This document shows positions 1-64,000 of a stretch of 64,000 nucleotides of DNA, in pieces. Made by a program: the position numbers and the translations under genes. The DNA comes from Thermophilibacter immobilis (GTDB lineage Bacteria; Actinomycetota; Coriobacteriia; Coriobacteriales; Atopobiaceae), in the NCBI RefSeq assembly GCF_015277515.1, contig NZ_CP063767.1:248001-312000 (forward strand). The letters are read 5' to 3'. Position 1 is the stretch's first letter. The number at the start of each line of letters is the position of its first letter. Below the pieces are notes generated by a model. It was not told the DNA's origin, did no database searches, and saw nothing but the letters and a program-made list of their open reading frames with translations.

Positions 1-1136
1 ACGGCCACCACGCCAGCCACGAAGAAGAGCTTCACCTGGGGAGTATTAGAAACGGCGGCCACGACGAGCAGCACGATGAGGCCAAAGATCTCCATCGGGT
101 CGATGCCGGTCTGTCCCACAGACTGTGCGCTCATGATGGTGGTCACGAACGCGAGCGCCACGACTACGAGGGCAACCATGGGGCCCAGCTCTAGGCCAAA
201 GCATATGATGAGCGCTGCAGCTGCCACCAGTAGCGAGAGCAGCCCGGCGTCGGCACGGCTGGAGACGTCTCCGCTCTGCCCGTTCTTGCCTCTTTCACGC
301 GATTGACCACGCAGCACCCCTGCGGCCTTGGGCAGGACGTCCTTCACCACCACGCCGATGCCCGAGCCCATCATGAGTCCCATGCCCAGGCTGGACACGA
401 TGCCCGAGGCCGCGACGGCGTCCCACAGGCCAGCGGCTACGCCGCCCACGACGATGCCGAAGTTGCCCAGGAGAGCACCGGCGAACCAAAACGCGATCGC
501 CGTCGTCCCTACGAGAAAGCCCACCGAGAGGAGCATCGGGGAGTTGTAGATCGCAAAGCTCACGCCCGGGATGGGCAGCGCCGCGACCATGGTGGGCAGC
601 ACGCCGAGCACGTCACGTAGGGCGCACCAGATTCCGGAGAGGGCCATGGAGCCAAAGAGCCTGCGACCGGTCCCGCTGTCGGAGCGGGTGGCCTTGAGAG
701 TCTCGGCCGCGGCGGTGCCGATGGGGTACTCCAGCCCGGACTCCTCCACGAAGCGCCTTCGGATAAGAGCCGTGCACACCAGGCCCAGAAGCGTTCCCGC
801 CAGGGCCACGAAGAGCATCTCCTGCCAGCTGACCTCGTCGGCGAGGTCGAGCATCCAGATGCCGGGCAGCGTGAAGGAGAGGCCGCCGGCGACCATCGAG
901 CCAGCGGACATGATGACCTGCGTGATGTTGGCCTCGTTGAGACTCGTGTGTCCCAGAGCGCGCAACAGGACAAGCGCGGTTATGGAGGTGAAGATGGTGG
1001 GCCACGGCAACGAGCCCATCTTGAGGGCGGTATAAACCGAAGATGCTGTGATGATGACGCAGCCGATGCATCCGATCAGAATGCCGGCGGGGCTCAGCTG
1101 CGCGCGCAGACCTGCGCGGTCGCTCGAGTGGCTCAT
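1..1136 (-). CDS. OPT-family oligopeptide transporter, C-terminal part cut by window edge
   Basis: Reading the minus strand from an ATG at 1136-1134 gives one uninterrupted frame of about 378 residues that runs off the left edge, so there is no stop codon in the window. The protein opens MSHSSDRAGLRAQLSP and is rich in hydrophobic segments, for example SPAGILIGCIGCVIITASS, then a stretch ending GGLSFTLPGIWML, and a hydrophilic GLEYPIGTAAAETLKA segment. This arrangement is typical of OPT (oligopeptide/YSL) proton-coupled transporters, which import small peptides or metal chelates across the cytoplasmic membrane; family members have about 500-650 residues. A purine-rich ribosome site (GAGGGAGC) lies just upstream. 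It is transcribed away from coaX, with about 107 bp between the two starts. Family membership is fairly certain; the substrate cannot be told. Confidence 0.8.
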   Translation of the reverse strand, partial: MSHSSDRAGLRAQLSPAGILIGCIGCVIITASSVYTALKMGSLPWPTIFTSITALVLLRALGHTSLNEANITQVIMSAGSMVAGGLSFTLPGIWMLDLADEVSWQEMLFVALAGTLLGLVCTALIRRRFVEESGLEYPIGTAAAETLKATRSDSGTGRRLFGSMALSGIWCALRDVLGVLPTMVAALPIPGVSFAIYNSPMLLSVGFLVGTTAIAFWFAGALLGNFGIVVGGVAAGLWDAVAASGIVSSLGMGLMMGSGIGVVVKDVLPKAAGVLRGQSRERGKNGQSGDVSSRADAGLLSLLVAAAALIICFGLELGPMVALVVVALAFVTTIMSAQSVGQTGIDPMEIFGLIVLLVVAAVSNTPQVKLFFVAGVVA

Positions 1137-1243
1137 GGGTGCTCCCTCGTATATCCGCTTCCCCAGGGGAAGTCGGGTTACGGCGCGGACCGCTACAGTA
1201 TAGTCTGGGAGCATGCGGATGGCCGTCGAATCTTGGAGGACGC
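1137..1243. promoter_or_regulatory. Divergent promoter region between OPT transporter and coaX
   Basis: This 107 bp gap separates two divergent start codons and must hold both promoters. On the plus strand TATAGT at 1199-1204 is a fair -10 candidate for coaX but has only a weak -35 partner. AGGA at about 1236-1240 is the coaX ribosome site. No operator palindrome was found. Confidence 0.35.
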
Positions 1244-2035
1244 ATGGGCGAGCGCGAGGAGCGTGCGGACAAGAACGTGCTGGCCGTGGACGTGGGGAAC
1301 ACGACCACGAGGCTGGGGCTCTTCTCGGCAGGTGAGCTTGCGGGGACCTGGGAGCTCACCACGCCCGCGCGACTCACCATCGACGAGGCGCGTCTCGCGG
1401 TGCTCCAGGCGCTTGAGGCACTCGGCGTGCCTGCTCCCGAGGGGGCCATCCTGGCCTGCGTGGTGCCATCGCTCGTGGACGTCTGGCGTGCCGCGCTGGC
1501 CGCGAGCTGCGAGGGGCGCGCCCTCGTGGTGGGGCCGGGTCTCAAGACGGGCCTGCGCATGCGCTACGACGACCCCTCCGAGGTGGGGGCCGACCGCGTG
1601 GCCGACGTGGTGGCGGCTCGCGCCGACCACGGCTGCCCCGTGGTTGTCGTGGACCTGGGGACGACCACCAACTTCGAGGTCGTGAACGCCCAGGGTGTCT
1701 TTCTGGGCGGCGTCATCGCGCCGGGCATGGCCCTGGGGGCTCGTGCGCTCAACCAGGCTGCGGCTCGCCTGCCCATGGTGGAGCTGCATGCCCCGGCCTC
1801 GGTCATCGGGAGAAGCACGCGTGCGGCGATGCAGTCAGGCGTGGTCCTGGGCGAGGTCGCACGAATCGATGGGCTCCTGGACGCGATGACGGATGAGCTG
1901 GGGCAGGTCGCTCAGGTGGTGCTCACGGGCGATGGCGCGCGCGAGATGTCGGCGCTTCTACGGCATGACGCCTGCGTCGACGACACCCTCACGCTGCGCG
2001 GGCTCTGGCAGCTCTGGCGCACGAACCAGCGGTAG
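1244..2035 (+). CDS. coaX: Type III pantothenate kinase CoaX
   Basis: CoaX phosphorylates pantothenate, the first committed step of coenzyme A synthesis, in the cytosol. The 263-residue product has the ASKHA-fold signatures of the type III enzyme: the phosphate loop VDVGNTTTRLGLF at about residues 15-27, GADRVADVVAARA in the middle, the second phosphate motif VDLGTTTNFEVV, and GGVIAPGMALGARAL. The length is normal for the family (about 255-265). ATG at 1244 was chosen because GGAGGA lies directly upstream and the conserved domain begins 14 residues in; an upstream ATG at 1139 would add a proline- and glycine-rich tail with no similarity. The next gene, a LacI regulator, starts 11 bp after the stop, so the two are probably co-transcribed. 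Confidence 0.93.
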   Translation: MGEREERADKNVLAVDVGNTTTRLGLFSAGELAGTWELTTPARLTIDEARLAVLQALEALGVPAPEGAILACVVPSLVDVWRAALAASCEGRALVVGPGLKTGLRMRYDDPSEVGADRVADVVAARADHGCPVVVVDLGTTTNFEVVNAQGVFLGGVIAPGMALGARALNQAAARLPMVELHAPASVIGRSTRAAMQSGVVLGEVARIDGLLDAMTDELGQVAQVVLTGDGAREMSALLRHDACVDDTLTLRGLWQLWRTNQR

Positions 2036-2046
2036 GGGCGGCAGGC

Positions 2047-3072
2047 ATGGCGGCCAAGGTGACGCTCAAGGACATCGCGCGCGAGGTGGGCCTCTCGCCG
2101 GCGGCGGTCTCGCTCGTGCTCAACGACCGCCCGTGCAGGATCTCCGCCGAGAACCGCCGGCGCATCAAGGAGGTCGCCCGCAAGATGCGCTACGTTCCCA
2201 ACCAGATCGCGCGCAGCCTCGTGACGCAGCACTCGCAGACCGTCGGGCTCATCGTGCCCAACATAGAGAGCCGGTTCTTCTCGTCTCTGGCACGCCGCCT
2301 CGAGCTGGGGTGTCGCGAACGCGGCTACGCCCTTATCATCACCAACTCGGATGACTCGCCCACGAACGACTCCGAGCTCGTGCGCCTTCTGGCCAATCGT
2401 GGCACCGAGGGCCTGCTCGTGGTGGCGTCCGACGAGGCCGACGCGGACGAGCGCCTGATTACCGCGCTCTCTGAGCTGCCGGTCCCCTACGTGATGGTGG
2501 ACCGCTTGTTTGGGGGTCTCTCCTGTGACAAGGTCTCGTTCAACAACGAGCAGGGCGGCTACCTGGCCTGCCGGCATCTGCTCGAGGCGGGGCACCGCAG
2601 GATTGCCTGCATCGTGAACCGAGCGTCCAACACGGGTCGCGAGCGCCTGGCTGGCTACGAGCGCGCGCTCGTCGAGCGGGGCGTGGACCCTGACCCGGCC
2701 CTCGAGCTCGAGAGCGCCTACTACATCGCCGACGCCTACGCCGCGGCAGGAGACCTTCTGGACACGAATGCCACGGCTGTCTTTGCGAGCTCGGACAACA
2801 TCGCGCTGGGGCTGCTCAAGCGCCTCTACGTGCAGGGGATGCGCGTGCCGCGCGACTGCTCGGTGGTGAGCTACGACAACTCGGCGGCCGACGTGCTCTT
2901 TGAGCCCGCGCTGACGTCCATCGAGCAGAACGTCGACGAGCTCGCCGGCGCGACGTTAGAGCTACTGTTTCGAAGGCTTAAGGCCGATGCCGCAGCGTGC
3001 GAGCCGATCGAGGCCGAGGCGCGCATCCTCATGCCGCGCCTGGTGGTCAAGGACAGCGTCCGCGCGCTGTAA
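2047..3072 (+). CDS. LacI-family transcriptional regulator
   Basis: The 341-residue protein has a textbook LacI layout. An N-terminal helix-turn-helix (residues about 5-25, VTLKDIAREVGLSPAAVSLVLN) and hinge helix (RYVPNQIARSLVT) are followed by a periplasmic-binding-protein-like effector domain containing TVGLIVPNIESRFFSSLARRLE and, near the end, TSIEQNVDELAGATLELLFRR. Such proteins bind palindromic operators with a central CpG and respond to a sugar or sugar phosphate. It lies 11 bp downstream of coaX and about 240 bp upstream of the phosphoketolase gene. The palindrome at 3228-3251 in that gap is its most likely operator. The effector is unknown; a pentose or pentose phosphate would fit the context. 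Confidence 0.9.
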   Translation: MAAKVTLKDIAREVGLSPAAVSLVLNDRPCRISAENRRRIKEVARKMRYVPNQIARSLVTQHSQTVGLIVPNIESRFFSSLARRLELGCRERGYALIITNSDDSPTNDSELVRLLANRGTEGLLVVASDEADADERLITALSELPVPYVMVDRLFGGLSCDKVSFNNEQGGYLACRHLLEAGHRRIACIVNRASNTGRERLAGYERALVERGVDPDPALELESAYYIADAYAAAGDLLDTNATAVFASSDNIALGLLKRLYVQGMRVPRDCSVVSYDNSAADVLFEPALTSIEQNVDELAGATLELLFRRLKADAAACEPIEAEARILMPRLVVKDSVRAL

Positions 3073-3227
3073 GCCCTTGGCTGGTGAAGCGGCGGTCCTG
3101 GCTGACGAAGCGGCGAAGGGTCGAGCCTGCCAGAGCGCACGGAGCGACGCCTCCAGAGAGCAAAAGTGTGCAGTCAGGCAGGCTCGTGCATAAGCGACGG
3201 ATTCTCTCATAAATGCGTGTAATTCTC

Positions 3228-3256
3228 AGGTGATAAATCGTTTTATCACCTATACT
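3228..3256 (+). promoter_or_regulatory. Operator palindrome overlapping the xfp promoter
   Basis: A perfect 10 bp inverted repeat (AGGTGATAAA at 3228-3237 and TTTATCACCT at 3242-3251) surrounds tCGt, giving the central CpG usual for LacI-family operators. The right arm runs straight into TATACT at 3251-3256, a good -10 hexamer about 60 bp before the xfp start. A repressor bound here would block the promoter. The upstream LacI gene at 2047-3072 is the likely partner (inference). Confidence 0.7.
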
Positions 3257-3315
3257 GCCCTTGACAAAGAAGTCTCTCCACACGAGGGGAGGCAGGCGAG
3301 AAGAAGGAGAGCATC

Positions 3316-5793
3316 ATGGCTCAGTCCGTCATCGGAACCCCGTGGCACCGGCTCAACGAGGCCGTTCCCGAGGAGGAGCTCAAGGGCGTAGACCGCTACT
3401 GGCGCACGGCCAACTACCTGTCCGTCGGCCAGATCTACCTGCGCAGCAACCCGCTCATGCGCGAGGGCTTCTCGCGCGAGGACGTCAAGCACCGCCTCGT
3501 GGGCCACTGGGGCACCACGCCCGGCATCAACTTCCTCATGGGCCACGTCAACCGTCTCATCGCCGACCATCAGCAAAACGCCGTCTTCCTCATGGGCCCC
3601 GGTCACGGCGGGCCGGCCGGCACGGCGCAGTCCCTGCTCGACGGCACCTATCGCGAGGTTCGACCGGACATCACCAATGACGAGGCTGGCCTGCAGAAGT
3701 TCTTCCGCCAGTTCTCCTACCCTGGCGGCATCCCCAGCCACTTCGCGCCCGAGACCCCCGGCTCCATCCACGAGGGCGGCGAGCTCGGCTACGTGCTCTC
3801 CCACGCCTACGGCGCGGTTCTGGACAACCCCAGCCTGCTCGCGGTAGCCGTCGTGGGCGACGGCGAGGCCGAGACGGGCCCCCTGGCAACCTCCTGGCAG
3901 ACCAACAAGTTCATGGACCCGCTCACGGATGGCATCGTCCTGCCCATCTTGCACCTCAACGGCTACAAGATCGCCAACCCCACGATCCTCGCCCGCATCT
4001 CCGACGGTGAGCGTGACGAGTTCTTCCGCGGCATGGGCTATCACCCGTACAACTTTGTTGCCGGCTTCGACGACGAGGACCACGCGTCCATCCACCGGCG
4101 CTTCGCGGCGCTCCTCGAGGCCGTCTTCAACGAGATCTGCGACATCAAGAGCCGTGCGGCTGCCGGAGAGGCGTCGCGCCCGTTCTACCCCATGATTGTC
4201 TTCCGCACGCCCAAGGGCTGGACCTGCCCCAAGACGATCGACGGCAAGAAGACCGAGGGCTCGTGGCGCGCGCACCAGGTGCCCCTGGCCTCCGCGCGCG
4301 ACACTCCCGAGCACTTCGAGGTCCTGCACGGCTGGCTCGAGTCGTACGATCCCGAGGAGCTCTTCAACGACCGGGGACAGATCCGCCCTGAGGTCACGGC
4401 CTTCATGCCGAGCGGCGAGCTGCGCCTGGGCGCCAACCCCAACGCCAACGGTGGGCTTCTCCGCACGCCCCTTGAGCTGCCCGACGTTCGCAAGTACGAG
4501 GTCCCCGTCGCCGAGAAGGGCCACGGCTTTGGCGCCACGGAGGCCACGCGCGTCCTGGGCGAGTACACGGCCGAGCTCATCAACAATAACCGCGACAGCT
4601 TCCGCATCTTTGGCCCGGACGAGACGGCCTCCAACCGCCTGCAGCCTTCCTACCAGGTGACGGACAAGCAGTGGTTCGGCGGTGGCGTGTACGACGACCC
4701 GGCTAACGATGAGCACCTCTCTCCGGTGGGCAACGTCATCGAGCAGCTCTCCGAGCACCAGTGCGAGGGGCTTCTGGAGGGCTATCTGCTCACCGGCCGC
4801 AACGGGCTGTGGTCGTCGTACGAGTCGTTCGTGCACATCGTGGACTCGATGGTCAATCAGCACTGCAAGTGGCTCGAGGCCACCGTGCGCCACATCGACT
4901 GGAGAAAGCCCATCTCGGGCCTCAACATGCTCATGTCGAGCCACGTCTGGCGCCAGGACCACAACGGCTTCTCTCATCAGGACCCCGGCTTCGTGGACAT
5001 CCTACTCAACAAGTCGTTCAACAACGATCACGTGGTCAACATCTACTACCCGGCCGACGCCAACCAGCTCCTGGCCGTGGCCGAGCGCGCCTACACGTCC
5101 ACGAACTGCGTGAACGCCATCTTTGCCGGCAAGCAGCCGGCGCCCACGTGGCAGACGCTTGACGAGGCCCGCGAGGAGCTCTCGGTGGGCGCGGCCGAGT
5201 GGACGTGGGCATCCAACACCGCCACCGGCGAGGAGCCCGACATCGTCCTGGCCTGCTGCGGGGACGTGCCCACGGGCGAGGCCGTGGCCGCGCTTGACCT
5301 CCTGGACCAGCTGGGCGTGAAGGTGCGCCTGGTGAACGTGCTGGACCTGCTCAAGATCCAGAACGCCTCCGAGAACGACGAGGCCATGAGCGACGAGAAG
5401 TTCGTCGAGCTCTTCACCGCCGACAAGCCCGTGCTCTTTGCGTTCCACGCCTATCCCGGCACGGTCCGCCGCCTCATCTGGGAGCGCCCCAACCACGACG
5501 CCTTCAACGTCCACGGCTACCAGGAGCAGGGCTCCACGACCACGCCGTACGACATGCTGCGCCTGAACGACATGGACCGCTGGGCCCTGGCCGCCGACGC
5601 GCTGCGCATGATCGACGCTTCGAAGTGGGCCGACCAGATCGCGGAGTGGGAGCAGTTCCGCCTGGACGCGTTCCAGTTTGCCGTCGACAACGGCTACGAC
5701 CACCCGGCCTTCACCGACTGGAAGTGGCATGGTGCCTCCGACGCCGGCGAGGTCACGAGTGCGACCAAGATGACCGCGGGCGATAACGAGTAG
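3316..5793 (+). CDS. xfp: Phosphoketolase (xylulose 5-phosphate / fructose 6-phosphate)
   Basis: This thiamine-diphosphate enzyme splits xylulose 5-phosphate with phosphate into acetyl phosphate and glyceraldehyde 3-phosphate; many actinobacterial forms also use fructose 6-phosphate. The 825-residue length is normal. Visible signatures are [20 protein letters not shown] near residue 60-80, [20 protein letters not shown], the thiamine-diphosphate motif [17 protein letters not shown], and [13 protein letters not shown]-like text ([14 protein letters not shown]) in the central domain. GAAGGAGAGCATC provides a ribosome site directly before the ATG. It lies upstream of the arabinose genes, whose product D-xylulose 5-phosphate is its substrate, so it is probably the main pentose route here. 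Control by the LacI protein through the palindrome at 3228-3251 is inferred. Confidence 0.95.
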
Positions 5794-5819
5794 GAAGCGC
5801 TCGCAGGACGTGCTCTTAG

Positions 5820-5887
5820 GCGCCCCCGCACCTTGTCTGGCTCATTGCGCTTGCGCGCAAAAGCGCCCGACAAGGGTGCGGGGGCGC
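5820..5887 (+). terminator. Large hairpin after xfp, probable terminator
   Basis: An 18 bp left arm at 5820-5837 (starting GCGCCCCCGCACCTTG) pairs with 5869-5887, with one bulged G. A second small stem, GCGCTT with AAGCGC, forms inside the loop. There is no T-tract after it, so it may act as a processing or stability element or need a factor to terminate. Confidence 0.6.
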
Positions 5888-5980
5888 GGCGTGTCGAGCG
5901 AAGGGCGCTTAGCAACGAGAAGGGCACGTCCAGTTTAAACATCCTTTGCAATAAAGGGCTGATAATCACCCCACTGCAAC

Positions 5981-5994
5981 TGAAAACGTTTACC
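5981..5994 (+). promoter_or_regulatory. LacI/CcpA-type operator upstream of second LacI gene
   Basis: TGAAAACGTTTACC matches the LacI/CcpA cre pattern TGNAANCGNTNNCA at all fixed positions except the last. It sits about 45 bp before the LacI gene start. GTTTAAAC (5934-5941) and GTTTAAA (5999-6005) lie on either side. Autoregulation by the downstream gene is the simplest reading (inference). Confidence 0.5.
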
Positions 5995-6035
5995 ATATCT
6001 GTTTAAAAGCGGACGACCTCGCGAAGAAGCGGACG

Positions 6036-7046
6036 GTGGGTATGAAGAGCGTGGGCGTGCGAGAGATCAGCAGGAAGACGGGCTTCTCGCCGGCCACGGT
6101 CTCGAACGCGCTCAACCACAAGCGCAGCGTCAACAAGGAGACCGCCAAGACCATCATGCGCGTGGCCTTGGAGCTGGGCTATCAGCGACCGGGCAAGCTC
6201 AGCCAGATTCGTTTTGTCCTGGCGAGAAAGAACGGCAAGGTCCTCGACGAGGGGACGTTTCATCCCGGCGTCATCGAGGGGGTGGAGCGCCAGGCGAGCG
6301 CCAACGGGCTGCAGACGGCCTTCACGACGATCGAGCTCGCCAACCGCGAGTCCGCCGCGCGTCAGGCCTATGACATCACGCACGAGGCCGGGGGCGGCGT
6401 CGTGCTTCTGGGCACGGAGATGGCCGAGGATGACTACAACCTGTTCAAGGACCCCGTGGTTCCCTTCGTGGTCGTGGACGGATGGAGCGACCACCTGTTC
6501 TTTGAGTGTCTCGTCACCTCGAACGAGACCTCGGCGTTTCGTGCCGTGAGCTATCTGACCAACATGGGCCATCGCGAGATCGGCTACATAGCGGGCGGCT
6601 ACCGCATCAAGAACTTTCCCCTGCGCGAACGTGGGTATCGCAGAGCCCTGCGCGAGGCGGGCCTGACGGCCAATCCGGACTTTCGCGTGGAGGTAGGAAC
6701 CACGGTCGGATCGGCCCACGAGGCCATGCGCGCGTGGCTGGACACGCGGCCCGTGCTCCCCACGGCGTTTTTCGTGGAGAACGACATCATGGCACTTGGC
6801 TGCATGCGCGCGATGACGGAGTTTGGCATCAAGATTCCCGACGACGTGTCCATGTTTGGCTTCGATGACCTCACGTTTGCGAGCATCGCCAACCCGCCGC
6901 TCTCCACGATGCGCGTCCCTACGCGTGAGCTCGGCGAGCTGGCCGTGGCCACGCTCATCGACCGCATCAACAACCCGCGCACCTTCACGAGCGTCACGCA
7001 CCTCTCGACTGAGTTCGTGGAGCGCCAGAGCGTCTGTCGCCTCTAG
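6036..7046 (+). CDS. LacI-family transcriptional regulator next to the arabinose cluster
   Basis: A LacI-type regulator of about 336 residues. The helix-turn-helix reads VGVREISRKTGFSPATVSNALNHKRSV, the hinge region ALELGYQRPGKL, and the effector domain contains GGVVLLGTEMAEDDYN, MGHREIGYIAGGYRIKNF and the terminal IANPPLSTMRVPTRELGELAV. The start is uncertain: a GTG at 6036, with GAAG six bases upstream, or an ATG two codons later at 6042. It faces the same way as the sugar ABC and ara genes that begin about 460 bp downstream and probably controls them and itself; the effector would then be L-arabinose or a derivative. The link to arabinose rests on gene order only. Confidence 0.88.
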   Translation: MGMKSVGVREISRKTGFSPATVSNALNHKRSVNKETAKTIMRVALELGYQRPGKLSQIRFVLARKNGKVLDEGTFHPGVIEGVERQASANGLQTAFTTIELANRESAARQAYDITHEAGGGVVLLGTEMAEDDYNLFKDPVVPFVVVDGWSDHLFFECLVTSNETSAFRAVSYLTNMGHREIGYIAGGYRIKNFPLRERGYRRALREAGLTANPDFRVEVGTTVGSAHEAMRAWLDTRPVLPTAFFVENDIMALGCMRAMTEFGIKIPDDVSMFGFDDLTFASIANPPLSTMRVPTRELGELAVATLIDRINNPRTFTSVTHLSTEFVERQSVCRL

Positions 7047-7084
7047 GCATCGTGCCCCTGCGCGGCTGCGTGCTCTCGTGTAAT

Positions 7085-7136
7085 CTAAACATCACTAAAC
7101 ACTTTTGTACTATTAGTAGTAAAAAAATAACTAAAC
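7085..7136 (+). repeat. Three CTAAAC half-sites in the leader of the sugar ABC operon
   Basis: CTAAAC occurs in direct orientation at 7085-7090, 7095-7100 and 7131-7136; the last two extend to CTAAACACTT. The stretch is notably AT-rich compared with the flanking genes. The hexamer equals one arm of the GTTTAG-N3-CTAAAC palindromes before dcuC, so one regulator could read both places. No gene was found between 7047 and 7507. Confidence 0.4.
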
Positions 7137-7398
7137 ACTTGCTCAAATGACCGCTCACGGGCAAAAACTGACCTCTAGCGGCAGTGGGCTAAGAACTCTC
7201 GCTACGCAGAAGGTACAACAGTATCAAGAGGTACGAGCTGGGAGAGAAAAGCTCCTGTCTTCCATTTCTGCGGGGCAGAACAGGAGATAGACAGACAGAC
7301 TGCTTTCCATCGCTTGTGCGCTTGAAATATCACACTACCTGAGGTTCATTTAGTCGGCACACAGAGAGGCAGCTCGCGCGGACCGTTTCTTTGGGGTT

Positions 7399-7425
7399 AA
7401 GTAAGCACAAAACGAGTGTTTACTT
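7399..7425 (+). promoter_or_regulatory. Imperfect inverted repeat before the sugar-binding protein gene
   Basis: AAGTAAGCAC (7399-7408) and GTGTTTACTT (7416-7425) pair at 9 of 10 positions around AAAACGA. It lies about 85 bp before the binding-protein start in an AT-rich patch that should also hold the promoter. It is a candidate operator for the arabinose genes. Confidence 0.45.
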
Positions 7426-7507
7426 ATTGTTTTGTATCCGGTCAACGGATACCGAGACTGAGCCGGCGGGGAAGCGCTGGCACAAAGGGAAAGGGAAGGG
7501 GAAGGAC

Positions 7508-8722
7508 ATGGGCAAGAGCATTTCAAGAAGGAACTTTTTGAGGAGCAGCGCGGTAACGGCTGGGCTGGGCTCGATGGCGCTCCTGGCTGGCTGCAGCGGA
7601 AGCGATTCCTCTGGTGACGCCACGGGCGGCTCCAGCGACGGGGGCGACGTCAAGATCGGCGTCTCCATCTGGAGCTCGACCGACGCCCTCGGCAAGCTCT
7701 CCGTCGAGATCATCCAAAAGGCGGCCGACATCCTTGGCGTCGAGATCACCACGGTTGACCAGGGTCACGTCTCGGAGCAGGTCACGGCCTCCATCGAGAC
7801 GCTTTGCGCCGCCGGCTGCAACGGCATCGTCGTCTGCAACTCCGCCGACTCCGAGATGACCTCCTGCATCAACACCTGCGACGAGAACGAGGTCTACCTC
7901 GCCCAGTTCTACCGCATGATCAACAAGGACAATAGCCCCGACGTCTACGGCGTTGCCGAGAGTTCCAAGTACTACGTCGGCGCCGTCCACGAGGACGAGG
8001 TCGGCAACGGCGAGAAGCTCGTCGAGATGCTCACCGCCGACAACGACCAGGCCTACGAGGGCATCCAGAAGGGCGCCCGCAACATCAAGCTCGAGGCTTG
8101 GACCGTCGGCGACGCCACCTTCCAGGAGCGCTGGAAGGGCTATCAGTCCGGTATCGAGAAGTGGAACTCCGCCAACCCGAGCGATCCGGCGACCCTGTCC
8201 GACCCGGTCTACGCCAACACCTCCTCCTCCGAGGGAGCCAACGTCACGCAGCAGTTCTACAACACCGATCCCGACATGGATGCCCTCATCATTGCTGGTG
8301 GTGGCGGCGACCCGCTCGTGGGTTCGGTCGGACAGCTCAAGAACATGGGCCTCACGGGCAAGATTCGCGTGGCGTCCACGGACTTCCTCGACGACCTGAA
8401 GGAGCAGCTCGAGACCGGCGGCATGTACTGCGAGTCGGGCGGGCACTTCTGCGACCCGCTCTACGCGTTCCTCATGGTCTACAACGCCTGCAAGGCCAAG
8501 GAGGGCTACGTCCCCGAGGCAGGCAGCTTTGGCAAGGAGATCAAGTTCCCCTACGTGTTCGTCTCGTCCGTCGCCGAGTACGAGGACTACGAGAAGTACT
8601 TCGTCGACGAGGCTCCCTACACCGACGATGAGATCAAAGAGCTCGCCGACAAAAGCTTCGACGACCTCGACACGGCCGCCACCTCACTGTCCATCGAGGA
8701 CGTCAAGACGCGTCACGCATAG
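7508..8722 (+). CDS. Sugar ABC transporter substrate-binding lipoprotein
   Basis: The 404-residue product starts MGKSISRRNFLRSSAVTAG. This twin-arginine signal (SRRNFLR) is followed by a lipobox, LLAGC, so the mature protein should be a Tat-exported lipoprotein anchored on the outer face of the membrane. The rest, with VKIGVSIWSSTDALGKLSVEII, CAAGCNGIVVCNSADSEM and DMDALIIAGGGGDPLVGSVG, is a family 2 periplasmic-binding protein (Peripla_BP_4) of the ribose/arabinose/galactose group. ATG 7508 was chosen over an in-frame ATG at 7391 because a purine-rich ribosome site (AAGGGAAGGGGAAGG) lies just upstream and the signal peptide begins there. It is first in a run with two permeases and an ATPase, followed by the ara genes. 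L-arabinose is the inferred ligand. Confidence 0.88.
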   Translation: MGKSISRRNFLRSSAVTAGLGSMALLAGCSGSDSSGDATGGSSDGGDVKIGVSIWSSTDALGKLSVEIIQKAADILGVEITTVDQGHVSEQVTASIETLCAAGCNGIVVCNSADSEMTSCINTCDENEVYLAQFYRMINKDNSPDVYGVAESSKYYVGAVHEDEVGNGEKLVEMLTADNDQAYEGIQKGARNIKLEAWTVGDATFQERWKGYQSGIEKWNSANPSDPATLSDPVYANTSSSEGANVTQQFYNTDPDMDALIIAGGGGDPLVGSVGQLKNMGLTGKIRVASTDFLDDLKEQLETGGMYCESGGHFCDPLYAFLMVYNACKAKEGYVPEAGSFGKEIKFPYVFVSSVAEYEDYEKYFVDEAPYTDDEIKELADKSFDDLDTAATSLSIEDVKTRHA

Positions 8723-8741
8723 AACCGCCGCTCTTTCCTCG

Positions 8742-8769
8742 CGGGGGCGATCCTCTGGGACCGCCCCCG
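8742..8769 (+). terminator. GC-rich intercistronic hairpin after the binding-protein gene
   Basis: CGGGGGCG (8742-8749) pairs perfectly with CGCCCCCG (8762-8769). No T-tract follows. Hairpins after the first gene of ABC operons commonly protect or attenuate the transcript so that the binding protein exceeds the membrane parts; that role is inferred. Confidence 0.55.
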
Positions 8770-8807
8770 TCCCCTTGGAAAGCGTGCTCGCGTGAAAGGA
8801 TCGGTGA

Positions 8808-9755
8808 ATGGAACTTCTCAAGAAAGCGTCGAAGAGCCAGTGGTTCGGCGTGGGCCTCCTGCTTGTCATCACGGCCGTGTGCTGGGCACTCTTCAAGGCG
8901 CTGACACCCGGCACCTTTGGCTCGCCGGACCAGATACTCACGTACCTGCAGACGGGCCTCATCTATGCCGTGGGGGGCTGCGGCCTGTACTTCATCGTGG
9001 TCATGGGCCTCTGGGACTTCTCGATCGGGTCGGTGCTCGTGCTGTCGTGCCTTCTGTCCATTGGTTTCTCGCAGATGTTCGGCATCGCGGGCCTCGTCGT
9101 CGCCCCGATCCTGTGCGGCGCGCTCCTGGGCGCCCTCAACGGACTTGCCTACATCAAGCTGCGCATTCCGTCCCTGATCGTCACGGTGGGCCTCTCGCTC
9201 ATCTATGAGTCTTTGAGCGTCTTTGCGGCAGACTGGGCCGGAACGCGTCTAGGCGACGCCTACAAGCTCTTCGGTTCGTATCCCGTCAACCTCGTTCCGG
9301 CGATTCTCGCCTTCTTACTCTGCGGCTTCATCTTGAAGTACACGAAGCTCGGCACGTACGTTAACGCCATCGGGGCCAACGAGCTCACGGCCAAGAACAT
9401 GGGCGTGAACGTTGACAAGTACAAGTTCCTTGCCTTCGTGCTCTGCTCGATGTTCGTGGGCATCATGTCCATTCTCTACATTGGGTACGGCACCGCCCAG
9501 ACCCCCATGACCGGTATGCTCTCGCAGTCGCTGAACTTCAAACCGCTCATGGGGACGTTCTTTGGCGTGGCGTTCAAGAAGTACGGACACCCCGTCGCGG
9601 CCATCGTCATCGGTGAGTTCATCATCTCGATGATGTTCGCGGGCTTCGTCGCCCTGGGCATGCCCGTTACGGTCAACAACGTGGTCACGGGTATCACGCT
9701 GCTGCTCATCATCTGTTTCACCACCAAGCGCGTCAAGGGCGCCATCGTCAAGTAG
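8808..9755 (+). CDS. Sugar ABC transporter permease (ribose/arabinose type)
   Basis: A 315-residue polytopic membrane protein of the BPD_transp_2 family (RbsC/AraH type). It shows about eight to ten hydrophobic segments, including YAVGGCGLYFIVVMGLWDFS, IGSVLVLSCLLSIGFS and AAIVIGEFIISMMFAGFVAL, and the family's conserved cytoplasmic loop (YVNAIGANELTAKNMGVNVDKYK), where it contacts the ATPase. It is one of two different permeases in the operon and probably forms a heterodimeric pore with the product of 11282-12274. Its start has a ribosome site (GAAAGGATCGGTGA) a few bases upstream, and the ATPase gene follows after 13 bp. Confidence 0.88.
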   Translation: MELLKKASKSQWFGVGLLLVITAVCWALFKALTPGTFGSPDQILTYLQTGLIYAVGGCGLYFIVVMGLWDFSIGSVLVLSCLLSIGFSQMFGIAGLVVAPILCGALLGALNGLAYIKLRIPSLIVTVGLSLIYESLSVFAADWAGTRLGDAYKLFGSYPVNLVPAILAFLLCGFILKYTKLGTYVNAIGANELTAKNMGVNVDKYKFLAFVLCSMFVGIMSILYIGYGTAQTPMTGMLSQSLNFKPLMGTFFGVAFKKYGHPVAAIVIGEFIISMMFAGFVALGMPVTVNNVVTGITLLLIICFTTKRVKGAIVK

Positions 9756-9768
9756 GGGAGGGAACCTC

Positions 9769-11271
9769 ATGGATAGGAAGCTTTTGCTACACGCCGAGAA
9801 CATCGACAAGAAGTTTGGCCCCACGCACGCCGTGAAGGAGGTCTCCCTCGACTTCTACGAGGGCGAGATTCATGCCCTCATCGGGGAGAACGGGTCCGGA
9901 AAGTCCACGTTCACCAACATGCTGACGGGAATTTTGCCCATTGGGTCCGGCACCTTCACGCTTGAGGGCGAGCAGGTGGCGCCCAAAAACCAGGTCGACG
10001 CCAACCTTCGAGGCATCGCGATCGTCGTCCAGGAGACGGGCACGCTCTCGGGCCTCACGGTTGCCGAAAACCTGTTCTTGGGCAACGAGGACCAGTTCAT
10101 GCGCCATGGCCTCAAGGACACGAGTGCCATGAACCGGAAGGCCCAGGAGCTTCTGGGCTCCTATGGCCTCGACTACATCAAGGCCACGAGCGCCATCGAC
10201 CGCTACGACTTCGAGGACCGCAAGCTCGTGGAGATCGTCCGCTCGACGTGGTTTGACCCCAAGGTGCTCGTGGTGGATGAGACCACGACAGCCTTGTCCC
10301 AGAAGGGACGCGACAAGCTGTTCGAGGTCATGCGGCACCAGCGCGATCTGGGTCACTGCGTCATCTTCATCTCGCACGACATGGGCGAGGTCCTTGCGAT
10401 GTCCGATCGGATCTCTATTCTGCGCGACGGCGACTACATCACGACCGTGGAGCGCTCCGAGGTCGACGAGGAGAAGCTCAAGACCCTCATGGTGGGCCGC
10501 CAGATGGATGACCACTACTACCGCACGGACTACCCCGACTACACCACGGAGCCCATCGGCGAGGTCGCGGTGTTCGTGCAGAACGTGAGCGTGCCCGGCC
10601 ATCTCGATGACGTGTCGCTTGACCTGCACAAGGGTGAGATCCTGGGTATCGGCGGTCTGTCCGAGTGCGGCATGCACGAGCTGGGTAAGGCCATCTTTGG
10701 AGCCTCGTACGACCGCGCCGGAACGGTCACGCTTGCCAATCGCGTCGAGGTCAATGACATCAACACGGCCATCGACCACTCTATGGCCTACACCTCGCGA
10801 GATCGTGACAACGAGTCCCTGCTCATCAACGACACGATTGAGGACAACATCACGTTGCCGTCGATGCGTGACATGGGCATGGTCTTGTCCGACAAGAAGC
10901 TGCGCTCCTTCGCCCAAAAGTACGCTGACGTCATGAGCATAAAGATGGTTGGCGTGGATCAGACGGTGTCAGCACTCTCGGGTGGCAACAAGCAGAAGGT
11001 CGTGCTCGCACGCTGGCTTGGCAAGCAGAGCGACATCCTCATCCTCGACTCTCCTACGCGTGGCATCGACATCAAGGTCAAGGCTGCCATCTACTCGCTG
11101 CTCGAGGAGATGCGCAACCAGGACAAGGCGATTCTCATCATCTCCGAGGAGATCATGGAGCTCATAGGCATGTGCGATCGCATTTACGTCATGAAAGACG
11201 GCAAGCTCAACGGGCAGCTCTTCCGCAGCCCCGAGCTCTGCGAGCAAGATCTCATCTCAAAGATGGTCTAG
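9769..11271 (+). CDS. Sugar ABC transporter ATP-binding protein, duplicated ABC domains
   Basis: The 500-residue protein carries two ABC domains, as usual for monosaccharide importers (RbsA/AraG/MglA type). The first has Walker A GENGSGKST near residue 43, Q-loop text VVQETGTLSGLTVAENLFLG and Walker B VLVVDETTTAL. Its signature region (FEDRKLVEIVRS) is atypical, as is common in this family. The second has a degenerate Walker A (GIGGLSECGMHELGKAIFG), a good signature LSGGNKQKVVLARWL and Walker B ILILDSPTRGID. It energises sugar import at the inner face of the membrane. It sits between the two permease genes, with gaps of 13 and 10 bp, so all are in one transcript. Confidence 0.93.
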   Translation: MDRKLLLHAENIDKKFGPTHAVKEVSLDFYEGEIHALIGENGSGKSTFTNMLTGILPIGSGTFTLEGEQVAPKNQVDANLRGIAIVVQETGTLSGLTVAENLFLGNEDQFMRHGLKDTSAMNRKAQELLGSYGLDYIKATSAIDRYDFEDRKLVEIVRSTWFDPKVLVVDETTTALSQKGRDKLFEVMRHQRDLGHCVIFISHDMGEVLAMSDRISILRDGDYITTVERSEVDEEKLKTLMVGRQMDDHYYRTDYPDYTTEPIGEVAVFVQNVSVPGHLDDVSLDLHKGEILGIGGLSECGMHELGKAIFGASYDRAGTVTLANRVEVNDINTAIDHSMAYTSRDRDNESLLINDTIEDNITLPSMRDMGMVLSDKKLRSFAQKYADVMSIKMVGVDQTVSALSGGNKQKVVLARWLGKQSDILILDSPTRGIDIKVKAAIYSLLEEMRNQDKAILIISEEIMELIGMCDRIYVMKDGKLNGQLFRSPELCEQDLISKMV

Positions 11272-11281
11272 GAGGCGAAAG

Positions 11282-12274
11282 ATGACAACTTCTGAAACGG
11301 CACTGGACCCCAAGGGGGGAGCTCCCCTGGCGGGGGCGGGCGAGAAGAAACGCTTCGATGCCTCTGCGCTTCGCAATGCGCTTCCGCTCATCGGCTTCGT
11401 CGTGATCGTCGCGTTCTTTGCGATTGCAACGGGCGGCAGCATTCTTACGCCCAAGAACATCACGCTGATTCTTTCGGGCGGCTACGTGCTCATGATCTCT
11501 GCCTGCGGCGTCTGGCTCATTATGACGATGGGATGCCTCGACTTCTCTCAGGGGTCCATGCTCGGCGTGTCATGCGCCGTCGTCTGCGCGCTCTCGCAGT
11601 ACAACCTCGCGCTCGCCATCGTCGGGGGCATTGTCACGGGTGGCGTCATCGGTGCCATCAACGCGTACTTTCACGTGAATCGTCAGATCCTCTCGTTCAT
11701 CGTCACGATGTGCATGATGTTCCTGCTGCGCGGCGTCTGCGCGTTCATCACGACGTCAAGCCCGGTCTATGCGGCGACGTACGTCACCACGCTTAACAGC
11801 ATGCCGCTGCTCATGGGCATCACGATCGTAGTGCTTCTCGTCACCTACCTCGTGGTCCGCTTCACGGCAGTCGGCCACAACCTCAAGGCCATCGGCGCCA
11901 ATGAGAAGGCCGCGCGCTTCGCCGGCGTGCGCGTGAACCGCACCAAGGTCATCGTCTACATCGTGGCAGGCTGCATCACGGGCTTCGCGGCGTTCATCAA
12001 CGCGATCAAGGTGGGGTCCGTCACCTCATCGGCAGGAAACATGCTCGAGACGCAGCTGCTCATTGCCATGGTCCTGGGCGGCATGCCCATCAACGGCGGT
12101 GCGAAGGCGCGCTTCTCGAACGTCGTCATCGGGGTGCTCTCCTACCTCGTGCTGCAGAAGGGCCTGGTCATGATGGGATTCACGACCGAGATCCAGCAGC
12201 TCATCCTGGGCGTCGTCTTTGTGGCCATGGTTGCGCTGTTCTCGGATCGCGGACCGAACCAGGTCATCAAGTAG
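11282..12274 (+). CDS. Sugar ABC transporter permease, second subunit
   Basis: A 330-residue multi-spanning protein of the same family as the product of 8808-9755 but clearly diverged. After a hydrophilic N-terminal tail of about 35 residues it has FVVIVAFFAIATGGSIL, VLMISACGVWLIMTMGCLDF and other membrane segments, and the conserved coupling loop HNLKAIGANEKAARFAGVRVNR. Two unlike permeases imply a heterodimeric channel. GGAGGCGAAAG before the ATG is a good ribosome site. The gene ends about 120 bp before araA, with a GC-rich hairpin between them. Confidence 0.88.
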   Translation: MTTSETALDPKGGAPLAGAGEKKRFDASALRNALPLIGFVVIVAFFAIATGGSILTPKNITLILSGGYVLMISACGVWLIMTMGCLDFSQGSMLGVSCAVVCALSQYNLALAIVGGIVTGGVIGAINAYFHVNRQILSFIVTMCMMFLLRGVCAFITTSSPVYAATYVTTLNSMPLLMGITIVVLLVTYLVVRFTAVGHNLKAIGANEKAARFAGVRVNRTKVIVYIVAGCITGFAAFINAIKVGSVTSSAGNMLETQLLIAMVLGGMPINGGAKARFSNVVIGVLSYLVLQKGLVMMGFTTEIQQLILGVVFVAMVALFSDRGPNQVIK

Positions 12275-12289
12275 TTTCTCCTCCCTTTT

Positions 12290-12319
12290 GCCCCGTCCCT
12301 TGGGTCTCGGGGGCGGGGC
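12290..12319 (+). terminator. Intercistronic GC hairpin before araA
   Basis: GCCCCGTCCC (12290-12299) pairs with GGGGGCGGGGC (12309-12319) with one bulge. It is a strong stem with no T-tract after it. It may set the ratio of transporter to enzyme transcripts rather than end transcription outright. Confidence 0.45.
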
Positions 12320-12396
12320 CCCGGGGGCGTCGCGGGCGCATCGAGTTTCTATGGTTCTCATGGCTTCGTACTGTCGAACATCGAAAGGAGTACCAG

Positions 12397-13893
12397 ATGC
12401 TCAAGATCAAGAAGTACCAGTTCTGGTTCTGCCCCTGCACGCAGGACCTCTACGGCGACGCCGTGCTCGAGCACGTGCAAGAGCACGCCAAGGAGGTTGT
12501 GGCCGCGCTCAACGCGTCCGAGGTCGTGCCGTACGAGATCGTGCTCAAGCCGAACCTCATCACGAGCGACGTCATCCAGAGGACGTTCAATGCCGCGAAC
12601 GCCGATGACGAGTGTGCCGGCATCATCACGTGGGCGCACACCTTCTCGCCGGCGAAGTCCTACATCCACGGCCTACAGGACCTTCGCAAGCCGCTGTGCC
12701 AGTTCGCGACACAGTACAACGAGGAGATCCCGTACGACACGATCGACATGGACTTCATGAACGAGAACCAGGCGGCGCACGGCGAGCGCGAGCTCGGGCA
12801 CATCTTCGCCCGCATGCGCTGGACGCACAAGGTCGTCTTTGGCTTCTGGGCCGACCCCGAGGCCCAGGCCGAGCTCGGTGCCTGGCAGCGCGTTGCCGTG
12901 GGCGTGAACGAGAGCCGCAACATTCGCGTCTGCCGCTTCGCCGACACGATGCGCAACGTGGCCGTGACCGATGGCGACAAGATCGAGGCCGAGGTCAAGT
13001 TCGGCTGGACCGTCGACGCGTGGCCCGTCAACGAGCTCGTCGCGTACGTCGATGGCGTTGCTCAGGCCGATGCCAAGGCTCTGGCCGACGAGTACTACGA
13101 CCTCTACGACATCGTGCTCGACGGACGCGACCCCCAGGAGTTCCGCGCCCACGTGGAGGTGCAGGCGGCCCAGGAACTCGGCATCGAGCGCTTCCTGGAG
13201 GAGCATGACTACAATGCGTTCTCCGACCACTTCGGCGATCTCGGCGGCCTGAAGCAGCTGCCGTCTCTGGCCATCCAGCGCCTGATGCAGAAGGGCTACG
13301 GCTTTGGCCCCGAGGGCGACTGGAAGACCCCCGCAATGGTGCGCCTCATGAAGATCATGACGGCCGACGACCTTCACGCCAAGGGCTCCGCCCTCATGGA
13401 GGACTACACGTATAACCTCGTGCCGGGCAAGGAGGGCATCCTCGAGAGCCACATGGCCGAGGTCGACCCCTCCGTGGCCGACGGCAAGGTCGCGATTCGC
13501 GCCACGCCGCTGTCCATGGGCGAGCGCGAGGACCCCGCGCGCCTCATCTTCACGGCCAAGACCGGCCCGGCCATCGCCACTTCCCTCATCGACCTGGGCA
13601 ACCGCTTCCGTCTCATCATCCAGGACGTGGACTGCAAGAAGGTCGAGAAGCCCATGCCCCTGCTGCCTACCGGCACCGTGTTCTGGACCCCACGTCCGGA
13701 CCTCAAGGTGGGCACGACGGCCTGGATCTACGCGGGCGGCGCGCACCACACGGCCATGTCCTACGACCTCACGGCCGACCAGATGATTGACTGGGCAGAC
13801 GCGATGGGCATCGAGTCCGTGGTCATAGACGCGAGCACGAACCTGCGCGACTTCGCCCGCGACCTCAAGCTCGGCGAGGTGTACTACCGCTAG
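12397..13893 (+). CDS. araA: L-arabinose isomerase AraA
   Basis: AraA interconverts L-arabinose and L-ribulose in the cytosol and needs a divalent metal, usually Mn2+. The 498-residue product aligns by eye along its whole length with canonical AraA: WFCPCTQDLYG at the start, CAGIITWAHTFSPAKSYI, DTIDMDFMNENQAAHGERE, VCRFADTMRNVAVTDGDKI, GLKQLPSLAIQRLMQKGYGFGPEGDWK, EDYTYNLVPG, ESHMAEVDPS, and the C-terminal AWIYAGGAHHTAMS. The metal-binding Glu and His residues in GPEGDW, MEDYTY and GGAHHT are present. A ribosome site (GAAAGGAGTACC) precedes the ATG. This call identifies the neighbouring transporter and kinase as an L-arabinose system. Confidence 0.96.
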   Translation: MLKIKKYQFWFCPCTQDLYGDAVLEHVQEHAKEVVAALNASEVVPYEIVLKPNLITSDVIQRTFNAANADDECAGIITWAHTFSPAKSYIHGLQDLRKPLCQFATQYNEEIPYDTIDMDFMNENQAAHGERELGHIFARMRWTHKVVFGFWADPEAQAELGAWQRVAVGVNESRNIRVCRFADTMRNVAVTDGDKIEAEVKFGWTVDAWPVNELVAYVDGVAQADAKALADEYYDLYDIVLDGRDPQEFRAHVEVQAAQELGIERFLEEHDYNAFSDHFGDLGGLKQLPSLAIQRLMQKGYGFGPEGDWKTPAMVRLMKIMTADDLHAKGSALMEDYTYNLVPGKEGILESHMAEVDPSVADGKVAIRATPLSMGEREDPARLIFTAKTGPAIATSLIDLGNRFRLIIQDVDCKKVEKPMPLLPTGTVFWTPRPDLKVGTTAWIYAGGAHHTAMSYDLTADQMIDWADAMGIESVVIDASTNLRDFARDLKLGEVYYR

Positions 13894-13917
13894 AACCGGG
13901 ACAGCGCCACGTAAACC

Positions 13918-13954
13918 TGGCCGCGTTCCCGCCCCCCCTGCGGGGGCGCGGCCA
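13918..13954 (+). terminator. Strong hairpin between araA and the kinase gene
   Basis: TGGCCGCG (13918-13925) pairs with CGCGGCCA (13947-13954), and an inner G/C stem (CGCCCCC with GGGGGCG) extends it. The kinase start codon follows 15 bp later. It is the third such GC hairpin within this operon, so it probably tunes downstream expression. Confidence 0.5.
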
Positions 13955-13969
13955 GCCGTGAGGAGAAAC

Positions 13970-15592
13970 ATGGACACGATTACAGACCAGGCTCGTGCCG
14001 CCGTCGAGGCCGGTGACACGACGCTGGGCATCGAGTACGGGTCGACGCGCATCAAGGCCGTGCTAATCGACGCCGACCATACGACCCTTGCCACAGGTAC
14101 GTTCGACTGGGAGAACTCGCTCGTGGACGGTTACTGGACCTACGCCGAGCAGGAGCTTCTCGACGGGCTCGCGGCGGCGTACGCGTCGCTCAAGGCGGAC
14201 GTGCGTGAGTGCTATGGCGTGGTCCTGCAGCGCGTGGGCGCCCTGGGCGTCTCGGCGATGATGCACGGCTATCTGCCGTTCGACGCGGACGGGAGGCTCC
14301 TGGTGCCGTTTCGCACGTGGCGCAACACCACCACGATGCGCGCCGCGTCCGAGCTCTCGGAGCTGTTCGAGTTTCACGTGCCCGAGCGCTGGAGCGTCTC
14401 CCATCTCTACCAGGCCATCCTTGACGGCGAGGAGCACGTGGGCCGCGTCGCCTCCTTCACGACCCTGGCCGGCTATGCGCACGAGAAGCTCTGCGGCGAG
14501 CACGTCCTGTCCGTGGGTGACGCTTCAGGCATGTTCCCCATCGACGCCACGACGCGCGCCTATGACGCGGACATGATCAAGAAGTTCGACGTGCTCGCCG
14601 CCCAGAGGGGCATGGAGTGGAAGGTGGAGGACCTGCTGCCGCGCGTGCTCGTGGCCGGCGAGCAGGCGGGCACGCTCAGCGAGGCGGGCGCGCTACTGCT
14701 CGACCCGTCAGGTGACCTTGCCGCAGGCTGCCCGCTTTGCCCGCCGGAGGGTGACGCCGGCACCGGCATGATCGCGACGAACTCCGTGGCCCCGCGCACG
14801 GGCAACGTCTCGGCGGGGACCTCGATCTTCTCGATGGTGGTGCTCGACCATCCGCTCGCGGACGCGACGCGCCCCGAGATCGACCTCGTGACCACGCCGG
14901 TCGGCGACCCGGTGGCTATGGTGCACTGCAACAACTGCACCTCGGACATAAACGACTGGGTCGACCTGCTCTGCGAGTTCTCGCATCTGATGGGCGCGGA
15001 CGTGAACGCGGGCGACGCCTTCACCGCCCTGTTCAACAGCGCGCTCGCGGGCGACAAGGACGCGGGTGGGCTCGTGTCGATCCCGTTCGTCTCTGGCGAG
15101 ACGGTCATGGGTGTGCAGACGGGCTACCCGCTCATGGTGCGCCAGCAAAACGCGCGCTTCTCGTTTGCGAACTTCATGCGGATGCACCTCATGGCAGCGT
15201 TCGGCGCGCTTGCGGCCGGTAACGAGGCCCTGCGTGAGGAGGGCGTGGCGATCGACAAGCTCTACGGGCACGGTGGCATCTTCAAGACGCCAAAGGTCGC
15301 GCAGAGCCTTTTGGCCGCGGCGCTCAACGCTCCCGTGACCGTCATGGAGACGGCGGGCGAGGGGGGTGCCTGGGGCCAGGCAGTGGCTGCCGCCTATCTG
15401 CTCCGCCGCGAGAAGGACGAGAGCCTCGCAGACTATCTGGGCAACAAGGTATTCTCTACCATGAAGGGCGCTACGATTGAGCCCGATGCGGACGACGTGG
15501 CCGGCTACGCCACGTTTCTCTTGGCGTTTCGACGTGCCAACGAGGTCGAGAAGGCCGCCGAGCGTTCATTTGCATACTACTATGATGCGTGA
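13970..15592 (+). CDS. FGGY-family carbohydrate kinase, probable L-ribulokinase
   Basis: A 540-residue FGGY sugar kinase lying between araA and araD, where an L-ribulokinase (L-ribulose to L-ribulose 5-phosphate) is expected. It shows the ASKHA phosphate motif LGIEYGSTRIKAVLID near residue 20, the substrate region SAMMHGYLPFDADGRLLVPFRTW, the second phosphate motif GNVSAGTSIFSMVVL, and near the C-terminus KLYGHGGIFKTPKVAQSLLAAAL and ETAGEGGAWGQAVAAAYL. It is not the classical AraB sequence type, so a related pentulokinase is possible, but context makes ribulokinase by far the likeliest. ATG 13970 has AGGAGAAAC in front; a GTG at 13958 is less likely. Confidence 0.85.
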   Translation: MDTITDQARAAVEAGDTTLGIEYGSTRIKAVLIDADHTTLATGTFDWENSLVDGYWTYAEQELLDGLAAAYASLKADVRECYGVVLQRVGALGVSAMMHGYLPFDADGRLLVPFRTWRNTTTMRAASELSELFEFHVPERWSVSHLYQAILDGEEHVGRVASFTTLAGYAHEKLCGEHVLSVGDASGMFPIDATTRAYDADMIKKFDVLAAQRGMEWKVEDLLPRVLVAGEQAGTLSEAGALLLDPSGDLAAGCPLCPPEGDAGTGMIATNSVAPRTGNVSAGTSIFSMVVLDHPLADATRPEIDLVTTPVGDPVAMVHCNNCTSDINDWVDLLCEFSHLMGADVNAGDAFTALFNSALAGDKDAGGLVSIPFVSGETVMGVQTGYPLMVRQQNARFSFANFMRMHLMAAFGALAAGNEALREEGVAIDKLYGHGGIFKTPKVAQSLLAAALNAPVTVMETAGEGGAWGQAVAAAYLLRREKDESLADYLGNKVFSTMKGATIEPDADDVAGYATFLLAFRRANEVEKAAERSFAYYYDA

Positions 15593-15619
15593 CACTAACA
15601 CGATGAAAGGCGGGTTCCC

Positions 15620-16324
15620 ATGCTCGAGGAGCTGAAGGAAAGGGTCTACGAGGCCAACATGGACCTTCCCAGGCACGGCCTGGTGGTGTTCACCTGGGGA
15701 AACGCCTCGGAGCTCGACCGGGAGCGCGGGCTGTTCGCCATCAAGCCCTCGGGCGTGAGCTACGATGCGCTCCGCCCGGGGGACATGGTCGTCTGCGACC
15801 TCGACGGCAGGGTCGTGGAGGGGGCGCTCGGCCCGTCCTCCGACACGCCGACGCACGCGTGGCTGTACCGCGCGTGGGGAGACCGCGTGGGCGGCATCGT
15901 GCACACCCACTCGGCCGCCGCGGTGGCCTGGGCCCAGGCCGGTCGCGACGTCCCGGCGTACGGCACCACGCACGCCGACTACTTCTACGGGCCCGTCCCC
16001 TGCATGCGCGGCCTCACGAGGGGCGAGGTCGAGGGGGCCTACGAGCTCAACACCGGCAAGGTGATCTGCGAGGGCTTCGAGGAGCGCGGCATCGACCCGG
16101 CGGCCGTGCCGGCCGCCCTCGTGCGCAGCCACGGCCCGTTCGCGTGGGGCTCCGACGCCGCCGAGGCGGTCTACCACGCCGTCGTGGTCGAGCAGGTCGC
16201 CGAGATGGCGCGAGACACCGAGGCCCTCTCGCCTCATGCGGGCCCCGCGCCCCAGTACCTGCTCGACAAGCACTACCTGCGCAAGCACGGGCCCGACGCG
16301 TACTACGGGCAGCACATGGCGTAA
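15620..16324 (+). CDS. araD: L-ribulose-5-phosphate 4-epimerase AraD
   Basis: AraD is a zinc-dependent class II aldolase-fold epimerase that makes D-xylulose 5-phosphate, the phosphoketolase substrate. The 234-residue length is standard. Motifs are FTWGNASELDRERGLFAIKPSG at the start, the metal site HTHSAAAVAWAQAGRDVPAYGTTHADYF (the two His near residues 94 and 96), and LVRSHGPFAWG carrying the third His near residue 170. It starts 27 bp after the kinase with an AAAGGCGGG ribosome site. The set araA, kinase, araD completes the pathway from arabinose to the xfp enzyme upstream. Confidence 0.93.
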   Translation: MLEELKERVYEANMDLPRHGLVVFTWGNASELDRERGLFAIKPSGVSYDALRPGDMVVCDLDGRVVEGALGPSSDTPTHAWLYRAWGDRVGGIVHTHSAAAVAWAQAGRDVPAYGTTHADYFYGPVPCMRGLTRGEVEGAYELNTGKVICEGFEERGIDPAAVPAALVRSHGPFAWGSDAAEAVYHAVVVEQVAEMARDTEALSPHAGPAPQYLLDKHYLRKHGPDAYYGQHMA

Positions 16325-16354
16325 GGCCACCTGCGCGACAGGCTTCCCTCAACC

Positions 16355-16404
16355 GTTTAGAAGCTAAACTCTACCACTTGCAAAAAAGAGTTTAGAAACT
16401 AAAC
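16355..16404 (+). promoter_or_regulatory. Twin GTTTAG-N3-CTAAAC operators before dcuC
   Basis: Two palindromes of the same form lie at 16355-16369 (GTTTAGAAGCTAAAC) and 16390-16404 (GTTTAGAAACTAAAC). Their centres are 35 bp apart. They sit 50-100 bp before the dcuC start, straddling the expected promoter. Two identical perfect sites in phase with the promoter strongly suggest a repressor or activator pair. The single arm CTAAAC also occurs three times at 7085-7136. Confidence 0.65.
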
Positions 16405-16453
16405 AACCAGTAGTTACCATTCGGGTACATGCTGGCCCCGTTGAAGGAAGGGG

Positions 16454-17827
16454 ATGACCGTGAATCCGGTTCTATCTGTTCTTCTCACATTGCTTTACAT
16501 TGGGTTTGTCGTCTATCTCGTTATAAAGAAATACAATTCCGTATTTGTTTTTTTGAGCTCTGGAATCGTCGTATTTCTCTTGGTCGCGCTCTTTACGGGA
16601 ACGTCAGTCATGGGGGACGAGACGACCGGCAGCGTCGTCATCGACGCGTTCATCTACGCCAAGAATGCTTTTTCAACCAATATGAGTGGTGTTGGTCTGA
16701 CGCTCATGATGGTTACGGGCTACTCCATGTATATGTCGCACATTGGGGCTTCCACAAAGCTCGCGTTCCTCGCTACGAAGCCTCTTTCGAAAGTTCATAA
16801 CTCTTACTTTGTATTAAGTTTCATGTTTATCATCGGTACCGCTCTCAAGCTCGTTATCCCCAGCGCCTCCGGACACGGGATGCTCTTGATGTCCATTGCA
16901 TTTCCCATTCTGACATCGCTTGGTATCAGCCCGCTCTCTGCGGCGACGGCCGTAGTCATGGGTAGTTTCATCGATTGGGGCCCCAATGACTCGAGCGCAA
17001 TCTTTGCCGCCGAGAAGGTCGTGGGCATCCCAATGATTGACTACTTCCTCAAGTGGCAGCTGCCAGCCTGTCTTATTCTGATTGCCGTGTGTGCCGTTTT
17101 CTTGCCCATCTGGCTCGCTAGGTGTGACAAGAGAGACAAGCACGAGGGGACGTCCGAGCTTCAGGGCAAGGTCGTCGAGGATACCAGCTGCCCGACATGG
17201 TATGCGCTGTTCCCCGTCGCGCCCATTGTGCTCATTGTGGTGTTCGCTTTTATTCCAACCATCAACCTTGATGTCACCACGGCGAACCTCCTCTGCCTTA
17301 TCGTCGTGTTCTTTGTTGAGCTAGCCCGCAGGCGCTCTAAAGAGATTACAAATGACATGTCCTTTGTCATGAAGGCCATGGGGACCTCGTTCGCGAGCGT
17401 AGTCTCAATTCTCGTGGGCGCGGCGGTCTTCGCAAAGGCCATCGAGATACTTGGCGGCATGTCAGTCATTTCCGGCTTCCTCGCGTCTGCCTCTGGTGCG
17501 CCGATTCTCGTGGTCGCGGCCATGTCCCTCGTCACCTTCTTCGGTGGGTTTGTCATGGGATCGGGCAATGCGTCGTGGTATGCGTTTGGCCCCCTCGTCC
17601 CGTCCATGACGGAGCAGATGGGCATCGCGACGCAGTCCGTCGCGCTACCGATGCAGCTCGCGACATCTATGGGACGCAGCATGTCGCCCGTCTCCGCGGT
17701 CATCATCTCCGTTTCTGGTATGGCCGGCCTTGACCTTCAGGAGCTCTCACGTAGTTGCATGGTGCCTGCGGCGGTCATGTTTGGATGCAATATCGTCATC
17801 TCTTATTGCATCGGAACGTTTCTTTAG
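16454..17827 (+). CDS. dcuC: DcuC-family C4-dicarboxylate carrier
   Basis: The 457-residue protein has 10-12 hydrophobic segments and resembles the anaerobic C4-dicarboxylate carriers of the DcuC family, which exchange fumarate, succinate or related acids during fermentation. Recognisable parts are SVLLTLLYIGFVVYLVIKKYN at the N-terminus, the conserved MSHIGASTKLAFLATKPLSK, KLVIPSASGHGMLLM, GSFIDWGPNDSSAIFAAE and VMGSGNASWYAFGPLVP, and a C-terminal segment with QLATSMGRSMSPVSAVI. Base use is slightly less GC-rich than in the ara genes. It follows araD by about 130 bp, and the twin operators in that gap suggest its own regulation. Export of succinate, or uptake of a dicarboxylate or amino acid, are all possible. 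Confidence 0.82.
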   Translation: MTVNPVLSVLLTLLYIGFVVYLVIKKYNSVFVFLSSGIVVFLLVALFTGTSVMGDETTGSVVIDAFIYAKNAFSTNMSGVGLTLMMVTGYSMYMSHIGASTKLAFLATKPLSKVHNSYFVLSFMFIIGTALKLVIPSASGHGMLLMSIAFPILTSLGISPLSAATAVVMGSFIDWGPNDSSAIFAAEKVVGIPMIDYFLKWQLPACLILIAVCAVFLPIWLARCDKRDKHEGTSELQGKVVEDTSCPTWYALFPVAPIVLIVVFAFIPTINLDVTTANLLCLIVVFFVELARRRSKEITNDMSFVMKAMGTSFASVVSILVGAAVFAKAIEILGGMSVISGFLASASGAPILVVAAMSLVTFFGGFVMGSGNASWYAFGPLVPSMTEQMGIATQSVALPMQLATSMGRSMSPVSAVIISVSGMAGLDLQELSRSCMVPAAVMFGCNIVISYCIGTFL

Positions 17828-17897
17828 GCTCGGCGTTCATCTCTAGGAGTCCGCTAGGTCCCCTGGGGGACGGAGACGTTGATAGAAAGGTGAAAAA

Positions 17898-19079
17898 ATG
17901 AGTTATGCATACAATTTCGATGAGGGTGTCCGGCGTCGTGGCACCGATGCAAAAAAGTACGATCCCTCGCTTTGCCCCGACGATGTTCTGCCCTTCTGGA
18001 TTGCCGATACGGACTTTCAAAGCCCGATTGAGGTCACGGAGGCACTCCGCGAGCGGGTTGAGGTGCTCCACTACGGCTACCCCTATATCGACGATGCCTT
18101 TGAGAAGTCGGTTGCACGCTGGTATAAGGTTCGCCACAATACCGACCTTGATCCCAGCCTCATTGACTTCTCGCCCTGCGTCATTCCCGCGATGATCTGG
18201 TTCGCCAAGGAGTTCTCGAGCGAGGGCGACAAGGTCGTGCTCCAGTCGCCTGTATACCCCCCGTTCCACGCGCTTGTCAAAAACAACGGCCGCCAGATTG
18301 TCTACAACCAGCTCAAGCTTGAAGACGGTAGGTATGAGATCGACTTTGAAGACCTTGAGCGCAAGCTCGAGGACCCGGCGGTCAAGATTCTTTTTATCTG
18401 CAACCCGCAGAACCCAACGGGACGCATCTTCACCCGAGAAGAGCTTACGCGAATGGGCGAGATGTGCATTGCCAATAACGTCATGATCGGCGTTGACGAG
18501 ATCCATGCCGACATATGCTTCGATAAGGTGCCCTTTATTCCATTCTGTTCAATTTCTGATGATTTTTCCCACCACAGCGTGACGTTTATCAACCCGGCCA
18601 AGACGTTCAACGTCGCCGGCTTTCGCACGGCCGCCTGGTTCACTCATGACAAGGGGATCTATCGCCGCATGATGAACCAGCAGAGCTATGCTAAGGGCAT
18701 GGGTCGCAGCATCTTTGGTACCGTTGCTGCGCAGGCCTGCTACAACCATGGGGATGAGTATGCCGATCAGGTGCTCGCCTACCTCAACGAGACCAAGAAC
18801 GAGATTGTCCCCTACATCAACGAGAGCATTCCTGGGATTACGGCCATTGAGCCCGAGGCCTGTTTCATGACATGGCTCGACTGTCGAGAGCTCGGCTTCG
18901 AGACCCAGCAGGAGCTCGGGGACTTTATGTTCAAAGAAGCAAGGGTCCTGCTCAATGATGGCGCCTCCTTCGGAGATGACGGCAAGGGATTCATGCGCTT
19001 CAACTTTGCCGCGCCGCGCCACGTTGTGCGCGAGGGGCTCGAGCGCATCCGCACGGCTGCTGAAGGGCGGGCAAGCTGA
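17898..19079 (+). CDS. MalY/PatB-family PLP-dependent C-S lyase (aminotransferase fold)
   Basis: A 393-residue class I/II aminotransferase-fold enzyme of the MalY/PatB group, which usually acts as a cystathionine beta-lyase or cysteine-S-conjugate beta-lyase. It opens YNFDEGVRRRGTDAKKYD and continues with LPFWIADTDFQSP, where family members have the W-A-D signature, then HYGYP, the PLP-site text FICNPQNPTGRIF, IGVDEIHADICFD and the lysine motif INPAKTFNVAGFRTA with catalytic Lys235. The length is normal. A ribosome site (AGAAAGGTGAA) precedes the ATG. It follows dcuC by 70 bp and could share its transcript; products would be pyruvate, ammonia and a thiol such as homocysteine or sulfide. Confidence 0.88.
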   Translation: MSYAYNFDEGVRRRGTDAKKYDPSLCPDDVLPFWIADTDFQSPIEVTEALRERVEVLHYGYPYIDDAFEKSVARWYKVRHNTDLDPSLIDFSPCVIPAMIWFAKEFSSEGDKVVLQSPVYPPFHALVKNNGRQIVYNQLKLEDGRYEIDFEDLERKLEDPAVKILFICNPQNPTGRIFTREELTRMGEMCIANNVMIGVDEIHADICFDKVPFIPFCSISDDFSHHSVTFINPAKTFNVAGFRTAAWFTHDKGIYRRMMNQQSYAKGMGRSIFGTVAAQACYNHGDEYADQVLAYLNETKNEIVPYINESIPGITAIEPEACFMTWLDCRELGFETQQELGDFMFKEARVLLNDGASFGDDGKGFMRFNFAAPRHVVREGLERIRTAAEGRAS

Positions 19080-19161
19080 TTCCCGGACGCTTCCGCAGCC
19101 CCCTCAGGGCTCATTGTTTCGCGGCGCTATGTCGGTGCGGGTCGTTTCTATTGGACTCGCA

Positions 19162-19183
19162 CTGACACCTAAGGAGGTGTCAG
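19162..19183 (+). promoter_or_regulatory. Hairpin that would sequester the DUF1893 ribosome site
   Basis: CTGACACCT (19162-19170) pairs perfectly with AGGTGTCAG (19175-19183) around the loop AAGG. The Shine-Dalgarno sequence AAGGAGG (19171-19177) is split between loop and right arm, so the folded RNA would hide it. The start codon follows at 19192, a longer spacing than usual. Confidence 0.5.
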
Positions 19184-19191
19184 GGCCAACC

Positions 19192-19656
19192 ATGAATGAG
19201 AGTCTAAGGAAAGAAATTCGCTCTGGCGAGGTGTTGGCTGCTATAGAGAGCGCGGACGGAAGGGAAGTTTGGCGGACGTCAAAGAGTCCCGTTGGCACCT
19301 TGCTCCGCGCGTATCTCGCGCACGAGCTCGATGAGCGTGAGCTTAAGGGTGGTGTGCTTTATGCCAATCAGCTTGGGCTCGCACTAGCCCTTTTTGCCAA
19401 ACGCGCTGGCGTCACACAGTGCGTGGCGGCAAAGCTCTCGGACCCGGGCCAGCAAAAGCTGAGGGAGGAGGGGGTTGCGGTTATCTTTGATAGGCGCATA
19501 AAGCTTGTCCGCTCGTCAAAGAACCCAGAAATCGTCTGTCCCATCGAGGCGGCACTCGTTGATGCCAAAGAAGATGTCGGTCGATGGGAGTTCCTCGAGG
19601 TTCGTTTTGGGAGCAATGAGCGCGCAGCTGCTGAGTCAGAGGCTCGGATTTGTTGA
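19192..19656 (+). CDS. DUF1893 domain protein
   Basis: The 154-residue protein resembles the DUF1893 family, whose structures are related to cytidine-deaminase-like folds but whose function is unknown. Supporting text is LRKEIRSGEVLAAIESADG at the start, PVGTLLRAYLAHELDERELKGGVLYANQLGLALAL, then a variable middle and the conserved ending VCPIEAALVDAKEDVGRW, which matches the family's C-P-x-E-x-A/V-L signature. A frame upstream of 19192 stays open, but it lacks a ribosome site and overlaps the previous gene. The last codons run into a 17 bp tandem duplication. No role can be assigned from its neighbours, a C-S lyase and a MarR regulator. Confidence 0.68.
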   Translation: MNESLRKEIRSGEVLAAIESADGREVWRTSKSPVGTLLRAYLAHELDERELKGGVLYANQLGLALALFAKRAGVTQCVAAKLSDPGQQKLREEGVAVIFDRRIKLVRSSKNPEIVCPIEAALVDAKEDVGRWEFLEVRFGSNERAAAESEARIC

Positions 19657-19686
19657 GGATGAGCCTATGTTGAGGATGAGCCTATG
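19653..19686 (+). repeat. 17 bp tandem duplication over the DUF1893 stop codon
   Basis: TTGAGGATGAGCCTATG occurs twice in a row (19653-19669, 19670-19686). The stop TGA at 19654-19656 lies in the first copy, so the protein is unaffected. It looks like a recent slippage event. Confidence 0.85.
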
Positions 19687-19707
19687 GCTCAAAAAACAAT
19701 CGTGATG

Positions 19708-19749
19708 CATGGGCGAAACGTCATTGCCAGCAGTGCCGTTTCGCCCATG
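19708..19749 (+). terminator. Terminator hairpin downstream of DUF1893
   Basis: A perfect 13 bp inverted repeat, CATGGGCGAAACG (19708-19720) and CGTTTCGCCCATG (19737-19749), is followed by TTCTT. It lies between convergent genes and may serve both directions. Confidence 0.75.
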
Positions 19750-19763
19750 TTCTTGCCAACGAG

Positions 19764-19786
19764 CCTAGCCGTTGATCTCGGCTAGG
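19764..19786 (-). terminator. Short inverted repeat at the end of the marR gene
   Basis: CCTAGCC (19764-19770) and GGCTAGG (19780-19786) flank a 9-base loop and overlap the marR stop codon. It is a weak terminator candidate for the minus-strand gene, backed by the stronger hairpin at 19708-19749. Confidence 0.35.
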
Positions 19787-20303
19787 AGCTTGAAGAGGAG
19801 GACGACCGACGGGCAACGCGCTGACGCTGCACGTCCCGACGCACCGAGAGCCAGTAGGTAAGCACTGCAAAGGTAGTGTCAATGTCTTCTTGTGAAAAAG
19901 CCTCTCGAACCCGACTCATCGATTCGGCAAAGTGGACGGCATCGTATGCCTTGTGAGCCTCATTGAGGCGCATCCCCTTGTCGGTGATCTGAAGGGGCTG
20001 GCTATTGCCGTTGCCCGGGGCTGAGGAGGAGGGGAGCCGCTCTATAAGGCCCTTGCCCGTTAACTTGCTAAGAAGCTGCGATATGGCCCCCTTCGTCCTC
20101 CCGTAAGTGTATGAAAGGCTAGTGACGGTAACGTTGTCATGCTCGGCGATGTATTTGAGCAGATGGACCTCGGTTGAGGTATATAGCTCTCCTGTTCCGT
20201 AATCCTGCGGAACGCGAGTTGACATGTAGAAGGCTGAGACTTGGTGAAGGATGTCAACGGCTTCAACATCGCCTATTCCCTTGATAAAAGGCACGTTGGT
20301 CAT
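19782..20303 (-). CDS. MarR-family transcriptional regulator
   Basis: A 173-residue winged-helix regulator. After a helical dimerisation part (DILHQVSAFYMSTRVPQDYG) it has the MarR DNA-binding region YTSTEVHLLKYIAEHDNVTVTSLSYTYGRTKGAISQLLSKLTGKGLIER and wing text with ITDKGMRLNEAHKAYDAVHF. The tail is odd: it ends in a run of seven serines after RVARR. Such proteins usually repress a neighbouring transporter or enzyme gene in response to small aromatic or acidic ligands. Its neighbours are DUF1893, convergent, and the broken MetE-like gene, divergent across a 397 bp gap, so its target is unclear. Confidence 0.85.
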   Translation of the reverse strand: MTNVPFIKGIGDVEAVDILHQVSAFYMSTRVPQDYGTGELYTSTEVHLLKYIAEHDNVTVTSLSYTYGRTKGAISQLLSKLTGKGLIERLPSSSAPGNGNSQPLQITDKGMRLNEAHKAYDAVHFAESMSRVREAFSQEDIDTTFAVLTYWLSVRRDVQRQRVARRSSSSSSS

Positions 20304-20700
20304 GCAGGGACCTGTCTGTAGGGTGGCTTTTCTTCGTTCTCACCCATTATAAGCGAGCGCATAGACTGTGCAGTGAATGAGGTAGGGAGTATGACAAATG
20401 TGACCTGCCATGGCGGGCGCCTAATCCCCAGCATGGGCCCGCTGCCTGAAAGCTGGGCTGGGGAGCGACGCTCATGGACGCGTGGCCCATGTGTGACAAG
20501 ATGCTAGGAGCAGGTCACCATGGGGCCCGGAGGGACGCTTCGATCTCTCAGATGACAAAAACGACTCAGTCTGGGCCTCGGCTCCGGTCGTCCCCTTTCA
20601 TAGAAAAAAGCTATGTCCAGCAAGAGACGTTAGGTACTTCCTTTTAGATGGCCCCACGGTCACACTGGTCTGCAACAAAAGCCGCGGTAGAGGGGGTCCC
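20304..20700. other. 397 bp intergenic region between marR and the MetE-like pseudogene
   Basis: No coding frame is convincing here. On the minus strand TATAAT (20351-20346) is a good -10 for marR, about 45 bp before its start. Around 20430-20500 there are several short G/C inverted repeats (for example CCCCAGC with GCTGGG and ATGGGCC with GGCCCAT), which might form a leader structure. It does not match the SAM, cobalamin or T-box consensus elements I can recall. Confidence 0.4.
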
Positions 20701-21843
20701 ATGGACAAGCCGGCAGCACCGCTCAGGTATGACATCGTCGGAAGCTTCCTGAGGCCGAAGGCGCTCAAGGACGCTCGCGCCGCGCGCGAGGCCGGGACCC
20801 TCATGCAAGAGGGGCTCACGGCCATCGAGGACGAGGAAATTGCACACCTCATCGAGAGGGAGCACGAGGCAGGTCTGCACGCCGTGACCGACGGAGAGTT
20901 CCGCCGTCGCTGGTGGCACCTGGACTTCATCTCCGGCCTTAAGGGCATTACGGTCTACGACTTTGAGACGGCTAGCTTCGGCGTCAAGAAGATGATGCAG
21001 TCGACCTACGTGAGCTCGCCGCTCTCCTTTGACCCCAATCACAAGTTTCTCGCCGACTTCCGGCGTACCAAGGCCCTCGCCGAGAAGGTCATCGGCCCGG
21101 ACGCCCTGGTCAAGCAGATCATCGCGGGCCCCAACATGATCACGCTCGACTCGGTCGTGCTCTCGAAGCAGTACGCGGCCAATCCCGTCTACGCCAGTCT
21201 CGACGAGCTCCGCCGCGACCTGGGACGCGTCTACCAGGAGGCCATCTAGGCGTTCTATGACGCGGGTTGCTGCTACCTGCAGCTCGATGACACAAGCTGG
21301 GGAGCCCTGTTCCCCGAGAGGTTCCGTGAGAAGATCTCCGAAGCTGGCTACGACCCCGACGAGCTCGTGGACGTGTTCGGGGACATCAGCGAGGCGGCGC
21401 TCGAGGGCCGTCCGGCCGACATGGTCATCACGACGCGCATGTGCAAGGGCAACTTCATGAGCCACTGGCTCTACGACGGTACGTACGAGGTCATAGCGCG
21501 TCGCCTTCTGGGCGCGCGCGGCTTCGATGGCTTCTTCCTTGAATATGACGACGAGCGCTCCGGCAGCTTCGAGCCGCTGCGTCATCTGTCCGTCGACACG
21601 GACCAGCGCGTGGTGCTTGGTCTGGTGACGACCAAGACCGACGCCCTCGAGGATCCCGCCGCTCTGTGCGCTCGGATTGACGAGGACGTGAAGGTGGTGC
21701 CCCTCAAGCGCCTGTGCCTCTCTCCGCAGCGTGGCTTCTCGTCCACCGAGGAGGGCAACAGCATCGACCCCCAGACTCAGTGGAAGAAGCTTGCCCTGGT
21801 CAGCGAGGTAGTCGAGTCCGTCTGGGCCGACGCGGATGCGTAG
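20701..21843 (+). pseudogene. MetE-like methionine synthase family gene interrupted by an in-frame TAG
   Basis: The frame opened at ATG 20701 reads as a vitamin B12-independent methionine synthase-like protein of the short YxjG/YxjH type, opening YDIVGSFLRPKALKDARAA with HAVTDGEFRRRWWHLDF following. It stops at TAG 21247-21249 (codon 183) after RVYQEAI. The same frame then continues without a break as AFYDAGCCYLQLDDTSWGALF and on to LCLSPQRGFSSTEEGNSI, including the family's zinc-ligand-type Cys, ending at 21843. The full length would be 380 codons, normal for the family. Relatives usually carry Gln at the stop position (from memory), so a single CAG to TAG change is the simplest cause. TAG is used as an ordinary stop by many genes here, so recoding is unlikely. 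No frameshift was seen in either half. Confidence 0.85.
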
Positions 21844-21895
21844 CGTCTAGAGAGAGACGCCGTGGCTCTTTGCTCGTGCGGAGGGACTCCGAACG

Positions 21896-23019
21896 CTACT
21901 CCTCAACGTTCTGCCCGGTGAGAAACTCGCGCATGACAGGGAGCTCGAACCCAACCCTGCCCGCTCCGCGAAGTCCGATGAGTCCCTGTTCGAGCAGGCG
22001 ATTCTTGTACTGCGTAGTGTACGAGTTTGATCTCTTGAGGCGCTCGGCCACCTCTGGGACGGAGCTATCCACCTGGTCCTGTGCCATGGCGTGCAGGAAT
22101 CTCTTGTCCATGGCGGAGAGCTCCTGGTAGCTGGGAAGCAGGATACGGGACTTCATCTCTTCCTTTGCGAATACCATTCCTCTTTGGGCGGCCTCCTCCT
22201 CAATCTAACTGTCTCCGACGCCTTCCTCCCAGACGCGAAATCCAACGAGCTGCATCATGAAGGGGAAGCCGTCTATGACCTCGACCGCCTCGGTGATGGT
22301 CTTCTCGCTGATTGAGCGAGAAGAGTGAGCAAAGGTGTCCTTCAGGGCTTTCTCAATCTCAAAATCGGCAATTCGCCCTAGGGCTATGGTCTGGGCCCGC
22401 CGGAGGAAGGAGACCGACTTGTCTTTGAGCAGGGCAGATGTGTTATGGGGCAGGCCAGCCATGAGAAGAGCGACCTTGCGTCCCTCGCGCACAAAGAGCT
22501 GATACGTCGAGACGAGCTGGACGAGCTCGTTGAGCTTGGGCGTTATCTCGTCGATGGTAAAGAGAAGTCCCGCGTTCTGCTTCGAGAGGTCATCGAGAAG
22601 AGCATTCATTCGTGTGCGCCAGTTGGCTTTTTCGACCTTGTCGCGCATGACTCCGACACCAAGAGGCCCTACGCTCAGACTGGCCAGATGAGTCTTATTG
22701 TCCTTCTCGTCAACATCGTCAACAAGGTGTTGCGCACGCAGGCGTGACTGCTCGTAAGCATCCTCCAAAAGACCGGGAAGAGAAACAAGATCGACCGCGA
22801 TCCAGCCATATTGCTGGGCGCGTCCTTCGATGAGGGTAAGAAGCGCGGTCTTCCCCGTGCCGCGCGCTCCCGAGATGAGGGAGGGAGGCAGGGCCTGCGC
22901 GACGTCGACTGAAGAGCCCGGTCGAATTCGCGGATGAGCTGGTCGCGTCCGGCCATGACGAGGGGCACTTCGCCAAAACTTGGCGTGAAGGGGTTCTCCT
23001 TTGCGCTCTTGTATACCAT
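21896..23019 (-). pseudogene. Decayed AAA-type ATPase with C-terminal winged helix
   Basis: Read from ATG 23019 (ribosome site AAAGGAGGGGAGCC) the product begins MVYKSAKENPFTPSFGEVPLV and continues MAGRDQLIREFDRALQ. It then loses frame near 22906-22915; the neighbouring frame carries the Walker A SGARGTGKTALLTLIEGRA and GWIAVDLVSLPGLLEDAYEQ. The new frame continues through LLFTIDEITPKLNEL (Walker B region) to FRVWEEGVGDS, where a TAG at about 22202-22204 stops it. The same frame resumes as IEEEAAQRGMVFAKEEMKSRILLPSYQELSAMDKRF with a helix-turn-helix-like SVPEVAERLKRSNSYTTQYKNRLLEQGLI. It is therefore a Cdc6/AAA-like ATPase of about 370 residues with one frameshift and one nonsense change. It is the second broken gene in 2.3 kb. 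Confidence 0.85.
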
Positions 23020-23108
23020 GGCTCCCCTCCTTTGTAAGGCTCCTTGATTTCTTTTATACCCGTTGATTTCTTTTATCGGGAACGTGTGGAGGCGGCGTTC
23101 TTGCAGCT

Positions 23109-24065
23109 CTAGGGGGACATTTCTGTGTGAGCGGCGTCGAGCGCTCCGATGAGGGGCGTGAGGGCATCGAGGTCCGCGCTTATGGTGGTCATGACCACCA
23201 GAACATAGGGCCCGCTTGCCGAGAAGACCACACCGGCATCGTTGGTGGCGGAGATGTCGTATTCGTCCTGTGGGTACCAGCCGGCCTTGCTCCACACCTC
23301 GCGGGGGCCGTCCTCGCGCAGGAGGTCACCCAGAGGGCTGTAGTTGGTACGGCCGAGATAGTCCGTGAGCTCGAGGGCACCCGGCTCGCCCGATGTCCCA
23401 AAGCGCCAGATTTCCTGCCAGACTACGGCCAGCTCCTGGGCCGAGATGCTCGGATACTGGTGGTCGAGCGCGTTCGCGCCGGCCTCGGGAGCCCCGTGCT
23501 CGATGAGCCAGGAGGAGAACGCGGTAAGTCCATAGACAGTGAACAGGGCGTCATAGGCGTCGTTCGACGAGTCAACGAGGCACTCCTCTATGAGCTCCCT
23601 GGACACCTCCCCGCGCGTGTCCTCGTCCTCAAGGAGCATCGTGCAGTACGCGGCCTTGATGCAACTGGCCGGATAGCGCCACGTGTCGGCGTCATAGGTA
23701 AGGCCTCGTCCCGTCTCGAGGTCAAGGAGTACGACTCCCAGTTCCGTGCCGTCCTGCGTGAGGGAGGCGATCTCCTCGTTCACAAGCAGGAAGGCGTCCG
23801 TCTCTAGAAAGCTCTCATCCGCCGTCACGGTGACGCCGCTCTCCGACGTGGTCGTGACGGCGGAGTCGTTCCTCTCGGGAGCAATCGAGCGGTCGAGGAC
23901 CTCGGTGCCGGCGATGGCCGAGTCAGAGGCCTTCTCGTCGTCGGGCAGGAGGGCTCGGGGGGTGGAGAGGAGCAGGACAAGGGCCGCCGCGGTGACGACG
24001 AGGACACCGAGCAGCACGGCCGCCGACGTGCGCGTGGTGCGGTGAGCGCCCCGGGGACGTCTCAC
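23109..24065 (-). CDS. Class A beta-lactamase-like serine hydrolase, membrane-anchored
   Basis: The product of about 318 residues begins with a basic stretch (RRPRGAHRTTRTS), a single membrane segment (AAVLLGVLVVTAAALVLLL) and an acidic linker. A class A beta-lactamase-like domain follows: the nucleophile motif SCIK (S-x-x-K), SND in VDSSNDAYDALF, and KAG in WSKAGWYPQ at the place of K-T/S-G. It probably acts outside the membrane on a peptidoglycan or amide substrate; related proteins are often not true resistance enzymes. A GTG start at 24065, two bases after the galM stop with GAGGGG upstream, is preferred to a longer in-frame start inside galM. It appears translationally coupled to galM. 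Confidence 0.82.
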   Translation of the reverse strand: MRRPRGAHRTTRTSAAVLLGVLVVTAAALVLLLSTPRALLPDDEKASDSAIAGTEVLDRSIAPERNDSAVTTTSESGVTVTADESFLETDAFLLVNEEIASLTQDGTELGVVLLDLETGRGLTYDADTWRYPASCIKAAYCTMLLEDEDTRGEVSRELIEECLVDSSNDAYDALFTVYGLTAFSSWLIEHGAPEAGANALDHQYPSISAQELAVVWQEIWRFGTSGEPGALELTDYLGRTNYSPLGDLLREDGPREVWSKAGWYPQDEYDISATNDAGVVFSASGPYVLVVMTTISADLDALTPLIGALDAAHTEMSP

Positions 24066-24066
24066 G

Positions 24067-25134
24067 CTACCCCTCGCGCGAAAATGCGAACGTCGTCCGG
24101 GAGCGATACGGCCGCTCGGGGCCAAAGACGGGCTGTGCGAACGACGGATGGTGGATGGCGTCGGGGAAGAACTGCGTTTCCATGCAGACCGCGTCGTGGT
24201 CGTGATAGGTGACGCCGCCCTTGCCGCTCTCGCCCTCGATGTAGTTGGCGGTGTAGACCTGCAGCCCCGGGGTGTCCGTGATCACGTCCATCGCTATGCC
24301 GGTGAGGTCTCCCGTGAGCGTGGCCACGCGGCGGGCGTCACCCACGCAGACGCCCCGGGCGTTGTGCGTCCATCCGTCGAGTACGAAGTTGTGATCGTAG
24401 CCGCGGGCAGCCTCGAGGGCGGGGAAGCCCGTGCCCACACCCTCCGCAAGAACGCGCGGCTGGCGCAGATCGAGCGGGGTCCCCGCGACGTCGAGCACCC
24501 TGCCCGTGGGGACGAGCGCGTCATCCGCCTCGGTGTAGGAGTCCGCCGCGACCTGGAGCGCGTGGTTGAGCGCAGTTCCCGAGGCGTGGCCGTTGAGGTT
24601 GAAGTAGCTGTGGTTCGTGAGGTTCACGATCGTGGGGGCCGTCGGCGTGCCGGCATACGTGATGGCGAGCGCGTCGTCATCCGTGAGCTCGTAGGTGACG
24701 TGCAGGTCAAGCGCCCCCGGAAACCCCTGGTCGCCATCAGGGCTCTTCAGGTGAAGGTCGATGCGCCTCTCGGCAAGCCCTGCGAGCTCCCACCTGCGGT
24801 GGCTCCAGAGGTCCGGCCCGCTGTGCAGGCTATTCCCGCGCTCGGTGGCGGCGAGCTCGTAGCTCCGGCCGTCCAGCTCGAAGCGCGCGCCCCTGATGCG
24901 ATTGGCATGGCGACCCACGACGGCCCCGAAGTTGGGGGCGTTGACGGCGTAGGCGCCCGCCCCGTCGTAGCCGAGCACCACGTCGAGAAGGCCATCCGTC
25001 CCGTCGGGCACGCGCAGGGACACGAGGCACGCCCCAAGGTCCGTGACGTCAGCCGTCATGCCGTGCGCGTTCGCGATGCGCCAGAGGTGCGCGTCTTGGC
25101 CGTCGGGCATCGTTCCAAAGAAGACCTGCTGCAT
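24067..25134 (-). CDS. galM: Aldose 1-epimerase GalM
   Basis: GalM mutarotase interconverts alpha and beta anomers of aldoses such as galactose and glucose in the cytosol. The 355-residue protein has the family signatures LGACLVSLRVPDG, VVGRHANRIRGARFEL, the active-site GNSLHSGPDLWSHRRWEL, VNLTNHSYFNLNGHASG and the C-terminal MDVITDTPGLQVYTANYI; the catalytic Glu should be in AVCMETQFFPDAIHHP. ATG 25134 is preferred because AAAGGA lies at good distance, whereas an ATG 30 bases upstream lacks one. It is upstream of the beta-lactamase-like gene in a two-gene minus-strand unit. No galactose genes are nearby. Confidence 0.92.
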   Translation of the reverse strand: MQQVFFGTMPDGQDAHLWRIANAHGMTADVTDLGACLVSLRVPDGTDGLLDVVLGYDGAGAYAVNAPNFGAVVGRHANRIRGARFELDGRSYELAATERGNSLHSGPDLWSHRRWELAGLAERRIDLHLKSPDGDQGFPGALDLHVTYELTDDDALAITYAGTPTAPTIVNLTNHSYFNLNGHASGTALNHALQVAADSYTEADDALVPTGRVLDVAGTPLDLRQPRVLAEGVGTGFPALEAARGYDHNFVLDGWTHNARGVCVGDARRVATLTGDLTGIAMDVITDTPGLQVYTANYIEGESGKGGVTYHDHDAVCMETQFFPDAIHHPSFAQPVFGPERPYRSRTTFAFSREG

Positions 25135-25423
25135 GATGGGGTCCTTTCCCTGTTTTCGGCTCATTCCATGATAGCTTTCAGGGGGGATGGGGACGAGAAT
25201 CGCACGTGCGATTCCAAGGTCGGCTTTATCGGCTATTGACGGTTGTTGGCGGTTGTTGGCGAGTTCCGTCCCGTCTAGAATCTCTTGAAAAACATTTATG
25301 TACGACTGTACTCATACCTAAAAAGGTAAAAACGGGAACGTGAGACCAGCTGGCTGGTGTTTCTCAAGATGTTCTAATATTTATGTATGTTTGGAATCTA
25401 CGTAAATAATAGAATCTCTTATT

Positions 25424-25475
25424 GAAGGGTCTGAAGGGTCTGAAGGGTCTGAAGGGTCTGAAGGGTCTGAAGGGG
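25424..25475 (+). repeat. 9 bp tandem satellite, GAAGGGTCT x5 plus a partial copy
   Basis: The unit GAAGGGTCT is repeated five times without error from 25424 to 25468, followed by a degenerate GAAGGGG. It lies in the gap between galM and the TetR gene. Because the unit is three codons long it could expand without a frameshift, but no convincing gene covers it. Confidence 0.85.
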
Positions 25476-25570
25476 CCTCGAGGAACCAGAGCCCGCCGCG
25501 CGAGCCGAGCCGTGAGACGCTTGAGCCTGATGCGGAACCTCTCGCGTGAAGATATCGTGCGTCCCTCTCA

Positions 25571-25612
25571 TTACTACACAGATTGTGCAATACTACCCAA
25601 TCTGTGTAGTAA
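25571..25612 (+). promoter_or_regulatory. Perfect 15 bp inverted repeat, TetR operator candidate
   Basis: TTACTACACAGATTG (25571-25585) and CAATCTGTGTAGTAA (25598-25612) are exact inverted copies around 12 bases. The site ends 27 bp before the TetR start, where an autoregulatory operator is expected. The wide spacing suggests two dimers or a looped complex. Confidence 0.7.
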
Positions 25613-25639
25613 CCGACTTACCGAGAAAGAGGGGATCGG

Positions 25640-26317
25640 ATGCGGGACTGCGCACTCAGCACCGACCGGAGGAGCCTGCGCACCAGGCAGGCACTGCGTC
25701 ACGCCCTGGCCGAGGAGATCGACGCCACAGGGGACCTCAGCCGCGTCACGGTGACCGCCGTGACCGAGTGCGCCGACGTCACGCGGCGCACGTTCTACTC
25801 ACACTTCAAGGACATCCCTGACCTCGTGGGCCAGATAGAGGAGGAGACGCTCGCGGAGCTGCGCGCCCCTCTGACTCGCCTGTCCCAGTGCCACCTTGAC
25901 GACCTGCGCTCCGCGCTCGACCACGGTGCTCCCGCGCCCGGTGCCGAGGAGATTCTCGCCTGCGTGCGCGACCGCGGCGACTACCTGCGCCCGCTTCTGG
26001 GCAACGGAGGAGACCCCGCCTTCGTGGTGCGCATCAAGGCCATGGTGCACGAGGTCATCGCGCAGCGCGCGCTCGACGGGCTCGACCTGCGCGCCCTGGG
26101 CCCCTTCTTTGACTACTACCTTACCTTTGCCATCTCCGCCGAGGTGGGCGTTCTTTTGCGCTGGCTCGAGGGGGGGCTGCGCGAGGGCGTGCCCACCATG
26201 GCGCGCCTCATGACCGCCCTCATGTTCGTGCGCCCCGGCGACCTCTACGACAATCCCATCAACCTTGACATTCCGAGCTTCGCCCTTGCGGCCATGTGCT
26301 CCGAGGAGGCAAACTAG
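25640..26317 (+). CDS. TetR-family transcriptional regulator
   Basis: The 225-residue protein has an N-terminal TetR DNA-binding domain: RQALRHALAEEIDATGDLSRVTVTAVTECADVTRRTFYSHFKDIPDLV, with the recognition helix VTRRTFYSHFKD near residue 55. The ligand domain is all helical, and the C-terminal part resembles TetR_C_7-like forms (FFDYYLTFAISAEVGVLLRWLEGGL). It overlaps no gene, but the dehydratase activase-like gene starts one base after its stop, so the two share a transcript and the regulator probably controls it through the palindrome at 25571-25612. Confidence 0.88.
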   Translation: MRDCALSTDRRSLRTRQALRHALAEEIDATGDLSRVTVTAVTECADVTRRTFYSHFKDIPDLVGQIEEETLAELRAPLTRLSQCHLDDLRSALDHGAPAPGAEEILACVRDRGDYLRPLLGNGGDPAFVVRIKAMVHEVIAQRALDGLDLRALGPFFDYYLTFAISAEVGVLLRWLEGGLREGVPTMARLMTALMFVRPGDLYDNPINLDIPSFALAAMCSEEAN

Positions 26318-26318
26318 C

Positions 26319-29300
26319 ATGAGCAACAACGCTACGTCCATTCAGGCCGAGAAGGCCGCCTCGCGTCCTCTCGAGCTCAGGCAGGAGGGCGCCGAGCTTC
26401 TGCCCGCGCGCCCCACGGACTTCTCCCACGCGCACCTGCGCTTGGGTATCGACGTGGGCTCGACGACCGTCAAGCTCGCCGTCATCGACGATGCGAACAA
26501 CCTCGTCTACGCCAACTACGAGCGTCACCACACCGACGTTCGGGCCACGGCCAAGGAGCTCTTCGCCCGTGCCCGCGAGGCCCTGGGTGAGGCCCCAATG
26601 CGCGTCTCCGTCACCGGCTCGGGCGGCATGCTGCTCGCTCAGTGGCTTGACCTCGAGTTCGTTCAGGAGGTCATCGCCTCCAAGCGCGCCGTCGAGGCAC
26701 TCATCCCGCGGACCGACTGCGCGATCGAGCTCGGTGGCGAGGACGCCAAGATCATCTACTTCGACAACGGCATCGAGCAGCGCATGAACGGCACGTGCGC
26801 CGGCGGCACGGGTGCCTTCATCGACCAGATGGCCTCCCTGCTCAAGACCGACGCGTCCGGTCTGAACGAGCTCGCCAAGGGTGCCACGCAGATCCACCCC
26901 ATTGCCAGCCGCTGCGGCGTCTTTGCCAAGTCCGACGTCCAGCCGCTGCTCAACGAGGGCGCCGCCCCGGCCGACATTGCCGCGTCCATCTTCCAGGCCG
27001 TGGCCAACCAGACCGTCAGCGGCCTGGCCTGTGGCCACCCCATCCGCGGCTACGTGGCGTTTCTCGGAGGGCCGCTCCAGTATCTCTCCGAGCTGCGCCA
27101 TCGCTTCTACGTCACGCTCAACCTGGACGAGGAGCACATCGTGGTGCCCCCCAACGCCCACCTTTTTGTGGCCACGGGCGCGGCCCTTGCCGGCGAGTCC
27201 GACAAGTACGTCACGTTCGGCGAGGTCATCGACATGCTCGAGAACCTCAAGGACACGCAGGGCTCCGAGATTGCCCGCCTGGACCCGCTCTTTGCGACCG
27301 AGGCCGACTACCAGGAGTTCAAGGACCGCCACGACCAGCAGGTCGTGCCCAAGGGCGACCTGACGACCTACCACGGTCGCGTGTTCATCGGTCTGGACGC
27401 CGGCTCGACCACGATGAAGGCGGCCGTGGTCGGCGAGGGCGGCGAGCTTCTCTACACCTGGTACGGCAACAACAACGGCGACGTGCTCGGCACGGCGCGC
27501 ACCATCATGGACGACGTCTACGACCACATGCCAGCCGACTGCACCATCGGCCACGTGACCACTACGGGCTACGGAGAGCAGATTCTCATCGAGGCCCTAC
27601 GCGCGGACTCCGGAGAGATCGAGACCGTGGCCCACCTGCGCGGCGCCAAGGCCTTCGTGCCCGACGTCGAGTTCATTCTGGACATCGGCGGCCAGGACAT
27701 GAAGTGCCTGCAGGTCAAGGATGGCGTCATCGAGCACATCATGCTCAACGAGGCGTGCTCGTCGGGCTGCGGCTCCTTCCTGGAGAGCTTCGCGGTCTCC
27801 ATGGACATGTCGGTCCAGGAGTTCGCCAAGGTCGCCGTGGGCGCCAGGGGCCCCGTTGACCTGGGAAGCCGCTGCACCGTCTTCATGAACTCCCGCGTCA
27901 AGCAGGCGCAGAAGGAGGGCGCGACCATCGGCGACGTAGCGGCGGGCCTGTCCTACTCCGTCATCAAGAATGCCCTGTTCAAGGTCATCAAGCTGCGTGA
28001 CTTCGACGAGATCGGCACGTACTGCGTGGTCCAGGGCGGCACCTTCATGTCCGACGCCACCCTGCGCGCCTTCGAGCTGCTCACCGGGCGCGAGGTCATC
28101 CGCCCGGACATCGCCGGCACCATGGGAGCCTACGGCGCGGCGCTTCTCGCCCGCGACCGGGCCGGCACCGACGGCGTCTCTGAGCTCCTCTCCAAGGACG
28201 AGATTGACAACCTCCAGGTCAAGCAGACCAACGCGCACTGCGGTCTGTGCGCCAACAACTGCCTGCTTACCATCAACAACTTCGGGCACGGCCGTCGCTT
28301 CATCACGGGCAACCGCTGCGAGAAGGGAGCGGGCGGGTCGCGCAAGTCCAAGAACGACGCCCCCAACCTCTTCGACTTCAAGAACAAGCTGCTCTTTGAC
28401 CGTCCCGTGCTCGACGCGGACACGGCCCCGCGCGGCACCGTGGGCATCCCGCGCGCGCTCAACCTGTACGAGAACTACCCCTTCTGGCACGCGTTCTTCA
28501 CCAAGCTGGGCTTCTCGGTGGTCCTGTCCGACCAGACGTCGAGCAAGACCTACGACGCCGGCATCGAGTCCATGCCGTCGGAGTCGGCCTGCTACCCGGC
28601 CAAGCTCAGCCACGGCCACATCATGAACCTGCTCAAGAAGGACCCCGACTTCATCTGGATGCCCTGCATCCGCTGGGAGCGCCAGGAGGACGACGGCGCG
28701 ACCAACCACTTCAACTGCCCGATCGTCATGAGCTACCCGCAGGCGCTGGGCCTGAACGTGGACGAGCTCTCCGCTCACTCGGTCGAGTACCTGGCCCCCT
28801 TCCTTCCCTACGACAAGAAGAGGGAGCTCAAGCGTCGCCTCTACGAGGTTGTGAGCGAGCAGCGCGAGAAGGACGCCGCCCAGGGCAAGGGCCGCTTCAA
28901 GGGCGAGCACATCACGCGCGCCGAGATCGACGCCGCCGTGAACGAAGCCTGGGAGGCCGACCTCGAGTTCAAGGATGCCATGCACCGCAAGGGCGACGAG
29001 GCCCTCGCCTGGATCGAGGGGCACGACGCCCACGGCATCGTGCTCGCGGGGCGTCCGTACCACAACGACCCCGAGATCAACCATGCCATTCCCGAGCTCG
29101 TGCACTCCTTTGGCTTTGCCGTGCTGACCGAGGACTCGATCGCTCACAAGATGGAGCCCGAGCGGCCCATCCGCGTGGTCGACCAGTGGATGTTCCACTC
29201 TCGGCTCTATCGCGCGGCGCGCTTCGTGGCCAGCCGCAACGACCTGGACCTCATTCAGCTCTTCTCGTTTGGCTGCGGCCTTGACGCCCTGACCACCGAT

Positions 29301-31052
29301 CAGGTCCAGGAGATTCTGGAGGCCTCCGGCAAGATCTACACCGTGCTCAAGATCGACCAGGTGAGCAACCTGGGCGCCGCGCGCATCCGCGTCCGCTCCC
29401 TCATGGCCGCCCTCTCCGAGCAGCGGGCCGAGCTCGAGCGCCAGACGCGCGAGGGCGAGGCACACGAGGTCGAGCCCATCGGCGTGCACCTGGCCGACGG
29501 CTCGCTCGAGCGCGCTCGTGCCACCGACACCGCCCGCCGCGCCCCGGTCTACCGCAAGACGACCAGTGCCGCGTTCGAGAAGGTGCGCTACACCCAGGAC
29601 ATGCAAAAGGCCGGCTACACGATCTTGGCCCCGCAGATGTCTCCGATTCACTTCGAGCTCATCGAGGAGCTCCTCAAGAACGAGGGCTACAACGTGGTGC
29701 TGCTCCCGTCCGTGGACCAGGGGGCCGTGGAGGCGGGCCTCAAGTACGTCAACAACGACATCTGCTACCCCTCCATCCTGGTCACGGGCCAGATCATGGA
29801 GGCGGTCCTGTCCGGCAGGTACGACCTCTCGCACACGGCGGTGCTGATCTCCCAGACCGGCGGCGGCTGCCGCGCGACCAACTACATCGCTCTCATCCGC
29901 AAGGCGCTCAAGGATGCGGGTCATCCGGAGGTTCCTGTCATCTCGATCTCGGCCGCATCCGGCCTGGACGAGGACAACCCCGGCTTCAACATCTTCAAGC
30001 CGGAGCTCATCTTCAAGACGCTCTATGGGCTGCTCTACGGCGACCTCATCATGCAGCTGCTCTACCGCGTGCGCCCCTACGAGGCCCAGCCGGGCTCGGC
30101 CGATGCGCTCTACGAGCGTTGGATGGCCGAGGCCAAGGGCCTCATGCTCACGGCCACCCGCAAGCGCTTCTACGAGCTCTGCCAGCGCACGATTGACGCG
30201 TTCGACGCGCTGCCCCTGCTGGACGACCGCTCCAAGCCGCGCGTGGGCGTGGTCGGCGAGATCCTGGTGAAGTTCCACCCCACGGCCAACAACCAGCTGG
30301 TCAAAGTCATCGAGCAGGAGGGCTGCGAGGCCAACGTGCCGGGGCTGGTTGACTTCTTCCTCTTTGGGCTCACCAACGCGATCAACACCAACCGCGAGCT
30401 GGGCACCAAGGCCAAGAGCCGCGTCACGCACATGGCGGGCATCAAGCTCATCGAGGGGTATCGCGCGCCCATCAACAAGATGCTCGAGAAGTCCGCGCGC
30501 TTCGAGGGCTATCCGGACATCTTCGACCTGGCTGCCAAGGCCGAGAAGGTCCTGTCCCTGTGCAACACCATGGGCGAGGGCTGGCTTCTCACGGCCGAGA
30601 TGTGCGACCTCATCGAGAGCGGCACGCCCAACATCGTCTGCGCGCAGCCCTTCGCGTGCCTGCCCAACCACGTGGTGGGCAAGTCCGTGATCAAGCGCCT
30701 GCGTCAGATGCATCCCGAGAGCAACATCGTGGCCGTGGACTACGACCCCGGTGCCTCCGAGGTCAACCAGCTCAACCGCATCAAGCTCATGATCAGCGTG
30801 GCCAAGGAGAACTTCCGCAACAACCGCGAGGGTGGGTTCCGGCTCGAGAACCCCAGCGATCCCGTGACCAACGAGGCCGTGATGCCGACGATGACCGCCG
30901 GGCATCGGCGTCGTCGCGGCGAGCTGGGGGACGCCATCGTCAACGAGGGTGGCGTCGGCTCGCACGACCGCTTCGGCGGCGACTCGATCCGGCTCTCGCC
31001 CGAGCAGCTCGCCCACCTCGAGGAGGTCAAGCGCCGCGTCGGCGTGAAGTAG
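26319..31052 (+). CDS. Large 2-hydroxyacyl-CoA dehydratase activase-like protein
   Basis: A 1577-residue fusion of the kind common in anaerobic Firmicutes and Coriobacteriia. In order: two BadF/BadG/HgdC-type ASKHA ATPase domains, the first with LGIDVGSTTVKLAVID near residue 38 and GTCAGGTGAFIDQMA near 157, the second with IGLDAGSTTMKAAVV near 355 and EACSSGCGSFLESFA near 478. Both carry a Cys that could bind the bridging [4Fe-4S] cluster. Next come a CGLCANNCLLTI motif near 640, a DUF2229-like region, and a C-terminal HgdB-like region with DICYPSILVTGQIMEAVLSG and SQTGGGCRATNYIALIRKAL. HgdC-type activases use ATP to push a low-potential electron into a dehydratase; the substrate of these large fusions is not established. 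ATG 26319 was chosen for the GGAGG upstream and because earlier starts lie inside the TetR gene. Confidence 0.88.
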   Translation: MSNNATSIQAEKAASRPLELRQEGAELLPARPTDFSHAHLRLGIDVGSTTVKLAVIDDANNLVYANYERHHTDVRATAKELFARAREALGEAPMRVSVTGSGGMLLAQWLDLEFVQEVIASKRAVEALIPRTDCAIELGGEDAKIIYFDNGIEQRMNGTCAGGTGAFIDQMASLLKTDASGLNELAKGATQIHPIASRCGVFAKSDVQPLLNEGAAPADIAASIFQAVANQTVSGLACGHPIRGYVAFLGGPLQYLSELRHRFYVTLNLDEEHIVVPPNAHLFVATGAALAGESDKYVTFGEVIDMLENLKDTQGSEIARLDPLFATEADYQEFKDRHDQQVVPKGDLTTYHGRVFIGLDAGSTTMKAAVVGEGGELLYTWYGNNNGDVLGTARTIMDDVYDHMPADCTIGHVTTTGYGEQILIEALRADSGEIETVAHLRGAKAFVPDVEFILDIGGQDMKCLQVKDGVIEHIMLNEACSSGCGSFLESFAVSMDMSVQEFAKVAVGARGPVDLGSRCTVFMNSRVKQAQKEGATIGDVAAGLSYSVIKNALFKVIKLRDFDEIGTYCVVQGGTFMSDATLRAFELLTGREVIRPDIAGTMGAYGAALLARDRAGTDGVSELLSKDEIDNLQVKQTNAHCGLCANNCLLTINNFGHGRRFITGNRCEKGAGGSRKSKNDAPNLFDFKNKLLFDRPVLDADTAPRGTVGIPRALNLYENYPFWHAFFTKLGFSVVLSDQTSSKTYDAGIESMPSESACYPAKLSHGHIMNLLKKDPDFIWMPCIRWERQEDDGATNHFNCPIVMSYPQALGLNVDELSAHSVEYLAPFLPYDKKRELKRRLYEVVSEQREKDAAQGKGRFKGEHITRAEIDAAVNEAWEADLEFKDAMHRKGDEALAWIEGHDAHGIVLAGRPYHNDPEINHAIPELVHSFGFAVLTEDSIAHKMEPERPIRVVDQWMFHSRLYRAARFVASRNDLDLIQLFSFGCGLDALTTDQVQEILEASGKIYTVLKIDQVSNLGAARIRVRSLMAALSEQRAELERQTREGEAHEVEPIGVHLADGSLERARATDTARRAPVYRKTTSAAFEKVRYTQDMQKAGYTILAPQMSPIHFELIEELLKNEGYNVVLLPSVDQGAVEAGLKYVNNDICYPSILVTGQIMEAVLSGRYDLSHTAVLISQTGGGCRATNYIALIRKALKDAGHPEVPVISISAASGLDEDNPGFNIFKPELIFKTLYGLLYGDLIMQLLYRVRPYEAQPGSADALYERWMAEAKGLMLTATRKRFYELCQRTIDAFDALPLLDDRSKPRVGVVGEILVKFHPTANNQLVKVIEQEGCEANVPGLVDFFLFGLTNAINTNRELGTKAKSRVTHMAGIKLIEGYRAPINKMLEKSARFEGYPDIFDLAAKAEKVLSLCNTMGEGWLLTAEMCDLIESGTPNIVCAQPFACLPNHVVGKSVIKRLRQMHPESNIVAVDYDPGASEVNQLNRIKLMISVAKENFRNNREGGFRLENPSDPVTNEAVMPTMTAGHRRRRGELGDAIVNEGGVGSHDRFGGDSIRLSPEQLAHLEEVKRRVGVK

Positions 31053-31077
31053 GGCCGACAAGCACCGCGCTCTTGCT

Positions 31078-31112
31078 GCGGCGCTGTGGGGACGGGGTCC
31101 CTGCGGCGCCGC
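31078..31112 (+). terminator. Probable terminator after the dehydratase activase-like gene
   Basis: GCGGCGC (31078-31084) and GCGCCGC (31106-31112) enclose a second stem, GGGAC with GTCCC. TCTTCTCG follows, only weakly T-rich. Confidence 0.5.
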
Positions 31113-31187
31113 TCTTCTCGTCCCGCGTCCCGGCTCCGCCCCGCCTCCCGCCCCGGCTCACCTCCCGGCTCCGTCCCGCCTCTCTGT

Positions 31188-31253
31188 TCATAGTGCACCG
31201 AGGACCAGATTCGCCCTCGGTTCGTCCTCGTTTGCGTCGTCCGTGCACTATGA
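31188..31253 (+). repeat. 66 bp inverted-terminus element, copy 1
   Basis: It begins TCATAGTGCAC and ends GTGCACTATGA, which are exact inverted copies. Its length is 66 bp, as in all five copies. The right half (TCGTCC.CGTTTGCGT) aligns without gaps to copies 2 and 3, while the left interior has diverged. It lies between the dehydratase activase-like gene and the glycyl radical enzyme gene. Confidence 0.85.
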
Positions 31254-31368
31254 GTCGTGGGAGGGACGAGGGCGCCCTGTGATTCGAGGTCGTTTTTGTG
31301 GGGAATCGCCCGTGTCCCCGATAACGTCCGGCCGTGGCACTCCGGCGCCCCATGGGCGCCTCATGGGC

Positions 31369-31434
31369 TCATAGTGCGCATGCGACCGAACTAGGCTGAG
31401 AATCGTCCCTGTTCGCGTTATCCGTGCACTATGA
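31369..31434 (+). repeat. 66 bp inverted-terminus element, copy 2
   Basis: The termini are TCATAGTGCGC and GTGCACTATGA. By eye it differs from copy 3, 5.9 kb away, at 4 of 66 positions. A separate palindrome, GGCGCCC-cat-GGGCGCC (31344-31360), lies just before it. Copies 1 and 2 are in the same orientation, 115 bp apart. Confidence 0.85.
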
Positions 31435-31540
31435 GCGGGGTTGGCAGGCGGTAGGGGGCAGGTGGCAGGCGGCAGAGTCTCTGGCAGCCTCGCTCGGATG
31501 GGTCGATCTGAGCGCGAACCCGAAGGCTTACGTGAATTAA

Positions 31541-31569
31541 TTGTAAATACAAATTAGTAATGCTATATT
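31541..31569 (+). promoter_or_regulatory. Promoter and GntR-type operator of the glycyl radical operon
   Basis: TTGTAA (31541-31546) and TATATT (31564-31569, preceded by TGC) are 17 bp apart and form a good promoter about 50 bp before the enzyme start. TTGTAAATACAA, a palindrome over the -35, recurs as TTGTAAA or TTGTAAATAC before the gntR and PTS genes, so it is the likely GntR operator. Confidence 0.65.
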
Positions 31570-31618
31570 TGGCAGTAGTCGGATGGTGCATGCGCTGGGA
31601 CCGCCTGAAGGGAATGCC

Positions 31619-33898
31619 ATGAAGAACGACAAGCAGGTCGCGGAGATCGTCGAGATCAACAAGAAGGTTCCGTGCGAGAAGTCCGTGCACCAGCAAATCG
31701 ACATCATGCAGGCATACACCGACGCCCACCGTGTGAACTCCGGCGCCTCGACCGTTCGCCGGGAGATCGAGTGCCTGAAGGCCATCTACCCGATCACGTT
31801 TCGTCACGTGGAGGAGAGCGACCTCGTCGTCGGTCGTACCGACGTGCTGCCGGTCGGCTTCGGGTGCGTCACATCGGTCGGTGGCGTCGGCCACTACTGC
31901 ACCTTCTCGAAGCTGAACGCCCTGCGCAGCCAGACGGACGACCCCGCCGACCTCTCGCGCCTTGACGCGATCGAGGCGTACTGGGACGACAATGACACCC
32001 GCTCCATCTTCTATGAGGAGGCGCTCACCCCGGACACCTTTGGGAAGTTCGTCGACGGCAAGTACGGTGCCGTCGTGACCGCCCGTCTATCGGGCACGAT
32101 GCTCAACTACGGGATGCTGGTCGAGCTCGGCATCCCCGGCCTCCTCGAGAAGATCGAGGCGAGCAGGGCCGGCCACCCCGAGAGCAGCGAGTTCTACGAC
32201 GTCATGGGCGAGTGCGTCGGACTCCTGGCGAAGGTCGTCCGCCATCACGTTGGCCTGTGCGAGGAAGCCAAGGTCGGTGCGGGCGCGACGCGCATCGCCC
32301 AGCTCGACCGGGTGGAGGACGCCCTCTCGAACCTCCTCGTCCGGAAGCCGGAGACCCTCATCGAGGGCATCGAGCTCTGCTGGCTCTACACCCTGATCGC
32401 GGGCGTGGTGAACTACGGCCGCGCAGACGTCTACCTGGGCGAGCTGCTCTCCCATGACCTGGACGAGGGGATCCTCACCGAGGACGAGGGCCTCCAGGTG
32501 ATCAAGTCCTGGTTCCTCCTCATCGACGCCCGTCACTCCAACGTGAACGGACGCGTGATCGTCGGGGGCAAGGGGCGCCCGAACCCCCAGGCGGCGGACC
32601 GATTCGTCCGCTTGGCGATCGAGGCCGTCCGGCAGAACCGGACGGTCGAGCCCCAGCTCACCCTCCGCTGTTACGAGGGCATGGACGATGGCATCTACCA
32701 GCAGGCGCTCGAGTGCATCGGCACCGGTTGCACCTACCCGATGCTCCTCAACGACGAGGCGGTCATCGCCCAGGTCAGGAGCGCACTGAACGTCGGCGAG
32801 GAGGCCGCCCGGAACTACGTGCCCTTCGGCTGCGGCGAACTCGTCATCGACCATGCGAGCGTCGGCACACCGAACGCCCTCGTCAACGTGCTCAAGATGC
32901 TGACCATCTCCCTCAACGGGGGGATAGACCCCTTTGACGGCGTAGACCGGTCCAATGGCGTGGCGCTTCTTCCGCCCAGCGAGATGCACTCGTTCGAGGA
33001 CGTCTTCAACCAGTATGCGGCGCTGCTGGAGAAGTACTTCGATGACTGCGCGAGGCTCCACTGGCATTCCTACGAGGTCATGAACGACCAGTGCGACTTC
33101 CTCCTGACCTCGCTCCTCACGGACGACTGCCTCGATAACGGGAAGGCCGTGCTCAAGGGTGGCGTCCGCTTCCTCGGCGGGACAAACGAGACCTACGGCA
33201 ACATCAACGCCGCCGACTCCCTCACTGCCATCAAGAAGGTCGTCTTCGACGACGGCGCCTACACGCTCGACGAGGTCGTCAAGGCCGCCGCCGCGAACTT
33301 CGAAGGCTACGACGGCCTGCGCCAGGCGCTTCTCGACGCCCCGAAGTACGGCAACGACGACGCCTGCGCCGATGGGATGGCCACTCGTCTCCACGACTTC
33401 ATATGCAAGACCGTCCGCTCGACCGGCGAGGCGGCCGGCTTCCACAACTACGGGACCGTCCTCATCAACAACCAGGTGAACACGGAGTGGGGACGCAAGA
33501 CGGGCGCCAGCACGGACGGGCGCCTCTCGGGCATGTTCATGAACAACGGAAACAACCCCCAGTCCGGTGCGGACCACAACGGCCCCACGGCCATGCTCAA
33601 CTCCCTGCTCAAGCTCAGGCTCGGGGACCACGCCGGATCCGTGCAGAACATCAAGTTCTCGAAGGGCATGTTCGCGACGAAGATGCCGGTCCTCCGTGCG
33701 CTCTTCGAGTCCTACTGGCGTCGTGGCGGCTCGCAGCTCATGGTCTCGGTCGTGGACCCCGGCGAGCTCGAGGACGCGCTCGTCCACCCCGAGCTTCACG
33801 AGAACCTGCTCGTCCGCGTGGGCGGCTTCTCTGCGCGCTTCGTCGCCCTCGAGCCGGACGTCCAGCAGGAAATCCTCGCGAGGACGCTCAACGAGTAG
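31619..33898 (+). CDS. Glycyl radical enzyme, dehydratase-type, substrate unknown
   Basis: A 759-residue pyruvate-formate-lyase-fold enzyme. The glycyl radical site near the C-terminus is RVGGFSARF with the radical Gly at 736. The active-site loop reads NYVPFGCGELV with Cys405 and Glu407. The C-x-E pattern is that of glycyl radical eliminases (diol dehydratases and similar) rather than the C-C of true PFL, but Gly between them is unusual; GCVE is the common form. ATG 31619 has GAAGGGA upstream. The next genes are its activase, a GntR regulator and a fructose-type PTS permease sharing an operator, so the substrate is probably a phosphorylated sugar or anhydro-sugar brought in by the PTS. 1,5-anhydroglucitol 6-phosphate, used by a reported PTS-linked enzyme of this class, is one candidate. 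It needs strict anaerobiosis. Confidence 0.88.
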   Translation: MKNDKQVAEIVEINKKVPCEKSVHQQIDIMQAYTDAHRVNSGASTVRREIECLKAIYPITFRHVEESDLVVGRTDVLPVGFGCVTSVGGVGHYCTFSKLNALRSQTDDPADLSRLDAIEAYWDDNDTRSIFYEEALTPDTFGKFVDGKYGAVVTARLSGTMLNYGMLVELGIPGLLEKIEASRAGHPESSEFYDVMGECVGLLAKVVRHHVGLCEEAKVGAGATRIAQLDRVEDALSNLLVRKPETLIEGIELCWLYTLIAGVVNYGRADVYLGELLSHDLDEGILTEDEGLQVIKSWFLLIDARHSNVNGRVIVGGKGRPNPQAADRFVRLAIEAVRQNRTVEPQLTLRCYEGMDDGIYQQALECIGTGCTYPMLLNDEAVIAQVRSALNVGEEAARNYVPFGCGELVIDHASVGTPNALVNVLKMLTISLNGGIDPFDGVDRSNGVALLPPSEMHSFEDVFNQYAALLEKYFDDCARLHWHSYEVMNDQCDFLLTSLLTDDCLDNGKAVLKGGVRFLGGTNETYGNINAADSLTAIKKVVFDDGAYTLDEVVKAAAANFEGYDGLRQALLDAPKYGNDDACADGMATRLHDFICKTVRSTGEAAGFHNYGTVLINNQVNTEWGRKTGASTDGRLSGMFMNNGNNPQSGADHNGPTAMLNSLLKLRLGDHAGSVQNIKFSKGMFATKMPVLRALFESYWRRGGSQLMVSVVDPGELEDALVHPELHENLLVRVGGFSARFVALEPDVQQEILARTLNE

Positions 33899-33938
33899 GC
33901 AGGGCGAAGGCGGAGAGGGGCGGGCGGGGGCGGACGAC

Positions 33939-34835
33939 ATGGCCCTGGTGTTCGACATACAGCGCTTCTGCGTGAATGACGGGCCGGGCATCAGGAGCAC
34001 GGTCTACCTCAAGGGCTGCCCGCTCCGCTGTCCCTGGTGCCACAACCCGGAGTCGAACCTCGCGCGCCCGCAGCTATCCTACGTTGCCAGAAGGTGCACG
34101 GGGTGTCGGCGCTGCGGCGAGGTGTGCCCCCATGGGGTGCACTCCTTCGAGGGTGGCGTCCACCAGGTGGATTTCGAGCGCTGCGTCGCCTGCGGAAGAT
34201 GCGTCGAGGCATGCCCCGCCGACGCCCTGGGCATCTATGGCAGGGAAGAGGACGTCGAGAAGATCATTGGCCAGCTTGCTGCCGACGAGGACTACTACGA
34301 CACCTCGGGTGGGGGAGTGACCATCTCGGGTGGCGAGGCGATGAGCCGCTACGAGGATGCACTCGCCATCGCTCGTGCCGTCAAGGAGCGGGGCTGGCAC
34401 CTCTGCCTCGAGACGAGCGGCTATGGGTCTAGGGAGCGCTTCAGGGAGATCGCGAAGTACGTCGACGTCTTCCTCTTCGACTACAAGGTGACTGGCGAGG
34501 ATGCGTACCGCAGGGTCATCGGAATGTCGGAGGAGATGGTCCTGGGAAACCTTGCCCTGCTGGAGGAGCTGGGCGCCACCGTCATCCTCCGCTGCCCCAT
34601 CATTCCCGGCTATTCCGACGACGTGGCCCACTTCCGCAGGATTGCCGAGCTCAGCCGTCTCTCCTGCGTCGACCACGTGGAGCTTCTCCCCTATCACGAC
34701 CTGGGGATCGGGAAGGCGAGGAGCATCGGATCGGCGCGGTGCCTCGAAGGAGTGACCGTTCCCGCCGCATCTGACGTCCGCTCGTGGATTGCCGCAGTCG
34801 AGTCCTTTGGTGGGGCGGACATTCGCGAGTCGTAG
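33939..34835 (+). CDS. Glycyl-radical enzyme activating protein (radical SAM)
   Basis: The 298-residue radical SAM protein installs the glycyl radical on its partner. The cluster motif is CPLRCPWCHNPE (C-x3-C-x2-C) near residue 27. An inserted ferredoxin-like segment follows with two further Cys groups, CTGCRRCGEVCPHG and CVACGRCVEACPAD, as in activases of the eliminase class. The SAM-binding text is TISGGEAMSRYEDALA, where most relatives have GGEP. It starts 40 bp after the enzyme gene; ATG 33939 was taken because the conserved N-terminus (FDIQRFCVNDGPGIRSTVYLKGC) begins there, and upstream in-frame starts overlap the enzyme gene. Confidence 0.92.
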   Translation: MALVFDIQRFCVNDGPGIRSTVYLKGCPLRCPWCHNPESNLARPQLSYVARRCTGCRRCGEVCPHGVHSFEGGVHQVDFERCVACGRCVEACPADALGIYGREEDVEKIIGQLAADEDYYDTSGGGVTISGGEAMSRYEDALAIARAVKERGWHLCLETSGYGSRERFREIAKYVDVFLFDYKVTGEDAYRRVIGMSEEMVLGNLALLEELGATVILRCPIIPGYSDDVAHFRRIAELSRLSCVDHVELLPYHDLGIGKARSIGSARCLEGVTVPAASDVRSWIAAVESFGGADIRES

Positions 34836-34860
34836 TCGCCTGTCTTGTGTTACTACAAAT

Positions 34861-34882
34861 TTGTAAAGACTGGTTTTTACAA
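34861..34882 (+). promoter_or_regulatory. GntR operator candidate before gntR
   Basis: TTGTAAA (34861-34867) and TTTACAA (34876-34882) are inverted around 8 bp. The same TTGTAAA core occurs at 31541 and, inverted, at 35696-35703. This supports autoregulation by the downstream GntR protein. Confidence 0.6.
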
Positions 34883-34955
34883 CTGGGCTTTGCCTCGGCA
34901 TGCGGCTTGACGTTCCCGAGTGATGCTTCGTGGGTACGGCGATGGGATGGGTGAC

Positions 34956-35645
34956 ATGAGCAAGCACGAGGACGTGTATCGAGACCTGAGGAAGAAGATC
35001 CTCAACGGCAGCTACGCCACCCGGAGCGCACTCGAGAGCGAGGAGGTCCTCAGCAAGCGCTACGGCGTGTCGCGTCCGACCTTGCACAAGGCCCTCGACG
35101 CCCTCAAGCGAGACGGTCTGGTGCACAGTCGGCAGGGTGCCGGCATCTTCGTGAATCCCTCCGAGTTCTTCATCCAGAACAACCTCACCACCCTCTCGGA
35201 GCGCTACGCGGGAGAGGGCGTCGTCATCACCAGCGAGGTGCTGCTCCTCGAGACGGTGCCTTCTCGCGACATGGGCGAGATGTTCCAGATCGATCCCAGC
35301 GACCCCCTGATTCACTACCTTCGCCTCCGCCGCGTGGACGGTCACCCGAAGTCCCTCGAGGAGACCTACATGCCGAGCTACCTCTTCCCGAGCTTTGAAG
35401 AGGAGTGTCTGCAGGGGTCGATGATCCACTACATCGAGGACGTCTGCGGATACTCGATCAGCCACGTCAACAAGAGGATCAAGCCCGTCATCGCCGAGGG
35501 GGAGACGGCATCCCGCCTCGAGGTGCCCGAAGGCACGGCGATGCTCCAGGTCAATCACTCCGTCTACCTGCTCCGAAGCGTCATGGTGCAGTACACCGTC
35601 GAGACGACGCTCGACTCGAGCATCTCGGTCACCTCCGTCCGCTAG
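34956..35645 (+). CDS. GntR-family regulator with UTRA domain
   Basis: A regulator of about 229 residues of the HutC/UTRA subgroup. The winged helix reads YRDLRKKILNGSYATRSALESEEVLSKRYGVSRPTLHKALDALKRDGLVHSRQGAGIFV, followed by the UTRA effector domain with IHYLRLRRVDGHPKSLEETYMPSYLFP and, near the end, LQVNHSVYLLRSVMVQYTVETT. UTRA domains bind phosphorylated sugars or similar small ligands, in keeping with a PTS product as inducer. The start is uncertain: ATGs at 34923, 34947 and 34956 share the frame and none has a strong ribosome site; 34956 was taken because the domain begins just after it. Its operator motif lies before three transcription units of this cluster. Confidence 0.88.
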   Translation: MSKHEDVYRDLRKKILNGSYATRSALESEEVLSKRYGVSRPTLHKALDALKRDGLVHSRQGAGIFVNPSEFFIQNNLTTLSERYAGEGVVITSEVLLLETVPSRDMGEMFQIDPSDPLIHYLRLRRVDGHPKSLEETYMPSYLFPSFEEECLQGSMIHYIEDVCGYSISHVNKRIKPVIAEGETASRLEVPEGTAMLQVNHSVYLLRSVMVQYTVETTLDSSISVTSVR

Positions 35646-35676
35646 GACTCCGGAGGGCGCGGGCCGCCAGGGTGAA

Positions 35677-35725
35677 AATACTAAGCAAAATTAGTATTTA
35701 CAAGTTAGTAAGCATTAGCTACTAT
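35677..35725 (+). promoter_or_regulatory. Promoter and operators of the PTS permease gene
   Basis: TTTACA (35697-35702) and TACTAT (35720-35725) are 17 bp apart and form a good promoter. AATACTAA (35677-35684) and TTAGTATT (35691-35698) form a perfect inverted repeat over its upstream edge. TATTTACAA (35695-35703) is the inverse of the TTGTAAATA core seen at 31541. Confidence 0.65.
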
Positions 35726-35791
35726 CTCAATTAGCCGGACAATAGGCAGATTGATCTGTTCCGTGGCGTAACTGTCGAGAATGGAGTGGGA

Positions 35792-37222
35792 ATGAGCAAG
35801 AAGGTAGTTGCCATCACGTCGTGCATCACGGGGATCGCGCATACGTACATGTGCGCTAAGGCCCTCGAGGATGCGGCAGGCGAGCTCGGTTACGAGATTC
35901 ACGTCGAGAAGCAAGGAGCCTCGGGTACGGAGGACGAGCTCACCTTCGAGCAGATCGCCCAAGCCGACGCCGTCGTCTTCGCCTGCGACAAGGCCGTCGA
36001 CGAGTCCCGCTTCGCGGGCAAGGACGTGCTCAAGGTCACCTGCGACGCGGGCATCAAGGATCCCAGGGGTGCAATCGAGCGGGCCATGGCGAGGAAGGGC
36101 ACCGAGCGGATAAGCGCCGGGGATGTCACCGCCAGGCGCTTCTCCGACGAGGGCAGGTCCAATGCCGCCTCTGGCGCGGCGACCATCTTCAAGCACGTGA
36201 TGAACGGCGTCTCGCACATGCTTCCCATCGTCGTTGCCGGCGGCATCCTCACCGCTCTGCGCTACGCGTTCGGATCCACCATCACGGACGGCAACATCGT
36301 CTGGGCCTTCGAGGCCGAGGGCTCCCTGCCGTACTACATCAGCCAGATTGGTGCGACCTATGGTCTCGGCATGATGATCGCCGTCCTCTCCGCCTTCATC
36401 GCCGACTCCATCGCCGATCGTCCGGGCTTCGTTCCCGGCCTCATCGGCGGCCTCATCGCCGGCAGCATCCAGGCCGGCTTCATCGGCGGCATCCTCGCCG
36501 GTCTTCTCGCCGGATACGTCACCCTCTACCTCAACAAGTGGATTCAGCTCCCGCCGGCGTTCGCGGGGCTCAAGCCGATCCTCATCCTGCCGCTGCTGTC
36601 CACGCTCGTCGTCGGGTTGGTCATGTACTACGTGGTCGGCACTCCCGTCGCGCTTCTCACCGCCGCCATCACCAGCCTGCTCTCGTCCCTCAACGGTGCG
36701 GGGAACGTCGTGCTCGGCATCATGTGCGGCCTGCTCTACTTCGACCTCGGCGGGGCCGTCTCGAAGGTTCTGTACGCGTTCGCCATCGGCATGCTCGACA
36801 CGGGTGTCTATGGGCCCATGGCCGCCGTCATGCTCTGCGGTATGGTCCCCCCGATCGGCATGGCCCTTGCCACCCTCATCAAGCGTGACCTCTGGAACGA
36901 CGACGAGCGCGACTCCGGCAAGGCCGCCGCTCTGCTCGGCTGCTCCTACATCACCGAGGGCGCAATCCCCTTTGCCACGAGCTATCCGCTGCAGGTCCTT
37001 CCGGGCTGCATGATCGGTGGCGCCGTCGCAGCCGTGATGTCCCTGCTCATGGGCATCGAGTGCACCGCTCCCCACGGCGGGATGTTCCTACTCCTTATTC
37101 CCAACGTCATCAACAACATCGGCGGATTCCTCCTGTGCCTGGCCGTCGGGTCGATCGTCTGCGCCCTCATCGTTGACGGCCTCATGACGATGCGGCGCAA
37201 CAAGGACAAGGTCGCTGCCTAG
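35792..37222 (+). CDS. PTS fructose-family EIIBC permease
   Basis: The 476-residue protein joins a fructose-type EIIB domain (VVAITSCITGIAHTYMCAKALE, phospho-acceptor Cys near residue 11) to a membrane EIIC domain starting near residue 135 (MNGVSHMLPIVVAGGILTALRYAFG), with the conserved GLIGGLIAGSIQAGFIGGILAG and the C-terminal ECTAPHGGMFLLLIPN. It phosphorylates its substrate during uptake. There is no EIIA domain, and none is encoded nearby, so a general EIIA from elsewhere must supply phosphate. ATG 35792 follows GGAG at good distance; a GTG two codons upstream is also possible. It is co-regulated with the glycyl radical enzyme by the shared operator motif, which suggests that its product is the enzyme's substrate. 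Confidence 0.9.
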   Translation: MSKKVVAITSCITGIAHTYMCAKALEDAAGELGYEIHVEKQGASGTEDELTFEQIAQADAVVFACDKAVDESRFAGKDVLKVTCDAGIKDPRGAIERAMARKGTERISAGDVTARRFSDEGRSNAASGAATIFKHVMNGVSHMLPIVVAGGILTALRYAFGSTITDGNIVWAFEAEGSLPYYISQIGATYGLGMMIAVLSAFIADSIADRPGFVPGLIGGLIAGSIQAGFIGGILAGLLAGYVTLYLNKWIQLPPAFAGLKPILILPLLSTLVVGLVMYYVVGTPVALLTAAITSLLSSLNGAGNVVLGIMCGLLYFDLGGAVSKVLYAFAIGMLDTGVYGPMAAVMLCGMVPPIGMALATLIKRDLWNDDERDSGKAAALLGCSYITEGAIPFATSYPLQVLPGCMIGGAVAAVMSLLMGIECTAPHGGMFLLLIPNVINNIGGFLLCLAVGSIVCALIVDGLMTMRRNKDKVAA

Positions 37223-37249
37223 GGTTCGTCACTCGCACGACTCGTCTGA

Positions 37250-37279
37250 GGGAGCCCGGGAGCAATCCTGGGCTCTCCC
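37250..37279 (+). terminator. Terminator-like hairpin after the PTS gene
   Basis: GGGAGCCCGGG (37250-37260) pairs with CCTGGGCTCTCCC (37267-37279), allowing bulges, around AGCAAT. No T-tract follows. It lies 62 bp upstream of the 66 bp element copy 3. Confidence 0.5.
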
Positions 37280-37340
37280 CGTCTGTCCGAGGTCGGGGGC
37301 CCCTGTGGCATGTCCGCTGCTCCCATCCTGCTCTTCGGGC

Positions 37341-37406
37341 TCATAGTGCGCATGCGACCGAACTAGGCTGGGAATCGTCCCCGTTCGCGTCATCCGTGCA
37401 CTGTGA
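37341..37406 (+). repeat. 66 bp inverted-terminus element, copy 3
   Basis: The termini are TCATAGTGCGC and GTGCACTGTGA. It is nearly identical to copy 2 (62 of 66 by eye), which implies recent duplication or gene conversion. It lies 202 bp beyond the 3' end of the AbiEi/PD-(D/E)XK gene. No gene was found in the rest of 37223-37608. Confidence 0.85.
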
Positions 37407-37608
37407 GCGGAATCGGCAGGCGGCGGGTGTGGTTCCTGGTGCGATGGCCGACATCGTTGTCCACATCCTTGGGAAAGGAGGTGGAATCGACATCGTGTGG
37501 CCTCCACACGTCGTTCTTGGCGCAGCGATGACGGCGATGACAAGGTCAGGGCCTAGGCCCCAGCCCCCTGGCAACCCTTGGAGTGGATGTCGGGCCTGTG
37601 CGCCGCCT

Positions 37609-38712
37609 TCAGGCGACAAGGACCCGGAGGTCGTGGACGGCTACCCGCAGCGCCCAGTCGCCAAGGCGGTATCGGGCGTAGAATTTTCCTCTTGACCTAC
37701 GGTGACGCCGGATCGGACGAGCGAGGAGCCCAGGTTCGTGCCGCCGTTCCAGCCCAACGCGCGGCACGCCGAACGCCGTGAGGATCCGTGCGAGCCTCCA
37801 TCGATGGATGACGTCGGCAAACGAGAAGCGCACGACGGCATCGACCACGCTGGTGAGCCGGGATTCGCGCAGGCGCTCGTCGGAGAGGACGTCAATCGCG
37901 TCCCTGCCGGCAGTCATGCTCGGGTTGCGATACTTCTCGCGCCCATCGAGCTCGCCCGCAATCAGCCGCCCTGACTCGGTGCGCCACATGAAGTCGACGC
38001 GGAACCGACTGCTCCGCTCAACCGGGTCAGCCACCTCCACCTGCAGCTCCGGCGTCTGAAATCCCAGCTCGAGCATGACGGCGCGGGCGATTGACTCCCC
38101 GCCATTCTCGCTTCTGCCGTCTGCTGCCTCGAGGGTGCGCAGGGCATGGCGCCTGCCTGGGCGATGACGGGTGAGCGCGTCCACTTGGACAACGAGCTCT
38201 CCTGGGGTGAAGCCAAGCCTGAGCACTGAGTCTGCAAGTGCCAGCCCCTCCTCGAAGTCGAGGTAGCGCAGGCAGTCGGCGACGGTCTGCCAGAACAATG
38301 TCACCCTGATGCCACGCACCTCGCCGCCTCGGTCGCCCTCGACCGAAACCCGGGCATAGCGTCCGTGGCTACGGGTCCGATGTCGACTCTCGACGGCGAC
38401 GCAGATGCTCTGGAGCCGCCGGTGCGACACCTGCAGGCCGTAGACGAGGGCGGCGCTCGTGAGGCCGAAGGTCCAGCGTGGATGCATGGTCGCGGTCGCC
38501 CTCAGCTCCTGACCTGCCCGCTCGATGGGGGTGAGGCTCGCCCAGTGGGCGGGTCGTGCGAAGGCGCCGGGAACGGGCTGGATGACGCCGCCCCTCCGCT
38601 GCAGCGCACGCAGCCGGCGCCGATCGAGGCGGTCGCGAGGGACGAGGAGGCGGTGCTCGCACTCGGCTTCGTCGAGGTCTGCCGCCAGCGCCTGCTGGAC
38701 ATTCCTGCTCAT
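37609..38712 (-). CDS. AbiEi-like/PD-(D/E)XK (DUF559-like) protein A
   Basis: The 367-residue protein is not a standard annotated enzyme. The N-terminal half has the look of an AbiEi-type winged helix followed by its partner domain: LVPRDRLDRRRLRALQRRGGVIQPVPGAFARP and the conserved WTFGLTSAALVYGL. The C-terminal half fits a Vsr/DUF559-like PD-(D/E)XK nuclease: ADGRSENGGESIARAVMLELGF (Glu206), FRVDFMW (Asp240), and IAGELDGREKY (Glu254, Asp256). The product of 41988-42995 has the same layout and shares the string ADGRSENGGES. The start at 38712 has GGAGG, and the start region itself contains GTGCGCTATGA, nearly the terminus of the 66 bp elements that flank the gene on both sides. DNA binding at those termini, by the winged helix, is a hypothesis; so is nuclease activity. 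Confidence 0.72.
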   Translation of the reverse strand: MSRNVQQALAADLDEAECEHRLLVPRDRLDRRRLRALQRRGGVIQPVPGAFARPAHWASLTPIERAGQELRATATMHPRWTFGLTSAALVYGLQVSHRRLQSICVAVESRHRTRSHGRYARVSVEGDRGGEVRGIRVTLFWQTVADCLRYLDFEEGLALADSVLRLGFTPGELVVQVDALTRHRPGRRHALRTLEAADGRSENGGESIARAVMLELGFQTPELQVEVADPVERSSRFRVDFMWRTESGRLIAGELDGREKYRNPSMTAGRDAIDVLSDERLRESRLTSVVDAVVRFSFADVIHRWRLARILTAFGVPRVGLERRHEPGLLARPIRRHRRSRGKFYARYRLGDWALRVAVHDLRVLVA

Positions 38713-38858
38713 AGCGCACCTCCATGGAAGGCAGTCGCGAGGCTGCCTGGAATGGTATGGGTGGGGGTCGTCCGAGTGTCGCACCCGGGAGGCAGTGCCG
38801 GCGTTTCGATTCGAGGGGCGGTCGTCTCTCTCGGCGAGGGGGCATTCCCTATTCCGCC

Positions 38859-38924
38859 TCATAGTGCACATGTGCCCGGACGAGGGCTGGGCTGTGACCG
38901 GTTCGAGTCCTAGATGCACTATCA
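38859..38924 (+). repeat. 66 bp inverted-terminus element, copy 4
   Basis: The termini are TCATAGTGCAC and ATGCACTATCA. The interior is diverged but aligns without gaps (GGTTCGAGT where copies 2 and 3 have GTTCGCGT). It lies 146 bp upstream of protein A's start codon. Confidence 0.8.
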
Positions 38925-39008
38925 GCGGAAGAGAGAGAGGGGGGCATCACCTGCGTCCGTCGGTGCGGTTGGGCGAGGAGAGAGCCATGACCCGTACCAA
39001 AATAGGCG

Positions 39009-39074
39009 TCACAGTGCACAAAAGACCCGAACGGCCATCCGCAACGTTACATTTTGGTTCCGCATGCACTATGA
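39009..39074 (+). repeat. 66 bp inverted-terminus element, copy 5
   Basis: The termini are TCACAGTGCAC and ATGCACTATGA. It is the most diverged interior of the five, yet the length is still 66 bp. It ends 78 bp before the amino-acid binding-protein gene and may contain or flank that gene's promoter. No gene lies in 38713-39152. Confidence 0.8.
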
Positions 39075-39152
39075 GTCGAGAAGAACGGCCCGCAGGCACT
39101 TTAGTGTGATAAAGTAACGCAGTCGGACGTCACCGCAATGAAGGGACCTACC

Positions 39153-40019
39153 ATGAACAGCAGCCTCGGTCGTCGACAGTTCCTGAACATCGCCGGCGGC
39201 GCACTCTCCGCCTCCGCATTCCTCGCACTCGCGGGCTGTGGCTCGAGTGGAGCCGGCAGCTCGACCTCGTCTGCCGCCCCAGCATCGTCGGCGACCTTCG
39301 CCGGACCCTTCGTCCTCGGCTTCGACCAGGAGTTTCCGCCGTACGGCTACATCGGCGATGACGGCAACCCGACCGGCTTCGACATCGACCTTGCCACCGC
39401 CGTCTGCGAGATGGAGGGCTGGGAGTTCAAGCCGACCCCCATCAACTGGGATTCCAAGGACGCGATGCTCAACTCCGGCCAGATCACCTGCATCTGGAAC
39501 GGCCTCACCATCGAGGGCCGCGAGAAGGACTACGCCTTCACCGACGCCTACATGGAGAACCGCCAGGTCGTCGTCGTGCGCTCCGACTCCGGTATCACGA
39601 GCCTCGCCGACCTCGCCGGCAAGAACGTCGTGACCCAGACCGACTCGGCGGCGTACTACCTGCTCGTCGACGGCGGGGCGCAGGCCGACCTCGGTGCGAG
39701 CTTCGCCAAGCTCGACACGATCGGCGACTACAACACCGGCTTCATGATGCTTGGCCAAGGCAGCTATGATGCCATCGCCGTCGACTACCCGGTTGCGGTC
39801 TTCAACATCGGTGACAAGACCGACGAGTATGCGATGCTCGACGAGTCACTCAACTCCGAGCACTTCGGTATCGGCTTCGCGCTCGGCAGCGAGGCGCTTG
39901 CCGCCAAGGTCGAGGCCGATCTCCAGAAGCTCGACGCCGAGGGCAAGGTCGAGGAGATCTGCAACAAGTACGCCGGCCAGGGCGTCTCCTACACCGCCTG
40001 GTGCCTGCCCAAGGCGTAG
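39153..40019 (+). CDS. Amino-acid ABC transporter substrate-binding lipoprotein
   Basis: The 288-residue protein has a twin-arginine-like signal (GRRQFLNIAGG) and a lipobox (LALAGC), then a Ser/Ala-rich linker and a family 3 solute-binding domain: FVLGFDQEFPPYGYIGDDGNPTGFDIDLATAV, with INWDSKDAMLNSGQITCIWNGLTIEGRE and the C-terminal EEICNKYAGQGVSYTAWCL. Family 3 proteins bind polar or charged amino acids such as cystine, glutamine or arginine. ATG 39153 has AAGGGA upstream. It is the first gene of a binding protein, permease, ATPase operon. Confidence 0.9.
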   Translation: MNSSLGRRQFLNIAGGALSASAFLALAGCGSSGAGSSTSSAAPASSATFAGPFVLGFDQEFPPYGYIGDDGNPTGFDIDLATAVCEMEGWEFKPTPINWDSKDAMLNSGQITCIWNGLTIEGREKDYAFTDAYMENRQVVVVRSDSGITSLADLAGKNVVTQTDSAAYYLLVDGGAQADLGASFAKLDTIGDYNTGFMMLGQGSYDAIAVDYPVAVFNIGDKTDEYAMLDESLNSEHFGIGFALGSEALAAKVEADLQKLDAEGKVEEICNKYAGQGVSYTAWCLPKA

Positions 40020-40093
40020 TCCCCAGCCAACGAACTTCTCGCCGGCGTCCGTGTGAGCGTCGGATTCTGCCGCAAGCTTCCTGGAAGGTGCCC

Positions 40094-40747
40094 GTGGACG
40101 TCTCCACCATGCTCTCAATGCTCGTCTCGGGGTACGGGACCTCGATCGTCATCTTTGCGCTCACCCTGCTGGGGGCGGTCCCCCTGGGCATCCTGGTCGC
40201 GCTCGGACGACTCTCGCGCTTCCGACCCCTCGCCATCCTCATGGGCCTGTACATCTCGGTCATGCGCGGCACCCCGCTCATGCTGCAGATGTTCGCCGTG
40301 TTCTTCCTGCCATATTACGGCTTCGGCCTGCAGACCGGCCCGGACTTCATGTTCACGGCGTGCATCGTCGCCTTCGTGGTCAACTATGCCGCCTACTTCG
40401 CAGAGATCTACCGGTCTGGCATCCAGTCCATCCCGCGCGGTCAGTACGAGGCGGCCGAGGTGCTCGGCTACTCGCGTGGGCAGACCTTCGTGCGCATCGT
40501 GCTGCCGCAGATGGTGAAGAGAATCCTGCCTGCCATGGGCAACGAGGTCGTGACGCTGGTCAAGGACACCTCCCTCGCGTTCTCGATCGGGGTCTCCGAG
40601 ATGTTCACCGTCGGTCGTGCGCTCGTGGCGAGCCAGCGCAGCATGCTGCCCTTCGCCATTGCCGCGGGCATCTACTGGCTTACCTGCCTGGCCATCGAGT
40701 TTATGCTGCGCCGCGCCGAGAAGAGGCTGGACTACTACCATGACTAG
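40094..40747 (+). CDS. Amino-acid ABC transporter permease (HisM type)
   Basis: The roughly 217-residue membrane protein has about five hydrophobic segments and the family's coupling loop (EIYRSGIQSIPRGQYEAAEVLGYSRGQTF) together with ISVMRGTPLMLQMF. A GTG at 40094 with GGAAGG ten bases upstream is the best start; earlier in-frame codons overlap the binding-protein gene and encode an Arg-rich tail. It probably works as a homodimer, since only one permease gene is present. Its last codons overlap the ATPase start. Confidence 0.9.
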   Translation: MDVSTMLSMLVSGYGTSIVIFALTLLGAVPLGILVALGRLSRFRPLAILMGLYISVMRGTPLMLQMFAVFFLPYYGFGLQTGPDFMFTACIVAFVVNYAAYFAEIYRSGIQSIPRGQYEAAEVLGYSRGQTFVRIVLPQMVKRILPAMGNEVVTLVKDTSLAFSIGVSEMFTVGRALVASQRSMLPFAIAAGIYWLTCLAIEFMLRRAEKRLDYYHD

Positions 40748-41519
40748 TGCGAGTGCCGATAGGCCCGGGGCGGCCGTCCGCGTGTCCGGTGCCAGGAAGT
40801 CGTTCGGTGGACGAGAGGTGCTGGGCGGGGTCGACTTCTCGATCGGTCGCGGCGAGGTCGTCTCGCTCATCGGCCCGTCGGGGGCCGGAAAGTCCACGAT
40901 GCTGCGCTGCCTCACCCTTCTCGATACCCTCGACCAGGGCAGCATCAGCTACGGCGACCTCGTGGTCTGCTCCGGCGATGACGGGGCGCGCTACGACAGG
41001 GCCGCGATGCGGGCTGCACGCATGCGTTTTGGCCTCGTCTTCCAGGACTACAACCTCTTCCCGCACCGCACGGTGCTGCAGAACGTCATGGACGCGCCGG
41101 TCGTGGTCCAGGGGAGGGATCGCATGGAGGTCGAATCCCAGGCACGCGAGCTTATCGCAACGCTCGACCTCGCGGAACATGCCGACAAGGTCCCCTGCCA
41201 GCTCTCGGGCGGGCAGCAGCAGCGCGTTGCCATCGCGCGGGCGCTGTGCATGAACCCGGATGTCATGTACTTCGACGAGGCAACGTCCGCGCTTGACCCC
41301 AGGCTGACCAAGGACATGCACGACCTCATTCGCCAGCTGGCAGACAAGGGCATGGCGGTCGGGATCGTCACGCATGAGATGGGCTTCGCGCAGACGGTGT
41401 CGGACCGCGTCTGCCTGCTGTTCGACGGCCAGATCGTCGAGGATGGCAGTCCGGAGCAGCTGCTCGAGCACCCGCGCGACGAGCGCTCGCGCATCTTCCT
41501 CAGCCTCTCGGCCGACTAG
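40740..41519 (+). CDS. Amino-acid ABC transporter ATP-binding protein (GlnQ type)
   Basis: The 259-residue ATPase has Walker A GPSGAGKST near residue 43, Q-loop LVFQDYNLFPHRTVLQNV, signature LSGGQQQRVAIARAL, Walker B VMYFDEATSALDP and H-loop IVTHEMGFAQTVSDRV. All catalytic motifs are intact. ATG 40740 overlaps the permease stop by eight bases, which indicates coupled translation. The downstream side is not followed by a T-rich terminator; instead the 84 bp elements begin 33 bp later. Confidence 0.94.
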   Translation: MTSASADRPGAAVRVSGARKSFGGREVLGGVDFSIGRGEVVSLIGPSGAGKSTMLRCLTLLDTLDQGSISYGDLVVCSGDDGARYDRAAMRAARMRFGLVFQDYNLFPHRTVLQNVMDAPVVVQGRDRMEVESQARELIATLDLAEHADKVPCQLSGGQQQRVAIARALCMNPDVMYFDEATSALDPRLTKDMHDLIRQLADKGMAVGIVTHEMGFAQTVSDRVCLLFDGQIVEDGSPEQLLEHPRDERSRIFLSLSAD

Positions 41520-41551
41520 GGGGGCTGCGGCATCCCGTTGGGGCTGCTGCG

Positions 41552-41635
41552 TGACAGCTTGGACAACCGCGAGCGTAACCTCTTGCGCCAACTGGGCATT
41601 CGCATACGTTTCGAATCCTAACGTCCAACCTGGCA
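41552..41635 (+). repeat. 84 bp inverted-terminus element, copy A
   Basis: It begins TGACAGCTTGGACA and ends CGTCCAACCTGGCA; the termini are near-exact inverted copies. By eye it matches copy C at about 66 of 84 positions with no gaps. It lies just after the amino-acid ATPase gene. Confidence 0.82.
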
Positions 41636-41662
41636 TCCGAGCCCCCCTGTTGCTCCCAGAGT

Positions 41663-41746
41663 TGCCAGCTTGGACGGATAGGAGCATAACCTATCGCGTG
41701 ACCTGCGCCTTTGCGAAGGTTTCACTTCCGAGTGTCCAACCTGGCA
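41663..41746 (+). repeat. 84 bp inverted-terminus element, copy B
   Basis: It begins TGCCAGCTTGGAC and ends GTCCAACCTGGCA, inverted at 12 of 13 positions. The length is 84 bp. The interior is more diverged than in A and C but keeps AGCATAACC and CTGnGCnTTTGC. It lies 27 bp after copy A in the same orientation. No gene was found between 41747 and 41987. Confidence 0.82.
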
Positions 41747-41987
41747 GATGCGATGCCGCGCATTCACCTGGTAGGCAAACCCAGCGCGAGCCAGAGTGGC
41801 AATGGTCCTCGATCGTTTCGATTGGGGGTCTAGATATCACGGCATCGCGAGGAGCTGTCGGACAAGCCACGCCGACCGGCAGGTTATCTGACACTGAAGG
41901 CGCCGACCGTGGCAGAAACGTCTCCTCGCCGTGGCAGTGACAGGCGAATAGTGGTGGCACCTTCGATGCGAACGGTTTGGGGCTACC

Positions 41988-42995
41988 ATGACGCGACCAA
42001 GCAGGAAGTTGGACAGGCTGTATTACGCGGCAGAGGCACTCGAGACCTGCGTTGCGCCTCGCTCCGCCGCCAGCCGGCAGCTGCTCCGCCGCCATCTCGA
42101 AGCCGACGGCCTCATCTCGCCAGCCACGAACCTGTACCTGCGACGGGTGACTTGGGAGAGGCTCAACCCCAACCAACGTGCGCTCCATCTGATGCGCGGC
42201 CTTTCTCGCCAACACGGGACCTGGGTCTTCTGCGGCGTGTCTGCGGCCCTTGTCCATGGGCTGGACGTGTCCTTCGACCTGTCGGGCCAAGTTCATGTGG
42301 CAGTGGCGAGAAGTGCCTTGGATCGAAACCGCAGTCTCGTCGTCTTTGACTACGTGGGGTCGACGGGCACTTGCGAGTATGAGGTCGTGGACGGAATCCG
42401 GGTGTCCCCGCTGGAGCGTTGCGTCTACGAGTGCCTGTCGTCGCTGGGATTCAGGCGGGGGCTGCCCATCGCGGATTCCTACCTGCGGATGACCGGTGGC
42501 TGCGCAGACGGGCTCGTCGATGCCATCGCGGTGCGCCACCGTGGGTGCAAGGGCGTTCGTCAGGCTCGCATCACGGCAGCCTTTGCCGACGGGCGCTCCG
42601 AGAACGGGGGAGAGTCGTTCGCGCGTGCCGCGATGATCGAACTCGGGTTCGCGGTGCCCGACCTACAGGTGAGCTTCGCCGATCCGATGGAGCGCGGGCG
42701 GTCGATTCGCCCCGACTTCCTTTGGCAGACGCCTGACGGCCGAACGGTTGCAGGCGAGCTCGACGGATTCGACAAGTATGCCGACGAGTCGATGAACGGT
42801 GGGCGTGGTGCGACCGACGTCCTCATCGACCAGGCGATTCGTGATTCTCGGCTTGCGCTTCTCGGCATAACGCCGATGCACTTCCGCTTTGTCGACGTGT
42901 GCGACGACCGGGGCTTCTCCCGCCTGTTGGAAAGCTATGGCATCCCGAGGCATCCTCGTGGGTGGGTGACGAAGGCAAGGGAGCGTCGACGGTAG
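41988..42995 (+). CDS. AbiEi-like/PD-(D/E)XK (DUF559-like) protein B
   Basis: The 335-residue paralogue of the product of 37609-38712 has the same two-part layout. The N-terminal half has APRSAASRQLLRRHLEADGLI (winged-helix-like), ATNLYLRRVTWERLNPNQRALHLMRGL and WVFCGVSAALVHGLDV. The C-terminal half has ADGRSENGGESFARAAMIELGF (Glu209), IRPDFLWQT (Asp243) and VAGELDGFDKY (Glu257, Asp259), the pattern expected of a PD-(D/E)XK nuclease core. It has no gene partner on its own strand. Instead it is bracketed by 84 bp elements: A and B upstream and C eight bases after the stop. GTTGGACA at 42008-42015, just inside the gene, equals the inner part of the element terminus. Function is unknown; sequence-specific DNA cleavage or self-regulation at these sites is a hypothesis. 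Confidence 0.72.
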   Translation: MTRPSRKLDRLYYAAEALETCVAPRSAASRQLLRRHLEADGLISPATNLYLRRVTWERLNPNQRALHLMRGLSRQHGTWVFCGVSAALVHGLDVSFDLSGQVHVAVARSALDRNRSLVVFDYVGSTGTCEYEVVDGIRVSPLERCVYECLSSLGFRRGLPIADSYLRMTGGCADGLVDAIAVRHRGCKGVRQARITAAFADGRSENGGESFARAAMIELGFAVPDLQVSFADPMERGRSIRPDFLWQTPDGRTVAGELDGFDKYADESMNGGRGATDVLIDQAIRDSRLALLGITPMHFRFVDVCDDRGFSRLLESYGIPRHPRGWVTKARERRR

Positions 42996-43003
42996 GCGGG
43001 ATA

Positions 43004-43087
43004 TGCCGGATTGGACAGACGCGAGCATAACCATCTGTGCCAACTGGGCGTTTGCATTCGTTTCGAGTCAGGATGTCCAACCTGGCA
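43004..43087 (+). repeat. 84 bp inverted-terminus element, copy C
   Basis: It begins TGCCGGATTGGACA and ends TGTCCAACCTGGCA. It has the same orientation and length as copies A and B, and starts eight bases after the stop codon of protein B. Confidence 0.82.
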
Positions 43088-43202
43088 GAACGGGGCGCAC
43101 CCATCGCCGAACACGCGTGCACGCATGCATGCCATGCGCTAGGCTGGTGGCCGTGAGCCCGAGGCTCGGGCTCGGCACCGAACCAGACGAAAGGAACGCC
43201 AC

Positions 43203-44489
43203 ATGGGCGAGAACTCTCAGCTCTCAGACGTCGTCGAGCGCTTCATGCGTTACGTGCGGGTGGACTCCCAGTCCGATCCGAACAACGAGGATCAGACGCC
43301 GTCCACTCCCCAACAGCACGAGATGGCCAGCATGCTGGGCGAGGAGCTGCGAACCCTAGGCTGCACGGACGTCCGGGTCGACGAGCACGCCTACGTCACG
43401 GGCAGCTTCGCGGCATCGGCAGGTGCGGAGGACCGACCGGCGCTCATGCTGTGCTCACACATCGACAGCTCCTTTGACGCACCCGCGTCGGGCGTCCGCC
43501 CGCACATCGTCCACTACGAGGGAGGTGACCTCGTCCATGGCCTCGTCGACGGCGAGCCGGTGGTCACCACGCTCGAGCAGGTCCCCGACCTCGCGGACTT
43601 CGTCGGCCAGGACATCGTCTGCTCCGACGGCACGACGCTCCTCTCGGCAGACGACAAGGCGGGCGTCGCCGAGATCTGCGCCCTTCTGGCCCGCCTTGTC
43701 GCCAATCCCGCGCTGCCGCATCCCACGCTCAAGGTTGCCTTTGTCCCGGACGAGGAGATTGGTCACGGAGCGAGCCTTTTGGACCTGGGCGCCCTGGGCG
43801 CGCGCTGGGGCTACACCGTGGACGGCGAGGCCCTGGGGGAGTTCAACTACGAGTGCTTCTCGGCCAGCGAGGCCACCGTTCGCGTGCGTGGCGTGATGGT
43901 CCACCCCGGCAGCGCCAAGAACGTCATGGTCAACGCCATCACGGTGGCCTCGGAGTTCGAGCGGATGATTCCCGCCTCCGAGCGCCCCGAGCATGCCGAG
44001 GGTCGCGAGGGCTTCTATCATCCTACGGGCATCTCGGGCAGCGCCTCTGACGTTACGCTGACCTATATCCTGCGCGACTTTGACGCCGCGGACTTCGCAC
44101 GCCGCGAGAAGACCATGCGCGACGTGGCTGCCTTCCTGAACGACCGCTACGGCGCGGATACCGTCACCGTGAGCATCAAGGAGCAGTATCGCAACATGGC
44201 CGAGAAGTTCGGCCCCAATGACCAGCAGCTCATCGACTACGCGCTCGAGGCCAACCGCGAGGTGGGCATAGAGCCCGTGGCGGTGCCGGCCCGCGGGGGC
44301 ACCGACGGAGCCCAGCTCACGTTTCGCGGCCTGCCGTGTCCCAACATAGCCACGGGAGGCTATAACGCGCACTCGATCAGGGAGTTCGTCCCCGTGCGCA
44401 GCCTCGAGCTCACGGTCGACCTGCTCGAGCGCCTCGTGGCCAAGTTCGCCGGGGTGCCAGCATCGGCGCCGGCGTCGACGAAGAGTTAG
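43203..44489 (+). CDS. pepT: Peptidase T (tripeptide aminopeptidase)
   Basis: PepT is a cytosolic zinc aminopeptidase of the M20B family that removes the N-terminal residue from tripeptides. The 428-residue length is close to the family norm of about 410. Metal and catalytic motifs are present: LCSHIDSS (usually HxDT), SADDKAGVAEI with the second metal ligand and catalytic site, VPDEEIGHGA with the catalytic Glu pair, YTVDGEALGE, and the C-terminal GGYNAHSIREFVPVRS. The middle has PARGGTDGAQLTFRGLPCPNI. Asp-Ser in place of Asp-Thr in the first motif is conservative. It starts after a GAAAGGAACGCC ribosome site, and a small membrane protein gene follows after 9 bp. Confidence 0.94.
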   Translation: MGENSQLSDVVERFMRYVRVDSQSDPNNEDQTPSTPQQHEMASMLGEELRTLGCTDVRVDEHAYVTGSFAASAGAEDRPALMLCSHIDSSFDAPASGVRPHIVHYEGGDLVHGLVDGEPVVTTLEQVPDLADFVGQDIVCSDGTTLLSADDKAGVAEICALLARLVANPALPHPTLKVAFVPDEEIGHGASLLDLGALGARWGYTVDGEALGEFNYECFSASEATVRVRGVMVHPGSAKNVMVNAITVASEFERMIPASERPEHAEGREGFYHPTGISGSASDVTLTYILRDFDAADFARREKTMRDVAAFLNDRYGADTVTVSIKEQYRNMAEKFGPNDQQLIDYALEANREVGIEPVAVPARGGTDGAQLTFRGLPCPNIATGGYNAHSIREFVPVRSLELTVDLLERLVAKFAGVPASAPASTKS

Positions 44490-44498
44490 GGGGCGTTC

Positions 44499-45035
44499 GT
44501 GGGGCTCATTCTTCTCGCTGTCTCCGCGGTGATGGTGCCGCTCGTTGCCCTCGTGCTGGAGCACGTGGGCAACGTCCGCATCTCCGAGCGCCACCACAGC
44601 CACCATGACACTTACGTCGTTCCGGTCGCCTTCACGAGAGCGCTCGTTCTTGCGATGGTGTTCGCGGGCGTCTTTGGGCTCGCCCTGGCTGGGCTCTGCG
44701 CTCTGCGCGTCTTTCTCGTTGACCCGGTTTGGGTCCTCGTCTTTTTCGACGCGTTCGTGGTGAGCGGCTTCGTCATGTGGTGGTGCCTTGGGCGCTACAA
44801 GGTCTCAACATTCGAGGAGTGCCTGGCCGTGACGCCGCTTCTTGGCCCGGACGTCTGGGTGCGCTATGAGGAAATCGAGCGTCTGGAATGGATTGGGTTT
44901 CGCAAGGGGTCGGGCTATCGCAACCTGGGTATCTGGGCGGGCGGCCGACGCGTTGCCACGCTGAGCGGCATCGTGGACGTGGAGCAGATCCTCATGCGCA
45001 TCGACCGCTTCGACGTGCTGCCGCACCCCCTCTAG
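44499..45035 (+). CDS. Small membrane protein with PH-like C-terminal part, function unknown
   Basis: The 178-residue protein starts with GTG 44499, preceded by AGGGGGCG. Three hydrophobic segments are visible: LILLAVSAVMVPLVALVL, ALVLAMVFAGVFGLALAGLCAL and VWVLVFFDAFVVSGFVMWWCL. A cytosolic tail follows with YKVSTFEECLAVTPLLGPDVWVRYEEIERLEWIGF, which resembles the PH-like tails of small bacterial membrane proteins of unknown function. It is probably co-transcribed with pepT. Confidence 0.7.
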   Translation: MGLILLAVSAVMVPLVALVLEHVGNVRISERHHSHHDTYVVPVAFTRALVLAMVFAGVFGLALAGLCALRVFLVDPVWVLVFFDAFVVSGFVMWWCLGRYKVSTFEECLAVTPLLGPDVWVRYEEIERLEWIGFRKGSGYRNLGIWAGGRRVATLSGIVDVEQILMRIDRFDVLPHPL

Positions 45036-45174
45036 AAAGGCTTGCCGTGATCAGAGGTCAACATGCTATGGAGTGGGGGGCAAGCGCGGACGGGGGTATG
45101 GCTGACGCGCGCTTCGAAATCGTACGGGGGACAAGGGCGGGCGAGATGCCCGCGTTTCTGAAGGGAGAGGGCAG

Positions 45175-45972
45175 ATGATCAGGCTCATCGCGTCGGACAT
45201 GGACGGAACGCTGCTCGACGAGAACTCCGAGGTCCCCGCCGAGACCTTCGGGCTCATCCACGAGCTGCGTCAGAGGGGCGTCATCTTCGTGGCAAGCTCG
45301 GGGCGGCGCTATGACACCCTTCGATGGTTCTTCGAGCCGGTAGCTGACGAGATGGACTATGTGGCCTCGTTGGGCACACAGGTCCACGCGGACGGGCAGC
45401 TTCTGGACCGCGAGGTCTTCTCGACGCTTGCCGTGCGACGCCTCTTTGAGACCTGCCAGCTCTTTGACTGTTTGCATCTGGCTCTCTATGATGCCACGCA
45501 CACCTATCTTCTCAACGACCAGAGTGCTTACCTGCGCGAGCTCGACAAGGACCTGCCTGATGCGCAAAGTGTCTACGACCCGCCCTCGCCGGACGTGAGC
45601 ATCATCAAGGCTGCCGTCTGTTGCGACCGACCCGATCAGATCATGGACATGGCCTACGTGATGGAACGCGAGCTTTCCCAACTGTTCACGTTTCTTCCCA
45701 GTGGCTCGAGCTGGATTGACGTCACGCCGCGCCACGTGAGCAAGGCGACGGGACTGGAGCAGATCCTGAACTACTACGGCATCAAGCGAGAAGAAACCCT
45801 GGCCTTCGGGGATTCCATGAATGACTATTCCATGCTGCGTTACGTGGGCCATCCCTACGTGATGGAGAACGCGCGCTATGCCGTGAAGCAGATCGCACAG
45901 CAAGTCATCGGGAGCAACCGGGAGCACGCGGTGCAAAAGATCATGCGAAGACTGCTCGAGGAGCTCTCGTAG
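45175..45972 (+). CDS. HAD-family phosphatase, Cof type
   Basis: The 265-residue hydrolase has the four HAD motifs: DMDGTLLDENSEV (nucleophile Asp8), VASSGRRYDTL, the Lys in SKATGLEQIL and FGDSMNDYSML with the metal-binding Asps. The cap is of the Cof/IIB type. Such enzymes dephosphorylate sugar phosphates, FMN or pyridoxal phosphate; no specific substrate is evident. It starts after an AGGGAGAGGGCAG ribosome site. It stands alone before the tRNA gene. Confidence 0.92.
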   Translation: MIRLIASDMDGTLLDENSEVPAETFGLIHELRQRGVIFVASSGRRYDTLRWFFEPVADEMDYVASLGTQVHADGQLLDREVFSTLAVRRLFETCQLFDCLHLALYDATHTYLLNDQSAYLRELDKDLPDAQSVYDPPSPDVSIIKAAVCCDRPDQIMDMAYVMERELSQLFTFLPSGSSWIDVTPRHVSKATGLEQILNYYGIKREETLAFGDSMNDYSMLRYVGHPYVMENARYAVKQIAQQVIGSNREHAVQKIMRRLLEELS

Positions 45973-46099
45973 AGGTGCGGTAGGCGTAGCTCGGGGCTCG
46001 AGACCAGCCAAGAAGAAAGTTGTGGAGACTGTTCCACAGGCTTGATTTCAGACTGACTCCTTGGCATACTATTCAACTGCGCACACGCGCGCCCAATAT

Positions 46100-46176
<77 letters not shown>

Positions 46177-46184
46177 AAAACATG

Positions 46185-46218
46185 CAGGTCATCGGCTAAG
46201 TCCGGTGGCCTGTTTTCT
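46185..46218 (+). terminator. Rho-independent terminator of the tRNA gene
   Basis: CAGGTCATCGG pairs with CCGGTGGCCTG, including G-T pairs, around CTAAGT. TTTTCT follows immediately. Confidence 0.88.
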
Positions 46219-46426
46219 CATCTCAAGAGAGATTTGCTGGTGAATACTGCATGTAGTTTTCCGCAGCAAAGCATGGAGCCTGCTCAAACAGTTTTTCTGA
46301 CACGGAAAAGGCCAAAGGCTCGAATCTACTAACGTCCATTAAAAGTGCGAGTTCAACGGCTATGTGGCTCCGATCTTTTTTTGTAGGCCCCTGCCAAGAT
46401 ACTAAGCAGACCACCAGATCACTCCA

Positions 46427-46696
46427 TTAGACCGATGAATCGTGGAGGGGCACGTGCTCTCCGCTGCTCCCCTTGCTGGAATGAAGGGCTCTGCCAGGGA
46501 GGTCGTTTCCTGCCTCATGTCGATTGAGGTCTATGCGTGCGGCCCAGTCGAAGGCGATGAGCGTCTCCTTCTCCTGAGGCATGTTCTCGGTATCCAGGTT
46601 CAGGTAGTCGGCACCGAGGGCTCGGTCCTGTCGGATGAGGTAGCGGCGCGCCCTGCCGCATCCCGTGTGGCCGGAGACGAGCTTGATGATGGGCAT
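46427..46696 (-). pseudogene. Truncated MobA-type relaxase N-terminus
   Basis: The 89 codons begin MPIIKLVSGHTGCGRARRYL and continue to FDWAARIDLNRHEAGNDLP, the recognisable start of MobA/MobL-like relaxases of small mobilizable elements. Such relaxases nick oriT and lead DNA into a recipient cell. The similarity stops near residue 70, before the conserved FKHF..S-P-D and HxH catalytic motifs, and the frame ends 20 codons later; intact relaxases have 300-500 residues. No remainder was found downstream to the tRNA. It follows the broken mobC gene in the usual order. The 46219-46426 stretch holds no recognisable gene. Confidence 0.7.
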
Positions 46697-46709
46697 GGGC
46701 GCGCCATCG

Positions 46710-47116
46710 CTATCGCTCCACGATGATCTTGTCGGTCATCGCATGCATCTCCTTGCGAAGCGCTCTGACTCCACCATCGAGCTCGTGGATTCTCCCGCGC
46801 ACGGTCTCGAGCGCATCCAGGGCATCGTTGGCATCGGCCTCACCGAGGCGCAGATAATGGGCTATGGAGTTGAGCGCGTGGACCGACTGGTTGTAATGGT
46901 ATCCCCAGCGCCGCATCTCACGTGCGAGGCGGTCTTAGTGTCGAGGACGACGAAGGTGTCGGCACTCTCGTCGTTCCGTATCGAAGAGGCCGGCAGCCGC
47001 AGGAGCAGACGTATCAGAGCGGATACGGTGAGGTCCATGGAGGTCGCAAGGTCACGCGTGCCGTCATATTCGGCGTCCGACACGCGTATGAAGATCCTTC
47101 TCGACTGGCCCTCCAT
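46710..47116 (-). pseudogene. MobC-like relaxosome protein with a frameshift
   Basis: From ATG 47116 (upstream GAAGGAAC) the frame reads MEGQSRRIFIRVSDAEYDG, then SMDLTVSALIRLLLRLPASS and VVLDTKT, an N-terminal ribbon-helix-helix domain of MobC type. Near 46930 the frame must shift by one base to continue LAREMRRWGYHYNQSVHALNSIAHYLRLGEADANDA and on to a coiled tail ending DKIIVER. The rejoined product would be about 135 residues, normal for MobC, which helps the relaxase open oriT. One frameshift makes this a pseudogene. Confidence 0.72.
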
Positions 47117-47228
47117 GTTGTTCCTTCGGGTTCGAAGCCTTGCCTTCAGGGGCGCGGGGCATCCCCCGCACAGTTTATCGCGTGACCAGCGGAAACGACG
47201 GTAAACCGGCCACCTTGAGCGCGTATTG

Positions 47229-47317
47229 CCCCTAGGAGCCCCATTTCTCCTGGGGGACCGGTGAAGCCGCGCGGCCGAGACCAAGCTATGGCGTGCGCAC
47301 GTGTGTGTACGCCATAG
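47229..47317. other. Hairpin cluster upstream of mobC, possible oriT remnant
   Basis: Two inverted repeats lie here: CCCCTAGGAG with CTCCTGGGGG (47229-47256, one mismatch) and CTATGGCGT with ACGCCATAG (47286-47317, perfect). In mobilizable elements oriT is usually just upstream of mobC and contains such hairpins near the nic site. I see no certain nic consensus, so the assignment is tentative. The rest of 47117-47450 has no gene. Confidence 0.35.
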
Positions 47318-47464
47318 GCAGCTTGCTTCTCTGGTTTCTCTGACCTGACGGATCTTGGCACACCATCGCGCATCGCTTCTCCCGCCCTTGCGAAGCAGGC
47401 AATTAAAGGTCGCGAGCTTGGCATGCGTTGGACAAATCAACAAAACTTGAGCTAGAGGAGTGTT

Positions 47465-47515
47465 ATGTCTGAAAACCATGTTAAACTCTTTAACAAAGTT
47501 TGTGTAACGGGGTAG
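47465..47515 (+). CDS. Possible 16-residue leader peptide of the defence operon
   Basis: AGAGGAG (47453-47459) stands at ideal distance from ATG 47465, which opens the short frame MSENHVKLFNKVCVTG, ending at TAG 47515. It lies 41 bp before the ribbon-helix-helix gene and contains the palindrome at 47480-47494. It may be a leader peptide, a small protein or chance. Confidence 0.35.
   Translation: MSENHVKLFNKVCVTG
47480..47494 (+). promoter_or_regulatory. Palindrome before the defence operon
   Basis: GTTAAACTCTTTAAC is a perfect inverted repeat (GTTAAA-ctc-TTTAAC) about 65 bp before the ribbon-helix-helix gene, which is a natural candidate to bind it and repress the operon. Confidence 0.5.
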
Positions 47516-47556
47516 CTCATCACCAAACATCGGCCGTTCGAGTCACGGGAGGCAGG

Positions 47557-47754
47557 ATGAACGAACAGGAATTGCGGAAGCGGGTTCTCAACGGGAACAA
47601 GACCGAACGGATAAACTTCGCCGTGACGCCGGAGATGAAGGACGAGGTGAGACAGCTCGCGGAGGACAACTGCACGAGCATCAGCTCTCTCATCTCCAGC
47701 ATGCTGACGGACAGGATAGTCGCCAGCAAGAAGGGCCAGGGAATGCGGAAATGA
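47557..47754 (+). CDS. Small ribbon-helix-helix-like protein heading the defence operon
   Basis: The 65-residue protein has INFAVTPEMKDEVRQLAEDNCTSISSLISSMLTDRI, a beta strand followed by two helices in the pattern of ribbon-helix-helix DNA-binding proteins (Arc/CopG/MetJ fold). ATG 47557 has GGGAGGCAGG in front. Its stop overlaps the helicase start (ATGA), so the two are translationally coupled. It is most likely the operon's transcriptional regulator; an antitoxin-like role is an alternative. Confidence 0.65.
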   Translation: MNEQELRKRVLNGNKTERINFAVTPEMKDEVRQLAEDNCTSISSLISSMLTDRIVASKKGQGMRK

Positions 47755-50700
47755 CGGTCGAGTCGTTCGACAACAGGGCTCGCATCGTCCGCGATGATCT
47801 GACTGCACGTCTTTTGACGGGCGACAGACTCTCCGTCGCCTCCGCCTACTTCTCCATCTACGCGTATCAGGAGCTCGAGACGCAGCTGGACGGCCTTAGC
47901 GAGTTCCGCTTCATCTACACCTCCCCGACCTTCCTTGGGGGCAAGGGTAACAAGGAGCAGCGCGAGTTCTACATCCCCCGGCTCAACCGCGAGCGGAGCC
48001 TCTACGGCACACAGTTCGAGATAAAGCTCCGAAACGAGCTCACGCAGCGCACGATCGCACGTGAATGCGCCGACTGGATACGCCGCAAGGCGCGGTTCAA
48101 GTCGTTCCACAGCGAGCAGTCCATGAACAGCTTCCTCGAAGTGGAGTCGGCAGACGACAGCTACGTGTATGCGCCCTTCGACGAGTTCACCACAAGCGGC
48201 CTCGGCACGAAGCCGTCCTCGTCACGTTTCCAGATGATCATGCGGCAGGACGCCCCCGCCTCCACCGATCTTCTGCGGATGTTCGACGAGGCATGGGACG
48301 ACAGCGCGGTGGAGGACGTGACCGAGCAGGTCATCGAGTCCATAACGACGGTCTACCGCGAGAATCCGCCCGAGCTCGTCTACTACTCGGCGCTCTTCAA
48401 TATCTTCAGCGAGTTCCTCGACGACATCTCAGAGGACGTGCTCCCCAACGAGGGCACCGGCTTCAAGGAGTCGGCCATCTGGGGCAAGCTCTACGACTTC
48501 CAGAGGGATGCCGCGATATCGATCATCAACAAGCTCGAGACCTACAACGGTTGCATCCTCGCCGACAGCGTGGGCCTCGGCAAGACGTTCACGGCGCTTG
48601 CCGTCATCAAGTACTACGAGTCCCGGAACCGCAACGTGCTGGTGCTCTGTCCCAAGAAGCTTGCGGACAACTGGATGACCTTTCGCGGCAACCTCGTCAA
48701 CAACCCCATAGCGCAGGACCGTCTGCGCTATGACGTGCTCTACCATACCGATCTCTCGCGCGAGCACGGCGACACCTGCTGCGGGCTTCCCATCGAGCGC
48801 ATCAACTGGGGAAACTACGACCTCGTCGTCATCGACGAGTCGCACAACTTCCGCAACGGCGCAGATACCGCCAGCAAGAACGGCGACAGGGAGAACCGCT
48901 ACCTGCGCCTTCTGAACCGCATCGTCCGTCAGGGCGTGAAGACCAAGGTGCTCATGCTCTCCGCCACTCCGGTGAACAACCGCTTCAACGATCTCAAGAA
49001 CCAGCTTGCACTCGCCTATGAGGGGGACAAGGCGAACTGGGCGGGCAAGCTCGACCTCTCCTCGGACGTCGACACCGTGTTCCGCAACGCCCAGAAGGCC
49101 TACAACGCCTGGACGAAGCTGCCGCCCGACGAGAGGACCACCGACGCGCTCACCGACATGCTGAGCTTCGACTTCTTCACGATCCTCGACGAGGTGACCG
49201 TCGCCCGCTCCCGCAAGCACATACAGCGCCACTACGACATGGAGGCGCTCGGTGCGTTCCCGCAGCGCAACAAGCCCATATCCAAACGAGCGAAGCTCAC
49301 GGACCTCGAGGGCGCCATCAACTACCACGAGATATATGCGGAGCTGGACTCCCTTTCGCTTGTGGTCTATATGCCATCCGCCTACATCCTTCCGAGCAGG
49401 ATGGGGAACTACGAGGGGTCGAACGGCAGGAACCTCTCCATCAAGGGTCGCGAATGGGGCATCCGCAAGCTCATGCAGACGAACCTCCTCAAGCGTCTCG
49501 AGAGCTCGGTCCGCTCCTTCTCGCTGACGCTCTCCAAGGTGCTCTCCACCGTCGAGGCGGCGGAGCGGGCCGTGGACGCCTACATCGCCACCAAGAGCGG
49601 TGAGGTGAGCGACGGGTTCGATGACGAGTACGACGACCTCGACTTCGATGACGAGGGGCTGCCGCTGTTCGAGGTGGGCGGGAAGACGAAGGTCGAGATA
49701 GCCGACATGGACTACCTCTCCTGGCAACGGGACCTGGCAAAGGACAGGGAGACGCTCGAGCTGCTGGTGTCCATGATCGCCGACATCACGCCGGAGAACG
49801 ATGCCAAGCTCAAGGACCTCTGCGAGACGATCGCTGGCAAGGTCGCGAACCCCATCAACGAGGGCAACAGGAAGGTGCTCGTGTTCACGGCCTTCGCGGA
49901 CACTGCCGACTATCTCTACGAGCATGTCTCGAGGTTCGCCAAGGAAAGGCTCGGGCTTGAGACTGCCATCGTCACCGGCAAGAGCACGCCGAGGAGCACC
50001 GTCAAGAAGATCCCGGGTGACATGAACATGCTGCTCACCTGCTTCTCTCCTCTCTCGAAGGAGCGCGATGTCGTCTACCCGGAGATGCATCACGACATCG
50101 ACATCCTCATCGGCACCGACTGCATAAGCGAGGGCCAGAACCTGCAGGACTGCGACTACCTCATCAACTACGACATCCACTGGAACCCCGTGCGCATCAT
50201 CCAGCGTTTCGGGCGCATCGACCGTATCGGGTCGAAGAACGCCCGCATCCAGCTTGTCAACTACTGGCCCGATGTCGAACTCGACGAGTACATAAGGCTG
50301 AAGGAACGCGTCGAGGCGCGCATGCGCGCGGCGGTGCTCACCTCCACGGGTGATGACGACTACATCAACGAGGAGGAGACGGGTGACCTGGAGTACCGCG
50401 AGCGCCAGCTGCGCCAGATGCAGGATGAGGTCATCGACCTGGAGGACGTGTCCGGCGGCGTTTCCATCACCGATCTCGGCCTGAACGAGTTCCGCATGGA
50501 CCTGCTCTCCTATCACGACGAGAACCCCGATATCGAGAACATGCCGCATGGCATACATGCCGTCGTCAGGGGCGACGAGTCGGGGATACTGTTCGTGCTG
50601 CGCAACGTGACCGATGACCAGCAGATAAAGGGCAGAAACCAGCTGCACCCTTTCTATCTCGTGTATGTGAGAGATGACGGCGAGGTGCTCTGCACCCACC

Positions 50701-50978
50701 TGCAGCCGAAGGCGAACCTCGACTGGATGCGCGTCCTCTGCCGCGGCAAGGACGAACCGGATGCGGCCCTCTGCAAGAGCTACAACAGGTTTACGAGGGA
50801 CGGACGCGACATGTCCTCCGCGTCCAAGCTCCTCGAAGACGCCATCGCCTCGATCATTGAGGTCAAGGATGAGAACGACGTGGCGAGCTTCTTCGGAGAG
50901 GGTACGACGAGCTTTCTGGAGAACGAAGTCGCGGGACTCGACGATTTCGAGCTCATCTGCTTTCTGGTGGTGAGATGA
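47751..50978 (+). CDS. SNF2/DEAD-type helicase with PLD-like N-terminus
   Basis: The 1075-residue protein begins with about 200 residues resembling a phospholipase D-type nuclease domain (LTGDRLSVASAYFSIYAYQEL, then VYAPFDEFTTSGLG where PLDs have GSSNFT). The catalytic H-x-K seems degenerate (FHSEQSMN). A superfamily 2 helicase core follows: Walker A ILADSVGLGKTFTALAV near residue 275, motif II VIDESHNFRN, motif III MLSATPVNNRF, and motifs V-VI IGTDCISEGQNLQDCDYL with RFGRIDRIG. Between the lobes is an acidic insert (FDDEYDDLDFDDEG). Helicases of this kind occur with DUF4391 in type III restriction-like defence loci. It overlaps both neighbours by 4 bp. Confidence 0.85.
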   Translation: MTVESFDNRARIVRDDLTARLLTGDRLSVASAYFSIYAYQELETQLDGLSEFRFIYTSPTFLGGKGNKEQREFYIPRLNRERSLYGTQFEIKLRNELTQRTIARECADWIRRKARFKSFHSEQSMNSFLEVESADDSYVYAPFDEFTTSGLGTKPSSSRFQMIMRQDAPASTDLLRMFDEAWDDSAVEDVTEQVIESITTVYRENPPELVYYSALFNIFSEFLDDISEDVLPNEGTGFKESAIWGKLYDFQRDAAISIINKLETYNGCILADSVGLGKTFTALAVIKYYESRNRNVLVLCPKKLADNWMTFRGNLVNNPIAQDRLRYDVLYHTDLSREHGDTCCGLPIERINWGNYDLVVIDESHNFRNGADTASKNGDRENRYLRLLNRIVRQGVKTKVLMLSATPVNNRFNDLKNQLALAYEGDKANWAGKLDLSSDVDTVFRNAQKAYNAWTKLPPDERTTDALTDMLSFDFFTILDEVTVARSRKHIQRHYDMEALGAFPQRNKPISKRAKLTDLEGAINYHEIYAELDSLSLVVYMPSAYILPSRMGNYEGSNGRNLSIKGREWGIRKLMQTNLLKRLESSVRSFSLTLSKVLSTVEAAERAVDAYIATKSGEVSDGFDDEYDDLDFDDEGLPLFEVGGKTKVEIADMDYLSWQRDLAKDRETLELLVSMIADITPENDAKLKDLCETIAGKVANPINEGNRKVLVFTAFADTADYLYEHVSRFAKERLGLETAIVTGKSTPRSTVKKIPGDMNMLLTCFSPLSKERDVVYPEMHHDIDILIGTDCISEGQNLQDCDYLINYDIHWNPVRIIQRFGRIDRIGSKNARIQLVNYWPDVELDEYIRLKERVEARMRAAVLTSTGDDDYINEEETGDLEYRERQLRQMQDEVIDLEDVSGGVSITDLGLNEFRMDLLSYHDENPDIENMPHGIHAVVRGDESGILFVLRNVTDDQQIKGRNQLHPFYLVYVRDDGEVLCTHLQPKANLDWMRVLCRGKDEPDAALCKSYNRFTRDGRDMSSASKLLEDAIASIIEVKDENDVASFFGEGTTSFLENEVAGLDDFELICFLVVR

Positions 50979-51589
50979 TGCTGGGTCTTCCATCGACGAC
51001 CGAGGTCGACCGTCGCCTTCCCAAGGAGGCGTTCTACGGCAACCTGAAGCTGAACAGGAAGACCAAGGGGCAGTTTGTGTCCCAGGTGGAGCGTATCGTT
51101 ATCGCCAACAGCATAAAGACGACCACGGCGAACGTCCTTGACGGTGAGAACGTCCACGAGATCCTTATCATGGAGATCGCGTCCAAGGGCGAGCCGGTCT
51201 CAGATGCGGTTCTCCTCGCTATCGAACAGGCCAACCAGCACAGCATGGTGTTCGTCTGCAAGGAGGGTGAGGCACAGCGGCTCGTCATCCACCGTCAGGG
51301 GACGCACTCCGCACCAAGCTTGGAGAAGCTCGTGATGAGGGGCCCCACGCTCGATGACGTCTGGGATTCGTTCTGTGCGCAGATCGTGTTCGGAACCATG
51401 GATGGGTCAGACGTAGATACAAGAATCAATCAAACAAAGCGAAGAACTGATCTCGAGGCTGAAATAGAGAAGCTTGATGCCGCCTGCAGGACGACAGAGC
51501 AAATCAACCGCAAGAATGAGCTCTTTGCTCAGCTCAAGGCAAAGAAACTCGAACTTCGGTCAATTGATGACTCCGGGAGAGGCAACTAG
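50975..51589 (+). CDS. DUF4391 domain protein
   Basis: The 204-residue protein opens MMLGLPSTTEVDRRLPKEAF and continues YGNLKLNRKTKGQFVSQVERIVIANSIKTTTANV, the pattern of DUF4391, a family of unknown function usually found between a PLD/SNF2 helicase and a type III methylase. The C-terminal 60 residues (INQTKRRTDLEAEIEKLDAACRTTEQINRKNELFAQLKAKKLEL) form a probable coiled coil. The base composition turns AT-richer from about 51410, inside this gene, so its tail may have come in with the following module. It overlaps the helicase stop. Confidence 0.75.
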   Translation: MMLGLPSTTEVDRRLPKEAFYGNLKLNRKTKGQFVSQVERIVIANSIKTTTANVLDGENVHEILIMEIASKGEPVSDAVLLAIEQANQHSMVFVCKEGEAQRLVIHRQGTHSAPSLEKLVMRGPTLDDVWDSFCAQIVFGTMDGSDVDTRINQTKRRTDLEAEIEKLDAACRTTEQINRKNELFAQLKAKKLELRSIDDSGRGN

Positions 51590-52534
51590 ATGGCAGTGGA
51601 CTTTCACGAAAACAGAACCGATGCGGAGAGCGATGGGGATGACCTTATGTCCCTGTTTCACAAAGTCCTTGGTTCTTGCAACATAAACTTCCTCTTTGGC
51701 GCTGGCGTCAATGGCGGTCCAAGGGGAGCGATTCCATCATTTGATAACTTTACAGACACTATTACCGAGCTGAAACAACTTGGTCTTCCTTATGCTGATG
51801 GAATAGAAAAAGCCCTGCAGAGTTGTGATGACGATAATAAGCGCAGACAAGTTCTAGACAAGTTTGTCGAAGAATTCAACAGTAAGCAAGATTACTCGCT
51901 TACTCATCCCTCACTTGTTAATCTCCAGAATCTCTTGAAGGCAACTCACAAGGCTGTGAGCTTGGCGGAAAACAGGCATCCCGAGAGCAAACGCGTAAAT
52001 GTCTTTACTTTGAACTACGATCGCATCATCGAGGAGCTCCTCGATGCATCTGGCTTTTTTAACTATGCGCTGAAGAAAGAAACGAAGTCCTTTCTTCCAT
52101 TTGACGTTGTCGGCTATGACACCGGAAAGCGCGCCTTCGTGCCAACTTTTGCGGTGTACAAGCTTCATGGCTCCGTTAATGCAAATCGAGTGCTTGATGC
52201 AGACGACATCGTGTTCCCGGGTCAGGATAAGCTCGGAAGTGTCATCTCAAACTTCTACGAAACCCTTTTTGCCATGAAGGGCGAGCTGTTGCGCAAGAAT
52301 GCTGCACTCTTTGTTATTGGATATTCGTGGTCGGATGAGCATATAAACGATGCTATAGATAGTGCCATCGATAACGGATTAACGGTCATGTGGCCGCAAT
52401 ACGAGGCGGGAGATAGCAAGCTTCTGCCAGACAAGTTGAAGGACAGGGTAATTGCAATCCCTCCAGCGAATTCCGCTAACCCTTGCGACACGACGGCGAC
52501 CCTTGCAAATCTCTTTGAGCAGGCGATGGCCTAA
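51590..52534 (+). CDS. SIR2-family protein, probable NAD-degrading defence effector
   Basis: The 314-residue protein has a SIR2-like Rossmann fold: NFLFGAGVNGGPRGAIPSF near residue 30 (G-A-G NAD loop), VFTLNYDRIIEELLDASG (the N-Y-D equivalent of the sirtuin Q-N-x-D), VYKLHGSVN (catalytic His) and LFVIGYSWSDEHIND. SIR2 proteins paired with HerA are an established anti-phage system that depletes NAD+. The gene starts one base after the DUF4391 stop, and its stop overlaps the herA start (TAATG). A sampled 60-base line (51781) has 24 G+C, against 40 of 60 in a helicase line (49201), so it has a different origin from its neighbours. Confidence 0.85.
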   Translation: MAVDFHENRTDAESDGDDLMSLFHKVLGSCNINFLFGAGVNGGPRGAIPSFDNFTDTITELKQLGLPYADGIEKALQSCDDDNKRRQVLDKFVEEFNSKQDYSLTHPSLVNLQNLLKATHKAVSLAENRHPESKRVNVFTLNYDRIIEELLDASGFFNYALKKETKSFLPFDVVGYDTGKRAFVPTFAVYKLHGSVNANRVLDADDIVFPGQDKLGSVISNFYETLFAMKGELLRKNAALFVIGYSWSDEHINDAIDSAIDNGLTVMWPQYEAGDSKLLPDKLKDRVIAIPPANSANPCDTTATLANLFEQAMA

Positions 52535-54318
52535 TGAAAGTAGGACGAGTAACGAAGGTTGATGGCATACGGGTCTCAGCCACCTTCTATGAGCGGCTGC
52601 AGCCGTTTCTTGTGAAGAATGGTAAACCCGTAGTGTCACCGCGTATCAACTCCTTTGTAAAGACCGGCGTTGGCCTCGATAGCGTTATCTGTCAGATCGT
52701 GGGCGAACATGAGGCCGAGTTCGACAAAACCAATACTGTTGCAAAGGCTGATCAGGCGGCACCAGTCGGAGCTTTTGTAGTTGATCTCGAGGTGCGCGGA
52801 CACATTGCGAATGGCATCTTCAAGGGTGGCCTTCGCTGCCTTCCCATCGTTGGCGCTAGCATTGAGACACTAGGCGGTGATGAGTTGGCAATGCTTTACT
52901 CGTCTCATGGTGCGAAACCCATGAGAATCGGCCGCAGCCTTTTCGATGAGACTAATTCCGTGTACATCGACGCTGGAAAGTTGATGGCTAGCCACATAGG
53001 CGTGTTTGGCAACACTGGCAGTGGTAAGTCGAACACGCTTGCCAGCATTATCAATAAGTACACTCAGCTGTTCGCTCAGGGTAACCCCAAAGCGAGAATC
53101 ATCGTTTTCGATCTAAACAACGAGTATGGCGGAGATGCCATAGTTCCTTATGACCAGAAGGTTGTTTACCATCTGAATACGCGGGTTCCAGCAGGGACAT
53201 CTGACGCTGGCATCCCCCTCGACGTCGATGCTCTCAGTGAGGACAGCTGGGGGACAATTCTGCGCGCAACCCAGAAGACCCAGATGCCCATTGTAAGGCG
53301 CGCTTTCTATAGGTGGAAAAACAGCACGCAAAATGATTTTATTGCCGAGCTTCGCCAATCTCTTGTAGATAAACGGAACACTCTGTTCTTTGCGCTGCGG
53401 AATTACTGTGAGAGTCTGGTCGTTGGGATTGAAGATTTTTCCTATAACAGCGTAACCCAAAGTTTCTACTACGCTAAGACTGCAGGCGGGCATATTGCTG
53501 GAAGATATATTAACGCCGATAGCGATATTGACACTATCAGCATTGCTCCATCTGTTACTCACTTGGAGGAGTTCTATCTTTTCCTCACTATCGAAGTTGC
53601 TCGCGCTGCAGAGAGTGGGATTAACTTCGAGTTTGTGCAGCCGCTTCTGCCACGAGCAAAGGCAGTTATTCGAGACCTTGGGAAGCTATTTGCGCACAGC
53701 GCTGGGATTCCGCTTTCAGCTATGTTCCGCAACAAGAACATAGCGGTAATCCAGCTTGGCGACGTTAACTCAAGTAGTCGTGAGATGCTTCCTTCCTTGC
53801 TTGCAGATTTAGTCATGCAGGATGCTGCAGTGGCTAAGGGGAACGGTGCACCACAGCAGGTAACCACGCTGGTAATTGATGAGGCGCACAACCTTCTTGG
53901 CTATGATGCGGGGCAGTCCGACTTGGTTCATGACAGCACGCTTCGTATCTTTGAGCGCGTGATCAAGGAGGGGCGCAAATTCGGCGTGTTCCTCTGTCTT
54001 GCCAGTCAGCGGCCAAGCGACATCTCTCCGACCATCACCTCTCAAATCCACAACTACTTTATCCACAAGCTTGTCAATCCAAACGATATCGAACGTATAC
54101 GCAGGACAGTAAGCTTCATGGGCGAGGGAAGCCTGGCGATGCTCAGCGCTCTAGGGCAGGGAGAGTGCATCGTAAGTGGTCCATCCCTATATATGCCGCA
54201 GTTTGTGTACATCGAGCAGCTCAATAAAGACAATCAGCCAAATAGCAGTGACTTGGACTTATTTGGAGAAGACGGAATTCTGAGCGAGAGCTCGACAACG
54301 CAAGAACGGGAGTTCTAA
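52534..54318 (+). CDS. HerA-family ATPase, partner of SIR2
   Basis: The 594-residue protein has an N-terminal HAS-barrel-like part, then a HerA/FtsK-type motor: Walker A VFGNTGSGKSNTLASII near residue 160, IIVFDLNNEYGGDA, a long middle domain, Walker B TTLVIDEAHNLLG, and LASQRPSDISPTITSQIHNYFIHKLVNPNDIERIRR. HerA forms hexameric rings, and in SIR2-HerA defence it assembles with SIR2 to sense phage and switch NAD hydrolysis. It shares the lower G+C of the SIR2 gene. It overlaps SIR2 by one base and lies 2 bp before mod. Confidence 0.88.
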   Translation: MKVGRVTKVDGIRVSATFYERLQPFLVKNGKPVVSPRINSFVKTGVGLDSVICQIVGEHEAEFDKTNTVAKADQAAPVGAFVVDLEVRGHIANGIFKGGLRCLPIVGASIETLGGDELAMLYSSHGAKPMRIGRSLFDETNSVYIDAGKLMASHIGVFGNTGSGKSNTLASIINKYTQLFAQGNPKARIIVFDLNNEYGGDAIVPYDQKVVYHLNTRVPAGTSDAGIPLDVDALSEDSWGTILRATQKTQMPIVRRAFYRWKNSTQNDFIAELRQSLVDKRNTLFFALRNYCESLVVGIEDFSYNSVTQSFYYAKTAGGHIAGRYINADSDIDTISIAPSVTHLEEFYLFLTIEVARAAESGINFEFVQPLLPRAKAVIRDLGKLFAHSAGIPLSAMFRNKNIAVIQLGDVNSSSREMLPSLLADLVMQDAAVAKGNGAPQQVTTLVIDEAHNLLGYDAGQSDLVHDSTLRIFERVIKEGRKFGVFLCLASQRPSDISPTITSQIHNYFIHKLVNPNDIERIRRTVSFMGEGSLAMLSALGQGECIVSGPSLYMPQFVYIEQLNKDNQPNSSDLDLFGEDGILSESSTTQEREF

Positions 54319-54320
54319 CT

Positions 54321-56363
54321 ATGAACAAAATTAGCCTTACAACACCTGACTTAGCGGAAGAGAACATCAACCGTCTTGCCGAGCTGTTCCCCTCTGTCAC
54401 AACAGAGATGAAGGATGAGGATGGTGTCTCCAAGACCGCTATCGATTTCGATGCGCTACGTGACCTCCTAGGCGATGTTGCGGAAGGGCAACGCGAGCGC
54501 TATCAGTTTACTTGGCCCGGTAAGGCGACTGCAAAACTCGAAGCCCGCACTCCCTGTGACAAGACCCTTCGTCCCTGCATCGAGGAGAGCAAGGACTGGG
54601 ACACGACCCAGAACCTCTACATCGAGGGTGACAACCTCGATGCCCTGAAGCTGCTGCGGGAGACCTATGCGGGAAAGGTCAGGCTCATCTATATCGATCC
54701 GCCTTACAACACTGGCCATGACTTCATCTACGACGACGATTTCTCGCAGAGCCGCGAAGACTACGAAGAGGCTAGTGATGAATACGATGAGGAGGGCGGC
54801 AGGCTCGTTGCGAACCCTGAGAGCAACGGTCGCTTCCACTCCGACTGGTGCTCGATGATGTATCCAAGGCTGTTGCTTGCGAGAGACTTGCTAATGGGTA
54901 ATGGGGCTATATTCATTAGCATCGATGACAATGAGTCGATGAACCTACGTAAAATTTGCGATGAGGTGTTCGGGGCTGGCTGCTTTGTTGGCGATATCGC
55001 CTGGCAGCGCACATATTCTCCGAGGAACGACTCTAAGGGAATACCGGTGACGGTTGAGCACCTGTTGGTGTTTTCCAAACAGAGCGAATGGATACCAGGA
55101 AGGTTACCAAGAACCGAAGGGATGAATGCGGGTTACGGGTCCCCCGATGGCGACAGTTCGCTGTGGGCATCGGGGGACCCGGCCGCACCGGGTGCTGCTA
55201 CGCATCAGGGGATGGTATATGCTATCCAACATCCGTTTACGGGTGAGTTGATGTATCCGCCAACAGGATCCTGTTGGCGGATCGGACAACCCGGCCTATT
55301 GGAGATCATGCGCCAATGGGCTCCTTACGAACTTAAGGATCTGGGTGACGCAGAGCGGCGAGCATCAGTATGTGGTATTTCAAATGCAGAGGTTCGCGCG
55401 GACATAAAAGGTGTTGTGCTTTCAGTGCCGCAAGAAGAAGCCACACAGATGGCGCGAGAGCGTTACGATGCGGGTTCTTGGCCGCTGCTTTACTTTACCA
55501 GCAATGGACGAGGAGGCATGCGACGCAAGCGCTATCTTGATGAATCGCAAGGTAGAATAATTACCAATCTCTGGCTCTATGACGAAGTCGGTCACTCTGA
55601 CGAGGCGAAGAAGGGACTCAAAGCCCTCTTTGACGGCACCGCTCCGTTTGACACCCCAAAGCCCGTACGTCTCATGAAGCGCATTCTCGATATCGCCACC
55701 GATGAGGATTCACTCGTACTCGACTTCTTCTCGGGGTCGGCCAGCATGGCGGAGGGTGTCATCGCCAAGAATACTGAAGACGGCGGTAGTCGTCGCTTCA
55801 TCCTTGTGCAGATTCCCGAAGCTGCCACCGGCCAGTACGACACGCTCTGTGACATCGGCAAGGAGCGTATCCGTCGTGCTGGGACGAAGATTGCCGCCGA
55901 GGTCGAGATCTCAAACCGGCAGCTTAAGATTGGCGAAGACCCCAAGTTCATGCCCGACATCGGGTTCCGTGTGCTGAAAATCGACTCATCTAGCTTCAAC
56001 GACACTTACCGGAATCCGGAAGAGTTTTCTCAAGATGCTCTCGCAATGTACGTGGACAACCTCAAGGAGGGACGCACTTCGGAAGACCTGCTCTTTCAGG
56101 TGCTGCCGAGGTTCCGTATTCCTCTGTCCGCGAAGATCGACGAGCTCGACCTCTGCGGCAAGCGGATATTTGATGTGAACGACGGTCAGATGCTTGCATG
56201 CTTTGACGCTAGCGTCGGTATCGACACCATCGAGGCGATTGCAAAACGGAAGCCGGTATACGCCGTGTTCCGCGATGCGTCCATGGCGAACGATTCGACT
56301 GAGGCGAACTTCGAGGAGCTGTTCAAGACTTATAGCCCTGATACCATGCGGAAGGTCATATAG
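54321..56363 (+). CDS. Type III restriction-modification DNA methyltransferase (Mod)
   Basis: The 680-residue adenine-N6 methylase is of the beta class, with DPPY before the SAM motif: YIDPPYNTGHDFIYDDDF near residue 124 and LDFFSGSASMAEGV near residue 470. Between them is the variable target-recognition region (about 190-420). TLRPCIEESKDWDTTQNLYIEGDNLDALKLLRETY is the usual Mod N-terminus, and the C-terminus (GKRIFDVNDGQMLACFDASVG) is also typical. It methylates one strand of an asymmetric site and guides Res. Codon use is mixed: AT-richer at the very start and in the target-recognition region, GC-rich between and at the end, which suggests exchange of specificity by recombination. Confidence 0.92.
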   Translation: MNKISLTTPDLAEENINRLAELFPSVTTEMKDEDGVSKTAIDFDALRDLLGDVAEGQRERYQFTWPGKATAKLEARTPCDKTLRPCIEESKDWDTTQNLYIEGDNLDALKLLRETYAGKVRLIYIDPPYNTGHDFIYDDDFSQSREDYEEASDEYDEEGGRLVANPESNGRFHSDWCSMMYPRLLLARDLLMGNGAIFISIDDNESMNLRKICDEVFGAGCFVGDIAWQRTYSPRNDSKGIPVTVEHLLVFSKQSEWIPGRLPRTEGMNAGYGSPDGDSSLWASGDPAAPGAATHQGMVYAIQHPFTGELMYPPTGSCWRIGQPGLLEIMRQWAPYELKDLGDAERRASVCGISNAEVRADIKGVVLSVPQEEATQMARERYDAGSWPLLYFTSNGRGGMRRKRYLDESQGRIITNLWLYDEVGHSDEAKKGLKALFDGTAPFDTPKPVRLMKRILDIATDEDSLVLDFFSGSASMAEGVIAKNTEDGGSRRFILVQIPEAATGQYDTLCDIGKERIRRAGTKIAAEVEISNRQLKIGEDPKFMPDIGFRVLKIDSSSFNDTYRNPEEFSQDALAMYVDNLKEGRTSEDLLFQVLPRFRIPLSAKIDELDLCGKRIFDVNDGQMLACFDASVGIDTIEAIAKRKPVYAVFRDASMANDSTEANFEELFKTYSPDTMRKVI

Positions 56364-56373
56364 GTGACCAGCA

Positions 56374-57405
56374 ATGGATACTGCACAGACATTGATAAAA
56401 CGCGAGAAACTGGCTGCCCTGATTGCTGCTGGAAACGAAGTGCAACAAAACCACAGGGACGCAGTGCAACGCATGTCGTCAAGTGGCATTGCCTACCTTG
56501 GCGGTGTTAACGAGGGTACGGAAGGGTTCGACAAGTGGATTGGCGATGTCAAAATCGCGTCGACGAGGTATTTCTCCGATCACCCGCTAAGTGAGGACCT
56601 CAGCATCGCGCTATTCCACAAGAGATACAAAGAAGTAATGGGCTTGCTTGAGTCCATGGGCAACGATGAGGAGTACTTCTGTGCCACTGCACCCAAGGCT
56701 TCAGCACGACCAGGAATTCAGCTGCCTGCCTCGGGGCTTCCCGAGAACTCACATGAGCTGCTCCTGGCACTGGTCGAATCAGATAGTCCAGTGAACATGC
56801 TCTCCGAAATGTTCAAACAAGCATCGCCAAGAGAAGACGATGAGCTCAGAGGTGTATTGCGCGAACTCGAAGAAGAGGGGTTTATTGAAAAGATTCAATG
56901 GGCAGACAATGTCCCGTTCTTAGTGACCCTGAACAATAAGGCGCGAACGTATGCCTCTAACAGCAAACTTGAAGAGGCCGATACTGCGTCGAGTCATATT
57001 AAGGTAGCCCCTGCGGTCATAGACAACAACAGGATAACTATCGACATACGGCCAGAAATATATGAACATATCAAGTCTTATTTGCGGAACGAGGACTATT
57101 TCCACGCTGTCGAAGAAGCATTCAAATTGGTACGCGAACTACTGTGTGAGTTAACTGGTTTTGAGCAAGCGCACAAGGCGTTTGCCGAAGAAAACTATCA
57201 GAAGATCTTCGGTCATTCTCCATCAACGGATCAGGAAAAAAACTTTTTCGAAGGCGTTAAATTCCTCAATATGGCCATCCAGAATTTTCGCAATGAGAAG
57301 GCCCACACACCGGCAAGTCCATTGGACCGGAATCTCGCGCTTCACTACGTGATTCTAGCCAGCTTAGCCTACGACCTCATATCGCGAAGCGACGGCGGTG
57401 AATGA
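56374..57405 (+). CDS. Winged-helix/HEPN-like protein between mod and res
   Basis: The 343-residue protein resembles proteins with a Ymh (TIGR02391-like) C-terminal domain. Residues about 120-200 look like a winged helix (HELLLALVESDSPVNMLSEMF, LRGVLRELEEEGFIEKIQ). The C-terminal 130 residues are helical: YLRNEDYFHAVEEAFKLVRELLCELTGF, then FRNEKAHTP, where Arg306 and His311 form an R-x4-H motif, the mark of HEPN ribonucleases. The usual type III layout has mod directly next to res, so this gene looks inserted. A sampled line (57001) has 28 of 60 G+C, below res. A role as a toxin arm triggered when restriction fails is possible but not shown. It overlaps res by 4 bp. Confidence 0.65.
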   Translation: MDTAQTLIKREKLAALIAAGNEVQQNHRDAVQRMSSSGIAYLGGVNEGTEGFDKWIGDVKIASTRYFSDHPLSEDLSIALFHKRYKEVMGLLESMGNDEEYFCATAPKASARPGIQLPASGLPENSHELLLALVESDSPVNMLSEMFKQASPREDDELRGVLRELEEEGFIEKIQWADNVPFLVTLNNKARTYASNSKLEEADTASSHIKVAPAVIDNNRITIDIRPEIYEHIKSYLRNEDYFHAVEEAFKLVRELLCELTGFEQAHKAFAEENYQKIFGHSPSTDQEKNFFEGVKFLNMAIQNFRNEKAHTPASPLDRNLALHYVILASLAYDLISRSDGGE

Positions 57406-60400
57406 TGGAATTCAAGTTCAAGATACAGCCCTTCCAGGCCGAGGCCGCCAAGGCCGTGACCGACGTGTTCGAAGGACAGCCGAATCAAGGTGCATTTGCC
57501 TATGTTCGCGACCTGGGCAAGCGTGGCGCCACCAATCTCTTCGATACCGCCGAGGGCTATGGGAACGCGCCGATGCTGCTTGATGCCGAACAGCTTCTAG
57601 CCAACATCCGAAGCGCTCAATCTGGCAACCAGATCATGGAGTCTAGCTCGCTCTGTGCGGACATCGGCACCTGCCAGCTTGACGTGGAGATGGAGACCGG
57701 CACGGGAAAGACCTACGCCTACACCAAGACGGCCTATGAGCTCAACAGGCTCTATGGTTGGACGAAGTTCATAGTCGTGGTGCCGTCGGTAGCCATCCGC
57801 GAGGGCGTCTACAAGTCCTTCCAAGCCACGGAGCAGCACTTCTTCGAGCAGTACGGCAAGCCCATCAAGTACTTCATCTACAACAGCAGTCGACTGAACG
57901 AGTTGGACGCATACTCGCAGAGCACTGACATCAACGTGATGATCATCAACATGCAGGCCTTCAACACATCCATGAAGGAGGGTGGAACCAGCAAGGAGGC
58001 ACGTATCATGTACTCCGAGCGTGATGAGTTCGGCAGTCGCCGCCCCATCGACGTGCTGGCAGCCAACCGGCCGATCGTCATCCAGGACGAGCCGCAGAAG
58101 ATGGGCGGAGCGGCCACGCAGAACGGCATCAAGCGCTTCAATCCGCTCTTCTGCCTGAACTACTCCGCCACCCACCGCGTGGTTCACAACATGGTCTACG
58201 AGTTGGATGCACTCGACGCATACAACCAGCGTCTGGTGAAACGCATCGAGGTCAAGGGCTTCGAGCTCAAGAACATGCGCGGAACCGACGGGTACCTCTA
58301 TCTGCAGGACGTCGTGGTGAGTCGTACGAAGCCGCCTGTCGCCATCATCGAGCACAAGAAGATGAACGCGTCGGGCACGGTGCGCAAGGTGGTCGGACGC
58401 TTCGACGTGGGAGATGACATCTATGCCGCCAGCGGCGACACGCGCATGGAGGCATACCATGACGGTTTCACCATCGCGCCCGATGGCATCGTGCCGGACA
58501 TGGATGGCGAGCTGGGGCACGTGCGCTTCCTGAACGGACTCGTGCTCCGCAAAGGCGAGGTCTATGGCGACTCGTCCGAAGACGACATGCGTCGCATCCA
58601 GATTCGCGAGACCATCCGCTCGCACCTCCAGAAGGAGGAGGCGCTCTTCTTCCGTGGGGTGAAGTGCCTGTCACTCTTCTTCATCGATGAGGTCGCACGC
58701 TACCGGGCCTATGACGATGACGGCGGAGAGCTGACCGTGGGCTATGGCAAGGTCTTCGAGGAGGAGTATGCAGCGGCGATCTCCGAGCGCCTGGCCCATC
58801 CGACCATGGTCGACATGAAGGACAGCTCCTATCTCGACTACCTGAGGCGCTTCGATGCACACGAGGTTCACAAGGGTTACTTCAGCATAGACAAGCACGG
58901 GCATACGGTGGACAGCAGGACCAAGCGGGGCCAGGAGGGGAGCGACGACATCAGCGCGTACGATCTCATCCTGAAGAACAAGGAGCGGCTTCTCTCGTTC
59001 GACGAGCCGTGCCGCTTCATCTTCAGTCACTCCGCCCTGCGTGAGGGCTGGGACAACCCCAACGTGTTCCAGATATGCACGCTCAAGCACTCCGACTCCG
59101 AGACCGGCAAGCGTCAGGAGGTAGGGCGCGGTCTGCGGCTGTGCGTGAACCAGGATGGAGAGCGCCAGGATCTCTCTGTGCTCGGTGAGGGCGAGGTGCA
59201 CAAGATGAATGTTCTCACCGTGATTGCCTCCGAAAGTTATGCGAACTTCGTCGATGCGCTGCAGCGCGACATCCGCGCCGAGCTGCGTGAGCGCCCGACG
59301 GTCGTTACGAACGCGCTGTTCGAGGGGCGCACCGTGAGGCTGCCCGATATGGAGCCCGTGACCTTCGACGGCGATGACGCGACCGTCGTATATGCCTTCC
59401 TGCTCAAGAACGACTTCATCGACCTGCATGGCAAGCCGACCGACAAGTTCAAGGACAGCAAGAGCTTCTCCTACGCGGTGACAGAGCTTCCACCGGAGGT
59501 CCAAGTGAAGGCGACGGCCATAGAAGTTCTGGTCAAGAGCGTCTACGATCCGGATGCACTTGCGGGCATGATAGCCGACGGGCATGAGAGCAAACTCACG
59601 GACAACCGGCTGAACGACAACTTCGACAAACGCGAGTTCAAAGAGCTGTGGGAGCGTATCAACTCCAAGCATGCCTACACGGTGAGCTTCGATGGGAACG
59701 AGCTGAGGCGGAAGTCCGTCGCCTATATCGACGAGCACCTCTCGGTCACGCGGTTGGGCGTGAACATGACGACGGGCATGCAGCAGAACAAGGCGACGCG
59801 CGCCGCCCTTGATACCGGCGAACACTTCGACATCACCGAGACGAACCAGGAGAACATCGATACCGGCACCGGTCAAGGAGTCAGCTACGACCTTGTGGGC
59901 GAGGTGGCGCAGGCCGCTGTCATCACGCGTCGCAGTGCTGCCGCCATCCTCGCGGGGATCAGCCCGCTCAAGTTCGATATGTTCAGGCAGAACCCCGAGG
60001 AGTTCATCGCCAAGGTCGGCAAGGCCATCGTCGCGCAGAAGGCGACGATGGTGGTCGATCACATCACCTATCACACGCTCGACGACAGATATGACAGCGA
60101 GATATTCACCGAGCGCATGCCTGAGAACCGATCCCACATTATCGCGACCAGGAAGAACGTTCAGGATTACGTGGTGTGGGACAGCCAGACAGAGAAGGAC
60201 TTCGCCTGCGCGCTCGATGCTGCCTCGGAGGTCTGCGTCTACGCGCGTCTGCCCCGCTTGTTCCAGATACCCACGCCGGTCGGAAACTACGCACCTGACT
60301 GGGCCATAGCCTTCGAGAAGGACAGCGTGAGGCATATCTACTTCATAGCCGAGACCAAGGGAACCATGGAGACGCTGGAGCTCAAGGGCATAGAAAGCGC

Positions 60401-60512
60401 GAAGATCGCCTGTGCGAAGAAGCTCTTCAACGACATCAGCACGTCGGAGGTCCGTTATCACGAGGTCGCGAGCTATGGCGACTTGCTCGATGTCATAGGC
60501 ACGATGGAATAG
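57402..60512 (+). CDS. Type III restriction endonuclease Res subunit
   Basis: The 1036-residue helicase-nuclease starts FKIQPFQAEAAKAVTDVFEGQ. It has Walker A VEMETGTGKTYAY near residue 98, motif II IVIQDEPQKMGG (D-E-P-Q), SATHR-like NYSATHRVVHN, and motif VI QEVGRGLRLCVNQDG. The C-terminal nuclease is a PD-(D/E)XK fold: NYAPDWAIAFEKDSVRHIYFIAETKGT with Asp, Glu and Lys all present. Together with Mod it translocates along DNA and cleaves beside unmodified, head-to-head sites. Base composition is GC-rich like that of the helicase, unlike the SIR2-HerA block. All motifs are intact, so the enzyme is probably active. Confidence 0.92.
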   Translation: MMEFKFKIQPFQAEAAKAVTDVFEGQPNQGAFAYVRDLGKRGATNLFDTAEGYGNAPMLLDAEQLLANIRSAQSGNQIMESSSLCADIGTCQLDVEMETGTGKTYAYTKTAYELNRLYGWTKFIVVVPSVAIREGVYKSFQATEQHFFEQYGKPIKYFIYNSSRLNELDAYSQSTDINVMIINMQAFNTSMKEGGTSKEARIMYSERDEFGSRRPIDVLAANRPIVIQDEPQKMGGAATQNGIKRFNPLFCLNYSATHRVVHNMVYELDALDAYNQRLVKRIEVKGFELKNMRGTDGYLYLQDVVVSRTKPPVAIIEHKKMNASGTVRKVVGRFDVGDDIYAASGDTRMEAYHDGFTIAPDGIVPDMDGELGHVRFLNGLVLRKGEVYGDSSEDDMRRIQIRETIRSHLQKEEALFFRGVKCLSLFFIDEVARYRAYDDDGGELTVGYGKVFEEEYAAAISERLAHPTMVDMKDSSYLDYLRRFDAHEVHKGYFSIDKHGHTVDSRTKRGQEGSDDISAYDLILKNKERLLSFDEPCRFIFSHSALREGWDNPNVFQICTLKHSDSETGKRQEVGRGLRLCVNQDGERQDLSVLGEGEVHKMNVLTVIASESYANFVDALQRDIRAELRERPTVVTNALFEGRTVRLPDMEPVTFDGDDATVVYAFLLKNDFIDLHGKPTDKFKDSKSFSYAVTELPPEVQVKATAIEVLVKSVYDPDALAGMIADGHESKLTDNRLNDNFDKREFKELWERINSKHAYTVSFDGNELRRKSVAYIDEHLSVTRLGVNMTTGMQQNKATRAALDTGEHFDITETNQENIDTGTGQGVSYDLVGEVAQAAVITRRSAAAILAGISPLKFDMFRQNPEEFIAKVGKAIVAQKATMVVDHITYHTLDDRYDSEIFTERMPENRSHIIATRKNVQDYVVWDSQTEKDFACALDAASEVCVYARLPRLFQIPTPVGNYAPDWAIAFEKDSVRHIYFIAETKGTMETLELKGIESAKIACAKKLFNDISTSEVRYHEVASYGDLLDVIGTME

Positions 60513-60582
60513 ACAAAAACAGTTTTAAGTTGGCAGCAGCGCAATAGCTGAAATAGCCTGATATGCCGTAAGGAGGTTATTC

Positions 60583-61317
60583 ATGAATCAAAAAGAGGAC
60601 GGCGTCGAGTATCTGCTTGTCGACACAACGGGCGTGAACGATGATGCTGTGGCAGCGGGTATTGCATGGCTTCGTGACCATGACGGAGGGTGCATTCTTG
60701 CTCCTGAGCGACAAGCTATGTGGAACGTGCTACAGGCTAGAACAGATGGTGACTTCAAGAAAATAGAAGGTGCGCTTTCGCGATACGGCATCTCTCTTGC
60801 CTGGAAGCGCCGAGGCGTGCCGCGTGGAGCACGAAGCCTTGTGGTGGTATACATGGACAAGACGGTTGATGAGGAGATTAGGTATGGTGACTTCGAGCGA
60901 GTCTTCTTGATCCCCTGGACAGAGGGTGAGTCTGATTGGTTCAAGACTGCCTACAACCCCATCATTGTCACGGTCGATGAAAACGGTGAGCTCGCACAAG
61001 ATGATTGCCAACCTGTCTATGCGAGCGTGAAGGATGAAGTTCCAGAATCACAGGACGGGATCCTACAGTTTCTTGCGCAGGAGGCCGCCGTCTACGATAA
61101 CCAAATGCAATGGCGAGAGTACGAGCGGTTTAAGGCAGACCTCATGAACTATCGGTCGGAATGGATACAAGTTGACCCGGAATTGGTGTTCCATCGTTGT
61201 GCCGAACTGGGAATGTCTGCAAAAGATGCCGACGAAATCAGTGGAATGGTGAAGCAGCTTGGAGAAGGGCGTAGATTCCGCCCTAAAGGTGGATTTGAAG
61301 AGGGATTTCGTCATTAG
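60583..61317 (+). CDS. Uncharacterised protein at the end of the defence operon
   Basis: This 244-residue soluble protein is one I do not recognise. It starts MNQKEDGVEYLLVDTTGVND with AAGGAGG in front. The first half is alpha/beta in appearance (AAGIAWLRDHDGGCILAPERQAMWNVLQ, then SLVVVYMDKTVDEEIRYG and ERVFLIPWTEGES). The second half is helical and charged, ending in KPKG-like text (RFRPKGGFEEGFRH). It lies 70 bp after res, in the same direction, with lower G+C than res, so it probably belongs to the accessory island rather than to the restriction system proper. Confidence 0.6.
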   Translation: MNQKEDGVEYLLVDTTGVNDDAVAAGIAWLRDHDGGCILAPERQAMWNVLQARTDGDFKKIEGALSRYGISLAWKRRGVPRGARSLVVVYMDKTVDEEIRYGDFERVFLIPWTEGESDWFKTAYNPIIVTVDENGELAQDDCQPVYASVKDEVPESQDGILQFLAQEAAVYDNQMQWREYERFKADLMNYRSEWIQVDPELVFHRCAELGMSAKDADEISGMVKQLGEGRRFRPKGGFEEGFRH

Positions 61318-61351
61318 CCGACAGTGCCAGGAGAGTTTACTCAAGCCTGTT

Positions 61352-61381
61352 GCCACCCTGAGCCCGAAGGCTCGGGGTGGC
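61352..61381 (+). terminator. Hairpin ending the defence operon
   Basis: GCCACCCTGAGC (61352-61363) pairs with GCTCGGGGTGGC (61370-61381) with one mismatch around CCGAAG. CGCCTTTGG follows. It is a plausible terminator. Confidence 0.6.
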
Positions 61382-61497
61382 CGCCTTTGGGTCCATCTCC
61401 TGTCGCTGAGGACGTTATGGTGATGGCGAAGGAGCGCCTTCTTAACACCAACCACCAGAGGAAGTGAAGTGGCTGCCGATTCTTGAGGAGAGAATCG

Positions 61498-62249
61498 ATG
61501 ATGAAGTCCTGGTTCACGATAGAGACAATCGATGAGGATACCCATATCATCAACGAGTACCGTCACTGGGAGGAGATGCATAGCTGTCTTCTCGAAGGAG
61601 ATGATTGGGCTCTGCTGATCGACACGGGACTCGGCATCTGCAATATCTCGGCGGAGGTGGACAGGCTGACGGACAAACCGGTTACGGCAGTCGCCACGCA
61701 TATCCACTGGGGCCACATAGGCGGGCACCGGTACTATCCGGACTTCTATGCGCACGCAGACGAGCTGGACTGGCTCTCCGGTGGGTTCCCTCTCGACATG
61801 GAGACTATCCGCGGGATGGTCGTGGATCGCTGCGATCTGCCGGAGGGCTACGACGCCGGCACCTACGAGTCTTCCAGGGAGCACCGACGCGCGTGCTGCA
61901 TAACGGTGACGCCATCGACCGCGGTGGACGCGTGATCGAAGTTCTCCACACACTCGGGCACATGTGCTTCTGGAAGGCAGAGCGCGGGTATCTATTCACC
62001 GGAGACCTGGTCTACAAGGACATGCTCTTCGCCTACTACCCCTCAGTCTACCCGCAAGCATATCTGACAAGTCGCGAGAAGGTCGCATCGCTTCCGATGA
62101 AGCGGGTGTTTCCGGCGCACCACACACTGGACATACAACCCGAGATCCCCCTCCGCATGCGCAATGCCTTTCGTCAGCTCGATGCGGAGGGGAAGTTCCA
62201 TCATGGCAGCGGCATCTTCAACTACGGGGATTGGGCGGTCTGGCTGTAG
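61498..62249 (+). pseudogene. Decayed metallo-beta-lactamase-fold hydrolase
   Basis: From ATG 61498 (ribosome site GAGGAGAG) the frame reads SWFTIETIDEDTHIINEYRHWEEMHSCL and LIDTGLGICNISAEV, the start of an MBL-fold hydrolase. The metal motif should be H-x-H-x-D-H but reads THIHWGHIGGH, with Gly for the Asp. Near 61868-61875 the frame breaks (TYESSREH against VFQGAPTRVL) and the next frame continues HNGDAIDRGGRVIEVLHTLGHMCFW to LFTGDLVYKDMLFAYYPSVYP, ending at 62249. Here too the expected H-T-P-G-H-S-P-G-H region seems shortened to HTLGH. One frameshift plus two damaged metal sites make a non-functional gene of about 250 codons nearly certain. Confidence 0.82.
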
Positions 62250-62941
62250 GCCGCCCATGTCGATTTCTCCTGTTCCAAGATGGCCTCGAGGTGCCCCGCC
62301 ATCGACTGGCGAGGCTACCGTTGAAGCGGCTCAGTCGAGGTCACTGCCGGCCGCGCAGAGCACGTTTCGATGATGTCTCAGCAGGGCTTGTTATCGGCCA
62401 GGACCAGCATGGTCACGATGTCGAATCGCACGAGGCTTTCCGGCTCGTCCGCGTGCTCGGCCATGTTGCCGGAGCTGCCCGAGCCGGAGAAGCGGAAGTA
62501 GTAAATCCTTCGTGCGAACCGACTTACTGAGTCTACTGGGGTGTGACTGAGGTGTTATCAGCCGTTATCGGATGAATAGCAGCGGGAGAGTCGGGCGGAG
62601 AGGGTATCGATCATGCCAGAGCTCGCAAAACCTCGAGCGCTGTCGTGCGGAACGTCTTGAACGAAAGGCCTTTGCTGTACGCGAACCTATACGGTTTATC
62701 CGCGGTGTTATGGGGTTGTAAACTCGAGGGCGATAGCTTATCGCCGATTAAAGATGTTACGCAGTGATAAATAAGAATCTAGGTCCAGGCGGGGATATAT
62801 CTCCGGAATTTCGGTCCCGCATCGCTGTCTTCCTCTTTGATCAGTTTGTTTTCGCTGTATTCGGTAGTGTCGGAAATGTTGGTGTAAATGAGACTTCGAC
62901 TCTGACGACAAAGCCTAGAACCCTAGTTGATGAGTCGAATC
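62250..62941. other. 692 bp interval between the MBL pseudogene and the transposase
   Basis: No intact gene was found. On the minus strand a short open stretch ending at 62378 reads YYFRFSGSGSSGNMAEHADE and on to VTMLVLADNKPC, about 45 codons without an evident start; it may be a fragment of something lost. From about 62870 the text GTGTCGGAAATGTTGGTG could be the outer end of the insertion sequence, but its partner lies outside the window. The segment is less GC-rich than average. Confidence 0.35.
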
Positions 62942-64000
62942 CTACGCCGCCTCCCTTTCCATGGCAACCCCTGCGGCATCGAGCACCTTGCGAGCCTCTT
63001 CGTCTGCTGCGGCACGTCGGGCATCAGTGATCGGTTCCGACTCGTCCCCATGTCCGCATCTCTCCAGTAGCGACCAGAACTCGTCCATCTTCCCCTCGGC
63101 GAAGTAGCGTGATTGTGACCATGTCTCGTCGGACTCCGCGACGACGGCACCTACGAGTCGCACGAGCGACTGCCTTGACGGGAAGACCTGCACCACGCGA
63201 CTCCTGCGCCTGGTCTCGCGGTTGCATCTCTCTTGGACGTTGTTGGTCCTCAGACGCTTCCAGTGCGAGGACGGGAAGTCGAGATAGGCCAGCGCATCCG
63301 GCTCGGCCTCCACGAGAATCCTTTGCGCCTCCTGGCTCACCTGCCCCACCATCTGCGTCGCCCTGTGATACAGAGCCCTCACCACCAATGCGTCCTTGGC
63401 GCGAAAGACCGGAGAGAGAAGCTTCGCGACCCGCACTCTCTTGGAACGGCTTCTCGTCGCACGGCAGCAGTCGCGGATCAGGTGCACGATGCATCTTTGC
63501 CAGGCGGCCCCCAGAAACGTCTCCGAGATGGCTCGCACGAGACCCTCGTGGGCATCGGAGACGACGAGCCTCACGCCCCTATCGGAGGCGTCTCAGAAAG
63601 GGGAGCCAGGAGTCATATGACTCGGTGTCGACGACATCGAAGCCGACCATGTGTCCGTGACCCTGCCCGTCACAGGCGATCGCCGTCACGACGGCTGTCG
63701 AGCTGACATGCCCCCCGTCGCGGCATCTCGCATAGGTCGCGTCAAGCCACAGGTAGGGAAACTCCTCATCCTCGCCGAACATGCGCCCGTTGAGGTCGGC
63801 CGCCTCGGCGTCGAGGGCAGCACGGATACGGCTCGCCTGGTCCTTGCCGGGCCTGTCGACGCCAAGCGTCTTGGCCACCCCCTCGACCTTTCTGGTGGAG
63901 ACCCCGCTGCGACACGTCTCCGCCACGGCGGCCACGAGCGCGCGATCGGTCCTGGAGTAGCGCTCGATCACATCCTCCGGGAAGAAACAACCGTTCCTCA
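62942..64000 (-). mobile_element. IS256-family (Mutator type) transposase, frameshifted, cut by window edge
   Basis: Read on the minus strand from the right edge, the product has NGCFFPEDVIERYSRTDRALVAAVAETCRSGVSTRKVEGV, then the first catalytic Asp in FPYLWLDATYARCRDGGHV. Near 63580 the frame ends (FLRRLR then TAG). One base over, the text continues DRGVRLVVSDAHEGLVRAI (second Asp), CIVHLIRDC and NNVQERCNRETRRRSRVVQVFPS (catalytic Glu), and ends at 62942. All DDE residues are present, but a one-base insertion separates the first from the rest. IS256 transposases are normally single-frame proteins of about 400 residues, so this copy is probably inactive. The N-terminus lies beyond the window. 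Confidence 0.88.

What the first reader, a model, noticed from the sequence alone, without database searches (positions are those of the whole stretch)
37341..43087. Two paralogous AbiEi/PD-(D/E)XK proteins, each embedded in its own family of fixed-length repeats
Seen: proteins A (37609-38712) and B (41988-42995) share one architecture and the string ADGRSENGGES. A is flanked by 66 bp elements (copies 3, 4, 5) and B by 84 bp elements (A, B, C). The two repeat families are unrelated in sequence, but both have inverted termini of 11-13 bp, an exact invariant length and a drifting interior. Known: REP elements and RAYT transposases show that a protein can co-evolve with its own palindromic repeats; the AbiEi winged helix binds inverted repeats at its own promoter. 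Inference: each protein recognises its own repeat termini, either as an autoregulated repressor-nuclease or as a mobilising enzyme. I know of no described system of this form.
Basis: partly seen in the sequence, partly recalled or inferred. Interest (0 to 1): 0.85.

Follow-up and report, generated by a model that had tools for sequence, protein, structure and literature searches.

The report
Nuclease genes with private palindrome families
Across actinobacteria, a family of DNA-binding nuclease genes is bracketed by short palindromic DNA elements whose sequence is private to each gene, often changes completely between related species, and in some species has spread around the genome, suggesting a repeat-spreading system built on an enzyme not previously linked to such repeats.

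Summary
A and B belong to a family with an AbiEi-like half plus a Vsr/EDxHD-homing-endonuclease-like half. Genes sit between copies of their own imperfect palindrome: by a strict test 64 of 92 homologue loci, against 3 of 516 control ORFs; distant actinobacterial homologues 17 of 20, against 0 of 176. At one chromosomal site in related species the gene persists but the palindrome is often unrelated, while copies within a locus stay alike. Stem mismatches show no strand bias, so the constraint acts on DNA; 58 of 83 short spacings are exactly 61-62 bp whatever the sequence. Two of four families tested are dispersed genome-wide, in genomes whose gene carries them: 20 arm hits here; 14, 16 and 36 in three relatives; a fourth relative with 18 hits has no gene. 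A's and B's elements stay local. Best reading: a RAYT/REPIN-like system, in which a protein spreads and homogenises its own palindromes, built on an unrelated nuclease. Binding is inferred from the AbiEi precedent; nuclease-driven spread is inference.

The parts
37609..38712 (-). protein A: AbiEi-like half plus Vsr-like nuclease half
   Evidence: PADLOC AbiEi and fold matches are for the family
41988..42995 (+). protein B: same architecture; AF2 model pLDDT 88.8
31187..31254 (.). A-family 68-bp palindromic element, copy 1 (6 kb from gene A)
31368..31435 (.). A-family element, copy 2 (6 kb from gene A; close to copy 3 in sequence, by eye)
37340..37407 (.). A-family element, copy 3, downstream of gene A
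38858..38925 (.). A-family element, copy 4, upstream of gene A
39008..39075 (.). A-family element, copy 5, upstream of gene A, in part inverted relative to copy 3
   Evidence: (pair I2)
38708..38719 (-). single A-type half-site (GTGCGCTATGAG on the minus strand) overlapping the start codon of A
41552..41635 (.). B-family 84-bp element, upstream copy 1
41663..41746 (.). B-family element, upstream copy 2 (111 bp start to start from copy 1)
43004..43087 (.). B-family element, downstream copy

Best explanation
A family of single-gene modules that work like RAYT/REPIN pairs but with an unrelated enzyme. SHOWN: an AbiEi-like/Vsr-like fusion gene is usually accompanied by palindromes (median span 56 bp) that bracket it, are private to it, are constrained as DNA, keep a 61-62 bp register when tandem in the genus, evolve in concert within a locus, are often replaced between species at the same site, and in two of four families tested are dispersed through the genome as singlets and as doublets 62 bp apart. 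INFERRED from the AbiEi precedent: the winged-helix half binds each palindrome as two half-sites, and two palindromes about six helical turns apart are bound together. INFERRED: the nuclease half nicks or cuts at or near bound elements, and repair from sister copies homogenises the family, multiplies it locally and occasionally seeds new intergenic sites; element and DNA-binding half then drift together to new specificities.
For: Bracketing: strict test (900 bp each side) 64 of 92 loci against 3 of 516 control ORFs; looser caller 79 of 92 on both sides, of which I judged six unconvincing (no control run for that caller); with 1000 bp each side, other families of the order 10 of 20 against 0 of 127, distant phylum homologues 17 of 20 against 0 of 176. 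Architecture: AbiEi 6y8q Z 9.4 over residues 3-201; homing endonuclease I-Bth0305I Z 8.5 and Vsr Z 7.3 over 204-320. Concerted evolution: element similarity exceeds the 99% line of 400 random non-orthologous pairs within 69 of 76 loci, against 56 of 139 orthologous-site pairs. Fast change: gene median identity 65% against 84% for neighbours, lower in 170 of 185 pairs. DNA-level constraint: 255 G-T against 236 A-C stem mismatches. Dispersal tracks the gene; doublets of exactly 62 bp at 15 of 17 sites in G010. The xpt 3' spacer often carries the genome's own element type (group pattern read by eye). Present/absent module: of 15 loci with xpt next to the usual following gene and no nuclease gene, 12 have a 110-173 bp spacer. 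Precedent: S. agalactiae AbiEi binds an operator of 11-bp arms with N27 between, i.e. 49 bp (PMC3985639, passages).
Against: No binding, cutting or movement was observed. A's and B's elements are not dispersed; D's were not tested. G008 has a dispersed family and no homologue. By the looser caller 13 of 92 loci lack a two-sided family and 5 have none, and 10 of 20 loci from other families of the order fail the strict test. Co-variation is not confined to the winged helix. The own family ranked first in only 3 of 13 xpt spacers. No target-site duplication was established. The 61-62 bp register is not evident in distant homologues. A classical RAYT elsewhere in these genomes was not searched for.
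Confidence: 0.55

Rival explanations
1. Operator or sponge only: the palindromes are binding sites through which an AbiEi-like repressor controls its own locus, by looping between upstream and downstream sites; copies elsewhere are regulatory targets that arose by ordinary duplication, and the nuclease acts on something else.
For: AbiEi binds a palindrome of the same geometry at its own promoter; elements lie on both sides of the gene; the 61-62 bp register suits helical phasing; A has a half-site at its start codon.
Against: No half-site enrichment at -200..+30; genome-wide dispersal, largely as doublets in G010; elements beyond a host gene; sequence replacement between species at the same site.
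Confidence: 0.2
2. Anti-phage or anti-plasmid nuclease in which self elements act as decoys or activators and arms-race pressure drives the fast change of specificity.
For: One PADLOC AbiEi model matches 15 of 18 members at E <= 0.1, best 3e-9 (B itself only 0.027); the gene evolves faster than its neighbours; several members per genome.
Against: No AbiEii partner beside A or B, whose neighbours are PTS, ABC transporter and M20 peptidase genes; dispersal of elements is unexplained.
Confidence: 0.13
3. An ordinary insertion sequence with palindromic ends: gene plus bracketing elements transpose together, and solo elements are remnants or MITEs.
For: Whole module absent from empty sites; a family gene lies within 1.5 kb of this M20 peptidase gene in G000 but in none of the 29 other fetched loci; a solo hairpin remains at an empty site in L254 and L259 (by eye).
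Against: The gene keeps its place across many species while the ends change sequence; genes at different sites are about 40% identical at the median, not recent duplicates; in L117, L136, L137 and L155 the left elements lie beyond xpt; with B as query no match in 50,697 phage records and one in 72,556 plasmid records.
Confidence: 0.1

Closest known systems
RAYT (TnpA-REP) and REP/REPIN elements
   Same: Palindromes near a dedicated gene, extragenic dispersed copies, doublets as the apparent unit (REPIN abstract, PMC3116915). That RAYTs are mostly vertically inherited with lineage-specific REPs is recalled.
   Different: The enzyme is AbiEi-like plus Vsr-like, with no Pfam match to a transposase in A, B or 18 members; palindromes are longer with a 61-62 bp register; low copy number; some families stay local. 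The GTAG/CGTC REP survey (PMC3733652) has no occurrence of six actinobacterial names searched in its text.
AbiE type IV toxin-antitoxin (AbiEi antitoxin)
   Same: AbiEi-like fold; the AbiEi operator is a 49-bp imperfect palindrome with 11-bp perfect arms (passages of PMC3985639).
   Different: A nuclease-like domain is fused on; no AbiEii gene beside A or B; palindromes bracket the gene and may be dispersed, rather than one operator in the promoter.
Vsr and EDxHD homing endonucleases (I-Bth0305I)
   Same: Fold of residues 204-320.
   Different: The DNA-binding half is AbiEi-like; multiple palindromes rather than one homing site. No search for a split target gene was made.
MITEs and insertion sequences
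   Same: Short elements with inverted termini; module present or absent at a site.
   Different: Bracketing elements are each complete palindromes and turn over in sequence while the gene stays put.

Membership tests
RAYT/REPIN | HUH (Y1) transposase domain | tested here: not met
   No Y1 family among Pfam matches for A and B (E <= 1) or 18 family members (E <= 0.1); best fold matches are AbiEi and Vsr/EDxHD.
RAYT/REPIN | gene flanked by its cognate palindromes | tested here: met
   64 of 92 strict, 79 of 92 looser (six of these unconvincing).
RAYT/REPIN | cognate palindromes dispersed through the genome | tested here: inconclusive
   Met for the C family in G000 (20 arm hits, five of them at gene C) and the CCCTCCCAAACC family in G002, G009, G010 (14, 16, 36 arm hits, own locus included); not met for A and B. 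Four families were tested.
RAYT/REPIN | doublets as the unit | tested here: inconclusive
   62/63-bp doublets at 15 of 17 sites in G010, but 4 of 8 in G008, 3 of 10 in G009 and 2 of 6 in G002, judged by exact 12-mer arms only.
RAYT/REPIN | GTAG or CGTC tag beside the palindrome | not tested
   Tag known from the title of PMC3733652 and recall; not scanned for.
AbiE toxin-antitoxin | AbiEi fold with winged helix | tested here: met
   6y8q Z 9.4, 180 residues aligned, rmsd 6.2; a PADLOC AbiEi model matches 15 of 18 members at E <= 0.1, best E 3e-9.
AbiE toxin-antitoxin | AbiEii nucleotidyltransferase toxin in the same operon | tested here: not met
   Neighbours of A and B: PTS, SBP_bac_3, BPD_transp_1, ABC_tran, Peptidase_M20. 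Neighbours of other homologues were not profiled, apart from one (no Pfam match) beside C.
AbiE toxin-antitoxin | palindromic operator in the gene's own promoter | tested here: inconclusive
   No half-site enrichment at -200..+30 over 76 loci; promoters were not mapped.
PD-(D/E)XK, Vsr-like nucleases | fold and conserved acidic residues | tested here: met
   I-Bth0305I Z 8.5 (rmsd 2.6, 94 aligned) and Vsr Z 7.3 (Z 7-8 can be background); E209, D243, E257, D259 invariant in 18 members. Their catalytic role is my inference.
PD-(D/E)XK, Vsr-like nucleases | catalytic activity | not testable with these tools
   Needs the purified protein.
Insertion sequence | target-site duplication and recent identical copies | tested here: inconclusive
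   Genes at different sites about 40% identical at the median; no clean junction aligned at the xpt site.

The most novel reading that the evidence does not exclude
A phylum-wide class of selfish or domesticated palindrome families, each written and rewritten by its own AbiEi-Vsr nuclease: bound elements are nicked, repair copies arm sequences within and between elements, and this drives concerted evolution, 62-bp doublet formation and genome-wide seeding. It would be an independent invention of the RAYT/REPIN logic with PD-(D/E)XK chemistry, in which target and DNA-binding domain change specificity together within a genus.
Probability: 0.42. Interest if true: 0.93.

Novelty: categorically new. 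Interest (0 to 1): 0.86.

Why it matters
It ties a large group of actinobacterial proteins, for which the members scanned have no meaningful Pfam or NCBIfam match and which PADLOC catches only as AbiEi, to a visible DNA partner, so that each gene predicts its own binding site. It could explain species-specific palindromes in actinobacterial intergenic DNA, and the many orthologous sites with replaced specificity form a natural experiment on how a DNA-binding protein and its targets change together.

Tried and rejected
Chance or GC-rich background: rejected by control ORFs (3 of 516; two of the three overlap one another; ORFs of all six frames were taken, so they are not independent) and by 0 of 127 and 0 of 176 in the homologues' own stretches.

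RNA hairpins or known RNA families as the main constraint: no Rfam family at gathering score in window 34000-46000; stem mismatches show no strand bias.

Promoter operator as the general rule: no half-site enrichment near starts. Winged-helix-specific co-variation: partial correlations are positive for every protein region tested, so it cannot be singled out.

Empty-site test for B: the fetched M20 peptidase loci have only 1.5 kb of flank, and the ABC ATPase query was out of frame (found), so that query is uninformative.

Sequence search against solved structures gave only weak flagellin matches (best E 0.16). Foldseek gave nothing at E <= 0.001; the fold statements rest on VIA-align, where Z 7-8 can be background, so the Vsr match is weaker than the AbiEi match.

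Literature: ten searches of open-access PMC; among the listed titles and abstract openings I saw no description of this pairing. Several searches had more papers than were listed. Beyond listings I saw one abstract with outline, passages of one paper and an empty word search of another. Subscription papers and preprints were not covered.

Rows chosen or dropped: 102 loci reduced to 92 by identical gene segments. For some searches, 5 loci without a family and 11 that I hand-listed as unconvincing were left out, leaving 76; six of those 11 are among the 79 two-sided loci. Of the matches listed, I fetched 20 of 24 from other families of the order and 20 of 25 from the rest of the phylum. My caller also missed real elements, for example in L134 and L135, seen by eye.
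Full report
OBSERVATION. A and B are real paralogues (43% over 309 residues), and each is flanked by its own fixed-length inverted-terminus repeats at the stated places. Corrections: A's element is 68 bp, and two more copies lie at 31187-31254 and 31368-31435, 6 kb away. In the whole 2.16-Mb genome the exact B terminus occurs three times and the exact A terminus four times, all at these places. The genome has two further paralogues, C and D; both have their own, different palindrome families.

THE PROTEIN. A and B have no Pfam or NCBIfam match at E <= 1. Of 18 members scanned, 15 match one PADLOC AbiEi model at E <= 0.1 (best 3e-9; B itself only 0.027 to another); Pfam gives only stray single-member matches. 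An AlphaFold2 model of B (pLDDT 88.8) aligns by VIA-align to the AbiEi antitoxin 6y8q over residues 3-201 (Z 9.4, rmsd 6.2) and to the catalytic domain of homing endonuclease I-Bth0305I (Z 8.5) and Vsr (Z 7.3) over 204-320; Foldseek alone was not significant. E209, D243, E257, D259 and K263 are invariant in the 18. So: an AbiEi-like DNA-binding half fused to a Vsr-like nuclease half. Activity is untested.

HOW GENERAL. 29 of 31 genomes of the genus have at least one match, up to five per genome; 74 of 121 sampled genomes of the family and 26 of 296 of the phylum at E <= 1e-20. From 102 loci, 92 had distinct genes. A strict test asks for a palindrome within 900 bp upstream and one of identical span and similar arms within 900 bp downstream. 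64 of 92 pass, against 3 of 516 control ORFs from genomes of the same genus. A looser caller finds a family on both sides in 79 of 92, six of them unconvincing to me, and on any side in 87 (no control run). With 1000-bp flanks, other families of the order give 10 of 20 against 0 of 127 controls, and distant phylum homologues 17 of 20 against 0 of 176. Named loci include Olsenella, Thermophilibacter, Tractidigestivibacter, Bifidobacterium and Acidipropionibacterium.

ANATOMY OF THE ELEMENT. In 76 usable families the span has median 56 bp (38-112), with a stem of about 17 bp and a variable loop; two copies per locus is commonest (39 of 76), up to nine. Of 83 neighbouring spacings under 260 bp, 58 are exactly 61 or 62 bp, although the sequences differ; in the 40 loci from other families and the rest of the phylum this register is hardly seen. 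Stem mismatches of G-T type (255) and A-C type (236) are balanced, so selection is on DNA, not on an RNA hairpin. Upstream and downstream copies may have inverted loops, as in L105, L126, L144 and L159 (by eye).

EVOLUTION. Sixteen groups of loci share both neighbours. Within such a group the gene is orthologous but the palindromes are often unrelated. At the C site alone there are GGGGC-ATGCGGC, CCCTCCCAAACC, GCGTGACTT, TACGCG and other types. Element similarity exceeds the 99% line of 400 random non-orthologous pairs within 69 of 76 loci, but in only 56 of 139 orthologous-site pairs. With a stricter arm score, 28 of 139 orthologous pairs and 1 of 2711 other pairs are alike. Orthologous genes are less conserved than their neighbours (median 65% against 84%, lower in 170 of 185 pairs), the nuclease half most conserved. 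Element similarity follows protein similarity in every region tested, so the winged helix is not singled out.

MODULE AND DISPERSAL. Of 29 xpt loci, 15 have xpt next to the usual following gene without the nuclease gene; 12 of these have spacers of 110-173 bp and three carry other inserts. Two empty sites retain a lone hairpin resembling neighbours' families (L254, L259; by eye). In L117, L136, L137 and L155 the left elements lie beyond xpt. Counts that follow are hits of an arm pattern, up to two per palindrome. The C core GGGGCNNATGCGGC has 20 hits in this genome (control 1): five at gene C, four in an array at 218.7 kb with 72-73 bp register, and 11 single sites; the other 30 genus genomes have 0-4 hits, like their controls of 0-6. 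CCCTCCCAAACC has 14, 16 and 36 hits in G002, G009 and G010, whose C-site genes carry that family, 18 in G008, which has no homologue (genome about 94% complete), and 0-1 in the other 27, with controls 0-1. Copies form doublets at 62 or 63 bp at 15 of 17 sites in G010, 4 of 8 in G008, 3 of 10 in G009 and 2 of 6 in G002, gene loci included. The spacer after xpt carries TACGCG-type doublets in G003, G004, G024, G028 and G030, whose own genes have that type, CCCTCCC-type in G009 and G008, and L155-type in G022 and G023. The strict rank of the own family was first in only three of the 13 spacers of genomes with a C gene, because close relatives share types, some spacers are empty or hold something else, and some reference stretches run into conserved flanks; the group pattern was read by eye.

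MECHANISM. AbiEi of S. agalactiae binds, by gel shift, a 49-bp palindrome with 11-bp perfect arms (PMC3985639, passages). The palindromes here have similar geometry, so binding by the AbiEi-like half is the simplest reading. Concerted change, doublets in fixed register and dispersal tracking the gene are what a nuclease acting at its own sites, with copy-from-sister repair, would give. That step is inference. It resembles RAYT/REPIN (abstract of PMC3116915), but the enzyme fails the defining test of a RAYT. Ten searches of open-access papers showed no such pairing in their listings (calls under Tried and rejected).

VERDICT. Observation confirmed and generalised; interpretation partly supported; no known family that I tested accommodates it. 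I rate it categorically new because neither the enzyme nor the elements belong to a described repeat-enzyme pair, although the logic is that of RAYT/REPIN.

Noticed in passing
L235, L237, L250, L252, L259 (xpt 3' spacer): Palindromes of 119-131 bp with 12-21 bp arms occupy the spacer after xpt in G002, G029, G014, G027 and G026 and have no strong match among the 76 element families (best scores 11-15.5); possibly another element class.
   Followed up: partly
genus intergenic regions, e.g. L013, L109, L132, L155: The word GGCGAGAAGAACG (TTCTCGCC) and close variants recur inside element loops and in intergenic DNA outside elements (by eye).
   Followed up: no
window 38708-38719: A single A-type half-site overlaps the start codon of gene A; no such enrichment over 76 loci.
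   Followed up: yes
L012:5250-6218 (gene D); L053, L129, L140: Family members with an in-frame stop that still keep bracketing palindromes.
   Followed up: no
spacing lists: Besides 61-62 bp, spacings of 72-73, 82-83 and 91-92 bp occur (few cases), about one helical turn apart, hinting at a same-face requirement.
   Followed up: no
L252 (G027), between xpt and the next gene: A lone long hairpin within a 1.1-kb spacer, without a nuclease gene.
   Followed up: no
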